Origin: Gryganskiella cystojenkinii
Lineage: Eukaryota > Mortierellomycota > Mortierellomycetes > Mortierellales > Mortierellaceae
NCBI GenBank assembly: GCA_015852425.1
Contig: JAAAIG010000024.1
Span: 6,208 to 70,207 of the forward strand
Direction: 5' to 3'
Length of the DNA stretch: 64,000 nucleotides
The translations under genes and the position numbers were made by a program. The notes below the pieces were generated by a model. It was not told where the DNA came from. It worked only from the letters and a program-made list of their open reading frames with translations, and made no database searches. This document shows, piece after piece, positions 1 to 64,000 of the stretch (within the stretch, counting starts at the first letter, position 1; the number at the start of each line of letters is the position of its first letter).

Positions 1-737
1 TCGCATGTTAAAGAGAAAGAGGGAAAGAGTGCACACACCGCCTTTATTCGTTCCCTGAAAAGCGTGTGGCTCCCAGTCTCCAAAATGGACCGTGGACATT
101 TTGTTTCTTTCTTGATCCCCTTGCTACCTGACTGTCCCTTGATTCCGGGGGGTGAGTGCAGCAGGATAAAAAAAACTGAGAGGTACTCCTTGAAGTGAGA
201 AAAAGGAAGGAAAAGCCACCTGCCACTGCTGTTGATGACATTGGACAGTGATTAAAAGAGGAAACCAGGATCAGGAGCAAAGAAAGGAGAACATCGTGGA
301 CAGGACTGAAAGAAAAAAAAGAGCATCCATACGATGGCGATGTTGCTGTAAAAACTCTTTTTTACTCTTTCTCTTCTCTTTGACCCTCTCCACAAAACTC
401 CGTTCCTTTTTTCAAACCTTGGTGATACGCGACGCAGGCACCCAAAGAACCACTTGAACTCTAGACTCTCGTCTGAACAAAGACGAATCAGCAACGCATC
501 AGAATTCAGTGCCATCAACTTTTCTTTTGACAGCATTCCTTCTTGTCCCATTTCCACTCTCTCTCCCACCCCCCTTTTCCCACCATTTCACCAACACAAG
601 TAAATTCTGTTTTCATTTGTGGAGCCACATTTGACCTTTTTTTTTTGAAGTGCACGGAACTACAGAACCCTGCAGTGCTTGGCCGGTGTAACCTTATTAA
701 CCTCTCGTGTTTGTTTGTTATTGTCACGCTTTTTTAG
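1..737. other. Upstream region of the tetraspanin-like gene, no gene called
   Basis: No reading frame here has plausible coding composition. The stretch near 540-600 is C/T-rich, as in fungal leaders. A usable donor (GTAAAT) lies at 600 and an acceptor (TTTTTTAG) ends at 737, so a leader intron is likely. I could not find an exon encoding the first membrane span of the following gene. Confidence 0.5.
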
Positions 738-1979
738 ATTCCCGCGTCAGTGCTGCTGATCCGGATCCTTCAGGCCCAGAACCAACAGGCTGGCGTCATG
801 CACCACGGTATCACGCTCATTCCAACACTCTCTGTCGGTGTCGACATTATGGGTATTGGTGTCGTCCTAGTCTCAATCATGGGACTCATTGGCGTTGCCA
901 AGGGATGCAGCCGACTTATGCACTGGGTAAATTATCTCTTCTATCACTCTTTTTTTCATATTGTGTTTCGGTGATCAGGATTTTGAAGAGTGCTGATTGA
1001 CAGACAGCACTGACACCTTGTGGCCTCTTCTCTTTCAAAACATAATAGTACTTTGGACTCGTTCTGTGCTTTGTTGGTGTTCAGGTTGGATACGCCATCA
1101 TCGGCTTCATGTCCGGATCGGGTTGGATTCAAGAAGCTCTCGAAAAGTCCTGGGACAAGGCCTATGAGAGCGACAAGAGCTTGATTCGCGACCTTCAGAT
1201 CGAGGTAAATGTGGCAAAAATACCAGGACAGCAATGCACGGAATCACGGAAAATTGAGAAAGAGAGCAAAAAAGAAGAAAGAAGACAAACTAACTCGCCG
1301 ACTCGTTTTCACAAAACAATAGTTCAACTGTCAAGGGTTCTATACACAGGACGACAGAGCGGTTTATTCTCCCTCGGGACCCACTGGATACATCCCGGCC
1401 TGCGGCGAGATCTTGCAGGCTCGCTTTGGTCAGCGTCTCCAGCGTCTTGGTTCTTTGATTCTTTGCATTAGACTCATCCAGGTAACGAAGAGAACAGATT
1501 TCTATAAAGTGGTTTGTGTTTATCATACTCTTTTTTTTTCCACGCGCAACTAATATCTTTGACTTTTCTTATTTCATAACCCCTTGTAGTTGACGGGCGT
1601 GTTCTTATTGTCGATTCTATTCAAGCACCTTGCGGTTATGGATCAAAATGATGAGGACGAGGACAAGGTGGACGAGGAGTCACCGTACTTCAAGAGCGAG
1701 AAGCAAATCGAAGACGAGAACTCCAGAGTACCGTTACTTTCTGGTGAAGACGAGGAGGACTTGCCCCACTACTCTGCGGAGGACGTTTATGGCCAGGAGT
1801 ACCAGGACAGTGATGCTACTGAAGCTGAGGATGATGAGGATGATGAGGATGGCGATGATGAACGCCAACTGTGTGCTGACCGGTTCAGCGACAGTGAGTA
1901 CCCTTACCGTGACTTGCCCTCTATGTGCCCCAGGTATGCGGAGGAGGACGAGTGCGAGACTCGCGTCTATGTTGCGTAG
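738..1979 (+). CDS. Tetraspanin-like membrane protein, 5' end unresolved
   Basis: Four exons join in phase: 738-926, 1049-1204, 1323-1481 and 1590-1979. The product has two adjacent hydrophobic segments (codons around 810-890 and 1049-1110). A large extracellular-type loop follows, with cysteines in NCQGF and PACGE, then a fourth span ending SILFKHL. The layout matches tetraspanin TM2, TM3, EC2 and TM4, although the loop has NCQG where many family members have CCG. The cytoplasmic tail is very acidic (Asp/Glu runs). The first in-frame ATG is at 798, but the open frame runs back to the acceptor at 737, so a 5' exon carrying TM1 is probably missing from this model. Tetraspanins organise membrane microdomains; in plant-pathogenic fungi one class is needed for appressorium function. 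A role here is inference. Confidence 0.6.
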
Positions 1980-2155
1980 TCGAGGCCATTTCGAATAAAA
2001 ACAGAGCACCAAAAAATATCATAATCATTTCAACTTAAAATCTGTGCTCACTTCTTGGGATCAATCGTCTTCCCTCACTCTCTCGTTTTTTTTCGCATTC
2101 ATTTCCTCAGCATTGACCCATTTCTCAGTCATTGTCTCCCTCCATTACATTCACC

Positions 2156-3850
2156 ATGGGGTTTCACGTTTTAAAACCTCACTGTTTCTGTTGCCAGCCT
2201 GCGACGTTGATCCCGACAGCCGACCACGGACTCGTCTATGAGTGTCACTTCACAGATACTGCCGTCTGGAACTACCATCCCGCAAACAGTCAAATGGCCG
2301 TTGCAGACTTTTGGAACATGGTCGCGCCACTAACCACAAAGGGTTCAATAACAATGGGGTCACAAGCACACGCTCGAACAACCCCAGTATTAACAACATC
2401 TACAACAACAACAACAAGAGCAACTGGAACAATCGATAATCCCTCGTCCCCTACTTTACCATCGCCGAATCGTCACACCTCTCCCGCAACCACACCGCAT
2501 TGGCCCGGAGCCACTTCAATAGACTCAGCCCTTTCTCCGAGTGGTACCACCACGGACAAGAACAGTAAAAGTAACAATAATAGCAACAACAACAACACAC
2601 TGAATCGACAAGGAACACGACCACGCATCTGTGGATTCCACTTCCACGCTCAGGACTGGTCCACTTACGCGACCATGTTTGACAAACAGGTGTTCGAGTC
2701 CCCAAAGACAGAGGCCCTTTCAAGCGTCTACTACTCGCAACACTATCAAGACTTAGCCAAAAACTACCCTGAGCTTCATTACCAGGTTGTCCTGAAGGCT
2801 CGAACGTCTGCTTGTGAGGCGCAGTTGGCGTCTGTGACCCAGTGGCTTGGATGGGAAGCCGCAATGGGGTATCCTACCTTGGTGGCAGGGGAACCACCCA
2901 ATTGTTTCTGTAACCGACCCATGGTCTTGTGTACGATGCGATACAGTACGTTCGAGTCATCATCGTCGCCATCATCATTGCCCACCTATTATTGTGAAGA
3001 GCGGCTCAAGACCAACACGAAAGGCTGCACTCGATTCCTGGCGGTCAAGACGACTCGACCGCTTCGACAGCTCGCTCAACCGTATCACGCCATCGTAGCT
3101 GATTTGGTCCAAAGAATCCACGAAGAACCGCAAGCGCAAATAGAGACTGCAACAACAGATGGAGTCGTCTCCTTGAGTGCCGTCCAATCAACAAGACTGG
3201 AACCAAATGACAGGACGCTTACCAGAGAGTTGGTCGTCATCGAAAGTGACGAGGATCGCGACTGTGACTTTGACGTTGGCGTTGCGTCTAGGGACGGTGA
3301 AGAGCAGGTCCAGGATCTGCAGTTGAGCTGTTTGTACGGACGAGACACGACGACGACGCTTCTTCCGTCGCAATCATCATCAACCACAGCAGCAACAACA
3401 GCGGCAATAACAACGGCAATGACAACGGCAACCACAACAGCAACAATAACAACAACAGCAACATCATCATCAACATCATCAGATGATAATGATGACGACC
3501 TCGAGGCAGGACTGACTAGTCGGTTACAGAAGCTCACTCAACAGGATCAAGCTCGAATCGAACGGCAGGCGGCCAAGATGAAGGCCAAGGAAGAGTACCT
3601 CAAGTCCCAAGACGCGATCGAGGTCTGGACGGGATCCCGGGACCGGTTACAAGCCCAGATCGAAAGTCAAGAACAACTGGGTTTACATAATCTCGAGCTG
3701 AAGTGCTTGGCTTGTCGGGAGGGAGCAATCGAGTATGCGGTTGCGCCGTGTTATCATATGGCAATGTGTTCGAATTGCATCTGCAGTCTGAAAGATTGTA
3801 TCCTATGCAGTGTCAAGATTCACGGTGTGCAACGAGTTTTTTGGGGATAA
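2156..3850 (+). CDS. Protein with two CFC/GRF-like zinc modules and a C-terminal RING finger
   Basis: This is an uninterrupted 564-residue frame. I chose the ATG at 2156 for its CACCATGG context; an upstream TTG is not credible. Module 1 starts with C10/C12 and C30 and seems to finish with C159 in the motif CGFHFH; about 110 Thr/Ser/Asn-rich residues split it. Module 2 begins at C250/C252 (CFCNRP) and continues through YYCEERLKTNTKGC. Both resemble the GRF zinc-finger layout (CxC, then Y-x-C, then a last Cys before aromatic residues). Residues 517-554 form a RING-like finger (CLAC, CYHMAMC, CILC), typical of an E3 ubiquitin ligase. A mixed-charge helix (residues around 455-505) precedes the RING. 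Function is unknown; ubiquitin ligation guided by nucleic-acid or protein-binding zinc modules is a guess. Confidence 0.75.
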   Translation: MGFHVLKPHCFCCQPATLIPTADHGLVYECHFTDTAVWNYHPANSQMAVADFWNMVAPLTTKGSITMGSQAHARTTPVLTTSTTTTTRATGTIDNPSSPTLPSPNRHTSPATTPHWPGATSIDSALSPSGTTTDKNSKSNNNSNNNNTLNRQGTRPRICGFHFHAQDWSTYATMFDKQVFESPKTEALSSVYYSQHYQDLAKNYPELHYQVVLKARTSACEAQLASVTQWLGWEAAMGYPTLVAGEPPNCFCNRPMVLCTMRYSTFESSSSPSSLPTYYCEERLKTNTKGCTRFLAVKTTRPLRQLAQPYHAIVADLVQRIHEEPQAQIETATTDGVVSLSAVQSTRLEPNDRTLTRELVVIESDEDRDCDFDVGVASRDGEEQVQDLQLSCLYGRDTTTTLLPSQSSSTTAATTAAITTAMTTATTTATITTTATSSSTSSDDNDDDLEAGLTSRLQKLTQQDQARIERQAAKMKAKEEYLKSQDAIEVWTGSRDRLQAQIESQEQLGLHNLELKCLACREGAIEYAVAPCYHMAMCSNCICSLKDCILCSVKIHGVQRVFWG

Positions 3851-4835
3851 GAAAATAAGAAAGCATGAAAAGAAAAGAAAAGAGAAAAAAAAAGAAGAGT
3901 GTTTCTAGGAAGTATCTTTGTTGCATGCGATAGAACAAAAAACACCAAAAAAAGAAAGCAAAGAAATCAACCGGGACAGAAGGAGATCGACTTTTGTTTT
4001 CCACCTCCGACCTTTTTATTCAATTATTTTTATTGCAATTGTCACGAAGAGAGAGTTTGGCTCTCACACGTCAGCTTGTCTGGTGCGGAGTCTTTTTCTC
4101 AGCTCCTCCCGGGGTGAAATCAAGGGACGAGAGTTGGAAAATGAGAGCAGGATTTGGAGTCAAAGCTCAGCCAGCGATCAAACCACAAAGTTCGACCTAA
4201 ACACAAACAGAAGAAAACAAAGCAAATCGTCGTCAGCACACACCCCGCCCCACCCCCTCAACGCAAAGAAAGTCAGAAATGATCATTTTTTTTTGCTGTC
4301 TGTGGGTTCTGTGGGACGGTCGGTCGGACGAGAAGGATTGCTCTTTCTTTTTTTTGGGACTTTGTCAGTTGCTGACCTGACAACGTTGCAGCACTGCAAT
4401 GAGATTTTGATTTCAATCTCCTTTTCCTTCCACGCAGACCCACGTCTTGAATTTCCCTCTTTTTTTTTCAGTCTCCCCCTCTCACTCTGTCGTGTCCCCC
4501 CCTTTTTTGCTCTCTCAGTTCCATCTCCATCCTGTCATCTCTTTTTTCTTTTCTTCCCCTCTTTCGCTTTTTTGTTGTTGTTCCCATCACTTTTTGAACA
4601 ATCAAATCCATTACCATTCTTCACTCTCTCTCTCTATATCTTTTCTCCTTTCTTGTTCATCTCCGCCCTCTCTCTCTCTCTCTTTCCCTCTGATCAACAA
4701 TTCTCAATCGTCATTGTTCATCATCTGATCTGAGACTGCTTGGCATCATCATTCCAACCCACACCAGACTTCAACCCCTGTTTGATTTCATCACTCGAAG
4801 GTAGGCTTTGCTCTCTCTTTTCTCAATCTCTAATT

Positions 4836-4876
4836 GTCAATCAATCAATCTATCCATCAATCAATCAATCAATCAG
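4836..4876. repeat. Imperfect TCAA/ATCA tetranucleotide repeat
   Basis: Tandem TCAA units broken by TCTATCCA, inside the putative TUP1 leader. Confidence 0.85.
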
Positions 4877-5094
4877 TCTCAGAACACTATTACCCGCCTC
4901 CTCTTTATTTTACTCCCTTCTTCTCTAATCGCTCTCAAAAAAACCCCTTCCAAGTGATCACTTTCTCTTGCAGGTTATTATTGCAAAGTCGTGTGTTTTC
5001 TATTTTTTCTTCCTAGTTCTACGTTCCGTCACTACACAGTATCACGCACACTTTATTATCAATTTCAAACACAAACATCGTATCAAACAGACAT

Positions 5095-5134
5095 TGACAC
5101 AGACACACACGCGCACGCACACACACACGCACCC
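5095..5134. repeat. CA-rich dinucleotide repeat
   Basis: An imperfect (CA)n run with CG interruptions, upstream of TUP1. Confidence 0.8.
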
Positions 5135-5432
5135 GCCTCTTTTTTTTTCTTCTTTTTTTCTCATGGTTTCTCCTCCCCCCCTTTTCCGTTGGTTCGGATT
5201 GATATGATCCGCCCATTTTCGCTTATTTTTATTTCTGATTGTTGATTGTCCAAGCGTTGTTTTGGCTCTTTTATTTCGTCTGTGCAGACAATAAAAAGAC
5301 ACAGCCCTTTCTTTTGTGATCCTAAACAGGACCTTTCTTTTAATTGACATTCGGTCAACTGACGAATCAATTCTCTTTCTTTGTCGCTCACACACAGAAA
5401 CAACTACATCTCTTTAGTAGAATCCATCTTTA

Positions 5433-8400
5433 ATGTCTGGAATCTACAACCATCGCCCCATGGTGCCTGGCCGTAGTGCTGGTGTCCCCGAGTGGCTTGA
5501 TCTCATCAAGCAAGAGTTTGACAGCCTCAGTCACGAAGCCATGGTCGCCAAGGCTCAGCGAGACGAATGCGAGCACAAGAGTACGTTTTTCCTATTTTTT
5601 ATTGTTTTTTTGCGCATAGAAAGAACCAGGGTTCACAGCTCCAGGAAAACAGGCTACGGAAGGGAAACAGGAATTTTAGGATTTCGATCGTGGCTACACA
5701 GGACAGCAGGACAGGACGGAGAATTTGACTTCAGTTCTCTCTCGGAGTTGGAGAGCAGCATTTTGGACAAAACTTGTCTAATTAATCGACCAATGATGAT
5801 CTCATTTCTCCTTTCTTTATGCACTTCATAACCCGTTCTGTTGTTTCCTTCCTCTATGAAATAGTCAACCAGCAGATCCAGGAAATGGATGCCTTCAAAC
5901 GCACGCTTTTCGATCTGGAGAGAAAGCACGACTCTATGAAGACCCAGTACCACATGTAAGACCATCATCTCTAGTGGCTTTTTTCTTATTGTTTTGGAGG
6001 CATTCTATTGTCTTTTGACCGCCATACTCATCAGACTCCTTTTACGCTCACTTTTTTTTTGAAGGTACGAAGAGGAGGTCGTAAGGTTACGCCGTGAAGT
6101 CGAACAACGTGGAGGTGTTGTTCAACAGCCCCATCAAATGTCGCACAACCAAGGACCCCCACCCACCATCGGACAGGGACATGCGAACCTCTTTGGAGGC
6201 ATTATCAGTGGAGGTCCCGGAGGCCCAGGATTAACAGCTCCCCCTCAAATGATGGATCCTTCTCAGGCACCGCCTCAGCAACAACCCCAGCATGGTCAGC
6301 CCCAACAACAGCAACCACACATGCAGCAGGCTCAGCACCATCAACAACAGCAACACCAGCACATGTCACAGCAACAGCAGCATCAATATGGTGGACCAGG
6401 AGGACCCCCTGCCCCTCATTCCCCTTACATGAACGGCGCTAATGGAACCCCTCCACTTCAGGGACAGCCTCATCCTAAACGATTCAAGACCGAAGGCGAG
6501 AATGGACCTCGATTCAAGACTGAAAACGGAGAGCCAATTCCTCAGGGACCTTCTGGTCATATGTACGGAAACATGTCACCGAGCCAACACGGTCATATGA
6601 ACGGACAAGGACCTCCAGGAATGAGTCCTTCTTACAGCTCGTCTCAATCTGGTTCAAAACAGGGTGCCAAGCCCGGAAAGGTAAATATTTGATTCAAAAC
6701 GAACCGATCGAAAAAAAATAATTGACTGCGCAACGTTTATTCACGGTGCCTATTGCCTTTGTTTGCGTTTTGATGTTTTTGTATCTAGGGAGGCTATGTT
6801 CAGACCAAGGAAGAAGCACACAACTCCCCTACCTCCAACAAGCGTAAGCCGGCACCAGTAGCAACCACCCCTACGACTGTCGCAAGAACGATCCGTGGCG
6901 GCAACCCTTCATCAAACTGGAGCGATGATCCTGATAATGTCCCCCCACAGATGAAGCGCGAGGGAGCCGATTGGTTTGCCATGTAAGTCTATCACCAGTC
7001 TTCTCCATGGACGTTTATCGGATATCTTATCAATAGCGTCAAAATACTAATATGGCAGGTGTCTCGGATGTAGTTCCAACCCTAAAGTACCTCAGCAACT
7101 CAAGGTCGACCTTGTTCACACCCTCGATCATTCCAGGTACATGTCATTTTGACGATACAATGTGTTACGTTGTTGCTCAAGTCATCCTGTCGGAGTCTAA
7201 CTATAACTCTCTTTAACGCTTTTTTTTATTTACCATCGTTAGTGTTGTATGCTGTGTTCGTTTCAGCGCTGATGGGAGATACCTTGCCACAGGATGCAAC
7301 CGCAGTGCCCGTATTTTCGATATCTCAACTGGCCAAAATGTTTGGTAAGTCCGGTGCTTTATTTCCACCAAAGCGCGACAGGACTAGATACTTACGAGTG
7401 TTCCCTTTACTCATTCAACATAGCGTACTTGCTGATGATACCGCAGGAAAGGAAGATTTGTATATCCGATCTGTTTGCTTCAGTCCAGATGGTAAATACC
7501 TAGCCACCGGAGCTGAGGATAAGCAGATTAGAGTAAGTCGTTACATTTCATTTTTTTTATGTTTTTTTTTGCCAAATCGACACAAATGTTGAGGTTATTG
7601 TCTCGTACACTATCTTTGTATCTCTTCTAACGCATGTCATTTATTTTCAAACCAATTACTAGATCTGGGAGATTGCCCGCAAGAAGATCCGTAACGTGTT
7701 GAAGGGTCACGAACAAGATATTTATTCCCTCGACTTTTCAAGAGACGGCAAGATTATCGTTTCGGGATCAGGAGATCAGACAGCTCGCGTTTGGGATATG
7801 GAGACAGGCAAGCCCCTTCACGTTCTCTCTGTTGGAGATCCTACTCAAAAGGACGCTGGTGTTACATCGGTTGCGATCTCACCAGATGGTCGATTGGTCG
7901 CTGCTGGCTCCTTGGATCGGATGGTCCGTGTGTGGGACACTCACACTGGTAAACTCTTGGAGAAGTTGGAGGGTCATAAGGACTCGGTGTACAGTGTCGC
8001 CTTCGCGCCCGATGGTCTCACGCTCGTCTCTGGATCGCTGGACAAGACGCTGAAGTCCTGGGAGTTGAACTTGGGTGGTCGTAGCGGTCCCAATGGGCAA
8101 CCACCCAGAGGCACGATCTGTAAACACACTTTCAGTGGCCATAAGGTGAGTTTTTTTTGCTTTCAGAGTTATGTATTTGTCATGTTGAAAGAAAAATGGT
8201 GAATCTTTAATTCTAACATTTTCTATTGTTTTATTTCTTTTTTTCAGGACTTTGTTCTCTCGGTTGCAATATCACCGGATGGTAAATGGGTTGTGTCTGG
8301 ATCCAAGGATCGTGGCGTTCAATTCTGGGATCCTACCTCGACACAGGTTCAGTTTATGCTCCAAGGACACAAGAACTCTGGTAATTGTTCCCCTCGCTTT

Positions 8401-8579
8401 ATTCTTTTGAATCAACCAAATGATCTCGACCTCTTTCTTTTAAAGAAAATCTATTCTGACCGTGTCTACTATTTGATATTATTGAATACTTAGTTATCTC
8501 GGTCGCATTGAGTCCTCAGGGCAAGTACTTTGCCACTGGTTCAGGAGACACTCGCGCAAGAGTTTGGAGCTACGAGTAA
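5433..8579 (+). CDS. TUP1: Transcriptional corepressor Tup1
   Basis: Ten phase-consistent exons (5433-5580, 5865-5955, 6065-6680, 6789-6982, 7059-7136, 7243-7344, 7424-7532, 7663-8145, 8248-8380, 8494-8579) encode 679 residues. Residues 1-90 form the Tup1 N-terminal oligomerisation helix ([15 protein letters not shown], ending in [11 protein letters not shown]). A Q/G/P/H-rich linker (about 90-340) follows, then a seven-bladed WD40 propeller. Diagnostic segments are [31 protein letters not shown] and the last repeat [11 protein letters not shown]. In yeast, Tup1 tetramers bind Cyc8/Ssn6 and are recruited by DNA-bound repressors to silence stress, mating and glucose-repressed genes. The central linker includes His/Gln-rich segments. 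An AATAAA-like signal lies about 80 bases after the stop. Confidence 0.95.
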
Positions 8580-9551
8580 CAAAACCCCCCCCCCCTCCTC
8601 TCCCTGAACCCAAGAGCGTTTGCTCATGTAAAAAAGTCCCACCCAAAAGAAAATAAAAAAAAAATAAAGCAACGTAGAAAACAAAAAAAAAAGAGACCTC
8701 ATCAAACAGAGCAGACCCTTAAACGGATTTTGATATTCTTTCAAAAAGAACAAAAAAACGTACAAAACGACTTTTTCGACCCACATCACTCTCATTTTGC
8801 AAAGCCGTACAAACTACATTCAACCAAAGTCAAGGCACGAACCCCATTGACCGACCGACGCTGCCGACCGTTTACTTTCTTTGGTGCTTTCTACAAGACG
8901 ATTGAAATCCCCCGGTTCTTGTTGATCAGTCCAGGTAATGCTCCTTACAGAATTCATACCCGATGAGGTCATTTTTGGATTAATTGGGCATGTGATCCCT
9001 TAAATGACAAGATCAGAGAGAGCGAGTAGAGAACGACGAGTTCCCTTTTATTTTGCCACCGTTTTTTGTGTCCAAATATCGGTCGAGGATGTCGAACGGT
9101 CGTTGTATTTGAACAAGGAACCCCATGTGTACCATTGGTTCGCGCTTACATGCTGCCTATATCTTCCACACCGTGTAATCGACACTGATATTTTTCGCTA
9201 TTTTTTGGACCTCTTTTCAAGTTACCATCAATCTTAGACCTTCTCCCGCGAGTGACCTCATCAAGACCCTTTCGTTGCCACCCTTTTGTCTTCATCGGCA
9301 CTGGAACAAGCCCGCAAGGCTCAACTCGAGGAGGCGTTCAAACTTTCGACCACCTTTTTTTTTTTTTTAAGATTGTCGCGTTCGAATCTTGTCACACTAG
9401 ACGAGAACATCCTTGCTCCTTGACGTGAACGCGAGAGAGTAACCACTTTTTACTCGAGTCAAGAAAAAAAAAGCAAACAGCAAAAATTCGCGAGACCATT
9501 CGCGATACATTACAGGAGGACAGCAACCAATCGAGACCAGATAACCTCCTC
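8580..9551. other. Intergenic region between TUP1 and the FAR1-domain gene
   Basis: A poly-C tract and an A-rich stretch with AATAAA-like signals mark the TUP1 3' end. The rest is the FAR1 gene's promoter and leader, with a run of about 17 T near 9354-9370. One reverse PACE-like motif is listed separately. I see no credible gene. Confidence 0.6.
9052..9060 (-). promoter_or_regulatory. PACE-like motif (reverse orientation)
   Basis: TTTGCCACC, the complement of GGTGGCAAA (the yeast Rpn4/PACE site), lies about 490 bases upstream of the FAR1-domain gene. The context is not a proteasome gene, so chance occurrence is quite possible. Confidence 0.2.
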
Positions 9552-10599
9552 ATGGCACAACAGGATCTAAGCGACAGTGACCGCATCCTGGCTAGCATCA
9601 GTAGTGCCACGGGTGCGACAAGCATACCTTCTGTTCCCGTCAGCCTCGGGGGAGAAGGAGGAGGTGCTACAATCACCAGGACCACGGCTCTAAGACATGC
9701 TCGTCCCGGCATGACATCCTCACCAAGTCCCGACGCGAGTGCTATGGCTCAGGCACATGCACAAGTTCAAGCCCAGGTCTTGGCTGCTCAGGGCGCTTCC
9801 TCGTCTTCCTCGTCGACTTCGGCACTCCCAGAGGAACTTCTTCATCAATACAAGCAGGAGAAGCTCCAACAACAACAACAGCAGCAGCAGGAACAGCAAC
9901 ATCAATCTCAACTTCATCATACGCAAGCATTGACTGGTCAGGGATCTCAGGCATTGAACGCCGTTGCGGGCAATGGCGCAGCTGCGGGGGCCCAGTTGAC
10001 GGGTGGATCGATCAATGGTGAAGGAGCCCAACAGCAACAGCCACTAGCCAACGGGACGTTTCATCTTGATGTTGGACATATGAGCAGCGTACCCGCGACG
10101 ACCAACCAGCTATTACATCAGCAACAGCAGCAACATCAACAGCAGCAGCAACATCATCAAGAGCATCAGCAACAGCAACAACTCTTGGCATTACAACAGC
10201 AGCATGAGAACCACCATCGTCAACTAACAGAGTTTCAACCAGAGAATGGTCATCCATCAGACGCCTCGATCCTCGCACAAATTGCCGCGGATCCTGCACC
10301 GAACCACAATAGCAACAATAATCATCCAACGCCCTCAGATGTCGTGATCCTGCCTCCGACTCAAGAACAAGAGTTTGAGACGTTGGAGGCAGCCCAGGAA
10401 TCGGCCGAGCGATATGCCCGTAGTGTCAACACTGTCGTCATCGTTAAGCGAACCACCAAGGACAAGAACGGCAACATTGTACAGGTGCGGACTAAATCTT
10501 CAACAAATGCTACCTACAGAGCATAATCTTCTCACTGTTTGAATTTTTACTGATTATTGATTGACTCGAAAGAATTAGCTGACTGATGTTTTTTTTTCT

Positions 10600-10632
<33 letters not shown>

Positions 10633-13050
10633 ACTTACTACTCTGTTTATCTTGGCCATCATTTATAGAAAGATTTGGCCTGCGAGAGACAAGGAACGTA
10701 TGTTCCATCTGGGAAGAAGGGACCCGAGGCCAATGTCCGAACAAAACGGTGCGGTTGCCCTTGGATGATCTCAGTTGGTTTCTCAAAAAGGCGGGGTAAC
10801 CGAGATGGCAAACGCGGTCGATTCACAAAGATCATTCTCGAGCATAATCACTCTCTCGAGCCCATCGCTGGTAATACATCGAGCAGAAAGCAACCCTATG
10901 TACGGCACAGAAACGCTCCTGGGTCCCAGGCTGCAGCTGAATCGTCGTCATCGTCTTCATCTTCATCTGCCCCTGCAGGATCCCTGACGGTATCGGCGAT
11001 CGAGGCAGGAGATGCCATAATATCATCACTGGCTGGCGAGACTGCGCTATCTCATGGACGGGCAAACGCTACTACTTCTTCTTCATCATCTGGGCCTAAA
11101 CCCAGGGCACCCCGTCGGTCCAACAACGCCAAGGCTGCTGATAGTAGTAATGGCAGTAGTAGCAACAACCCGCCCAAGGATCCTACCTCTGCGTCTTCAG
11201 CAGGTACTACGAGCATGAACTTTGATGTGTCTCGCTTTGGCGACCAAGCAGCTACGATGCTCACAGACAGTCAAGCTGCGGCCGTAGCCTCGGATGCTCT
11301 CTCCGGATTGGAATCGCTCTCGAGCGAGGTCATGTCTGCGCTTAGAAGTCGAACAGGAGGCGAAGATACAGCAGACCAACAGGTCTCATGGGAGGATCTT
11401 AAGGCGCGATTAGATCAGATTCCATGGAACTTGCAGAACAAAGTCATGAGAGGTCTGTTGGATGTGCTACAGGTGACTCAGCAAACGTATCAGGTACCGA
11501 CGATACCGGGCAGTCGTAGCGCCGAGGCAGAGGCAGATGCTGCGGCAACCGCGGCAGCGATAGCAGATGTAGTGGGTAGTTTGCCACCAAATTTCCACCC
11601 TCATACGGCACCGACCCATCAGCCTCCGCCCCCACCGCAGCAAACCCATCTACAGCAGCAACAGGAACAACCGCAAAGCTCTGCTCATCAACATCCCCCG
11701 ATCCAGGCGCAGACATTAAGGCATCCCAACAGACACGTCTTTGGATCCAGTGCATTGCCCGTCGAGGAGATTGGACGCACAGCGACGTCGGAACTTTTGC
11801 AGCTTCAAAGGGCGGAGGCAGCGGCTAGTAGTGCCAGTGGAAGTAATTCAAGACTCGGCCAGAGTGCTCTGGGCATTCAAGGAGGAGACCATAGTCGTCA
11901 GCATTCGCGTGGCGACGAGGTCGCTTCGATCGGGATGATGCACCCCCAGGGAACACTACAATCGACCTCGGCGATCCCAACTGGTATTCCAGTCCTTCCA
12001 TCCACTGCAGGGAGTGCAGTGGCAGTGGCTTCTTCCACGTCAGCGACACCATCGAATCCTTTGACGGTGTCGAGCGCACCGTTGTTGACCTCGATGCCAG
12101 TCCTACATAACGTCCACTTGGGCTCAACACCACTTCAGTCGTCCTTGGATGCGGCTCAGCATCAGCTTCAGAACACGCTAGTCCAGCAACAACAGCAACA
12201 GCAGCAGCAACAACAGAGACAGCAATCTCGTCAGCCCAACAACCTCACAGCATCCAATCATCAACGGTCACTGAGCTCGACGTCCGGGGGTAGCTCGACT
12301 CTTGGACTTGATCTTAATGGCTCTATGATCCCAGGTGTTCATCCAAGAAGCAACAGCACAAGTCATAACGGAAGTCTGGAATCATCACCTCTGTTGGTCC
12401 AACAAGCGCTTGCGGATGTCGCGAATCAGATCCGAGCTCAGTCACAGCTGCAAGCGCACATTGATGCCAACACGGAAGCTGTCGTTACCGCGGCGTTGAA
12501 TATGAGCAATCATGCCAACAACACTAGTAACAACAACAACAGCAACAATAACAACAACAACAATAGCAATAACAATAACAGCAACAATCATGGCACAGCT
12601 GTCCCAAACACATCCGAATCAAGTGTTTCACATCAACCACAGCAGCCACCACCCTCGGGATCGAGTGGCAACAACACGGCTGCGCCGTCACCGATTACGT
12701 TGAATATCTTGGATAATAGTGGTCTTGATATGGAGGCGTTTAATCAACTACAGCAACTGCAACGGCAGCATCATTCACTCCAAATACTGAGGCAGCAACA
12801 TCAGCAGCTACAGCAACAATTGCAGCAACAACAACAGCAGCAGCCGGCCCAACAATTGCAACCTCAACAACAACAACAGCAGCAGCAGCAGCAACAACAA
12901 CAACAACAACAACAACAACAAGAGTTGCTTCATACCCATCCCACGAACAACAGTGGTAACGACGAGAACAGCAACAATAACAACAACAGTAGCAGCAGGC
13001 ACGGGATTGACTTGACGGGCGAACCATCCAGGAAGCGAGTCAAGTCATGA
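9552..13050 (+). CDS. FAR1-type (WRKY-GCM1 superfamily) DNA-binding protein, Q/N-rich
   Basis: Two exons (9552-10484, 10669-13050) encode 1104 residues. The FAR1 domain starts near residue 275 (FETLEAAQESAERYARSVN) and crosses the intron. It continues with LACERQG, CGCPW and LEHNHSL (residues about 312-373), giving the Cys/Cys and His-x-His zinc ligands of the family. FAR1 domains derive from Mutator-like transposases, but I see no MULE transposase or SWIM zinc finger in the rest. A Ser-rich linker and long Gln and Asn runs fill it, and the C terminus is basic (RKRVK). The protein is probably a domesticated sequence-specific transcription factor; its targets cannot be inferred. The intron contains a (CT)n tract. 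Confidence 0.8.
10606..10632. repeat. (CT)n tract in the FAR1-gene intron
   Basis: A near-perfect CT dinucleotide run between the donor at 10485 and the acceptor ending at 10668. It also extends the intron's pyrimidine tract. Confidence 0.85.
12865..12921 (+). repeat. CAA/CAG repeat encoding about 19 consecutive Gln
   Basis: The longest of several polyglutamine runs in the FAR1-domain protein; CAG and CAA codons are mixed, so the DNA is not a pure triplet repeat. A (AAC)n stretch encoding Asn lies near 12530-12590. Confidence 0.9.
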
Positions 13051-13560
13051 TCGAGAAGAGAAATAACCAGAAAAGAGAAGAATAATTAAAAAAAAATAAA
13101 TTACAAAGAAAGAACAAAAAAAAAAAGAAAAAAGACAAGGGTAGATAAGCCAAGCAACACTGATACTTTTTTTGTGAACAGTTGGACATAAGCGACACGG
13201 TCTGATCGAACCGTACAGTATGTGGTTTTTATTTTGTGGGCGTTGGGGACAACTCAGAGAAACAAAAGGATCAAAATTCATTTCCGCGCGCTTTTTTCAT
13301 TTAACAGCATTGGCGAGTTGGGGGAAGGCGGTCCGCTTTTAGGGACCAAAAATGCTCTCAACCTGACAACTGCAGCTCTCTTGGCTGAAAACTAAAAGTC
13401 AGACCGTCATCTTTTTCCTTCTCGAAGAAATTCATTCACCATCTTTCTGTTCATCACAACCCTCTTATCGATACATTATTCAAAAACACATTCCCCATTC
13501 GAGAAACACGCACTCTTTTATTTTCTTTTTACTTTTTTCCTTTCACTCTGTCACCTCCAC
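13051..13560. other. Intergenic region between the FAR1 gene and BUD6
   Basis: An A-rich 3' end with AATAAA-like signals comes first, followed by the C/T-rich BUD6 leader from about 13400. I see no gene. Confidence 0.6.
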
Positions 13561-16500
13561 ATGCAATCCATTCAAGAGAACCCTCGACACTCGATGGGTC
13601 AGGGCTATGCTCTTGCACCCCAGCAGTCCCCACCATCGTCGACCACAACCGCTTCCACAACACGTCGTAGAAAGACAGACCAGGGCACTGTGAGTAGAAC
13701 TAGCCAAAAGAGGGGTCATAAACGTTGTGCCCCTGAAGAAAAAGCACCGAGACAAGTTCAATTCTCATCTTCGCGTTCTCAGCCATTCGGGGTTTTCATA
13801 ACCGTTTTCGAACAATGTGTGCAACATTGCTTCTCATTCTGTCGTATTCTCCCTCCCCCAATTCCATTTTCCTTTCTAGATGAATCCGATCGAAGCAACA
13901 GTAACAAAACTCTTGGTGGCCACCAAACAACTGCTGGAAGGCTTGACCCTCTGGTCGACACGAAAGATGGCAGAGGAGCAAGTCTCGGATATCTTTGTTC
14001 AGCTTGCAACCCAGTTCAACCTGGCCAGTCAATCCTTCCATGAAGTTGGTATTGACACGAGGTAAAGTAGATATATTTTGCCACTCTCCATAACGGCGCG
14101 CAGTAGTTTTAACATGCGACAAGAGAAACAGCGCCTATGTACAAGAACCCCTTCCACTCCCCAAAAGATACAAACCGAACACTGACTCTATTCCCGCCGT
14201 TCTTTTTTTTTCTTGTTTTTTCGTTGCCCTTTTTATCTTTTCGCTGCAATGACAAACAAATAATAGTGAACTGGCCCACATCCCAGACGATTTGAGGAGT
14301 TGTCTAGAGACCGCTCTGGGCGAGGATCCTTCCCCCGCATCGTTGGATCTGTACCTTCCAAGAATCAAGGAGGTCATCATCAATTTGCTGCAGGGGCTTC
14401 GATTGAAGCAGAACGTGTACAGAGAACAATATGAGGCCCAGCAAGCATCACGGATGCAAAGAACAACAACAGGAACGACCCCACAACTAACTTCTTCTTC
14501 TCCGACAACAACAACAACAACAACGACAACAAGGGTCCGGACTAGTGTTTCGGGTGGACATCCGCAACAGCAACAACAACCCCGTATGAGCCTGAGTATG
14601 AACAGTGCTCCAGTGGGGTATCCCGCCGTCGACCAAATTGGCGTAAACAACCCAACTCTTACCACTGCATCCAATGGTATCGGTTCGGGTGCAGGAGACG
14701 CTCACCCGTACTCTGGTATCAACAAGATGTCGAATCCGACCATGCCTTCGATGCCAACCCTTCCCCCTCCACCCCCACCCACATTTTCTGTTTCGACACC
14801 TCGGGATGAACCCCTTCACGCCGAGACGTTAGCTTCCCTTCGAAAGAGTGATGCGATCACTCGAAGGGCCTCCTCCCGTCGTCACTCTCAACGGTTCTCG
14901 ACACTGTTGGAGCAAAATGCACCACCGGTCCCACGCCGACACCCGATTTCGGATTCGAATCTGTTGACGACTTACCCCGGTTACAATGGGTCACAATACG
15001 GGACTCCCCTGGCAAGTCCCAACTTGCCGTTCTCACCTCTGACGACGTACCAAAATTTCCCGCCTGTTAGTCCAGCATTGTCGACCAGTAGCAGTAGCGG
15101 AGGGGGAGCAGGCACAGGTAATGCAGGCGGCGGAGGGTACATGGATGCGATGCCGTTGCCACCGACCACACCTGTACCACAATTGCCACATGGTCTTCAT
15201 GAGAAAGGTACAAGTGGACCGACGGCAGGCTTCCCACCTGCACCCAGTGGTGCCATGCCAACTATACCCTCCGCAGAGACAACAAAGATACTGGCGGAAT
15301 CTGGGGTCGGTCCTGTTCTTGTCTCTGACGATCTTGTTGAGCCAGAACCAACGGCTACAGCGGCGGCGACTGCTGCTGGTGTTGGTGACACCAGTGTTGC
15401 TGTTACTGAAGCGAGTGTTACTGGGCCTGTTGAACCGGTCGCTATTACACCATCGGAACCAGCAGGTAAGATTTGCTATCTGATAACTCACCCTGTGAAG
15501 ACAACAGTAACAGACATCAATCGCTGATCTTTTTTTTTTTTTTTTTTTTTTTTTCCGGAAATTGCTGTGTGCAGTCATCGAACACGAAGAGCCAAGTCTG
15601 ACGCTTTTCCTTCAAGTCGGCAAGAGTGTGAAAAAGACAAAATTTGAAGGCGAATTGACCCATTCTGGATTACGAATGTTGTTTATGGAAAAGTTTCAGT
15701 ATAACCCGGGCCAGGAAGACTTCCCGATCATCTATGTCAAGGATCCTCATACCAACATTCATTACGAGCTCGAGTCACTTGCAGACGTTCAGCAGAATGC
15801 GTTCTTGTCATTGAACGTCGATGGTAATGTCTAATACTTGAGTTCAAAAAAGCGAGTTATATAGTTATATGTATGGTGGTTGTTTGGAAGCGGGAAAACG
15901 AAATGGCCTTGCTAACAGGTGGCTACTTTTATTTTAAAAATATTATTTGTCCATAGATTTGGAAAACATCCAAAGAAAGATGGATCAAGGGTTCGCTGCG
16001 CTCACAAAGGAGATTCATGATATCAAGAAGGCTCAGGAGACGCAGGAGCAAGCCCGTCAGAAGGCCGCCGCCGCCGCCGCCTCGGCTGCAAACAATCAGC
16101 CTGAACGATCGGCCTCGAACCCTGAGAGCAGTCAGATGTTGAGATCAGTCGTTAAAAAAGTCCTGGCCAAGAACAAGACTCTCCCACCCCCTTTGTCTCC
16201 CCTGACGTCGACGTCATCCTCTTCCCCTCAGAGTAAAGTCTCGGCAGCCGAACTCAAGTCTCGATACGATGAGATCCAGACCTTGCGACGGGATCTGGGT
16301 GTCATGCGTCAGTTGTACACTGAACTCCAAACCGATACGAAATCGATGCTCGGCAGTTTGCAAGGTTACACGAGTCAGCTCCGCAAACAAGCCCTCGAGG
16401 CCCCGGTCTCGTCGCGTCTGTTTATCGAGAATGGAAAAGTCAAGCTCGACAAGAAGTCTGAAGATCTGACCAACAAGATTGAGGACCTTCAAGATGTTGT

Positions 16501-17317
16501 GGAAGACATGAAGACTAATGTGACGCAACGTCGTGGTCGACCCAGCGATAATTCCATTGCCTTTGTGGACAAGCAATGCGAGGAGATTGGCAAGGAGATT
16601 GAGGGGCTCTCGGATTATATCCAGACGCTGCGCCCCTCTTGGAAAAAGACCTGGGAGGTCGAGTTGCAGACGATTGTTAAGGAGCAAATGTTCTTGAAGG
16701 AACAGGAAGGTCTTCTCGAGGACCTCAAGGAGGACCGCTCTTCTTTGCTCCAGACGCTGGGTAACCTCAAGAAACTGATGGAATTACAACAAAAGAATGG
16801 CGGTGGCGGTAGTCTTGGCGGGGGTAAGCCCAAGGATTATTTCTTTGCCCCAGTCGTCGACGAGGGGTTCGAGGGACTCAAAACCGTGATGGAAGAAGTC
16901 AAGTTGATCTCGCCGGATTCCGATAAGCGACTCAAGGCCATGGCTCAGATGGAAAAGCTGCGTCATATTGAGTTGTCGAACCGGATTGATGAGTTTGAGG
17001 AAGAATTGACGACGTTTGTGGGCGCGAGCAAGTTACGAAAGACCGGAGGAGCGTTGGAGGCTGAGAGACAGCGACAACAGAGGGATTCCGAGAATCTAAA
17101 GGCGATGTTTGCAGCCAAGAATGCGGCCTCCGCTGGTGCCGTGCCCGTAGTCGAGTCGTCACCAAGTGCCGTTGAAACGATCCAAGAAGAGGAGGAGGAG
17201 GAGGGGGAAGAAGAGGGGGAGAAAGAGGAAAGACAAGGGGAGGTAGTTGAGGCCCTGCTGGTGGAGAAAGTCCTCGAGTCCAAACTCAGTGAGCACGATG
17301 TCCTCTTAGAACCATAA
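13561..17317 (+). CDS. BUD6: Bud6/Aip3 actin-interacting polarity protein
   Basis: Five phase-consistent exons (13561-13689, 13880-14061, 14267-15465, 15575-15823, 15957-17317) encode 1039 residues. Residues 44-160 carry the fungal Aip3 N-terminal signature (VTKLLVATKQLLEGLTLWS, then IPDDLRSCLE and a helical tail). A Pro/Ser/Ala-rich disordered linker spans about 170-500. The C-terminal third (about 504-930) has the Aip3 core starting LTLFLQVGKSVKKTKFEG, then long coiled coils and an Asp-Leu-rich helical segment; an acidic tail ends the protein. In yeast, Bud6 promotes formin-dependent actin nucleation at the polarisome. A hyphal-tip role here is inferred. The third intron ends in an unusually long poly-T tract. 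Confidence 0.92.
15530..15554. repeat. 25-nt poly-T tract before a BUD6 splice acceptor
   Basis: An uninterrupted T run inside the 109-base intron 15466-15574, 20 bases before the acceptor. Confidence 0.9.
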
Positions 17318-17687
17318 AGTAGCGTAATAGTCCGACCTCTGGAGCCATTGAACCTCCAACTACAACTAGACTTTTTGTCTACAGCTAATTAGCAGCGCCT
17401 CGGTGCGCGCTGTGACTACGTCACCGTACAGATTGCACGCGTGTGCTGACATGACGCGTCTGAGAAAAAGGGACTGTCAGAACGTGAAGGAGGGTTGCGT
17501 ACCTCGGACACACAACCAAGAGAGAGACCAACGCAACGCGCATTCTCCAATTCAGCCATTGACTTTCAGCTCTTTGGACACATTCATTGGACTCTTCTTA
17601 TTAACTCCCATCTTTGACTTTTTTGACCTTTTTTTTAACCCTTCATCTTACAAATAACGTTTTCTCCTTTACTATCAACAATTCATT
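17318..17687. other. Intergenic region between BUD6 and PRE10
   Basis: It includes CRE-like TGACG words near 17414 and 17454 and a pyrimidine-rich leader from 17570. I looked for the PACE element GGTGGCAAA expected for proteasome genes in yeast and found none on either strand. No gene is visible. Confidence 0.6.
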
Positions 17688-19216
17688 ATGAGCTCTATCG
17701 GAACAGGGGTAGGACCACACAACCATCCAAAATTACTTTCAAGACATTTGGAACCATTGCCCATCAACAACTCGACCTCGTTCAGGAGCATGCAGTGCAA
17801 AGCGTGCATGTTATCAAGACTGAAGGAAAAAAAAAGTACTAATTTTGTAAACGCGATCCGTTTGTTCGTCTTCATTAGTATGACGTGTCCGTATCGACCT
17901 ATTCGCCCGACGGTCGCGTCTTCCAAGTCGAATATGCCGGCAAGGCAGTCGAGAACAGTGGGTATGTCCCGATCATGAACAATAGCGCGCATAATTGACT
18001 CTTTATTTTTTGTTGTTGCTTGGCGAGAGACCGCTTAATTTACAAAAGATGTTTTTTTCTTGTATTCATTTTATAGAACTGCTATCGGTATTCGCTGCAA
18101 GGATGGTGTCGTCTTGGCCGTTGAAAAGTTGATTCAGTCAAAGTTGCTCGTCCCCGGCGCTAACCGTCGTATCCAGAACGTGGATCGTCATATCGGCATT
18201 GTACGTTTTCTATCAGCCATGTTGGAAACATGATAGAAAAATATCCAAAAAGAGCGAACTGGATAATAACTAATTGATATTTATTCATTTTGTTAAATGA
18301 CAATAGGCTACCGCTGGACTGTTGGCTGATGGTCGTCATATTGTGAAGCGTGCCCGTGAGGAGGCTCAGAGCTGGAGAGACGTTTACAGACAGCCTATTG
18401 ATGGACAGGTAAATAAGGAGCACGGAGAGCATTGACACTCGATCATCTGTTTTTTTTTTAATTTTTTAAGTAATGGCACAGAGTCAGCGGTAGCTAACAG
18501 TCAATGCCCCCCCTTTGTTTATCCCTTTCACACCTAACAGAACATTGCCAGTCGCGTGGGTGACTACGTCGCGGCTTATACTTTATATTCGAGCGTGCGT
18601 CCATTCGGATCGAGCACGATCATTGCGACAGTCGATACCACAGGACCTAAGCTTTACATGGTCGAGCCCTCGGGATTGTACTGGGGATACCATGGCACGG
18701 CGATCGGCAAGGGTCGTCAGGTCGCCAAGACAGAGATTGAAAAGTTGAAGCTTGAGGAGATGACATGTCGTCAGGCCGTTAACGAAGCTGCTCGCATGTA
18801 AGGACTATTATCGACTTTTTTGTTTCTAAATAGGAGAAACATAGGAGTTTGTATATGTTTCCTTCAAAGGATTTGGTTTGCTAACACGGTTTTTTCCCCG
18901 TAACGTTATGTCTTTAGTATCTACAACGTCCATGACGATGCCAAGGACAAGGAATTCGAACTCGAGTTGAGCTGGATCTGCCCAGAATCAAAAAACCTTC
19001 ACCAGTTTGTTCCCAAGGAGATTGCCGACGAGGCAGAGAGACTCGCCAAGGTAAAATTGAAGGACCCCCCCCCCCTCCTCTCATGACGCCAATTCGTGCA
19101 ACTGAATTGAAGCGTGAATATACAGGGAAAAAATATGGTTATGCTAATCGCCTTTTTTGTGTGGTCTTTGATCCTTATAGGCTGCCTTGACAGAGGATGA
19201 TATGGATGATGATTAA
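17688..19216 (+). CDS. PRE10: 20S proteasome alpha subunit, Pre10/PSMA3 type
   Basis: Seven phase-consistent exons (17688-17708, 17879-17961, 18077-18200, 18307-18408, 18541-18797, 18918-19050, 19181-19216) encode 251 residues, close to human PSMA3 (255). The start MSSIGTGYDVS and the alpha-type N-terminal box [20 protein letters not shown] are typical, as are [29 protein letters not shown] and [19 protein letters not shown]. The C terminus is acidic (TEDDMDDD), a feature of this subtype. Alpha subunits form the outer rings that gate the 20S core and dock the 19S cap. The first exon is only 21 bases; the match to the conserved SIGTGYD motif across the junction supports it. Confidence 0.95.
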
Positions 19217-19528
19217 ATGGAGGGACCAAAACAGCAAAGCAAAAACAGGGACGATTTTGCACAAAGATCATAAAAAAAGCTATGACCTAGTGATAAAACA
19301 CGAATGAAATAACAAAAAACCTATTACCAACCCGAACTCTCCCTCCCTAAACTACACTCGCCATGCTTATGCTTTTCCCATGCTTTAGAGTAGCTTTATC
19401 GAAGCAAATTGACATCAGGGTGAAAAGTGTACCCCTGAAATCGGGTGGCTTGGACAGCCATATAAATTGAGTTCTGAAATTGAAATTCTTTTTAGATCCT
19501 CCTCTTTTCAATCACATTCATTTTCACA
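19217..19528. promoter_or_regulatory. RPS14: RPS14 upstream region with TATA box
   Basis: TATAAA at 19461-19466 lies 63 bases before the RPS14 start codon. The preceding A-rich part is the PRE10 3' end. Confidence 0.45.
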
Positions 19529-20750
19529 ATGGTAAATAATTTTGCGGTCTCAGCATCCAATCGATCGGCATCGACTATCAATCCATCCATCGACCGATAA
19601 CAACCATCAGGGCGTCGTTTTCGCATATCTAAAGCCGTCATACAGTCTTCATCGGATTGTAGCTGTCACTCTGGAGTTCCTGGATGTCCGAGAAGATCTA
19701 CATAATCTCTGTTGGATCTTGCTTTTGATCTGAATCTACAGATCTTGTTGGTTGATGACGGCGGGGTCTTTCGGGCTGTCGAGTAGGAGAACAGGTTTAG
19801 ACTGTCAGAGGCTATGCTGGAGGGAACTCTGGGATTTAGAGCTGATCAACTGGTTGTGCCTGAAGATTGCCATCTCTCAGATGAGCTTCTAGTCAGTAGA
19901 TGATCTAGTTCTTGAGTTCCCAACGAAATCCTCCCAGGCTGTTCTTCGGTACACAGCAACATATGATCTACTGTGGACCCCCCCCCCCCCGTATTGGAAT
20001 ACAGACACTGGACTCTTACAAAACTCGGACCCTTTCTCCCTGATCGATATTTCAGACACCCCAACACTGTCCTTCAATGATCATAAATTAACCTTTTTCT
20101 CTCCTTCGTTTTTGCTCTTCATCGTTAATAGTCCAAGAAGGTCAAGTCCACCCCCAAGGTTCAGGAGAACATCTCGCTCGGTCCCCAGGTCCGCGGTGAC
20201 GAGGAGGTCTTTGGTGTTGCTCACATCTTTGCCTCTTTCAACGATACCTTTGTTCACATTACCGATTTGACCGGTCGTGAAACCATCTCCCGTGTTACCG
20301 GAGGTATGAAGGTCAAGGCCGATCGTGATGAGGCTTCCCCCTACGCCGCTATGTTGGCTGCCCAGGATGTCGCTGTCAAGTGCAAGGAGGTCGGTATCAC
20401 TGCCCTTCACATCAAGCTCCGTGCTACCGGTGGTAACCGCTCCAAGACCCCCGGTCCCGGTGCCCAGTCTGCTCTCCGTGCCTTGGCCCGTGCCGGTATG
20501 AAGATTGGTCGTATTGGTAAGTTCAAATATTACATGTCGGACGTCCATTCGTCATTTCTTGGAACGAGATTATATAACTTGAAAGATGGACTTCTTCAAT
20601 GAAGAGTTTGTTTTCATTTTATATCTTTTTGTTATCAACGAGATACTTATGCACCTCCTTCCTCTATAAATTTTTTTTATAGAGGATGTCACCCCCACCC
20701 CTACCGATTCCACCCGCAAAAAGGGAGGTCGTCGTGGTCGTCGTCTGTAA
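19529..20750 (+). CDS. RPS14: 40S ribosomal protein uS11 (S14)
   Basis: Three exons (19529-19531, 20132-20516, 20683-20750) encode 151 residues, exactly the length of human RPS14. The first exon is the ATG alone. Family blocks are plain: [60 protein letters not shown] and a basic tail [10 protein letters not shown], which in yeast contacts the 18S rRNA 3' end at the platform. Codon use is strongly biased towards C-ending codons (GTC, ACC, CGT/CGC), as expected for a highly expressed gene. The first intron is 600 bases, far longer than its neighbours, and may host a small RNA. Confidence 0.97.
19747..19850 (+). ncRNA. Candidate C/D-box snoRNA in RPS14 intron 1
   Basis: A box C-like TTGATGA (19752-19758) and a box D CTGA (19842-19845) are flanked by complementary GTTG (19747-19750) and CAAC (19847-19850), which could form the terminal stem. 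The 104-base span and the location in a ribosomal protein intron fit intron-encoded snoRNAs. Box C deviates at the first position (T instead of A/G), internal C'/D' boxes are unclear and no rRNA target was established. It may be coincidental. Confidence 0.25.
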
Positions 20751-21326
20751 AGAAAACGACAATGGGAAACATGGTGGGGAGAAAATGTGGAGTGGAGGAA
20801 ACGTTGGGTTGTATTGTTGGATATCAAAACAGGGAGGGAGACTATTGTCAAAAAAAGTCTGTCGAACCTATGGTCCTTTCAATCTGGCATCTCTTCCACT
20901 GCACTCTTCTCTCTACTTGTCTCTTTTTTCGCTTCTTTTACGCGGGAAGTAATGTATCAAGAATCAAGAACCATCAAGGTCGATTTTTTTTTTCAAGATC
21001 CGTTCCGTCTACTAGCAAGAGGAAACACCAAATCGATTCATGGACAATGAATTAAAAAAACCAAATAAGCACTGTACTTTTCTACTCTTTTTGTAATATA
21101 CCTATTTTATTTTTCGTTCTTTTTTGGTGGACACTACTTTTTTTTTTTGTTTGGTTTGAGACTGATTGAGTGAGAGAACTTTTTGTGGAGAAAAGTCTAG
21201 CTTTTTTTTTGTGTTTTTGTGGACGTTGAAATAGATAACTTTGAATGGTAAGCAGACAGGAAAGAGAAAAAGTGAAAAATGGGAGTTTGATTCCATTAGT
21301 CCTTGCTTCATTGAAAGGGTGTTTCT
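20751..21326. other. Convergent 3' intergenic region
   Basis: It separates RPS14 (plus) from the CCCH gene (minus). The content is A/T-rich with poly-A and poly-T runs, consistent with 3' UTRs from both sides. I see no gene. Confidence 0.6.
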
Positions 21327-24176
21327 TTACAACTGGGCCATCTGTGCGTAACTCATGGGTCCAGAGGACAAGGCCGAGTTGTTGTCGCCAGAGGTTTTGT
21401 CAGAAAGCGAGAGTGACGAGGTTAGGCTCATGATAGCGGCCATGGTGGACAATTTGGGTTTCTCATCTTCTTCCTCCAAAGACGAAGTGTGGGACCCCTC
21501 GCCACCTTCGCGGCTTATTAAACTAACAGGAGTCATGGTTCCCTGTCCCTGCCCTAGTCCATGCTGCTGCTGTTGTTGTTGTTGCTGCGGATGAAAGAGT
21601 CCAGCTCTTGCAGCCTGTAGTTTCTGGGGATGAAAGCTATCGCCGCCTCCACCAGTCATCACCATCTCGTTGCCATTCTGGTCCATAGCGGTTTCATCAT
21701 CCATCACAAACTGAACTTCCTCCGCATCCACGGGGAAAGGGCAGAACGGATCTGGAGAAGAGCTTCTTTCCTTGTAATGTAATCCTGTGGCGACGCCGGA
21801 GGCGGCATTGGTGGTAGTGGAGGAGGAGGCTCCATGGTGACCCTGTACCTCACCGTCGCCCTCGTATGAAGACGTGACGGAAGAATCAAGGGGATGGCGG
21901 TGATATTGGTGTTGATAGTGTTGGTTGTGACTATGGTGGTGATGATGCTGATCAGGGAAAGAAAACGATCCCTGTCGACCAGAAGGGATCAACATGGCCA
22001 GAGGTGACACACTGTTATCCATGTCGAGTTGTTGTTGATAGAGTCGTTGCTGTTGGTCATACTCTGAGAAGGAATGGGGGAACCGAAGGTCCGAAATCTG
22101 ACCAGGACCTATTATACAAAAGAAGCAGAGATAAATCTAGGCGCGTTAATAAAACTTATATGCCATGGAGAGATGCCATCAAGAAGAGAATAGCACAACA
22201 CCTCACCTGCAACCGTCAAAGTCGAGTTTTCAAAATTGAATGGATCATCCTCATCGTCTTTATCGCCGACCAAAGATCCTGACGAGGGGGAGGGCAAGAT
22301 ATTCAAGGACGACCGTAACGAGTTCTCTATCCTTCCCTCATCTTGACGACTCTGTCGTCTCTGTCTCTCGCCGGTGGTCAAGAGCTCATTCAAGGACGAA
22401 GGCAAATACCCTTGATCAGACTCCATATCATCTTCGTCCGAATCCGTGTACTCGTCGTCCTCATCGACCGCGACGACATCCTCAAAGCCGACCATGCTGG
22501 GCCGTCTTCGGATTGAGTTCTCGTCAAAACCATTGTCCTGAACCTGACCGTTGCCATCAACGTCTCTGTTGCTGCCCTGGTTGTACAGATCATGGAGCTC
22601 AGGGATTGAATGTAGTCGGAGAGGTGAGGATGGGTTCACATCACTTTCACAGGAAACAGACAGGAACAAAGCCTTGTTGCCAGCGTGGTAAAACGGTGAG
22701 GACGGGAGAGCGCCAGTGTTAGCAGCATTCTCGGCAGCCGCTGACGACATGGGTCCTAATCGAAAGATATCTGGAAGAGAACGCTGACGGATCGGAAGCG
22801 GGGCTGCCAAATGTCGACGAACGCGACTCTCCAAGAGTCCCAGGGGGTTACCGCCATTCATTGCAGTATTACCATTAACGCTGTTGATGATACGACTACT
22901 GTTAATAGCGTCCTGATGCAGAGAATCTTCCTCTGAGAAAGGAGAGTGATTGCCTCCTCCCAATCCAAAGGCTCCATTCGTTCCGTACATTGACTCGGAC
23001 GAACTTCGAACCAACGTCGACTTCAAGTAGCTCTGTTGGAGTTGACTCGGTGATCGACCGCTACCGCCCATCATAAATTCAACATTGTTGTTGTTGAACT
23101 GAATACCATGCTGAGAAAGTGACGAGGTCGAGTTGTTCCCGTTCGGACTGTTGTTGTAAGGGGGTGAAAGCGGTTCGGAAGACCAAAGGCTATTCAAGAT
23201 TGCTCCACTAGAGGCTCTTCTTTCCAGCCGACTCCTTCCCAGACTCCCTCCTGCGGATCCGATCCCGCTCAGGCCACTATTCCCGTTCCCGTTTCCATTC
23301 AGGAGGAGCGCGGATGTCTTCCGATCTTGAGCCAAGAATGAGTGTGAAAGTGAGCACTTGGCTCCAAACTTGCAATTGCCTTTCAAAAAATATTTGCAGA
23401 CGTGTTGTTCCGCAACAGGATCCCGATTGTGAGAGAACAGACAGTTCTTGCCAGCTGTGCACGCTCCGCTCTTGAAGAACTTACAGGGGATATGTTGAAG
23501 GTTCGCAGCTAATAGCATGATTTGAAACGAGTATTCTCATCGTGTCAGTATGCAAGGGTCTGTTTCTATTTTTTTTTTTTTTTGAAACGTCCAAGGGTGA
23601 AGTGACACCAAAGACGGAGGAGCGAGAGACAATAGCAATAACAAAATTTCAAAAACAAGCAGGCAACCCTTTTCAAGAATTTTACCTTTCGAGGACTGCG
23701 AAGGTGTTGGTGTTTGACGAGGAAAGGGCAAGAGAGGAGGTCGATCCATGGGCCAGAGTGGGGGTCGCTTCACGGAACTGTTGTTGTTCATCCCACCAAA
23801 GCTGTTGTACGAGCTAGGAGATCGAGCCAAGGTCCCTGAAGGGGTCAGGGGTGGGGATGCAATATTGAACATATTGTCCATCAGAGGTCCTTTATTCATA
23901 TCGCTCCAACGATGCGCATCGGATCCAAGGGGAGAATCCTGGCGGAGTCCTTGAAAGTGTTGTTGTTGCTGTTGTTGTTGAGTTTGTGAGAGTCCCATTG
24001 CGTCCATAGTGGAGATCGGCGAATTCATATGCGAATTCATGCTTTGCACTGAGTCCAGACCCTGAAAATGTGGCAGTTGATGTTGTTGCTGTTGCTGTTG
24101 TTGCTGTATGAGGTGAATTTGTGTCTGCATGCTATGCTGCTGAAAATTTGACGAACTCGAGACTGGTCGCGTGGTC

Positions 24177-24219
<43 letters not shown>

Positions 24220-25329
24220 GCTGGAGAGGATGGACGGAATTGAAAGACTGGGGAATCATTCCTTGGCTGAGATTCGACTGACCAGATCTAGATGTCGCGT
24301 GTATTATAGCGAAAAAAGTGGGATGGTTATTGTTAGCAAAGGGATAGGAGAGGCAGAGAAGAGAGGTAGAGAAGAGTGGGTCGTTTCTCCACAACGAAAG
24401 CCGATGAAAAAGGCATTCAGGGGTGTCCAATGGGGGTTCAAGTTACTTCTCCCAAGGAGAACAGACACCCACCAAAAAGGAAACGGGATGGACATGGATC
24501 CAATCAAGTCTCGAGAAAAGAATAAGAGATTACGAAAAAGGGGGTAGAGAGGAAAGGAAGTATTTTTGCTTCTTTCTCGGCAATGATGGAGGCAACAGAA
24601 CTCAAAAAAGACCAGGGCGCCCCACTCTCTCAATCCGCAACCTTGCCAGTCTCTCTTTTTTCAGTCCGTGACATTCCTTTTTGAGTGCAACATTCTATAT
24701 CCGTTTTGCAACGATCCTCTCTGTAACCTCCTTGCAAAAGACGGAAATGAAATAGACAGCAGCGGTCGTCTTGGTCTGGAAAACCTCAGCAAAGGAAACT
24801 CTTCTTTTTTGTCCGTCAGCAAAGAACCGAACAATACAATGCAAAAAAAAGAAAAAGCCTTAACCTGCCGCCCATCACACAGACTGCATAGGGATGCAGG
24901 TATGGAGACCATAGAAAAATGTCCGAAATTAAACGGGTGCCCAGGGTCTGCTGGATCCTGCCGTCTGGGCACAAAAAAAAAAAAACTGGGGACTCCAAAA
25001 TAAAAGAGCTTCTTTCATATTTGGCCACCAAATCGCAGTTTTTTTTCTCCGTCTTTTTTTTTGAGTTTCTGCTTTTGTCGCGTCCATCGCGACACCGAAT
25101 GAATGAGTGGTTTCATTGCCATTCTTTCCTCCCATTCTCTCTTTTCTTTCCCGTGTGGGTCAATGGGAGCATGGAAAAAAAGGAGCATTCCATTTTGATA
25201 CAATTCATCAGAATTAGACAAAAAAAAGGGGGGAGGGGTGTTGGTTACCTTGGCAGAGGTGGAAAATCACTGACCATCCAGGATGATCCAGTCTTATCCA
25301 AGGGCCCGACTGTCCGTTGTTGCTGTTGC

Positions 25330-25366
<37 letters not shown>

Positions 25367-25679
25367 GAAGTTGCTGCTGGAGTTGCAAATGCGCCTGTAA
25401 TTGCTGCTGTTCTTGAAAGTTCATTTGGAATGAGTTTTGTCTTGATTCATTCAGAGACTGAATCTGAATCATGGGTGCTCCTGAGGCAGTTTGCTGCTGT
25501 TGAAGTTGCTGCTGCAGTTGGTGGTGTTGCTGCTGCTGGAGTTGCTGTTGGAGCTGTTGGTTCGAATACTCTTGGAGAAGCTCTTGTTGTTGCTGTTGTT
25601 GTTGTTGCTGGTGCAGCTGCTGCTGTTGAGACGATTGGCTCGAGACCGTCGCAGAGCCGGTTTGATGAAGTGCCAGCAT
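21327..25679 (-). CDS. Q-rich tandem CCCH zinc-finger protein
   Basis: Four minus-strand exons (25249-25679, 23686-24287, 22207-23508, 21327-22108) join in phase to encode 1038 residues. The N-terminal third is almost entirely Gln-rich. Two C-x7-C-x5-C-x3-H fingers follow at about residues 352-370 and 382-400 (CKFFKSGACTAGKNC and CKYFLKGNCKFGAKC). The preceding AANLQHIP matches the context of fungal Lee1-like CCCH proteins. The remainder is Ser/Asn/His-rich and disordered with an acidic patch (VAVDEDDEYTDSDEDD). CCCH pairs of this kind usually bind RNA or act in transcription. The third intron, counted on the plus strand (24288-25248), is 961 bases, the longest in the window, and has no convincing internal exon. 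Confidence 0.85.
24178..24222 (-). repeat. (CAA)n repeat, polyglutamine in the CCCH protein
   Basis: A nearly pure GTT run on the plus strand, read as Gln on the minus strand. Confidence 0.9.
25317..25367 (-). repeat. CAA/CAG repeat, second polyglutamine run in the CCCH protein
   Basis: About 17 consecutive Gln codons in the first coding exon, mostly CAA with two CAG interruptions. Confidence 0.9.
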
Positions 25680-27674
25680 TTTGTTTTTCTCTCCTCTCGA
25701 TAATGCGTACTTTTTTTTGTTTTAGGGTGAGAGAATAAATAAAGGCTCCAGACCCTGCGTCAAAAGGGACAGCAGAGGTGGCCTTGGAGTGAAATATAGG
25801 CTCGGTAAAGGTTCGACACTGTAAAGACAGACGGAGATGATGACCAAAGGAGTATTCGTCGTTTTTCTCGCAAGACCAAAACTGAGAGAGATAGAGAAAG
25901 AGAGACAGAGAGAGACAAAAAAGGGGACGCAGTTGGCGCAGCGGTTTGTTGGAGAGGGTGCGTGGGATTTGATGAAGATGAGGGAGAGAGACCGGTGAGA
26001 GTAGTAAAAAAGGATGAAAAAGAGAAAAATAGTAAAGAGAGAACAAGAGCGCGGAGGAAGGTGGAAGGGACAGAAGGAAAAAGAAGGAAAAGAGAGGAGG
26101 ACAAAGAGAATAAGAAAGAGAGTAAAAAATAAAAAAAGAAGGGGTCAAAGACATACAAAAGGGTCGTCGCCAATGGGTTCAGGGACTAAAGGCTGTGTGG
26201 TTTTCTTGTATGTTTTTATGGTTAAAAAAATGATGAACACACTCGAGGAGGGAACAATGGTAATATTGGACAAAAGGAAATCAGAAACAAAGAGAGGGAG
26301 GAGGTGCAAGTCATAATGAAGAAGAAACCGAGGGCCTCGATTCGTTTTGCTTCGATCAAAAAAGAGCAGGTTACGCTGGTTTGTTTCCCTTCTCTTTGTT
26401 GTTCACAGACCGTTTTTTTTTTTCTTTCTTTGTCTCGTTCTTTTCTAAAGTACAGAAAAAAGGTATCATTTGTTGTTCTGCTTATTCTTTCTTTCTTGAC
26501 CCCTCCTCCCTGTTCCTGTTCCTGTTCCTGTTCGCCTTTTCAAAAACAACACAAGCACCCAAATCTCAAGAGCAACAAAAGAACAAAAATATAAAAAAAA
26601 AAGGATAAGGGGGTCCAATGTTGAAGGAGAGATATCGTAAAAAGAGCGCGTGAGCGATTCTTAGGTTCTTACTGCCTATTTTCACTCCCTAACTGGCTAC
26701 TGGTTACAGTTGGCTATAGATTCGAATGGATGCTGGGAACAGCACTTAGCTGCAGTGAAAAAAAGGGGGCGAGAGGAGGGGGAGGAAGGCGCGTTAGAGG
26801 GGTCACAGAACGGAAACGAGGAGAAAGGGATAATAAATCCAGGAGCTTGCAAAAAAGGAAAAAAAAACCAAGAAGCTTCAAAAAAAAAAAAAAAAGTAAA
26901 CAGAAAAGCCAATGACGGCAAACAGTCGGTACTGAGCGGCTTCACTGGATGGTGTTGTGGTCTCGAAAAGTGTACAGTGGGGTGTGAAAAATGAACATGA
27001 TTTCAAGGAGAGTTGAACCCCAGGCAACGAGGGAAAGAAAAAAAAGGGAAAAATAAGGATAGACACATTGGCCATTCTTTTGTTTCCTCTCCTTCAGTTT
27101 ATCTGTGAACGACGTCCGTTTTCTTCATATTTCGTTGTCGATATCCCGAAGAAGATCAACCTGCCACATTCCCGCTCTGCTGGCATCTAAAACAACGCAA
27201 CGTAGAAATTACGAGAGCGACCTTTCTTTTTGGCAGTCCAAAGGAACGGAGAGAAAAAAACAGAAACTGCATGTAAAAGCTGAAAGTGATGAAAAGTGCT
27301 GACGAACAAGCAGAAAATAATAAAAGTTGAGAAAAGGAAAGAGTGGAGACGAGGAAATGAAAGGAGAATGAAGAGGGGAGAAAAGGAAGAGAGAGCGTGG
27401 GGAAGTCGAGAGTTTGCAACTTTGGGAGAAATGAAATCAATAAAAACCACACGATGCGAGACCATTGCGTTGAACGTGCATCAACGATATGGAGAGGGAA
27501 TTGACAGCGCTAACGAAGAGACGAAAAAAAAAAGAGTGACGACGAGGTCTATGACCATTCTCTGCATAGCTTGGGAGCTTCGCAGTTCAGGACACTCTTC
27601 TGCACGCGTTTGCACGCGCGTTTTCTTCTAACTTTGTACAATGTATTATTTTTTTTCGTTGTCTAAGTTTAAGG
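25680..27674. other. Upstream region of the CCCH gene and AT-1 3' flank
   Basis: About 2 kb separates two minus-strand genes. From 25680 to about 26130 the minus strand is strongly C/T-rich, as in a leader; purine-rich DNA dominates to 27500. Open frames here are low-complexity shadows. I see no gene, RNA or transposon. Confidence 0.6.
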
Positions 27675-29793
27675 TCACCTCTCATCCTTAGGAAGCTTCC
27701 AGATTTTTGGATTGAGTGCTTCGAGATATTGGATCGTCGGCGAGATATAAAAAACGAGTAAGCAGCCTCCAATCATGACACACATTGAACTGACATAATA
27801 ATAGCCATCCTGTTGCATCTGACATTGACCCGACAGTTCGATACAGAGAGACTTTCCAGGCTCTGCTGCGCACGAAATCACTACAATGTACGTTTTTTTA
27901 AAATGTCGGGATAGAACTGGGGTTAGCTCTACTAACACTGTACCTGCCAGATTCCAGGAAAAATTCGAACCAAATTTAGACTCGCATATCGAGCATTATG
28001 ATACCTTCGTCGTTGCTGTCCAGAACTGAGCACGTTGAGATGGTGAAATAGTCCACTGCCTTGAGGACAAAGAACCTTGGCCATGTTCCTCCAAAGTTAC
28101 TGAGCGTGTTCAAGAGCTAAAAATATTGCCAAAGGAAATAAGGGGTTCGACTCAATTTCAAAATCGCCGTTGTTTTCAATGACCCAGTCCACTTTTCATC
28201 TTTTCCGCGAATTGCTTACGGTCATGTAGGTTCCTCCGATGACTGGGTCCGCAATGACGGTCATGAACGCCCCCATGCTGACGAACGCCACCGTACTATT
28301 TACCGGGTTGAAAAAAAAGTTAATCAATGATAATCTCAAAATATTTACAATTTTCAAACGAACGTTGACAGTTCGTCCGGACTGACCTAGTGAAGGACGT
28401 GGTAACGGTGGTAGCTAGAACCATATAGAAATAAGTAGGCGTTACAACGCCATCCTCTGGAAAACTACTGACGATCAACATGGCTACCACGCAGCAGACC
28501 AGATGCGCACAAAATGCCCATAGCCACTATATTTGCAAAGAATAGGAAATGGTTAGTGTAGACCTTTAAACGAAAGCCGTTGACGCTCCTGACAAAAAAA
28601 AGATGGTGGTCCCTTCGCTTACAGGCTTGAGTGGTCTTGGTCCTGAACTCCAACGGACAGCATAATACCCAAAAATAATCTGGAAAGGGAAATCGATCAA
28701 CACTGCCAGCGCGAGATCTTCCTTACTGAACCCCTTTTCCAACAGTTTCAGCGCCGTGACCGCTCCGTTGGCAATGAACCCAATCTTGGCAGTCAATAGG
28801 ACAATCATGAACGACTTCATGTGAGGCAATCGAATGATCCTAAGAATGATCTTGTAAACAGACTTGATGTCGATCTCGCTTTCATCCAGATGTGAGCGTT
28901 CCTCCTTCTTGAGAAAGACGAGCCAGAGTGTGATAGCGAAATAGAGCATGGACCAGAATTTGAGGTACCCGCCCAGAGGAACTAGCCCGACATCTTGAGG
29001 GACGGTTCGGAAATACTTGTTGCTGAATTCTGGAGAGTTGAACGCCAAAAAGACTGTAAACGACAGGAAATAACCCGAGTTGAGTCCGATCGTCTGGGCT
29101 GTGGACGCAAACGAGACATTGTCCTTGGACAATAATGTCAGCGCCCATCCATCGACCGCAATATCCTGAGTCGCGGAAAAAAATATCAGGACAAAGAACA
29201 CGGTCGTTAGGGTCCCGATCGCGATCTGATCCTGCGCCATCCAATAATCGATATTGACGCCGAGCCAGAGAAACATAAACCCAGTCAAGAGTTGAATCGG
29301 CACAATCCAAGATTTTCTTCGCCCGAGGTCCTTGCTATAGACGGCGTCCACGATCGGGGACCAGAGAAACTTCATGCTGTAAGGATAGTGCGCCAAAGAG
29401 AAGACCCCGATCTGTGTATAACTCATCTTGGCCTTTAGCAAGAACGGTATACTTCCAAACGCTAAACCGACAGGGACACCTTGAAGCAGATCTAATAATG
29501 GCAATAAATGTAATGCATCGCGTGTTACTTTTTCTTCTCCCATGACACCTTGGGATCAGTCTTTATCCCGAGTTGTCGTCCTTACATAAAACGACCAGCA
29601 GCAGAAAGTTCCAGCTATCCTTTGCTGACATTGGTGTTGGTGTTTGGGTGTCCTTCTCATCTATGGCTAGAGAAGAATGAAGCTCGGACCGGTCCTCTGG
29701 AGAGGGAGATGGCGAACCTCTCCGTGTTAACATCAGTTCTTCCCGCTCATCATCGCCCAAGAGTTGATCTGGTCGAGACTTTCTCGCCAACAT
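27675..29793 (-). CDS. Acetyl-CoA transporter AT-1 (SLC33A1 family)
   Basis: Six minus-strand exons (29586-29793, 28623-29491, 28387-28526, 28220-28295, 28005-28116, 27675-27880) join in phase to encode 536 residues, near human SLC33A1 (549). The family is a major-facilitator branch that moves acetyl-CoA into the ER/Golgi lumen for protein and glycan acetylation. Recognisable blocks are LLQGVPVGLAFGSIPFLL, KFLWSPIVDAVYSKDLGRRK, SATQDIAVDGWALTLL, the exon-spanning DPVIGGTYMTLLNTLSNFGG and EALNPKIWKLP near the C terminus. The short N terminus is hydrophilic and Ser/acidic. I chose the ATG at 29793; an in-frame ATG about 120 bases upstream would add roughly 40 residues of doubtful composition. 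Confidence 0.93.
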
Positions 29794-31157
29794 ATTTGTT
29801 ATATGCAAAGTTCCTTGCACTCGCTTCTTGCTATCGAGAGATGATTTTCGTTTTTTGATTGAATAGAAAATAAAATGGGTTAAGAGATATGATGCGTATG
29901 GGTGAGACAGCATGGCAGTAAAAGACCCTGACAAAAACAGCCCTCTTTTAAGTATGGTTAGCAAGGGAGAGAGACAGAGACAGCCGTACCTGCCGTGTTG
30001 CTGCGTGTGAGCTTTTTTCTATGTCGCGTCTTTGCGTCTGGGCCTGAATCAAGCACGATGGTAGGTGAGGAATCCTTGTTAGAATGAGCTGTGTTTTTTT
30101 TGGGTTCCAAGGCCTAAAATCGCGATCGAGAAATGTTTGAGGAAATGCAGTTCTCACAGAGCAGGAAGGAGACAGTGGGATGTGAGCTACGCAAAGAGGA
30201 GGGTTGTTTGAGAAGAAAGAGGGGCAAGGAGGAATCAGATGGAGATTGAGAAAGAGGGAATTGAAAGCGAAGTCAGTCGAGTGTGTGTTGCTTCCTTCTC
30301 TCTTTTAGCCATGGATTTACCGTTAGCCACATCTGTGTGGAACAAGAAAAAGAGCCATTTTTTTTTAATTTTTTTTCTTCAAAGAGCCTACGCCACACAG
30401 ATGCCCTTTGTCCACTGGATAAGAAAACGCTCAAAATTGGCTGAAGTGCCTGTTGGGGAGAGAGAGGGAGAAAGAGTGTCCAGCTGCTCAGTTTTGGCGG
30501 CACATATGCTGATCATTGGAGCACGCCCAATCAATGGCTCCTTCATCTACTTGAAGTCGTGAACTCGCGCCGGCGATCAGAATTTTTTGCACGCGCGTAT
30601 GCTGCAAGCAACAAATATGACATCCTGAATGTCTGTTTGGACTTACATTTCTTTTTTTCCCCCAGACTGTGACCGGACGTTGTTGCTTTCACCTATATCG
30701 GCTCTCACTCATGGTGGTCACCTCGCGAAGAAGCTTTTCAGCATAAAGATGGTGCCTCTGTCCCGATGCTAGGAACGGAACTGCCAATTCTCTTGATAGT
30801 GAATACAGCAGAGGCATCAGATGTCAAAACTTCTCAGATTCATAGATCAGAAACGATCTTGAAAGATCTCGCTGCCTTTGTAGAAAATACATGAGATCCC
30901 TTAAAAAACACGAGAGTAGCAAACAAGAACAAATTATCCATGGGTGTGGTGTATATTTGGGTACAAAACAGTCTAATCTCATCGGCGCCTACTCCTTTGG
31001 TCGATGTTTTTTTTGTGGGTGTGGGGCGAATGTGAGTTGTGTGGGAGAGTGTGTGTTTGCTGTATATGCTGTCACTGCTTCAAAACTTGCGGCAGTGTCT
31101 TGCATGCACTGTTTCTGTTGGTTTTTTCGATCGTAAATCCGTTCTTTGCCGAATAAT
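29794..31157. other. Intergenic region between AT-1 and COX6
   Basis: Mixed A/T-rich DNA with no convincing frame. The AT-1 promoter should lie in the left part and the COX6 3' UTR in the right. A GT-rich patch (about 31000-31060) is the only compositional feature. Confidence 0.55.
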
Positions 31158-32089
31158 TTAGAATCCGAGCTCCTCCTTGGTCTCAACACCCAACTGGGCC
31201 TTGAGGGGGGCGAGTTCATCCATGTACTGCTTGAAGAGAGCATCCGATCCGGCCTTGACCTTCAATCCCTCGAAGATGCGAACGGCGGTAGGGTAATCGT
31301 TAACGCGACGGGCAGCCTTGAGGGCAGCCTCGATAACAGAGGTCGAGGGGACGAGATCGTAACCGAAGGCGTTGTTCAATCCACGCTGGAGCTCAAAGAG
31401 ATCATCGACGTTGTCAAAGAACTTGACGAAACGCTCGGTGAAGTGCTCGAAGGACTCCTCCTGGTGCTCTGCAGAGTAGTTGCGGACTATGAGAAGGAAC
31501 AATGAAGAAAAAAAAAATTAAAGAAAAAAAGGGTGGGGTCAGTATTTCATGGTCCAATTGAGATATATCGGGTATTCCGAGAGGCGTGTTTAAGTGCGTG
31601 TGTTGATTTGCCCATTGTCGTGGAAGTGCCGGAAACGGAGAGCGCGAAGGAATTGGTGCTAATTGTGTCTCAAAGGCGAAATGGGGCGAGTCGCATCCCG
31701 ATTTCGAATCCCGTGTTTCCCACGGAGATCTACCATAGGTTCATCTCTGGTGTGTTCCGGACGCGCGAATTGTCCGTGTCCAACTAGAAAAAAGTCCCCA
31801 ATATAGACTTTGTTACGGGTTCAAGCGAGTATCTCTAGAAAAGTCGATAAAGATGTCTCTTGTAAAGGTAGGTCTTGTTCGATGGTCCTGTAGGAAATCC
31901 GATGGTATTTCCATTTCCGAATAGGACACGGTTGTTTTTCTGCGTGTTGATCCGAATTCCCGAAGTTTTCAATCAATAATGAAGGATGTATTTACTCTGG
32001 ACAGCGGAACGGGAGGCGATAGCGGAGCGAGCGACCTGGACGCGGGCAGTGGCGGCGAGGGGGCGAGCGAGGGTGGCGAAGCGGTTCAT
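31158..32089 (-). CDS. COX6: Cytochrome c oxidase subunit VI (Cox6/COX5A)
   Basis: Two exons (31996-32089, 31158-31486) encode 140 residues. The first 35 or so residues form a mitochondrial presequence rich in Arg, Ala and Ser without acidic residues (MNRFATLARPLAATARVQ). The mature part has the Cox6/COX5A helical-repeat fold: EESFEHFTERFVKFFDNVDD, FGYDLVPSTSVIEAALKAAR, NDYPTAVRIFEGLKVKAG. This nuclear-encoded subunit sits on the matrix face of complex IV. The gene is divergent from RIB1 with about 510 bases between start codons, and a CCAAT motif lies in that interval. Confidence 0.95.
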
Positions 32090-32599
32090 GGCTGAAGATA
32101 TGTGATGGGGGGAGAGAGCGATGAGTGATGGGATCAATGAATTGGATGCAGCTTTTTCTTGTATTCTGAGTTTCCGTGTGAGGTTTGGGTAACCAGAGTC
32201 CAAAAAAACGTCTCTGTAGAAAATTAGTCGCAATTGTTATAGTTTTATAAATTTCTATGGCGTGCAGGAGAGCTAAGCCGCAAAAATCGAAAGAAGGCAA
32301 GAATTGCGCCCAATGGCGACACTCTGTGCCATTACTCAGATTTTCATGGTTTCGCTGACAAAACGGGTATTTCAGGATACTTTGGTTGGACAGGAACGAA
32401 TAATATGACAAATGGAGGCCGATCGTCTTCGCTATCTTTGACCTCTCTCCTTCTCTTTAAATATCGGACGCATATCTCACTACTTTTTGGTCCTTCATCG
32501 ATCGATACCCTCCTCTTTCCCCTCACCGTCAACTTTCGTCACTTGAATACTTTAGTTGTCCCTAATCTCACAGGAGGAACTTTTTTGCACCTTAGCACA
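32090..32599. promoter_or_regulatory. Shared divergent promoter region of COX6 and RIB1
   Basis: The 510-base interval serves two divergent genes. It contains CCAAT at 32310-32314, the core site of the HAP/NF-Y complex known to activate yeast COX6. The right part is C/T-rich, as expected for the RIB1 leader. Regulation by HAP here is inference. Confidence 0.5.
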
Positions 32600-33865
32600 A
32601 TGACCGACGTTGCTCAGGATACTTACATTCCAAGGAATGCAATCAACCACATTAGCCCATTCTTTTCCAAGGCACAGCATTCACACAGTCATAACCAGTC
32701 TCACCAAAGCAAACACCAATACCAGACCCCTATCTCAACCCCTGTGCCAAGGAGACCCTCGGCTCAGATCGAATCTTCTTCCCCCAAAGCACCACCGACT
32801 CCCCTGAATCAGCCGGCTACTTCTTCGTCGGCTGTTTCTTACAATACTCCTCCAGCAACACCGCCACTCCCGAATAAGACAGGTTCTGTCGTACCCTCTG
32901 ACCCGATTGCCTGGTGCACAGCCCGAGCCAGGATTCCTACCCCTGACGGATCGGAATACTTTTTGCACATTTACGAGAATACCCGGGACAAGAAGGAGCA
33001 TTTGGCTTTTGTCTTTGGGGATGCGATCCGATCCAAGAGTCTGGACAAGGTACAATGGAACGAGACGGAAACGGACCGAATCAAGCGTGGAGCTTACACT
33101 GGTCGACTGGTCGCACAGCAACAAGGAGATGGTGCACTGCTCTCAGCCGCAACAGTATCAACAATGACCTTTCCACTGGTAGTCGGGGGAAATGGTCAAG
33201 CACCTTTAGTGCGTATCCACTCTGAGTGTTTCACGGGCGAGATCGGTCACTCGGCTCGGTGTGATTGTGGTGAACAGCTGGATGAGGCGATCCGGTTGAT
33301 GAAGGCCGAGGGATCAGGCGTCGTTGTCTACCTCCGTCAGGAGGGTCGTGGTATTGGATTGGCGGAGAAGCTCAAGTATGCATTTTCTCATATTCAGCAT
33401 TGTGTGGCATTGATCATCGCTGATCGATATCAGTTATCTTTGTCTTTTTACTAACAGTAGAATATCACTCCCCTTTCGTGCACTAGGGCTTATAATTTGC
33501 AAGATCTTGGATACGACACCGTGATGGCGAACCTGCTGTTGAATCATGGAGCGGACGAGCGTACTTATGAAGTCGCTCAGGCGATCCTCGAGGACTTGGG
33601 TCAAACCCAGGTTCGACTCCTTACCAACAACCCGGACAAAATTGAGCAGGTTGAACACAACAGCCAGATCAAGGTCGTGGAGCGTGTTCCCATGATGCCC
33701 AAATCCTGGGAGGCCATTGAACAGGGGCTTGAGATGGAATTCGAGGTCAAAGAAGGAGCTGTCGAGAACAAGATCGTTCGAGGCAAAGAGCTGGATCGGT
33801 ATTTGAAGGTCAAGGTCGAGCGGATGAGGCATATGATCAACATCCCCTCGAGCATGGGACTGTGA
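32600..33865 (+). CDS. RIB1: GTP cyclohydrolase II, first step of riboflavin synthesis
   Basis: Two exons (32600-33375, 33487-33865) encode 384 residues. The enzyme converts GTP to 2,5-diamino-6-ribosylamino-4(3H)-pyrimidinone 5'-phosphate, formate and pyrophosphate. The core has [11 protein letters not shown], zinc ligands C210, C221 and C223 in the C-x10-C-x-C pattern, and [11 protein letters not shown], which contributes substrate-binding and catalytic residues. LTNNPDKI lies near the end. A Ser/Pro-rich N terminus of about 100 residues precedes the core; it is not needed for the reaction in bacterial enzymes. No DHBP synthase domain is fused, which fits fungal Rib1. I chose the ATG at 32600 because the upstream frame is C/T-derived. 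Confidence 0.96.
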
Positions 33866-36819
33866 AGTGTCCTCGACAGCCTTTCTCTCTTTTTCGCCTC
33901 TTGTTAGTTGTAAAACATATACCTCCTCCTAGACTTTTTTTTGTTCGCTTTTCTCGCAACTTGTAATTTATGCCCTTTGTTTCTTACTCTCCCTAATAAA
34001 ATCTTTAAAGCCTCAATCAAAAGAACCATTGTCGCCCTGTGTCGGGAATCTTAAAAGAGTTGAATATTTGACATTTTGTGAACGCCACTAAAACGCCTTT
34101 GTGAGGGAAAAATAATATTGGCTACGCGACGGACTCAACCGAGAGTTGCGGCTGCCTGATCTACTCATCGTCATTCGACATTTTTTTACTACCTTTACCA
34201 AGAGATGCACGGTGGAAGCCACAATATTCAGATCCGATCTTATCTCACTTCTGTTTCTCCCTCTGTCCTCCTCATTTGTGTTTATTTTTTGATCTCCGTT
34301 GGCATACTCGAGTCAAGATACTACGTTCCCATGGAGGAAGTGGAGGACTTCTTTGAGTCGATCTTTCGATAAAGGCGCTCGGATCAACTTCAGGTCTTGT
34401 TCTCGTTCACTTACTTCCTCGGAGTTTCTGAAACTGAAGGTTCTATGGTTTTACAACATCTTTTTAATGAGAAATAAGAGAACCCAATGAGTTTCATGTG
34501 TTTTTGCATAAAAGCGAGAACCAGCAATCTTTCTCATGTTCTTTTTTGGTGTTCTGAGAACCCCTTATGACGTTTTCGCCCGGGTACCGTGGGCGTAAAA
34601 CAAAATAAAACATTTCTGGCACCTATTGAGCATCCATATCACTCAGCCCTCATGCTTGTACTGTATGTCAACGAGAGAGACAGAAAATAAGGAGCCGGTA
34701 TGGCACATGCTATTGCGTTTGTTTGGGCTTTGGGCTTTTGAGTTTTGATGCTTGCAGCACTTGTGTTTTTAAACATTCCATCGTTGCACAGAAAACCAAA
34801 GAACAAAAGAAAAAAAAATCGAGTGCGGATGCTCGCTTGAAGAGAAAGTTTTTCTTTTTGTGGCACCCACAGCTGAGTGAGTTTTTTGTGCTTCCGCTTC
34901 TTTTCCCTTGTTTCCATGGGCTACGCCTACGCCTACCCATCTCATGTACATGGCACGATCCAAAGGAATATGGGTGTTTTATATTCTTTTGGAGTCGATG
35001 ACAAAGAGTAATACTCGGCAAGGACCTACTGTCAACAGCAGTACGCTTCTGCAGAAATGCGCTGTTGTTATCGAGCAACTGATATGAGCACAAAAAAAAA
35101 AAGGTCTAGGCAGCGCAACAAAAATATTCGCACCCTCACTTTCATTCGCCACTTTGTGGAGAATAAACAATTTGTCATGGACGGCAAGAACCCTCAAAAA
35201 ATCCTTACTCTCAAATTTGTGTTTTGTGTGATGCGTTTTGCGTTTTGCGTTAGTGTTTTGCGTTAGTTTTTTTTTTGGGTTGCCATTGTTCGGTTCAAAA
35301 ACCACAGAGCAGATCAAGCTGTGTCGAAGGATGGTCGACTTTTTCGAGTGAAAATGAGTTGACTGAGAGGGAGGCAACCCGCAAGATGGAGAGAGAAAAT
35401 TAACGAGGGGAAATGGAGAGAGAGCCACTAATCAACTTTGGCATGCACGCGGTTTGCGCTTGTTTTCATTTTGGGTCGCTAACGGTAATTTAGTCCAGGA
35501 CCAGGCACGTACCATGTGCTGGGTCCAAAGAGAGGAATGCTGATCCACGGGACAGGAGAGATGATGAGGAGAAGCTCAAAGTGCTCTCGAAAAATATCAA
35601 AAGTACAACTGTCATGATAAATGTTGGACCTAGACCGGGTGATGAAGATGATGGTGCTAGCAAGGAGACTATGATAATAACTATGGCGGTGTTGGGCTCC
35701 TTGTCAGGTACATAAGTAACAACAGAATTGTTAAAAGAGAATAATAAATGTGTGTGTGGGTTGGTTCCCGGAGGGGTAAGGTTCGAGTATAAAGCGAAAA
35801 GGTTACTGGTGGCAATGTCGGACCTCAATTTTTTTTGTTTTTCAACGACCCACCCAACCTGCTTGGTGCCGCCACTGGCGTCAATTGCACACGAAGACAG
35901 AGGAAAATGCGGTGCCGATGCTCCTCTCCGTTCATTTATCTGCATTGGAGAGGAGATGAAGAGAAAGGAAGTACGATTGTTCGGAGTGTGGAAGTAAAAG
36001 GAGCCAAGTTTGAATCGCACCTTTTTGCATTTGACTGAAATGATTTTTTTATGTGTCCGTCCGCTCCCCTCCACTTTTTTTTTGGGCCTTCCACCAACGT
36101 CCCTTTCTTTTTTGTTTTGTTTTCTGGAGCTTCCTTTTTCTTTTTCTCGCCATCCTTCCCCCAACCACTATTTTTTTTTTCTCCGCTTCCATTTTCCCAC
36201 CACTTCCCATCCTTTCTTGCTGCCCTTTTGTCTTCACTCTCTCTCTCTCTCTCTCTCCACTCCCTCTTCCTCTTTCTTCAGTCGTGACTTTTGTTCGTCC
36301 CTTCTCCTCGCTTTGATCCACTCTGCTCTTCTTTTCTTAAACCGAGGTACGTGTTTCTCAGGTACCCTGCACCCTCCGATCACTCACATATGAACCCCGA
36401 AACAGCTCGATCTAATCAATTCTTCCCTTCATGGTGTGTTGGTCACCCTTGACTACCTTTCAATAGTCATTCAGGATCGAAAAGAGACAGGGACCATCGA
36501 GATTTTTTTTACTGAGGATACAACGTCGAAGGTCATTCCCTTCAGTCCCCACCAAAAAAAACCCCCCATACCGAACAACGCTTAGTTCGTGTGTGTGCAG
36601 CAAAAAAAAGGGTCCCCTGTTCAGTGCTCTCTTTGCTCCACATTTCCTCTCATCATCCAACCCACAGAGGCAGTCAGTCATCCAGTCATTTTCCTTTCCA
36701 AGTCTGCATCATCAGTATCAGCATCAACAGTAGCATAATCCCCCCCGCCGTTCGCGCCATCATCATCTCGACTCTCGGAGCAATCTCATCACCTTCTATA
36801 AAGAAGACGAAAACCTGCC
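33866..36819. other. Long intergenic region upstream of the MDS3-like gene
   Basis: Nearly 3 kb without a convincing gene. AATAAA near 33995 is a likely RIB1 polyadenylation signal. The middle is A/T-rich with no tRNA or transposon features that I could see. From 36040 to 36420 the plus strand is strongly C/T-rich, marking the probable MDS3-like transcription start area. Confidence 0.55.
36347..36667 (+). other. Possible 5' UTR intron of the MDS3-like gene
   Basis: A strong donor (CCGAG followed by GTACGTGT) at 36347 and an acceptor (CCCACAG) ending at 36667 flank 321 bases between the pyrimidine-rich start region and the ATG at 36820. This comes from sequence appearance only. Confidence 0.4.
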
Positions 36820-39800
36820 ATGGCCTATAATATGACCTCGTCTTCTCCAAAGCCTGGAACGGGCTCCCCTGTTCACGACCCGAGGCGCCAACTTTACAAC
36901 AACAACAGCAACAACAATAGTAGCACCAATTTTCACGCACCGCAAGATCGACAGCAGCAGCAATACGCAGGTCTCAGCCTTTCCATGGACTCTCAACAAC
37001 AACAACCACAACAACACGCCAAACAACAACGTGTACAACAACAACAAGTAAGCACACGCCCAAGTCAACAACCCTCGACCAAAGCCCTGGCGATCACCTC
37101 GCGTGCAACACGGGGATCACCTCCTCCACCACTCATGGGGTCCGCGATCGTGCTCGTGAACGACTCGGCAATGCACTTGTTTGGTGGTCGACTCGAGAAC
37201 CGAGAACTGACCAACGGTCATTATATTTTTGATGTCGATACCGGTTACTGGAATGAGATCCACCCCGCTATACCACAAAACTCAGCGACAGGCGCAACCT
37301 CAGCGGGAGCAAACGCTTTAGGAACAGATCCTCAATCCGCGCTCTTCTCGCTCTCATTGTCAACAGACCCCGTCAACAACTCCGTTTCCTTGTCCGAAGC
37401 ACTCTCGATTCCTCCTAGCGCTCGTTATTTCCATACCCTTAACGCTTATGGAACGTCTTTGATCGTCTTTGGCGGTATGGGAACAGGAACCATCAAATCA
37501 AAACAGGATGAGGATAGCGATAACGAAGGTCCAGCAGCCTCAACCATGGCAGGTCAACTCGGGGCTTTGGACGATCTCCACGTCTACGATATCATCACAG
37601 GGCGGTGGCAACAAAAATACCCTCGAGTGAACGAGCATACACCTAGAGCACGTTGGGCACATATGGCGACCATCCTGGATCATTTTCTGGTCATCATTGG
37701 AGGCACGGACACGAACAAGGCCTACGTCGAGGACGCCTGTATCTTGGATCTGCATACCTGGGAGTGGGTCGCCTCTGTACAAAACATTGGACAGTGTGGA
37801 TCCTACAGGACCGTGGCTGCAACCGGTCCCAGTGTCCAGGCCTCTACGACAGCGACACCGTCTTTACCGTCTTTCCCATCCGCGGATGCGTTCGCGCCTC
37901 AGATCTCATCTAACCTTTCCTGGCCCTCGACAGATTCCGGCCCGATTGATGCGATGGCGAGTATCTCTCAGATCCTGAGTGGTCGTATCTCTGCACCCAG
38001 TTCAACTTCATCTTCTCAGTCTACAAAAAAACCTCAATCCTCGAATGGCAGCGATAGCGACAGCAGCATGAGCAACAAAAAGAACTCTGAGCGTCTAACC
38101 AGTGGCGAATTGACTCCGGCATTCAAGGCTGGCAAGGAGATGCCTTCGATTTACCTCTACTCCAACTACAATTTCCAGAACTTGCAAAGGGAGCTCAAAG
38201 TTATCACGCCTTATTATACCCGCCATTCTGCGATTTCGACTACACCTTTATTCGACCTAGTCGAAAAATCGCAGGCCCTGGACAAGAGGGTGATGGGTCC
38301 TCATGATCAACTCCCACCGGGTCTTCGGTTCCCTCAGGGACACGTCTACCAAGATCAATTGATCCTCACAGGCACCTTAATCTCTCCTGGTCGTGCACCG
38401 ACTTTGGCAATTTATGCATTGAACCTCTCGACCAACAAGTGGGATAGACTGGACACGGACACGACGCTCGAGAACGGTTCCTGGAACAGAACCATCCTGC
38501 ATCCTGCCTCGGGGACACTTTTGATATTTGGCGATCGGGACTCGGACGCAGACGCGGATTACTCGAACAGAATCCAACATCATACCCATCTGATGATGGT
38601 CAACTTACAAGCCTACGGTCTCTACGAAAAGCCCTGCCCGTCTTTTCTTGCGACCGCTCAGGATCTCGGCCAGGATCTGTTGATGGAACCGGGAATGAAC
38701 GATATGGATATTGCCTCCAACTCGGGTACACTCTTTGGCGCGAATTCAACCGTCCTCGCTGCTCGCTGGCCCGAGTTTGCGACCCTCTTGCTTTCGCCGC
38801 CTTATGTGACGCCGCTGATCTTGGTTTTGCCTGTACCGGATGACGTCATCCCGTTGTTCCTGCATTACCTCTACACAGGAGCTTTACCCTCTAATCAGAT
38901 CGTGACCGCAGGAATGGCCGATTATCTGTTGATCCTCGCTCGACGGTACCAGTTGAACGGTCTTCATGCGTTGACGTTGGATATCCTGCACCAGCACGTG
39001 ACCGGAAACCCAATCCGGATTTATTCGTCAGCTTTGATGGCTGGTGAACTGGGTCTGCAAGCCAGAGCCGTCGGATTGGCCATGAGCGCTCAGTCGACAC
39101 CAAAGAGCAACAATCCTCATGCGGTGCCACCACCCAGAGGGCCTCAGGGACCAGGAAAGGATATCTCGACGCCGTTGCCACCGCCCATGACTTCGGTTTC
39201 GTCGAGCCGTCGTCGGATCTCCGTTCAACCCGATCCGAATATTACAAGTCTTAGTCGGAACTACAGTAACAGGGCGCAACCGCCCGTCGTGACCCGAGGC
39301 CCGTTCCCACCAGAGCGCCGTCGTGCACCCTCGAACTACTCCAGGGACAGTGTTAGTACCGATGGTGGACTCGCAGGCGAGGGACTTTTGCAGAGTTATA
39401 ACATCACTACTCTCGGTGGCGGAGGTAGCGGTGCCAATAGTCCAGTACCAGGAGGCATTTCTCCCTCAGCAGGATATAGTCCTGTGGTCCAACAACAACA
39501 GCAACAACAGACGCAGCAGCCGTTGTACCTGTCGTCCCCAGAGCCCGGTCCCTCTGCTGCCTCACCAGTAACGTCGTCAAGGCAAAGAAAGACGCGTCAG
39601 GCACCGATACCACCCAACATGCAGGGTCAACAACAATCCATGCATCCACTGTCGTTTATGAGCACAAGCTCGGGTGGGTCCAACTCCAATTACGACAGTC
39701 CCCTGGCGTCACCAGGCCTGAATCCTTCCTCTAATGGAATGTACCCTCGCCAATACGGTGCTGGCGGCACCGGTGCCAGCGCATACCCGTCACCACTCTC

Positions 39801-40524
39801 CCCCAATTTCCAGCACCAGTCCTCACCCTCGTTTTCGTCAGCGCATAGTGGCGGAACTGGACTTCCTTCAGGGTACATGTCCCCGAGAGGCGGTCAGGGC
39901 AGTGATGGGACCCCGAGCATCTACAGTCACGACGATCAAGACGATATCTCTTCGATCCATTCCGGCGGTCGCGGCGATCCTCGGTCAAACTACCAGCAAC
40001 AGCAGTTGGCGGCGAAGCGTCGACTCCAGATGCAGTATGATCAAGAACAACAACAGCTTCAACAACGTCAACAGATGCTTCTGGAACAGCAACGGCAGCT
40101 CCGAGATGAAGAGATTATGATACAACAACGGTATGCACAGAGTCAACAACAACATCTTCCTCACCACCACCAGCAGGTCCCTCAGCAACAACAACAACCG
40201 CAGCAGCAGCAGCAGTATCTGTCGGACCCAACTTCGTTCCGCCCCGTGTACCACAATGACTATGCGATGAGTCAGGTCTCAGTCGATTCGTCATCCCAAC
40301 GGACGACAGGAGGACCTGGACCGGCACCGTCGGTGGTCGAGACTATCTCGTCTCAGAAGTCGTTCGGCAGTGGCAGCGGCAAGGCGCCGAGTGTCAAGAG
40401 TTCCAAGAGTTCCAAGAGCGATAAGGACTCCAAGGATGGAAGCAAAAAGAGTGTCCTATCCAAAATGAAACCGCCCAAGCCCAAGGCCAGTGCAGCGGAC
40501 CTGATGAAGAGCGCAGGATTCTAA
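36820..40524 (+). CDS. Mds3/Pmd1-type kelch protein with BTB-like segment
   Basis: A single uninterrupted exon encodes 1234 residues, starting in a good context (GCCATGG). A Q/N-rich N terminus (1-90) precedes kelch-type repeats (about 105-335) with FGGR, SARYFHTLNAYG, FGGMG and ARWAHMATILDHFLVIIGGT. The block IYLYSNYNFQNLQRELKV, then LPPGLRFPQGHVY, ENGSWNRTILHP and LLIFGDRDSD (about 443-590), is the signature of the fungal Mds3/Pmd1 family. Residues about 635-728 look like a BTB fold (VLAARWPEFATLL, FLHYLYTGALPS). The last 500 residues are disordered, Ser/Gln-rich, with a Lys-rich end. In yeast and Candida these proteins regulate sporulation, pH response and morphogenesis in TOR-linked signalling. 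S. pombe Ral2 has a comparable kelch/BTB layout. Confidence 0.85.
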   Translation: MAYNMTSSSPKPGTGSPVHDPRRQLYNNNSNNNSSTNFHAPQDRQQQQYAGLSLSMDSQQQQPQQHAKQQRVQQQQVSTRPSQQPSTKALAITSRATRGSPPPPLMGSAIVLVNDSAMHLFGGRLENRELTNGHYIFDVDTGYWNEIHPAIPQNSATGATSAGANALGTDPQSALFSLSLSTDPVNNSVSLSEALSIPPSARYFHTLNAYGTSLIVFGGMGTGTIKSKQDEDSDNEGPAASTMAGQLGALDDLHVYDIITGRWQQKYPRVNEHTPRARWAHMATILDHFLVIIGGTDTNKAYVEDACILDLHTWEWVASVQNIGQCGSYRTVAATGPSVQASTTATPSLPSFPSADAFAPQISSNLSWPSTDSGPIDAMASISQILSGRISAPSSTSSSQSTKKPQSSNGSDSDSSMSNKKNSERLTSGELTPAFKAGKEMPSIYLYSNYNFQNLQRELKVITPYYTRHSAISTTPLFDLVEKSQALDKRVMGPHDQLPPGLRFPQGHVYQDQLILTGTLISPGRAPTLAIYALNLSTNKWDRLDTDTTLENGSWNRTILHPASGTLLIFGDRDSDADADYSNRIQHHTHLMMVNLQAYGLYEKPCPSFLATAQDLGQDLLMEPGMNDMDIASNSGTLFGANSTVLAARWPEFATLLLSPPYVTPLILVLPVPDDVIPLFLHYLYTGALPSNQIVTAGMADYLLILARRYQLNGLHALTLDILHQHVTGNPIRIYSSALMAGELGLQARAVGLAMSAQSTPKSNNPHAVPPPRGPQGPGKDISTPLPPPMTSVSSSRRRISVQPDPNITSLSRNYSNRAQPPVVTRGPFPPERRRAPSNYSRDSVSTDGGLAGEGLLQSYNITTLGGGGSGANSPVPGGISPSAGYSPVVQQQQQQQTQQPLYLSSPEPGPSAASPVTSSRQRKTRQAPIPPNMQGQQQSMHPLSFMSTSSGGSNSNYDSPLASPGLNPSSNGMYPRQYGAGGTGASAYPSPLSPNFQHQSSPSFSSAHSGGTGLPSGYMSPRGGQGSDGTPSIYSHDDQDDISSIHSGGRGDPRSNYQQQQLAAKRRLQMQYDQEQQQLQQRQQMLLEQQRQLRDEEIMIQQRYAQSQQQHLPHHHQQVPQQQQQPQQQQQYLSDPTSFRPVYHNDYAMSQVSVDSSSQRTTGGPGPAPSVVETISSQKSFGSGSGKAPSVKSSKSSKSDKDSKDGSKKSVLSKMKPPKPKASAADLMKSAGF

Positions 40525-41068
40525 GATTTTAGAAAGAAAAAAACAATATAAAAAATTGAAAAGAAGCCTAAAGACTTGTCGTCGTAGAGGAGTGCATAAT
40601 CGGAAAATTTGAAGACGACAATATTTTTTACCCTCGCCATCGTTCATGCATTATTAGATCTGAAAGGAAAAGTGCGCACTGACGATTAGTATCGGACCTC
40701 CATTTAACAGCGCCTCCTACTGACTACCAGATCTTGAAAAGTGGGGTAGCGGCTACCAGTTTTCTACTCATTTTCGCAACCATGGTCGGTAATTGATCAG
40801 CAGTGTTCACAATCCACCAGGATTTCGTTTGAAAGCGACCAGCTTTCCTTTTCCGGGGTGACGACCAACAGCCAACTACTGCAAAAGGCGAAATGCTCAA
40901 GTTTGTGTCCGATCTTGAAGGCCTGGTTGCAACAAAACTCCCTATTTGTTTAAAATCAATGCAAGGAAGCTATTATGGCTCTCGCCAGCATGGGCGACGA
41001 GCGAGAAGAACTGCCGTGCACGAAAATTTTATTTATTCTCTTTTTGAGCATATCAATCGTTCAAGCTA
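40525..41068. other. Convergent intergenic region
   Basis: 3' flanks of the MDS3-like gene (plus) and the GTPase gene (minus). No gene is visible; a 64-codon frame within it has no family features. Confidence 0.55.
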
Positions 41069-42940
41069 TTACTTCAGTCCCCTGTAGGTGGAGTGATTTT
41101 TAGGGTCGAATCCTATTTTATCTGACAAAAACTGTTCTAGTGCCACAGAACAGCTTTTCCCTGGTCCACCACGGTAAATACCACTAACTGCACGTTCAAT
41201 AAACGACTCCAGCCCAAGACTCCAACCCTTAGTTGCATCCATCATTGCGCGGTAGAAAGATAGACGGTCGTTCAGCGACTGAAAGGCTTTGGGGTCAACT
41301 GCTGTTGTTTCGGGAATGCCTTGCAACTTCAACTCGATCAATCTCTCAGTACGCAGGCGTTTCCGCTCCTCCAGTTCTTCCTCCAACTTCTTAATCTCCT
41401 GTTTCAACCTGTCGATCAGTGCTCGGTGTTTGTTACGGCTTCGAATACTCAATATCGCGTGGTACTTCCCTTTCTCGTACGATTTTCTCCGGAACAGGAC
41501 GCTCCAGTACCTGTGGCCTTTGCCTCCGGACTCCTTCATAATTTCAACGGCCGACTGTGTGCATCGGATGTCATCGATCACAAAACCATCTTCTTCCCTA
41601 CCCTTCTCTTCGATTTTTTCGACTGTTTCTCCACTGTCCTCGATCTGGTTCGTTAAGATCTCGACGGCCGAATATTGTGCGCTGCTGGCTCCGATGCTGT
41701 AGTCGTAAGTTGAATAACGAAGTTTGGTGGGTCTGATGACATACAGGTGTTCCCAGTCCTGTAAGAATCGAACTTCGTAAAGGTGCAGTAGTTCGTCAGT
41801 GTCGATGGGCTGCAGCTCTTTGTGTTTGGTGGCGATATCAGATTCTATTTGAATAATTTCGAGTCGAAGTTGGTCGGCCAAGTCAAGGAGCTTGCATTTG
41901 TGTTGAAGGTCAGCGATGTAGATTTGGTAATCATCGAAGACGATCTGGTCTACCGCCTTCATCACTGGAGTTTTTTGTACCCGCATTTTCAATGCAACTG
42001 GCGTTTTGATAGTTGCAGTGTTGAGGATATCCCGAATGGTGTTCCGCGTAAGACATATGTGAAAAGGTTGATTCTTCTGAAAGTTACAATCGATTTTGAA
42101 TGATGGAAAGCGCCTGCCCATGATGCCCGATATGATTTTAGCTCTCTGCTCAAGCTTGGCGTCAAAAAGTGGAGTGTCTGTTCGGCCCGGATGTTGTTCT
42201 TTGTACGGTAACTTGGTCGTCACAAGTGTCATGAGACCATGCATTGTCGAAAAAACCTTCGCGTAAGTGTCAAGTGCTGTTAGATATCCCGGTGCAAATA
42301 TGGCTCCAGGTGAATCTGTAATGACGACCAAATGCAAATGACTGAGGCTTGAAATGGCGGAGAAGATTCTCCCAAGATATTCGACATCACGTCCTTCAGT
42401 ATCATCGAGACCTGGAGTGTCGATAATACGAAATCGTGCAAATGACGTATTGCTCTCTGACATCACCTCGAGATCACTGCGCTTTAACAGCGACTTGAAG
42501 TCTTTAAACTTCCTTGCTTGCAAGTAAGGCTCTACTTCTATCTCCTGGCGGACATGGCGGTTGGTCTCGAAGACTCTGTAAGAGGGTAGGCATGTCACGA
42601 TTTCTTCTATGTATGGTTCTTCTGTGTGAGCTTTGTTGCCAAGGCCGATGCGACCAAGGTCAGGAACATGACTTGGGTTGCCGTATTGTTTGATAGCCTC
42701 CAGGAGCGTGCTCTTTCCGGACTGGGCCTGTCCAAGAAGCAAGACATTATATATGGGCATGTTGTCGGGTTGTTCTCTGTCGTCTGTGTTGAATTTTTGT
42801 TGAATATATGGCATCGTTTCCAGTGGTACCGAAGGTCCTGCAAGTCTATTGCACAAGAATTAAGAATGTGTTAGGAAAAGCCTTATCGTAATGGTCAAAT
42901 TCTGAATTTAACATTCTTACTTGTTCAGATACTTGGTCAT
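41069..42940 (-). CDS. P-loop GTPase-like protein with C-terminal coiled coil
   Basis: Two exons (42921-42940, 41069-42845) encode 598 residues; the first is 20 bases and the join gives MTKYLNKLAGPS. The G domain has G1 GQAQSGKST at residues 45-53 and G3 DTPGLDD near 149, with a hydrophobic strand before each. The expected G4 position reads LVTTKLPYKE rather than NKxD. The order and spacing recall AIG1/Toc34- or septin-like TRAFAC GTPases, but I cannot assign a family. The C-terminal half includes helices at about 305-345 and a charged coiled coil near 470-510 (LKQEIKKLEEELEERKRLR). Base composition seems less C-biased than adjacent housekeeping genes. No membrane span is evident. Function is unknown. 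Confidence 0.75.
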
Positions 42941-43193
42941 GGTCTAGCCGTACGATGAAGCAACAATGGAAGACAATGAATATTAGGTGTAGGGACTATC
43001 GAGAGCTTAGAGAGGCAGTATCAAGCGCAGGGTTAAGGAGGATGAGGAAGGAAAAGATAACAGAGGCCTGTTTTCAGTGTTCAAGGAAAAGTTGATAGGT
43101 TCGAAAGAGGACAAAGAGAATGGCAGGAGAACAGAAGAGGAATGGAAAAAACTGGAATAGGGAGGGAGGGAGGGAGGGAGGGAGAGGGAGAGG

Positions 43194-43233
<40 letters not shown>

Positions 43234-46082
43234 AAAAGAATGGAGGGGAAAGGAAATAAGGGGAGGAAAGAGCAAAAGGAATGGAGGGAGAAAAGAAAAA
43301 CTGAAAAAGGAAAAATGACGAAAAGAATGGATGGGAAAAAAATGAAGAAAAGGGCAGCCTAGCATTCTTAGAATCGTAGCTTTTTGCCGCGTTCAAGTCT
43401 GTTCTCCTTTATCCATTATAACTGTGGAGGATGACAAAAGAGAAAAGAAGGGGGAGGAGCAAGGTATAACCGAAGAATGGACCGAGTTCCATACTGTGTC
43501 CACCTATGAAAATGAAGTGTATACAGATCACGTTCATGGATAGTAAGATCTTCTAATTCAGTAGAAGAACATAACGATGTTCAGGAGGAACAAAGAAGGT
43601 CTCTTCCCGGGTCGCATCCTTGGGCAGAATCGGATGAATCCGATTTTGAATCAGGTCTGCAAGGATCGCAATCGAGGTTGTTTTATGAACACTGATTTTG
43701 CATGGATTTTGTGCACACAAATTTTGTTCAAATCGTTCCATTGATTTTGTGTGACGATGGGGATTCCAAAATAGATCATCTAAATTGGAAGTACTCGGTC
43801 TCCAATTTCGAAGAGATCTACCCTCTTCATAATGGGTCTGAAGCAACCGAAAAGGATGCCCAGGCTTCGTTGAGGAGAGAACGTGGCCTTCCAACAGGGA
43901 CTTGGTGTAACCGTGTGATCTCAGTCACGGAGTGCAACAAGCATTGCTTTGATGGACTCTATTTTTTGGTTTGTTTTGGTGGAATCAAAAGGGAACGTGG
44001 ACTCTCAAATATTCCTCTACAATTGTCTCGTTCTCTCGTTCCAGTAATTGTGCCTTTTCGCCAAGATCCTTAGAATAAACAGTTGTCCTAAAACAAATTC
44101 ACTTGGTTTCAATTGAAATGAAAGGTAAATATACGGTCACATAGTGTCCGCATTGAGAGCAACCTTCATCCATGGTGCTGATTCCGTTGAAACCAAGGTC
44201 TCTGATTTCTCTGTTGCAACCCGACATGAAAGAAACAGTCCCGGAGGTATAAATACCGTCGGTCCACGGCAGCCTTATGGTTTCCTTAATCAAGAAAGCC
44301 CGAGTAATAAATGTCTGGGGTCCTACTCATGCACCCACAAGGTGTTTTCTCTGTGAGAGCGACCGTCCTACTTCCACTCGGAAGAAGAAAGAAAAAACCC
44401 TCTTCCACACCAAATCTGCAATGTGTTATGCGGATAAGGTACTATATGGGGGCGAAATGCCTTTAAACATACTGATCAAAACAAAACAAAAGTGCCACTG
44501 TCTCAATTGAGGAGTTTAGGAAGCTCATCTACTTTCCTCTCAATCTTCTGCATTTGCATGCGAACATAAAGTGAAGATCACTCTCTTCCCCTTTATGTCT
44601 AACGCCTTGTCGGCGGTATGGGCTGCATTCATCAGGTAAACCCAGCTAGCCTTCGAAGGGACTTTCTTTTTTCGTTTCCTCATCCGCCTTGGCCAGCTTT
44701 AATCCCCGCATGATACGGTGTGTTTGTTTTGTCAACAGACTTTTGGCCCTCTTTTTTTTCTTGAAAATTAACTCTCCTCTCACAATTTTCAATTTTCTCT
44801 TTGCCACAGTAAAGTCAAAACTCCACTCCACCCGTTGTTTTGGTGCGGCGTGCTCACATTTTATTCTTGCACCCTGCCCATTTTCTTTTGCTGAGAATGA
44901 AGGCGCGTTATTGATCCTGCTGGACAAACAAGAAGAGCTCCAGACCTCAAAATGTTCGACCGAAAGAGGAAACCCCCCCCTTTTGCTCGTACCTCTGGGA
45001 CGATAATTGCCGAAAATTGCAACGAGATAAAATAAATGATGAACGGTTGGTCCGTAAAAAAAGAATCACAGAGCTGAAAAAAAGTTGATAACAAGCGCCC
45101 CGACCACCCCTTCCCTTCTTTGCTGTCCCATCAGCTGCATCGCCGGGGATAACTCCAATAGCTACTGCACCTCAAAACAAAATGTCTAATTTGCCGCAGT
45201 TTACCCAGCAGGCCAAAAAAAATAGAAACCGGTCTAGTCCCCGTTGGGTGATTGTGCACAGCCGACAGTCATGGAATATGAGCAATTGAAGTGGCAAGTC
45301 TTTGGTTGAACGCGTTTGTGTCCCACCAAAAGAGTGGAAAGAGGCAACGTGGCCAATTCTTGGATTGGTGATTGACGGGAAAGTGTAGTAGGGGGCTAAA
45401 GCGTGTTTTGTTTTGAGCTCTCTGTTAACAACAAAACAGATCCCTTCTATTCTTTCCTCCTCTCTGATCTCGATCACCAGAAGGTGTGTAACCTGAATGT
45501 GATAAAAAAAGAAGGCAAAAAAAAAATATTTTAAGAACGAGGTCGGCCGAGTCGGAGAGAAGCAAGGAGTAGGACAATGGCGGACAAAGAAAAAAACGTT
45601 CGCCTGGACCAACTGTGCGTAGAAAGCAGGACAAAGTTCGGGAAAAGGAAAAAGATTGCGAGTGCCTATCGTCGAGGAAACTGTGGCGTGGCTGTGTTTC
45701 CTTTTGTCTCTTTTGTGTATTTTGTCCCAAAGGACAAAGGCAAAGGCAAATGTGTTGTGGTGGACACATGTGTCCTGCAGAAAATTAAAGAGAACAGGTT
45801 ACTGTTGGTGCCTGAAATTGGCTTTTGTTTGGTTGGGTCCATGAAATTTAAAGACAAATATCTGATCATCACTTTGTTTTGACTTTTTTTTTTTTTTTTC
45901 TCCCTCGCACTTCTTTTCACCCCCTGTGTGTCTACCTTCGTTCTTTGTTCTCTCGCCTCTGTCTTCTCTACTCCCTCCTCCCCTTTCTCCCCTCCGCCCC
46001 TTCCCACCTTCTCGTTCGTTGTGTCGAATGAGCATACCCTGATTCACCTCTTCTCATTTCAGGCACTAAGCAACAACAACAG
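42941..46082. other. Long intergenic region between the GTPase and Kre9-like genes
   Basis: It holds the GTPase promoter with a purine repeat, then about 1 kb (43550-44500) of moderately complex DNA with short frames on both strands and no family match, then the upstream region of the secreted-protein gene. A decayed gene at 43550-44080 cannot be excluded. A possible leader acceptor TTTCAG ends at 46062. Confidence 0.5.
43159..43232. repeat. Uninterrupted purine microsatellite, (GGGA)n then (GA)n
   Basis: 74 bases of pure purine on the plus strand, beginning with six tandem GGGA-type units and ending in a GA dinucleotide run. It lies about 220-290 bases upstream of the GTPase start codon. 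Confidence 0.95.
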
Positions 46083-48248
46083 ATGAAACTCCACCAACCC
46101 ATCCTTTTGCTGACCCTCAGTCTGGCTACCGCCCTGGCTCTCCTCGCGGATGCAACCCCTGTCACAAACAATAATAATAACAACAATGATAACAACGATG
46201 ATTCATCACATTCCCTCCCTCCGCGGGACAGCAATGACCTCGCCACCGCCACCAACTCTTTAAAGCAAACGAGGACCGTTGCTTCCTCCCTCTCAAGGAG
46301 AGCGAGTCTCCGTCAAAGACGTTCCTCCAAGACTACTTCAACCTCGCAGTTTACAACTCCAGTCGAGAGCATCAGGGATCGACAACGTGAGAAGGGCGGC
46401 ACGCCCGCAGCCTCTTCTTCTGCTACTTTTCCTCGACGCCAACAACAACAACAACCGAGGAGAAAACGCCGTCTCCAAGGGCTCTCAACCTCAGACGTTT
46501 TTCCAGCCTCAGTGGCCAAAAACGTAAAAAAAGAAGAAACACAAACACACGCTACAACATCCATGACGAGGAAAGGAAGAGCAAAAATAGAATCAAGTCG
46601 ATTTCAGCCCGGGAGAACAAAGAACATCTCTCACCACACCTTAATTCAAGGCAGCACCTCGACCGTTAATGACTCTCCAACGTTCCCTGACGCCCTCGGC
46701 AGCAAAACAGAGGCGGATAATATGTTCGATGCAAACTCGCGTACAGCTGATGCTGCTGCAGGTGCTGTCCTGGAGCCCGAGCCGAGCATGAAAAGGACGA
46801 CGGCCAAGAGAAGCCTGTCCAAGAGAGCAGTTCCTGAAGTGCCCACCTCAAGGTCGTACCGATCAACAACTAAAAATACGCCTTCATCCATCCAAGAACA
46901 ACTCCCGACGACACCCCTGTTACTCCTCCCGGATTCTAATTCCGTCTGGCAAACGGGCACCTTCCAAACCGTCCAATGGTCCAAACAATACGCAAAGAGC
47001 TTGCCCAAGGATACGACCGTGGACATTGTTTTGGTAGAGGCCCAAACCAACCAAAAGATCTTTTCACTCAAGAGGTTTATTCCTTTCCGGAGAGGGAGTG
47101 CTCAGGTCTGGGTTCCAGTTCATGTACCGGAGCGAGTCTCGTTTGTGTTGGTCTTGGAGCTCTATCGCGGTCGGAGTCTTGAACAGGTCTCGACCGTGTC
47201 CGCCGATTCATCGTCATACCCCTCGTCATCACTTTCAGAAGAGCAAAATGATTCAAAAATAATGGATCGATCAAGGACAGGATCAGGTTCTGGAACACAA
47301 AGGGATGCGCCGTCGGCGACGATCACAACCTCACCGAATATCGTCCGGAGATCCGATATTAGTATTTCACCCCGTGGCCGAAAAGCAAGCACCGAGTCGA
47401 GTCAAAACAGGCCTGTCGGATCCACCAACAATGATGCAGGTGCTGGAGCCGCCGAACTCGAGGACGGATCGTTGTCGCCATATCTGGGTCAGGACCGGCA
47501 AGTACGACCCTCAAAATCATCCGTGGAACCAGGAACGCATCGTGATCTGAACGATGATGACTATTACCTCGGATCTGCAGACGAGCGATCCTACGAGTTC
47601 TACCCGGACGAGTTGCGACAAGAATACCCAACCACGGCTCGACCCTTAGAACTCGAACACGCCTTTGGTTTGCATCAAAAGGTCTACACCTTGACCCCGT
47701 ACTCTCTCGAATGGCGGACCCCAGAACGTGTTCAGGAACTCCTCGATTATAGCACCAAAGTTCAAAAACTCTTGGGGCAATATATCCAACGCAATCCCAA
47801 CAACCCTGTCCCACCCACCAACCTTTTGCCGAAGGCCCTGTTCCTGTCCAAGGTAATGGTCGAGCTAGTCAAGGATCAAACCTTGGAATCCGTCGCCGTT
47901 CTGGCCAGGGATGTCCCCACAGAGACCATGTTCCAGTTCCTCAGCATTCAAGACCGTGTCCCCACTGCGTTCTATCGTCTCAAGGTACAGATGGTCGTCG
48001 TGCAAGTGAACTTGGACCCGGAGACAGTCAAGAGCGCTATTCTTCGATCGTTACAACGTCGACCTACTTCACAGTTGCAACTTGGTGGAAAGGAATCGAG
48101 CTCGGAATCCGATGCCTGGCTGACGAGTCTGTTAGAGGTGCGAAAAGTCAAACCAATGGAGGGTTGGGAGTTTCCCGCTGGCGGAGAGGTCATTGATCGC
48201 TACGAGGCCATCACTCGCAAGTTTTTCGTTTCTCAGGGTGCTCTTTAA
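46083..48248 (+). CDS. Secreted Kre9/Knh1-like protein with long disordered N-terminal half
   Basis: One exon encodes 721 residues. The N terminus is a clear signal peptide (MKLHQPILLLTLSLATALAL, cleavage probably after ADA). About 230 Ser/Asn/Arg/Lys-rich residues follow, ending at a dibasic Kex2-like site (SLSKR-AV, about residue 249). Residues about 279-370 match the Kre9/Knh1 N-terminal domain: NSVWQTGTFQTVQWSK, VDIVLVEAQTNQKIFSLKRF and a vWVP motif. The C-terminal region (about 515-700) is conserved-looking and helical, beginning VYTLTPYSLEWRTPERVQEL. Yeast Kre9 and Knh1 support beta-1,6-glucan synthesis. No GPI-attachment signal is visible at the C terminus (KFFVSQGAL), so it is probably secreted rather than anchored. 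Confidence 0.75.
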   Translation: MKLHQPILLLTLSLATALALLADATPVTNNNNNNNDNNDDSSHSLPPRDSNDLATATNSLKQTRTVASSLSRRASLRQRRSSKTTSTSQFTTPVESIRDRQREKGGTPAASSSATFPRRQQQQQPRRKRRLQGLSTSDVFPASVAKNVKKEETQTHATTSMTRKGRAKIESSRFQPGRTKNISHHTLIQGSTSTVNDSPTFPDALGSKTEADNMFDANSRTADAAAGAVLEPEPSMKRTTAKRSLSKRAVPEVPTSRSYRSTTKNTPSSIQEQLPTTPLLLLPDSNSVWQTGTFQTVQWSKQYAKSLPKDTTVDIVLVEAQTNQKIFSLKRFIPFRRGSAQVWVPVHVPERVSFVLVLELYRGRSLEQVSTVSADSSSYPSSSLSEEQNDSKIMDRSRTGSGSGTQRDAPSATITTSPNIVRRSDISISPRGRKASTESSQNRPVGSTNNDAGAGAAELEDGSLSPYLGQDRQVRPSKSSVEPGTHRDLNDDDYYLGSADERSYEFYPDELRQEYPTTARPLELEHAFGLHQKVYTLTPYSLEWRTPERVQELLDYSTKVQKLLGQYIQRNPNNPVPPTNLLPKALFLSKVMVELVKDQTLESVAVLARDVPTETMFQFLSIQDRVPTAFYRLKVQMVVVQVNLDPETVKSAILRSLQRRPTSQLQLGGKESSSESDAWLTSLLEVRKVKPMEGWEFPAGGEVIDRYEAITRKFFVSQGAL

Positions 48249-48733
48249 GTTGTTTTTAATCCCTCGTCTGCCCCTTCGCTCATTTGTTTACCCCATTCTA
48301 TCATAGTCATATTCACACACACACGCATACTGCCCCTTCTTACGTTCATGATAGCACACATTCCACATCCTTGTACCATAATAATATAAAAAGGCAACGT
48401 TTCATGATGATTATCAGAACATAAAAATATGTCTCAACGTTATTATTCGGCTAGTGAAGTAAGGGAAGGTTGAAGAACAAGGCCAGAGAAGGAATAATGG
48501 AACTCTGTGAAGATTATCTTTTGGCTCGTATGCAAAGAGTTACAGAGAGAAGGAGAAGAGAGGAAAATCAAAGTGATGGGCGTCAAGGGTATATTCTCCA
48601 AAACAAACGAGCAACGACAGAAGGATTAGGTTGCATGGAGGGGAGGGGAAAGGAGAAGAGCAAGAGAGGAAAGGATGGAAAAAAAAGATAATATACAATG
48701 GAAAAAAGAAAGAGGACAAAAAAAAAAGGAAAG
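48249..48733. other. Convergent intergenic region
   Basis: 3' flanks of two convergent genes; includes an ATAATATAAAA stretch near 48380 and A/G-rich DNA near 48640-48730. No gene is seen. Confidence 0.55.
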
Positions 48734-51579
48734 CTAAAGCTTCCTCGACAAGCCCTTGACGCGATCGGACAAGAAAGCAAGGACCACACCCGATACAATA
48801 TGCGTCAACGCATTGCCAGCAGGACCCCAGACCATTCCGTAAGGTGAAAAGTGTCGTTGTGGCATCCCAGGTGCAGTCTCGGCCTTGATATAATCCACCA
48901 TCAAGGCTTTACTCTCCTGCTCCAACATGGCTCGTCTCGCCCGTTGGACCAAGCCGTCTTGTCGAATCTTTTTGTAAAGTTCCTTAGCAGCACTGGCACC
49001 GGTACTGTTTCGGTATCCGTAAATGTACGCGAGCCATTCTTGGGGACCATTGTTCATATCTCCCGTCAGCAAACGGACGCCCATCCAACCCAAAGAGATC
49101 TCGCTGAGCTTAAAGACTACCCAGACAATCAACATCATCTCCAGGGAGCCTGTCAGAACATGCATGATCCGTGTCCGAAGCCAGGATTGTTTCCAGAGTC
49201 TGTACAGTTGGACCAAGATGTTTTGTGAGGGCCCTGGTCCGACACCTTGACTCTTGACAGGTCGGCGATGTTGATGATATTTGTCGAGAAGAGACCGTCC
49301 CTGAGCATGTGCTGTTGTTGAGTCCGAAAGAAAAGATTCACCATGTCGCCTCGCTCGGACTTGAGAACCCAGTACCTGAGCCTGGTATTTCCGTTGGAGA
49401 CGTTCGGCTTTCGAGAAGGCCAGTGGGACAGCGGTGGTTTTCTTCATATCTCGGCCTCCAAGACGCAATCCTGCCCGGTCCAAGGACCATGTTCCAAATA
49501 AGGCCGAGGGCTTGACAACCGTCGGAGCCTGCAGAAGTTCCTCTGTGGCTTCTCCAACATCCGAGTGGATCAAAGAGTCATCTAGCATCATCTCGAGTTC
49601 ATAGGAGATCATGTCACACGACCGTCGGTAACGTTCATATTGCTCTTGTTGCTTCTCCTTCCAGATCATCCTTGAAAAAGATCTTCTATTGGTATGGTGG
49701 CCCGACATCCGTGGAGGTGGGAGCGGAGATGGTGAGTGTTGGGTAAGACTCGCCAGAGAACATGGTCCGTTGTTCGTCATCCGTGATGAGGAGGGTGTCC
49801 ATGAGCTACGGCGAGAAGAAAGATTACTCGAGCCTTGCCGACTCGATTCAGTGTCATTGACAAATAAACTAGAAACTGCAGTGCCATTGGTAGCAGCACC
49901 ACCAGGTGCCTGCAGTAGGGATTGGGGTTGACCTTGTCGTAGGCGCAATCTGCGGTGCTGCTGCAACGATTCCCGGTCCAGGGGCGGTGGCGTCAAGGAC
50001 GATTTACGCACGAGGGCCGATTGAGCTTCTGCAATCAAGGTCTGAAGAGCGTTGCATATCCGGTTATAGACAATGTTTGAATCCTCTTCAGTTCCTGATC
50101 CATGTTTAGAACTCACGGCTACAGAATCAGTATCAGAGTCGTCCGATCCAACCAAAGTTCCTTCGGCACTAACAAAAAAAAAATGTGATGGTGCGACAAT
50201 GGAAAAGAAAAATAGTCTGTCAGTTTTAAGTGGAAGAGCATTACAAATGCCAAGATCCTTTGCCCAACCCCAGCCGCTTTCGATCGTGGAACATCAAACA
50301 TTATTTGACATGTGCTACTATCTTCCTTTCCCATGATGTGAGCGGTTAAAGAAATACTTACTCGGCCAGCAATGTCTTTAATTCCTCGACAATATGCTTG
50401 TTCGAATGTTCGGCTCTGTTTTTCACCAACAGCAAGATACATGGAAAGTTAGCAGTGTTTGTCGAGAGGCAGATCATGAAAAAAGATAAGAGCAGAGCAG
50501 AAGAGAGAAAGATAAAAAAAGGGTCCTTACGCGTTGAGTCTACTCTCCAGATCAAAGACAACGGCCCTTGTGTCCGCCACCTCGGACTGTAACTGTTGTA
50601 CCAGATGTTCAAGGACATCGCCCTGTTTGTTGTGAAGAAACAAGGAAAGGGTTAGTCAAAGCGCATCATGGGAAGGGGAAGATGTTCTATTCTGCTGATT
50701 CAAAAGAAGAGGACATGGCATGATCCTGGTTCACTTTTTTTTTCTTGAATGCACAGGCCATACAACGCGTGGAGAAACGAGGGGAAACAAACGAGTGCAC
50801 ATGGTACGTGTATTTGGAAAGAGGGGTCTGGGAGGGAGAGGTGACAAAAGAAAAGGGATAGACAATCAACGAGCCAATGGTCGCAGACACCGCCCGTGCC
50901 CTTTTTTCATGTTGCGAGCCCAGCTTTTTTCTTCCTCATTATTGTGTGTGCATGTGGAGGGGAACTCAAGAGCTTGTTGTTTTTGATTGATAAAGAGAAG
51001 AGGCGAAGAAGCTTTTTTTCTGTGGGGAAAAGAAAAAGAAACGTGTGGGAGAGAGGAGCGACTCACATCCATGCCAACTCCTGAATCCGAGAGGTGCCTT
51101 CCAACGATTGATGTTGGCTCAACAAGCGTGGCGCTCGAAGCCGTTAAATTCGATCCCTCATTGCTGTTGTTGTTGTTGTCGTCGTCATCGATCGCGTATT
51201 GGTCTGCGGTTGGGTCTTTTTGATTTTCGTCCTTATCAGCAACCGCCACTCCTTGGTAAGCGACGGTTCGTTTCGTTCTTGACTTTTCGTAGGTGACATA
51301 CTCTGCTTCCGACTCGCTGCCCTGCTCACCCGTGTCGGAAGCTGCAATCGTTTCCTCATAAGACCAAGAGCGCATGTGTGCCTGTCGTCGCGAATGCAAA
51401 CGTTCGAGGTCATCGCCAAAGTCCTGGGTCGTGAACCGATAAAAGTCGTTGTGATCCGATTCTACTGCAGGGGACGAGTTGTGGGTACGGAAGAACGACA
51501 AGCGCTTAGCATTGTGGTCCTTCTCAAGGGGCAAGAGTTGTTGGGCATTCCATGGATTTAGGACATGCTGCGAGTCCAT
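48734..51579 (-). CDS. Uncharacterised fungal membrane protein with central coiled coil
   Basis: Four exons (51067-51579, 50531-50622, 50362-50415, 48734-50168) join in phase to encode 697 residues. The N-terminal 170 residues are polar and disordered (Asp/Asn runs, SDSGVGMD). Exons 2 and 3 encode a heptad-like coiled coil (VLEHLVQQLQSEVADTRAVV, HIVEELKTLLAEA). After a Ser-rich linker, a helical region contains one clear membrane segment (MMLIVWVVFKLSEISLGWMG) and a second hydrophobic stretch close to the C terminus (ALTHIVSGVVLAFL). I do not recognise the family. The layout suggests a tail-anchored or hairpin membrane protein with a cytosolic N terminus. I chose the start at 51579; the open frame extends upstream through C/T-rich leader DNA. 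Confidence 0.7.
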
Positions 51580-52991
51580 GGCGTTATAAAAGGTGTCGTT
51601 AAGTATTGAGGAGGAAGTAGATGGAGGGGACCGGATTTGGTATTTAGTCGAATTCTTTTCTCCTGAAATGGAAAGAAGAAAGAGCTGAGAGCTAGGAGGG
51701 AACAGTTGAGAGAAAGAAGGAAGGACCGTTGGGAATGCTGGAACGGATGGATGAATTGGTCTCTTTTTCTGGTGCTTCTTCTTCAAGGCGAAGGTCGAAT
51801 GAAGAGGGACGGACAAAGAAAAAAAGAATTCAGTCAGCGGAGAGGACCCTCAAAAATGAATTTATTTTGGCTCACGGGCATTCCAAGTGCTTTCATTTCT
51901 TTTTATTTTTATGCCCTCTTCTGGGCCGTGCGGGGGAAAAGTGATCGTGGAGGATACGCCGAAAAAAAATAAAAGATTCGCCACCAAATCCACCAAATCG
52001 AACCCATGACACGGCATCCTAACCAACGGGGAGAAGCTGTAGGCGGGTTGTGCGCACCTTGCTCTGCTCGTTGACTTTACTGGTTATCTTCGTCCCTTAC
52101 AAAGCAGTCATGTGGTATGCCACGACCCGACGTCGTAGTCGTGCTGACTCAATCAAATCGCAGCTTGCTTTCGGTCAAGCCCTTTTCTAGGGTTGCTTAT
52201 TTTCGTTTGTCATAATGTATTGTTATGGCATCTTCTCACTCTTGATTCTAATGTGCTTGATGGAACCTACACTCGCCAAGCCGCCTGTGCAAGTAACTGT
52301 TTTTGGGCGAATACCAAGATCAGCAATCGGTGCACAGGAGACGAGCCGACTTGTCTAGTGCCAAGGGCTCACGATTTGTTGCGAGGGGAGGAAAGGACGG
52401 GCTGCCGCACTGGAGCTCTGATTCCCCAAGTTGTCAACCAATAGGCTTCTTTGATAAGTTTGAGAAAAGCAACTCCAAGAAGGACGGTTAAACTCCAATG
52501 GCTGCGATATAGTGGCGTGTCTTAGAATAAAATGGTGCTTGTACAACTGCGCTTCAGGGGATCCCTTGGTGGCCGCAGTCGGCTTCCTTCTCTGAGCTTC
52601 GATTCTTTGACCACCCTTTTTGGTGGCAAAAAAACTGAAGGATTCAGGCAATGTGACGTCACTCTTTGTTGAAAGCAGTCATATTTTTTTGGGGACCAAA
52701 GAGCGAGGGACACGGAAGTCAAGGCAACGGGGACACAGCACCACCGAAACGAACAAAAAAAAGTTCACAAAGATTACGCGTCCTTCGTTACTTTTTACTG
52801 CTCCACCGCGAGAAACCTCTTTTTTTAACTTGTGCCTTTTGGTTTCTTTTTCATCTCTTTCTTCTTTGTCACTCAACTCTCATCATTCCATCCATCTCCC
52901 TTTTTCACAAGTTCTTTATTTTTTTTGTATTCTTTTTCCTTGTCCCCACTACCCTTTCCCTTCCCTTCTCACACTCATATACATATCTATC
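51580..52991. other. Divergent promoter region between the membrane-protein gene and CDC48
   Basis: About 1.4 kb holds both promoters. The CDC48 side is C/T-rich from 52800. A PACE element is listed separately. No gene is convincing. Confidence 0.55.
52622..52630 (+). promoter_or_regulatory. CDC48: PACE element (Rpn4-type site) upstream of CDC48
   Basis: A perfect GGTGGCAAA lies 370 bases before the CDC48 ATG. In S. cerevisiae this motif binds Rpn4 and drives proteasome genes as well as CDC48. Presence of an Rpn4-like factor in this organism is unknown. Confidence 0.5.
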
Positions 52992-55895
<2,904 letters not shown>

Positions 55896-56147
55896 ATTAC
55901 TCGTCCCCAGAACAAGGCTGACGAGCATCTAGAGCTGTGAAAGCCATTCATCAACCAATAAGCAAACATCCTTCCCTCCTGTACAAATATCAATTTCAAT
56001 ATCAATACTCCAATTTGCAGATAATGTCGTTGTCGTAACAATAAACGATTGAATAAATAAGCAAAAAAAAAAAAAAACGAAGTTTCAGTCAAGTGTTTAG
56101 TCTACAATTTATTATGATACAGTGAGAAGAAGGATCCGCCCTTGCGA

Positions 56148-58982
56148 TCATAGATCGTACAGCTCAGACTCGTCCAATCCATCCAACAGGTTATCGAGAT
56201 CGTCGTCATCGTCGATAGGATCGTGAGCTTGCTGTTGTTGCTGTTGCGGTTGCTGTTGTGGTGGTCGACTTGCAGTGGAAGCAGCAGGGCCTGATGAGGG
56301 ATTGGAGGTTGTCGACGGTCTATGCGGTTCCTGGGATGAAAGGACGTTAATGGAGGGAGGGGTGGAGGCAATAATGGTAGTCGAATCCCTGACAACGCGG
56401 GTCGAGGGCGGAGAGCTCAAAAGTTCATCATCCAGAGCACCTTCGAAATCGACCCCTGAAAACTCATCCAGCCAGTCGGTCGAGCTGAGTTGCTGATCGA
56501 TCTGTTGTTGACTTGAGGAACCGGAGCTATTGTTATTAATATTGTGTCCTTGAGAGATTCCGTTCGGGGTTGAGAGCGAATTAGAGGAGGCCACCACCGC
56601 CGCCGCTGCCGCCCCCACACTACCAGCACCCGCCATGACCGGGGAGCGGATAGTAGCGGATCCAGACGAATTAGCTCTTGTATTAAGGGTCGTTGGCGAG
56701 GATCGTTTGCGAAGATCAGCCGAGGCCGCAAATGCCGCAAGACTTCCTCCCCCGCCTGCTAGTCGTTGTGTTGGTTGTGGCATAGTAGGCGTGGCTGAGC
56801 CTAAGAGACCCATGGGTGTGAGTGGCCATTCGTCCTGAAGGATTGTCGGTCTTCCATGTGCAAGACCGCCGTTACCCAGGGTCTGCCTCAGGCTTTGAAA
56901 CTGGACTCCTTGATCCTGGGTCACTGGCTGGGACGCCTCCTGTGACAGGATAGGTGAAGGAGTGAATCCCAAAGATCCGACACGTTGTTTCTTGAGCACA
57001 TTTTCCTGACTGCGACGAGTGGAGAACTCTCCGGGTTGACTCGAGGATGATAATGTTATTACTGCTCTTTCGGATTTGACTGATACAAGGTCATCATACT
57101 CAACGCTTGGCGGTTGTTGACTGTCCATCGATAGGTTCATTAGGTCCAGAGTCGCCTGACTTGGACTACCAGGGGTCTTTAGCTGTGAAAGATCGTCGTC
57201 TTCAGGGATATCGCTCCAATCGGGTGAGAGGATCGGACGCTTTCTAGTTATCGTGTTTGATGTTGTTGTCGTTGTTGATGCTATGGTCGATGTTGTTGTC
57301 GGGGGTATGGATGAGTGCCTCAAGGATGGGGAAGAGTTGAAATCCTGGCTCGGAGATGCACCCATGTTTACATGTACGCCTGCAGGACTGCCAATTTGGC
57401 TAGCCAATTCCAGTGGGGACAAGACCCTAGACCTTTTCTGTGAACTCCCTCGTTCTTGGGACGATCCTTGTGAAAGACTGATAGTGACAGGGTGTGGCTG
57501 AAATAACCCAACAATGTTCCGAGGCAGGATCATGAGGTAGTGCGAAACTTGAAGTGAGAAGACCGAGACCTAACAATCATGAGAAAGAAAGGTGATAGGT
57601 AAGGATAGTGTAATACCCGACTACTAAGTCATTCGACAAATCGAATGGTATGGGAGCAAAGACACCTACATTGGTAAGAGCTAGAACCGTGCCTGCCCTA
57701 ATCTCATTGTTCTTGTACTGTTCCAGTACATCTCTATGCAAGGTACCAGGCATCTCTCCAGAAGGATCCAATAGTGTCACGGCGGTATCGATCTCGGACA
57801 AGGACACATCCTTGATCATGACGACAATCTTTTCGATCTTGCCTCGGTGGAGTTCCCTGTTTTGTTCGATATCCGATATTGATAAGGCTGTCCATTCACT
57901 GAGGAGCTTGCAGGCGTGTAGCGATGAGGCTATCCTTGTTCATAAGAAAATGTCAGTATCATATATGTCAAGCGGAAAAGCTAGAGTCGCAGTACCGCTT
58001 TGACCAAACACAATAATCAGAGAAAAACAAAGGAGAGAAAGATACGTTACGTTTGTAGTCTGGTGTACCCAACTCCCTCATCATATCCTGCCACGCACCA
58101 GTGGCGAACATGGCATCGACAGGTCCATGAAGGACGGATTTCATCTTTTTCTTGATCGAAGAGTTTGGACTCGTGCTGTTGGGATTAGGAGTCAAGTCCC
58201 CGCCAAAAGGTTTTCCTTTGGATCGAAACAGTCTGTCCTTTTCTTCTGCACTCTATGTTTCATGTGAGAGGACAAGAGGACATCGAGTGAATAATCAAAG
58301 TGCATGTTCTGTCTCTGTTTGCGCAACCCTCCTTGGCTTTTGGTTTTGTTTGCTGCAACAAAAACAAAATGATTTTCGGTCTCTTACCAGTCTTGGAAGA
58401 TTTCCAGCGGGTCCAGGCAGTCTGCGCTTTTTCTGTCCCTCACCGCTACCTCTTCCTGCTCCTGTTCCAGATCCCGAGGGGAGCACGAGTCCAGTGGAGG
58501 GTGAACTGTAGCTCCGTAAAAGACCTGAGCCTGATCTGAATGTCGGGCGAGGTGGTTCGCCATTTGGTTCTGGGGTCCTGCTGACTCTGCCGGAGGTTAA
58601 TGATGCGGAAGTTCCACTACCACTGCCACCACTGGTTTCATTCGCGATGGAGGCATTGCTGTGTCGGAGATTCTTGTAACTGCTGTTGCTGTTGCTGCTG
58701 CTGCCTGTATTGGTATTTCCAGGGTTCGAATGGGTGGAAAGAGTCCTGTTAAAGTTGGTGCTGTAGGTGCTGTTGCTGTTGTTGGTGCTGTGCATAGGAT
58801 CGCGTAGCGGTTGCGGTGGTGGTGGTACAGCAGAAGAAGTCGAAGAAGAAGAAAGTGGAATGTTGCCACCGTTTAGCTTGGAGGTAAGATTCTAAATGGA
58901 GTGATGAAGAATCGGGGTTATTGTCACAATAACAAACATCCATTACGAGAATTCGTGGACCATGCGTACATACCTGGAACAT
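56148..58982 (-). CDS. HROB: HROB-like OB-fold protein (homologous recombination factor)
   Basis: Five phase-consistent exons (58974-58982, 58388-58891, 58051-58252, 57625-57929, 56148-57569) encode 813 residues; exon 1 is nine bases (MFQ). The motif KKRRLPGPAGNLPRL (about 157-171) matches the conserved PGPAG motif of HROB (human C17orf53/MCM8IP). The OB-fold segment (about 255-365) reads VVMIKDVSLSEIDTAVTLLD, GEMPGTLHRDVLEQ, IRAGTVLALTNVGVFAP and the strand HYLMILPRNIVGLF. In animals HROB recruits and activates the MCM8-MCM9 helicase during recombination. The long C-terminal part is Ser-rich and disordered, with two acidic Leu motifs (DEFSGVDFEGALDDELL and the terminal DDLDNLLDGLDESELYDL). 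Exon 4's donor (GTAGTC at 57624) is weak but is the best in-frame option. Confidence 0.8.
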
Positions 58983-59632
58983 TGTTATTCGGCTGTCGGT
59001 ATAAACATGACTAGCACACGCGTGTTGTTGTTGTTGGGTGTGTGGAAGAAAGGTAAAAGGGAGAGCAAATATCGAAAAACAGTGTCAAAACAAAAATAAT
59101 TTGTGTGCGTGGTGGTGGCGAACAAGGTCCATTGTCTTTTGTGCCTGGCTGTGCACGGATCATGACTGCTCTTTTTCACTTTTTTTTTTCATTTTACAAA
59201 AGACGCGGCAAAAAGAGTGGGAGAGTGCCAATAGTCCAGAAAACAGCTGTTTCGATTCCGAGTAATTCATGGAGGGGGTGTACTTTGGACCATGGTGCTG
59301 TTGCCATGGAAAGTTTGCCCAGAACCATCAAAAAAACCCTGGTGTCTTTCTCAGTTCTGATTTCTGAATATTTGCGCCACCAAAATCCTTGACCTCCTTA
59401 AATACAAATTGCGTTACAACTACATGGGTCGTAGTGTCCGCCCTCATTCTCAGGCGCAAAAAAAGACGCTCTTCCACACGGCAAACAGCCCTGCTGTCCC
59501 TTTTGCATGCGCCAAAAGACCAGCTCATCTAATCTCATCTCATCTCATTGCATCTCATCTCGTATCTCACTCTCCCATCATCCCACTGTCATCTGGAAAT
59601 ACACTCTCAAGCAGATAGACGATCCCCCTGTT
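58983..59632. promoter_or_regulatory. Shared divergent promoter region of HROB and the golgin gene
   Basis: The 650-base interval separates two start codons on opposite strands. The right part has a TCATC/TCTCA-type repeat and pyrimidine-rich leader. No gene is seen inside. Confidence 0.5.
59524..59565. repeat. Imperfect CTCAT pentanucleotide repeat
   Basis: Repeated CTCATCT/CATCTCAT units about 70-110 bases upstream of the golgin ATG, probably in its leader. Confidence 0.8.
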
Positions 59633-62600
59633 ATGTTTAACAACCTCCTCAAAAAGGCATCAGAGTCTTCCTTTGTTACCTTGGCCAACGAGGCTCTGGA
59701 CAACTCTCGGCCGGGATCTCCTGCTCCTGCGAAACGACCACCCGGTTCATCCCTGACAGGTCAACAGCAGCAGCAACAAGAACGGCAACTTCAGGCTCAA
59801 CAACAGAATGGAGCTGGCAGTCCTGCACGAAAGGCATGGATGAAGGAAGAACAAGAAACGAATGGATTTTCCACCGGCTCGAGCATGGCTACACTTTTCT
59901 TACTAACTATATTACTGCTGCCTTTTTTTAATGGGGGAAATAATAGCCAAGGAATGGGACTGCACGAGCAGCAGGAACTGTAAAGTAAGAGAGAAACTCA
60001 TCGGAATATGACAGGCGGAGGAGCCCAAGGAGAAACTGAAGCATCCATGCTAACTTAGCATTCCATCATCTCTCGTCTTCTTTTTTAAAAGTCCTCTCTC
60101 TAGTAATGCACAACTCGCGGCTCAGCTAGACGAAGCGCAGAATGACCTAGAGGCATACCAAAAGATGCTTCAAAAAGCAGCCCAGGAGAAGCTTGAGGCA
60201 AGCCTCGGATTGATCAGAGGAACAAAACGGGCATCCCTTTATACTTGATCACAAAGACTAACAAGTTCTCCTCATTCGGATCAATATCAATGTAGATGGC
60301 CAAGGATGCTGGACAGCTCCGAGAAGAAAAGGAGGCCTTGAACGACGAACTCATTGAAGCCAGAGCTGTCATCAAGGCTATGAGGGCGACATTGGAGGAC
60401 AAGGCCACGGACGAGTTTCTGTCCCCAAAGATCGCTGGATCTGATGGCGCATCAGCAGAGGAGAAGCCGGTACCCAGCATCACCGCACAATTGGACGATC
60501 CCTTGGGTGCCACGTTTTCCCCAGACCTAGAGGGAGTGGCAAGCACCAACCTTAGCGATCTCAAAGAAGTCGCCGGTAGATCTACAGAAGAGACTCATTC
60601 TAAACCAGCAAGGGATCAGAGTGCAGAGATTCAGTCCCTGGAAGCCAAACTCAAGGAGGCAACAGAAGCATTGGCGGAGAGGAACGAGCACTACGAGAAG
60701 TTGGAAGGATCTCTAACACAACGGACAATCGAACTCACAAAGCAGAAATCGGATCATGAGGAAAAGATGAAAAAGATGAAGGCGATCTTTGCTGCTGCAA
60801 ACAAGAACTTAAACGAGTACCGTCAATCGATTGCAGCCAAGGACGAGGAAATTGCAGAGCTCAACACACGCCTTGAGAGTAAGGGGCCATCAGAAGAACA
60901 AGCGCTGGAGCAAAGTCGTAAGTCCCTTGATACCAGCCCGTTCTCCCAGATGAAGTACCATTATCCTTTTAGTGACAAATTCTGACAATTTTTTTTGGCT
61001 CCAATTTTGCAACATACAGAATTGGTTCAGGATCTGGAAGCCGAGCTCAAGAAACAGTCCGAACAGGCTGCGACAAAACTGGAGCAGGTGGTACGTGTAG
61101 CACCAGCGACTTGCATCTGAAAGGGACTTTGGTACTTGGCGGTGTGGCTAACAATTGTCATATATCCACGATCTATGTAAAACATAGGAAGGAAAATATC
61201 GCCAGACTAACACTCAGCTCGAAAAACTGAAGGCCGAATACCAGCAGTACAAGCAACGCGCGAGCTTGTTATTGCAGCAACAACGAGACTCGGTTCAAGC
61301 GGATGACGATAGCAAGCAGCGAGAGCTTCAACTTCAACTGGATGCGCTTTCGAAGGAAAACAGGTATAGAGCAGCACTGATTTTACTGTATAAGCACAAA
61401 AAAGGAGTCCCTGTCCTCAAGGACTGATGTGGTGAATTCATGTTTGTTTCCTTTAGATCCATTGTCCAGGATCTTCAGGATGCGGACTCGAAGAAATCGG
61501 CTCTTGAGAGTGAATTACAATTGGCTCTAGATCAAATTGCGAGCTTGGAGTCGAGTCACGAGATTAATCGCCGCCAGGAACGCCAGAGCACCAGGCAGAT
61601 CAAAGACTTGGAGCGTTCTCTGAAGGAATCTCAAAGGGAACGCGAGGCGGCCGAGTCTCGGCTCGCCTCCCTCCAGGAACTGCGTGAAGTCGAGGCACAG
61701 AGTTTGATGCAAGAGCTAGGAGGCACGACCAAGCATATTGAGGATAGACTCGCCAAGAAGGAGGAGGAGAATGCAGAGCTCCAAAAGATCTTGGACCGAT
61801 CGAGTGATGAACTTGCGGCTGCTAAGCAAGAGATTCAGAACCTCAGGGATCTTGTCAGCAGCTCCGAGAGCAATGCCGAGGGTCCCTCACCAGGTCATAT
61901 CCAGACGGGTTCGAGTCAGGAGCTTGATGGCAAGGGTCCTGGGCATCTCGCTGTGACAACTTCATTTGGCCCACGAGCCTCTTTTTCGCCCTTTGACCAG
62001 GAATCTCCTATCTCCAGAGCATCTTCATCCCTATCCCTTCCAGCTGAGAAGCCACCTGTCTACTGTAAGGATCTTGTTCTCATTTTGTATCATGGTTTTT
62101 GTTCTTTTTTTCTTTTTTTTTGAAAGCTAAATTTTTAAGACGACTGATCGACTGAGCCTTGTTTCAATAGCAACGCTGTCGGACCTGCTGGCTGCCAAAC
62201 CTCTTGTTGAGAGATCGCCCTTTGGTGATAACAATAATACTAACGTGGGACTTGGATTGTCGACGACGGCGACTGTGACGTCGTCCAAGGAAAAGGAGTA
62301 CCAGGTCAAACTTCAGCATCTTACGGAGCTTTTGAACGAGAGTGAAGCCAACCATCAGAGGTTACTTGATCAAGAGAAGGTATGAGGTTTTTTTTCTCTC
62401 TGAGCAATTTGACGACGGAAGTTCAGTTCGAATATGTTCTTGCCAACAAACCAACACCACCCTCGTTTCTCTTTCCCTCCCTTTACCACTTTTTCACAGG
62501 TATTAAAGGAAGAGATCCGTAATCTGGACAGAGCAGAGCGGCGACAGAACTTGAGTGTAGACTACCTCAAGAACATTGTGCTAAAGTACCTCGAGACGTC

Positions 62601-62766
62601 GGACCGGGAACAGCTGTTGCCGGTCTTGACCACAGTGTTGCAGCTCTCGCCGGTCGAGGTTGCATCGCTACGGAAAAAGACTATCCAGACCTCGACAACA
62701 TCGTCGGTCTTGGGAGGATTCTTTGGCAGTGTTGGAGTTGGTGGTGGTGGAGGCGGACAAAAATAA
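59633..62766 (+). CDS. GRIP-domain golgin (Imh1-like coiled-coil tether)
   Basis: Model exons are 59633-59979, 60092-60197, 60296-60917, 61020-61090, 61188-61363, 61457-62064, 62171-62379 and 62500-62766, encoding 801 residues. The N terminus MFNNLLKKASESSFVTLANE resembles other golgins. Most of the rest is coiled coil. The last exon has a GRIP domain, NLSVDYLKNIVLKYLETSD then LLPVLTTVLQLSP, with the invariant Tyr that binds Arl1-GTP at the trans-Golgi. The intron after 60197 begins GC (GAG then GCAAGC): reading on hits a stop and no in-frame GT donor exists. A second reading of exon 1 removes 59834-59946 (GC donor GCATGG, branch-like ACTAAC, acceptor TAATAG) and uses donor GTAAGA at 59985. 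It is also in phase, gives 765 residues and drops an odd hydrophobic stretch. Confidence 0.85.
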
Positions 62767-62968
62767 TAAAAACGAGAATGAAGAGATGTTCCTTTTCTAA
62801 AATCATGTTTTATGAGGCTGGGGAGTAAGAGAGCCATGGACAGCATGCAAATAATGACGCGCTCTCGTCAGGGGTCCATGTTTTTTATTATTCTCGTACT
62901 GGTGGTGGGTATTCTTATTTGTGTTGGTAGTGGATACAGTGGGTCTTGAGAGGGAAAATGAACAAAGC

Positions 62969-63409
62969 TTAGTTCATGCTCAGGAGACGAGAGATGGCTG
63001 GCGACACGGGAGGTTTGGATATTGACGCATCGGTCTCAGTGTTGGTGTTAGCTACAGGGGCAGGGCGAGATATCGTGGTCATCGAGGGCTGCTGCTGTTG
63101 TTGTTGCTGTTCGTTCGAAGACTGCTGGGGTATCGTTGCAAGAGTCATATCAATACGGGTCTCATTCCGCAGAGCAGTTGAAGGGGCAGTCGATGATTCC
63201 ACAGGGCCGCTGGTCCCATTGACTGTCTTGTTGGAGAAAGAGAGGGTGCGGGGGAGAAAGCTTCGAGTCCGAGCAAAGACGTTGCGTTGAAGGGCCAGAG
63301 GCACAAAAGGGCCGCGGGTCTTATAGACGTAGATTCTGTAAGCGATCACGGCGAGAAAGATGATGATGCAAGGTATGAGCCAAGCGAGCATAGTGGTCAC
63401 TTCAGACAT
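62969..63409 (-). CDS. Small single-pass membrane protein, function unknown
   Basis: A single exon encodes 146 residues. Residues 6-27 (TMLAWLIPCIIIFLAVIAYR) form one hydrophobic span after a short MSEVT start, followed by basic residues (YVYKTRGP), predicting the C terminus in the cytosol. The remainder is polar with a seven- to eight-residue Gln run and Ser/Pro/Thr-rich tail. It converges on the golgin gene (about 200 bases between stops). I do not recognise the family. The clean membrane span at the start and good codon composition favour a real gene over a chance frame. Confidence 0.55.
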   Translation of the reverse strand: MSEVTTMLAWLIPCIIIFLAVIAYRIYVYKTRGPFVPLALQRNVFARTRSFLPRTLSFSNKTVNGTSGPVESSTAPSTALRNETRIDMTLATIPQQSSNEQQQQQQQPSMTTISRPAPVANTNTETDASISKPPVSPAISRLLSMN

Positions 63410-64000
63410 GGCTGGGGCTATATATAAACAGTATGGACGAGGGAAAAGCCGAAAGATGGGAAAGAAAGAGGAAAGATGAAAAGGAAGAAAGAAAAGGAAG
63501 CAGGGGTGAGACGAAGGCTAGATTTATATTCTGCGAGCAGCCTTTTTAGGTCGCCAGGGAAGTTTGTCAAAAAGGAAGGGAGAGAAACACGACGCGGCAT
63601 TTTTCTGAGCTAAAAAATCCTTTTTTTTTTTTTTTTTTTTTTGGAAGCAACCATAGAGACGAAAGTGGCGAGCAATGGCCGAATAAGAAAAAATGCCGCA
63701 AATTTTTTCCGTTTTCTTTTTGTCCCTTCTATTGTCGTTTGCTTGCTGCTTTGAGGATAAAAGAAAATGAACAATGTAATCCCCCCCCCATCCAAGAAAG
63801 CACTCGAGCCCATCGTGACATAACGCCAATCTGTGCTCTCTGTGTCTCTGTGTATTCTTTGTTATGTGTGGCGCCGATCCAAAAACTGACCCTTAGCACG
63901 GTTTCCTATGCGTGATGAGGTTATTTTGACTTGAATTTTTTTTTAAAAAAAAAATGGTTTCTCGGGTTGAGGAAAGACCAGCTCTGCACTGTTCCTGTGG
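63410..64000. other. Upstream region at the window edge
   Basis: The likely promoter of the small membrane-protein gene. It has a C/T-rich minus strand near 63430-63520 and a T run at 63621-63642. Nothing else is identifiable before the window ends. Confidence 0.5.
63621..63642. repeat. 22-nt poly-T tract
   Basis: An uninterrupted T run in intergenic DNA. Confidence 0.9.

What the first reader, a model, noticed from the sequence alone, without database searches (positions are those of the whole stretch)
56148..58982. HROB (C17orf53/MCM8IP) homologue in a fungus
The translated exons carry the PGPAG motif and an OB-fold block that line up with animal HROB, and the model joins in phase across four introns. 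HROB partners MCM8-MCM9, which are missing from the standard fungal models. A copy here suggests that the early fungal lineage kept this recombination pathway.
Basis: partly seen in the sequence, partly recalled or inferred. Interest (0 to 1): 0.75.

Follow-up and report, generated by a model that had tools for sequence, protein, structure and literature searches.

The report
Fungal HROB gene with MCM8-MCM9 retained
A soil mould carries the gene for HROB, a DNA-repair helper known mainly from animals and plants, together with its helicase partners MCM8 and MCM9, so this repair machine was not lost in all fungi as is sometimes written.

Summary
A five-exon minus-strand gene (56148-58982) encodes an HROB-family protein: PF15072, 76.5 bits, cut-off 30.8. 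One splice site needs correcting: intron 4 is 57669-57570, so the protein has 798 residues, not 813, and is identical to BGZ83_004561 of Gryganskiella cystojenkinii, Mortierellomycota. AlphaFold2 gives a confident OB fold at 269-350 with helices upstream. The same genome has MCM8 (693 bits to solved MCM8, best other 333) and MCM9 (540 against 252), and RAD51, BRCA2, FANCD2 and Spo11-type family matches. The 46 hits of the first HROB search all bear names of Mortierellaceae genera; 17 chosen fungal MCM8s lie on one side of a 100/100 branch from 12 holozoan ones, favouring inheritance. This contradicts 'missing in fungi' (PMC11055865) and the loss placed before zygomycetes (PMC2667178). The gene is a new member of a known family, already Pfam-labelled in databases. 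Function is inferred; of two published contact pairs, the MCM9 residue is kept and the MCM8 residue is not.

The parts
56148..58982 (-). HROB gene, five exons, 798-aa protein (Gryganskiella cystojenkinii BGZ83_004561)
   Evidence: identical protein record; PF15072 76.5 bits
58974..58982 (-). exon 1 (MFQ, 9 nt)
   Evidence: majority start MFxxLxxKLNGG in alignment A1 of 15 proteins
58388..58891 (-). exon 2, low-complexity N-terminal region ending in the PGPAG motif
58394..58426 (-). RRLPGPAGNLP, residues 159-169; candidate MCM8-binding motif
   Evidence: G163, P164 and G166 each kept in 29 of 34 aligned proteins, gap in 3; its place in human HROB is recalled
58051..58252 (-). exon 3, start of helix-rich region
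   Evidence: helices 215-221 and 223-232 in the model
57670..57929 (-). exon 4, helices and first part of OB fold
   Evidence: corrected 3' end
   Evidence: Pfam score rise
57495..57840 (-). OB fold, residues 269-350 (split by intron 4)
   Evidence: PF15072; blocks of pLDDT 87-97
57558..57560 (-). F329, counterpart of human HROB F553 (MCM9 contact) by recalled human sequence
   Evidence: F in 31 of 34 aligned proteins, gap in 3
56148..57569 (-). exon 5: end of OB fold, long disordered tail with SQ/TQ excess and conserved short motifs
56880..56906 (-). tail motif VQFQSLRQT, residues 547-555
   Evidence: FQSL in 27 of 30 Mortierellaceae rows
56694..56741 (-). tail motif LAAFAASADLRKRSSP, residues 602-617
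   Evidence: FAA in 28 of 30 rows
56460..56483 (-). tail motif STDWLDEF, residues 688-695
   Evidence: DW in 28 of 30 rows (two letters only, so weak)
56160..56213 (-). acidic C-terminal end DDDDDLDNLLDGLDESEL, residues 778-795

Best explanation
This is a genuine, most likely vertically kept HROB (MCM8IP, C17orf53) orthologue of a Mortierellomycete. It most likely works as in animals: a mostly disordered adaptor that grips MCM8 through the PGPAG segment and MCM9 through its OB fold, loading and activating the MCM8-9 helicase in homologous recombination and crosslink repair downstream of RAD51. Shown here: gene structure, family, predicted fold, and MCM8, MCM9, RAD51, BRCA2, FANCD2 and Spo11-type family matches in the same genome. 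Inferred: binding, helicase activation and a role in repair or meiosis.
For: PF15072 is the only family over its cut-off. All 46 hits carry precomputed PF15072 and names of Mortierellaceae genera. A profile search reaches a sponge HROB (P0169), 62 of 192 columns identical to P0001 from PGPAG to the end of the OB fold. OB fold in blocks of pLDDT 87-97. MCM8 and MCM9 identified by wide score gaps and, for MCM8, WHD_MCM8 PF25051. MCM9 M45, a published HROB contact (PMC11055865, passages), is M in the fungus; F329 is kept in 31 of 34 proteins, gaps in 3. By hand count, 22 names appear both in the HROB lists and in the 120 MCM8 hits listed. 17 fungal MCM8s lie on one side of a branch, 100/100.
Against: No expression or binding data. 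The published MCM8 contact L387 aligns with Thr in the fungal MCM8. An N-terminal acidic SFGxDDFL-like stretch, a candidate RPA-binding patch, is in 22 of 30 Mortierellaceae rows by a loose pattern but not in this species. MCM9 was spliced by hand and its start codon is unsure. HROB was not found here in fungi outside Mortierellaceae (limited sensitivity), and HROB itself was not treed.
Confidence: 0.88

Rival explanations
1. A different OB-fold protein (RPA-like, CST/POT1-like) that merely resembles HROB.
For: Foldseek's best-ranked solved structures are RPA and Teb1 chains, with CST/POT1 among the first ten; VIA-align lists HIN, tRNA synthetase and RPA70N domains.
Against: The 50 Foldseek rows shown are at 7-20% identity, and no HROB structure was found by sequence in the PDB, so none could win. 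By sequence HROB is the only family over its cut-off, and no RPA or CST family was listed at E<=1; PGPAG, helix-rich region, OB fold and acidic end keep HROB's order.
Confidence: 0.02
2. A HROB relic or repurposed protein that no longer serves MCM8-9.
For: L387 contact of MCM8 not conserved; acidic N-terminal patch absent here; long tail with its own conserved motifs.
Against: MCM8 and MCM9 both kept with GKS Walker A motifs; MCM9 M45 and HROB F329 kept; strong conservation among the 46 relatives.
Confidence: 0.08
3. Contamination or horizontal transfer from an animal rather than inheritance.
For: The literature places loss of MCM8/9 before zygomycetes (PMC2667178, passages).
Against: 46 hits across many Mortierellaceae genera; the window also carries CDC48-like and AIP3/Bud6 genes; 17 fungal MCM8s, chytrids to Mortierellaceae, separate from 12 Holozoa at 100/100 in an unrooted sense.
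Confidence: 0.02

Closest known systems
Animal HROB / MCM8IP / C17orf53 (PF15072)
   Same: PGPAG segment, helix-rich region, OB fold, acidic C-terminal end, largely disordered; MCM8 and MCM9 encoded in the same genome
   Different: Tail of about 450 residues after the OB fold with conserved FQSL, FAA..LRKR and DW motifs and SQ/TQ excess; no N-terminal SFGxDDFL-like patch in this species; Thr at the MCM8 L387 position. Human sequence not compared in a tool; the animal compared is a sponge
MCM8-MCM9 helicase
   Same: Both subunits present in the genome; MCM9 keeps M45 and has a long C-terminal extension
   Different: Not in the window; on other contigs (C528, C455)

Membership tests
HROB (PF15072) | Curated Pfam score cut-off 30.8 bits | tested here: met
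   76.5 bits, residues 269-350, profile 2-84 of 85
HROB (PF15072) | OB fold with helix-rich region directly upstream (PMC11675949, section 3.2 read) | tested here: met
   strands between 269 and 348, helices between 215 and 266
HROB (PF15072) | MCM8-binding segment upstream of the OB fold (human 396-413, PMC7290032 passages) | tested here: inconclusive
   PGPAG kept and aligned with sponge HROB; that human 396-413 is this segment is recalled; the MCM8 L387 partner position is Thr
HROB (PF15072) | MCM9 contact through OB fold (HROB F553 - MCM9 M45) | tested here: inconclusive
   M45 aligned with M; F329 in 31 of 34, 3 gaps; but that F329 is human F553 rests on the recalled human sequence
HROB (PF15072) | Binds and activates MCM8-9 | not testable with these tools
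   needs biochemistry
HROB (PF15072) | N-terminal acidic RPA1-binding motifs (PMC7290032 passages) | tested here: inconclusive
   SFGxDDFL-like patch absent here, present in 22 of 30 Mortierellaceae rows; equivalence to the human motifs is a guess
MCM8 | Best match to solved MCM8 and MCM8 winged helix | tested here: met
   693.1 against 333 bits; PF25051 57.1 bits, cut-off 26
MCM9 | Best match to solved MCM9 | tested here: met
   539.7 against 252.4 bits; 553.4 bits for the hand-spliced core
RPA / CST OB proteins | RPA or CST family match by sequence | tested here: not met
   no such family listed at E<=1
RPA / CST OB proteins | Closer by structure than HROB | tested here: inconclusive
   generic OB matches only and no solved HROB to compare

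The most novel reading that the evidence does not exclude
Mortierellomycete HROB is a rewired variant: it keeps the MCM9 grip but has changed the MCM8 contact and gained a long SQ/TQ-rich tail with family-wide short motifs, which would place MCM8-9 under ATR/ATM-type kinase control or add a fungus-specific partner; the MCM8-9-HROB machine was then lost separately in Mucorales and in Dikarya.
Probability: 0.2. Interest if true: 0.55.

Novelty: new member of a known kind. Interest (0 to 1): 0.42.

Why it matters
A 2024 paper on HROB says that MCM8 and MCM9 are missing in fungi (PMC11055865, passages), and Liu 2009 put their loss before the split of zygomycetes, with Phycomyces the one zygomycete in the table passage I saw (PMC2667178). 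A Mortierellomycete with HROB, MCM8 and MCM9 moves that loss later or makes it repeated, and offers a culturable fungal group in which the complex could be studied by gene knockouts.

Tried and rejected
HROB in fungi outside Mortierellaceae: a ten-row profile search gave 29 hits from 7992 scored candidates; 24 bear Mortierellaceae-genus names, the rest are a sponge, an MMETSP entry and three without a name. The search needs shared 5-letter words and a length window, so absence is not shown. Solved-structure search with the HROB profile found no HROB (four chance hits, E 0.68-0.83). Fold searches list only generic OB domains; HROB is not among the rows shown. Rfam at gathering score and ARAGORN found nothing in the window. 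SQ/TQ excess in the tail: 17 found, 9.8 expected by shuffling, p 0.008 in this protein; p under 0.01 in 14 of 29 rows tested, so not in 15 (a 30th row was too short); N-terminal region 0 of 26 tested; the rows are related, so this is weak. The alignment A3 behind these counts used 34 of the 52 HROB proteins found (EamA fusions and others left out). Literature: Mortierella with MCM8 or HROB, and 'early-diverging fungi' with MCM8, none; Batrachochytrium or Phycomyces with MCM8, only Liu 2009. Searches asked for any two terms and say little. The lists name further papers (such as PMC4647503, PMC2680839, PMC13060065) that I did not open. Subscription papers and figures are not held, and Figure 2 and the supplements of PMC11675949 may show fungi.

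Full report
Gene. On the minus strand an ATG at 58982 opens a 9-nt exon, followed by exons 58891-58388, 58252-58051, 57929-57670 and 57569-56148 with GT-AG introns. The deposited model is itself a prediction. The species is in Mortierellomycota. The window also holds CDC48-like AAA, AIP3/Bud6 and kelch genes.

Family. PF15072 (HROB) is the only Pfam family over its cut-off, and the search of the genome gave one such match (the control run of that search also rang in Bacillus subtilis, under the cut-off). A search of 5.8 billion proteins gave 46 relatives from 877 candidates, all with names of Mortierellaceae genera (family membership of the genera is recalled, only Gryganskiella was looked up). 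A profile of ten rows reached four more distant proteins, all PF15072 (P0169-P0172), among them one from the sponge Corticium candelabrum, which aligns from PGPAG to the end of the OB fold with 62 of 192 columns identical. In 34 aligned proteins D293 and G296 are invariant; G163, P164 and G166 of PGPAG are each kept in 29 with 3 gaps; F329 in 31 with 3 gaps.

Structure. AlphaFold2 on 34 sequences: mean pLDDT 51.8, since 568 of 798 residues are below 50, but the ten-residue blocks from 221 to 350 run at 87-97: helices to 266, then the strands of an OB barrel between 269 and 348. Solved-structure matches are generic OB folds.

Partners. PF00493 gives 12 matches on 8 contigs, read as eight MCM genes. 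Six have AKS or SKS in Walker A (MCM2-7 by recalled signatures, not tested one by one), two have GKS. The C528 gene is P0047, 880 aa, already named mcm8 of G. cystojenkinii, 693.1 bits to solved MCM8, next non-MCM8 333. The C455 gene gives 539.7 bits to solved MCM9, next 252.4; spliced by hand it keeps the counterpart of M45. The counterpart of MCM8 L387 is Thr, against the published contact (PMC11055865, passages read). Both positions were read off chain numbering, taken to be human numbering because M45 and L387 fall on M and L. FancD2 (7 matches on one contig), Rad51 (5 on one contig), BRCA-2_OB1 (1) and TP6A_N, the Spo11-type family (1), are also present; these are family matches, not gene models.

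Evolution. Of the 120 MCM8 hits listed out of 7991 scored, fungal names outside Mortierellaceae include Calcarisporiella, Dimargaris, Coemansia, Kickxella, Basidiobolus, Neoconidiobolus, Paraphysoderma, Spizellomyces, Chytriomyces and Obelidium (phyla of three checked). I treed 29 of these 120, 17 fungal and 12 holozoan (one labelled cnidarian by guess): fungi lie on one side of a 100/100 branch. The root is unknown, Neoconidiobolus is a long branch with odd composition, and 9 of 26 inner branches are open. This speaks for inheritance of MCM8; MCM9 and HROB were not treed. Liu 2009 (passages read) found MCM8/9 in Batrachochytrium and Encephalitozoon but not Phycomyces, and inferred loss in the common ancestor of ascomycetes, basidiomycetes and zygomycetes; MCM8 in Mortierellomycota and Kickxellomycota argues against that placement. 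PMC11055865 says MCM8 and 9 are missing in fungi. PMC7290032 (passages) reports co-occurrence of the three genes among multicellular eukaryotes; PMC11675949 (section 3.2 and passages) calls HROB early eukaryotic and absent from S. cerevisiae, and the passages I saw name no other fungus. Absence from Mucorales was not tested here.

What differs. The fungal tail after the OB fold is about 450 residues in this protein, with conserved short motifs and an SQ/TQ excess in this protein and in 14 of 29 rows tested. The N-terminal SFGxDDFL-like patch, found by a loose pattern in 22 of 30 Mortierellaceae rows, is missing here and in Entomortierella parvispora, and tblastn with the N-termini of five relatives found no convincing trace of it in the locus; some of the eight rows without it are truncated models. 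Verdict: a true HROB, not found in print by the searches named in Tried and rejected, ordinary in family, useful for dating the loss of the pathway in fungi.

Noticed in passing
proteins P0006, P0007, P0008, P0009, P0019, P0022: Six of 46 Mortierellaceae HROB models are fused to an EamA transporter domain (PF00892), probably merged neighbouring genes.
   Followed up: no
window 56151-57494, minus strand: SQ/TQ excess and conserved short motifs in the disordered C-terminal tail of HROB.
   Followed up: partly
G000:C776, C221, C194, C456: FancD2, BRCA2 OB1, Spo11-type TP6A_N and Rad51 matches in the same genome.
   Followed up: partly
one search list: MCM8 is found in many non-Dikarya fungi (Kickxellomycota, Basidiobolus and Neoconidiobolus, Blastocladiomycota, chytrids), wider than the fungi in the 2009 survey.
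   Followed up: partly
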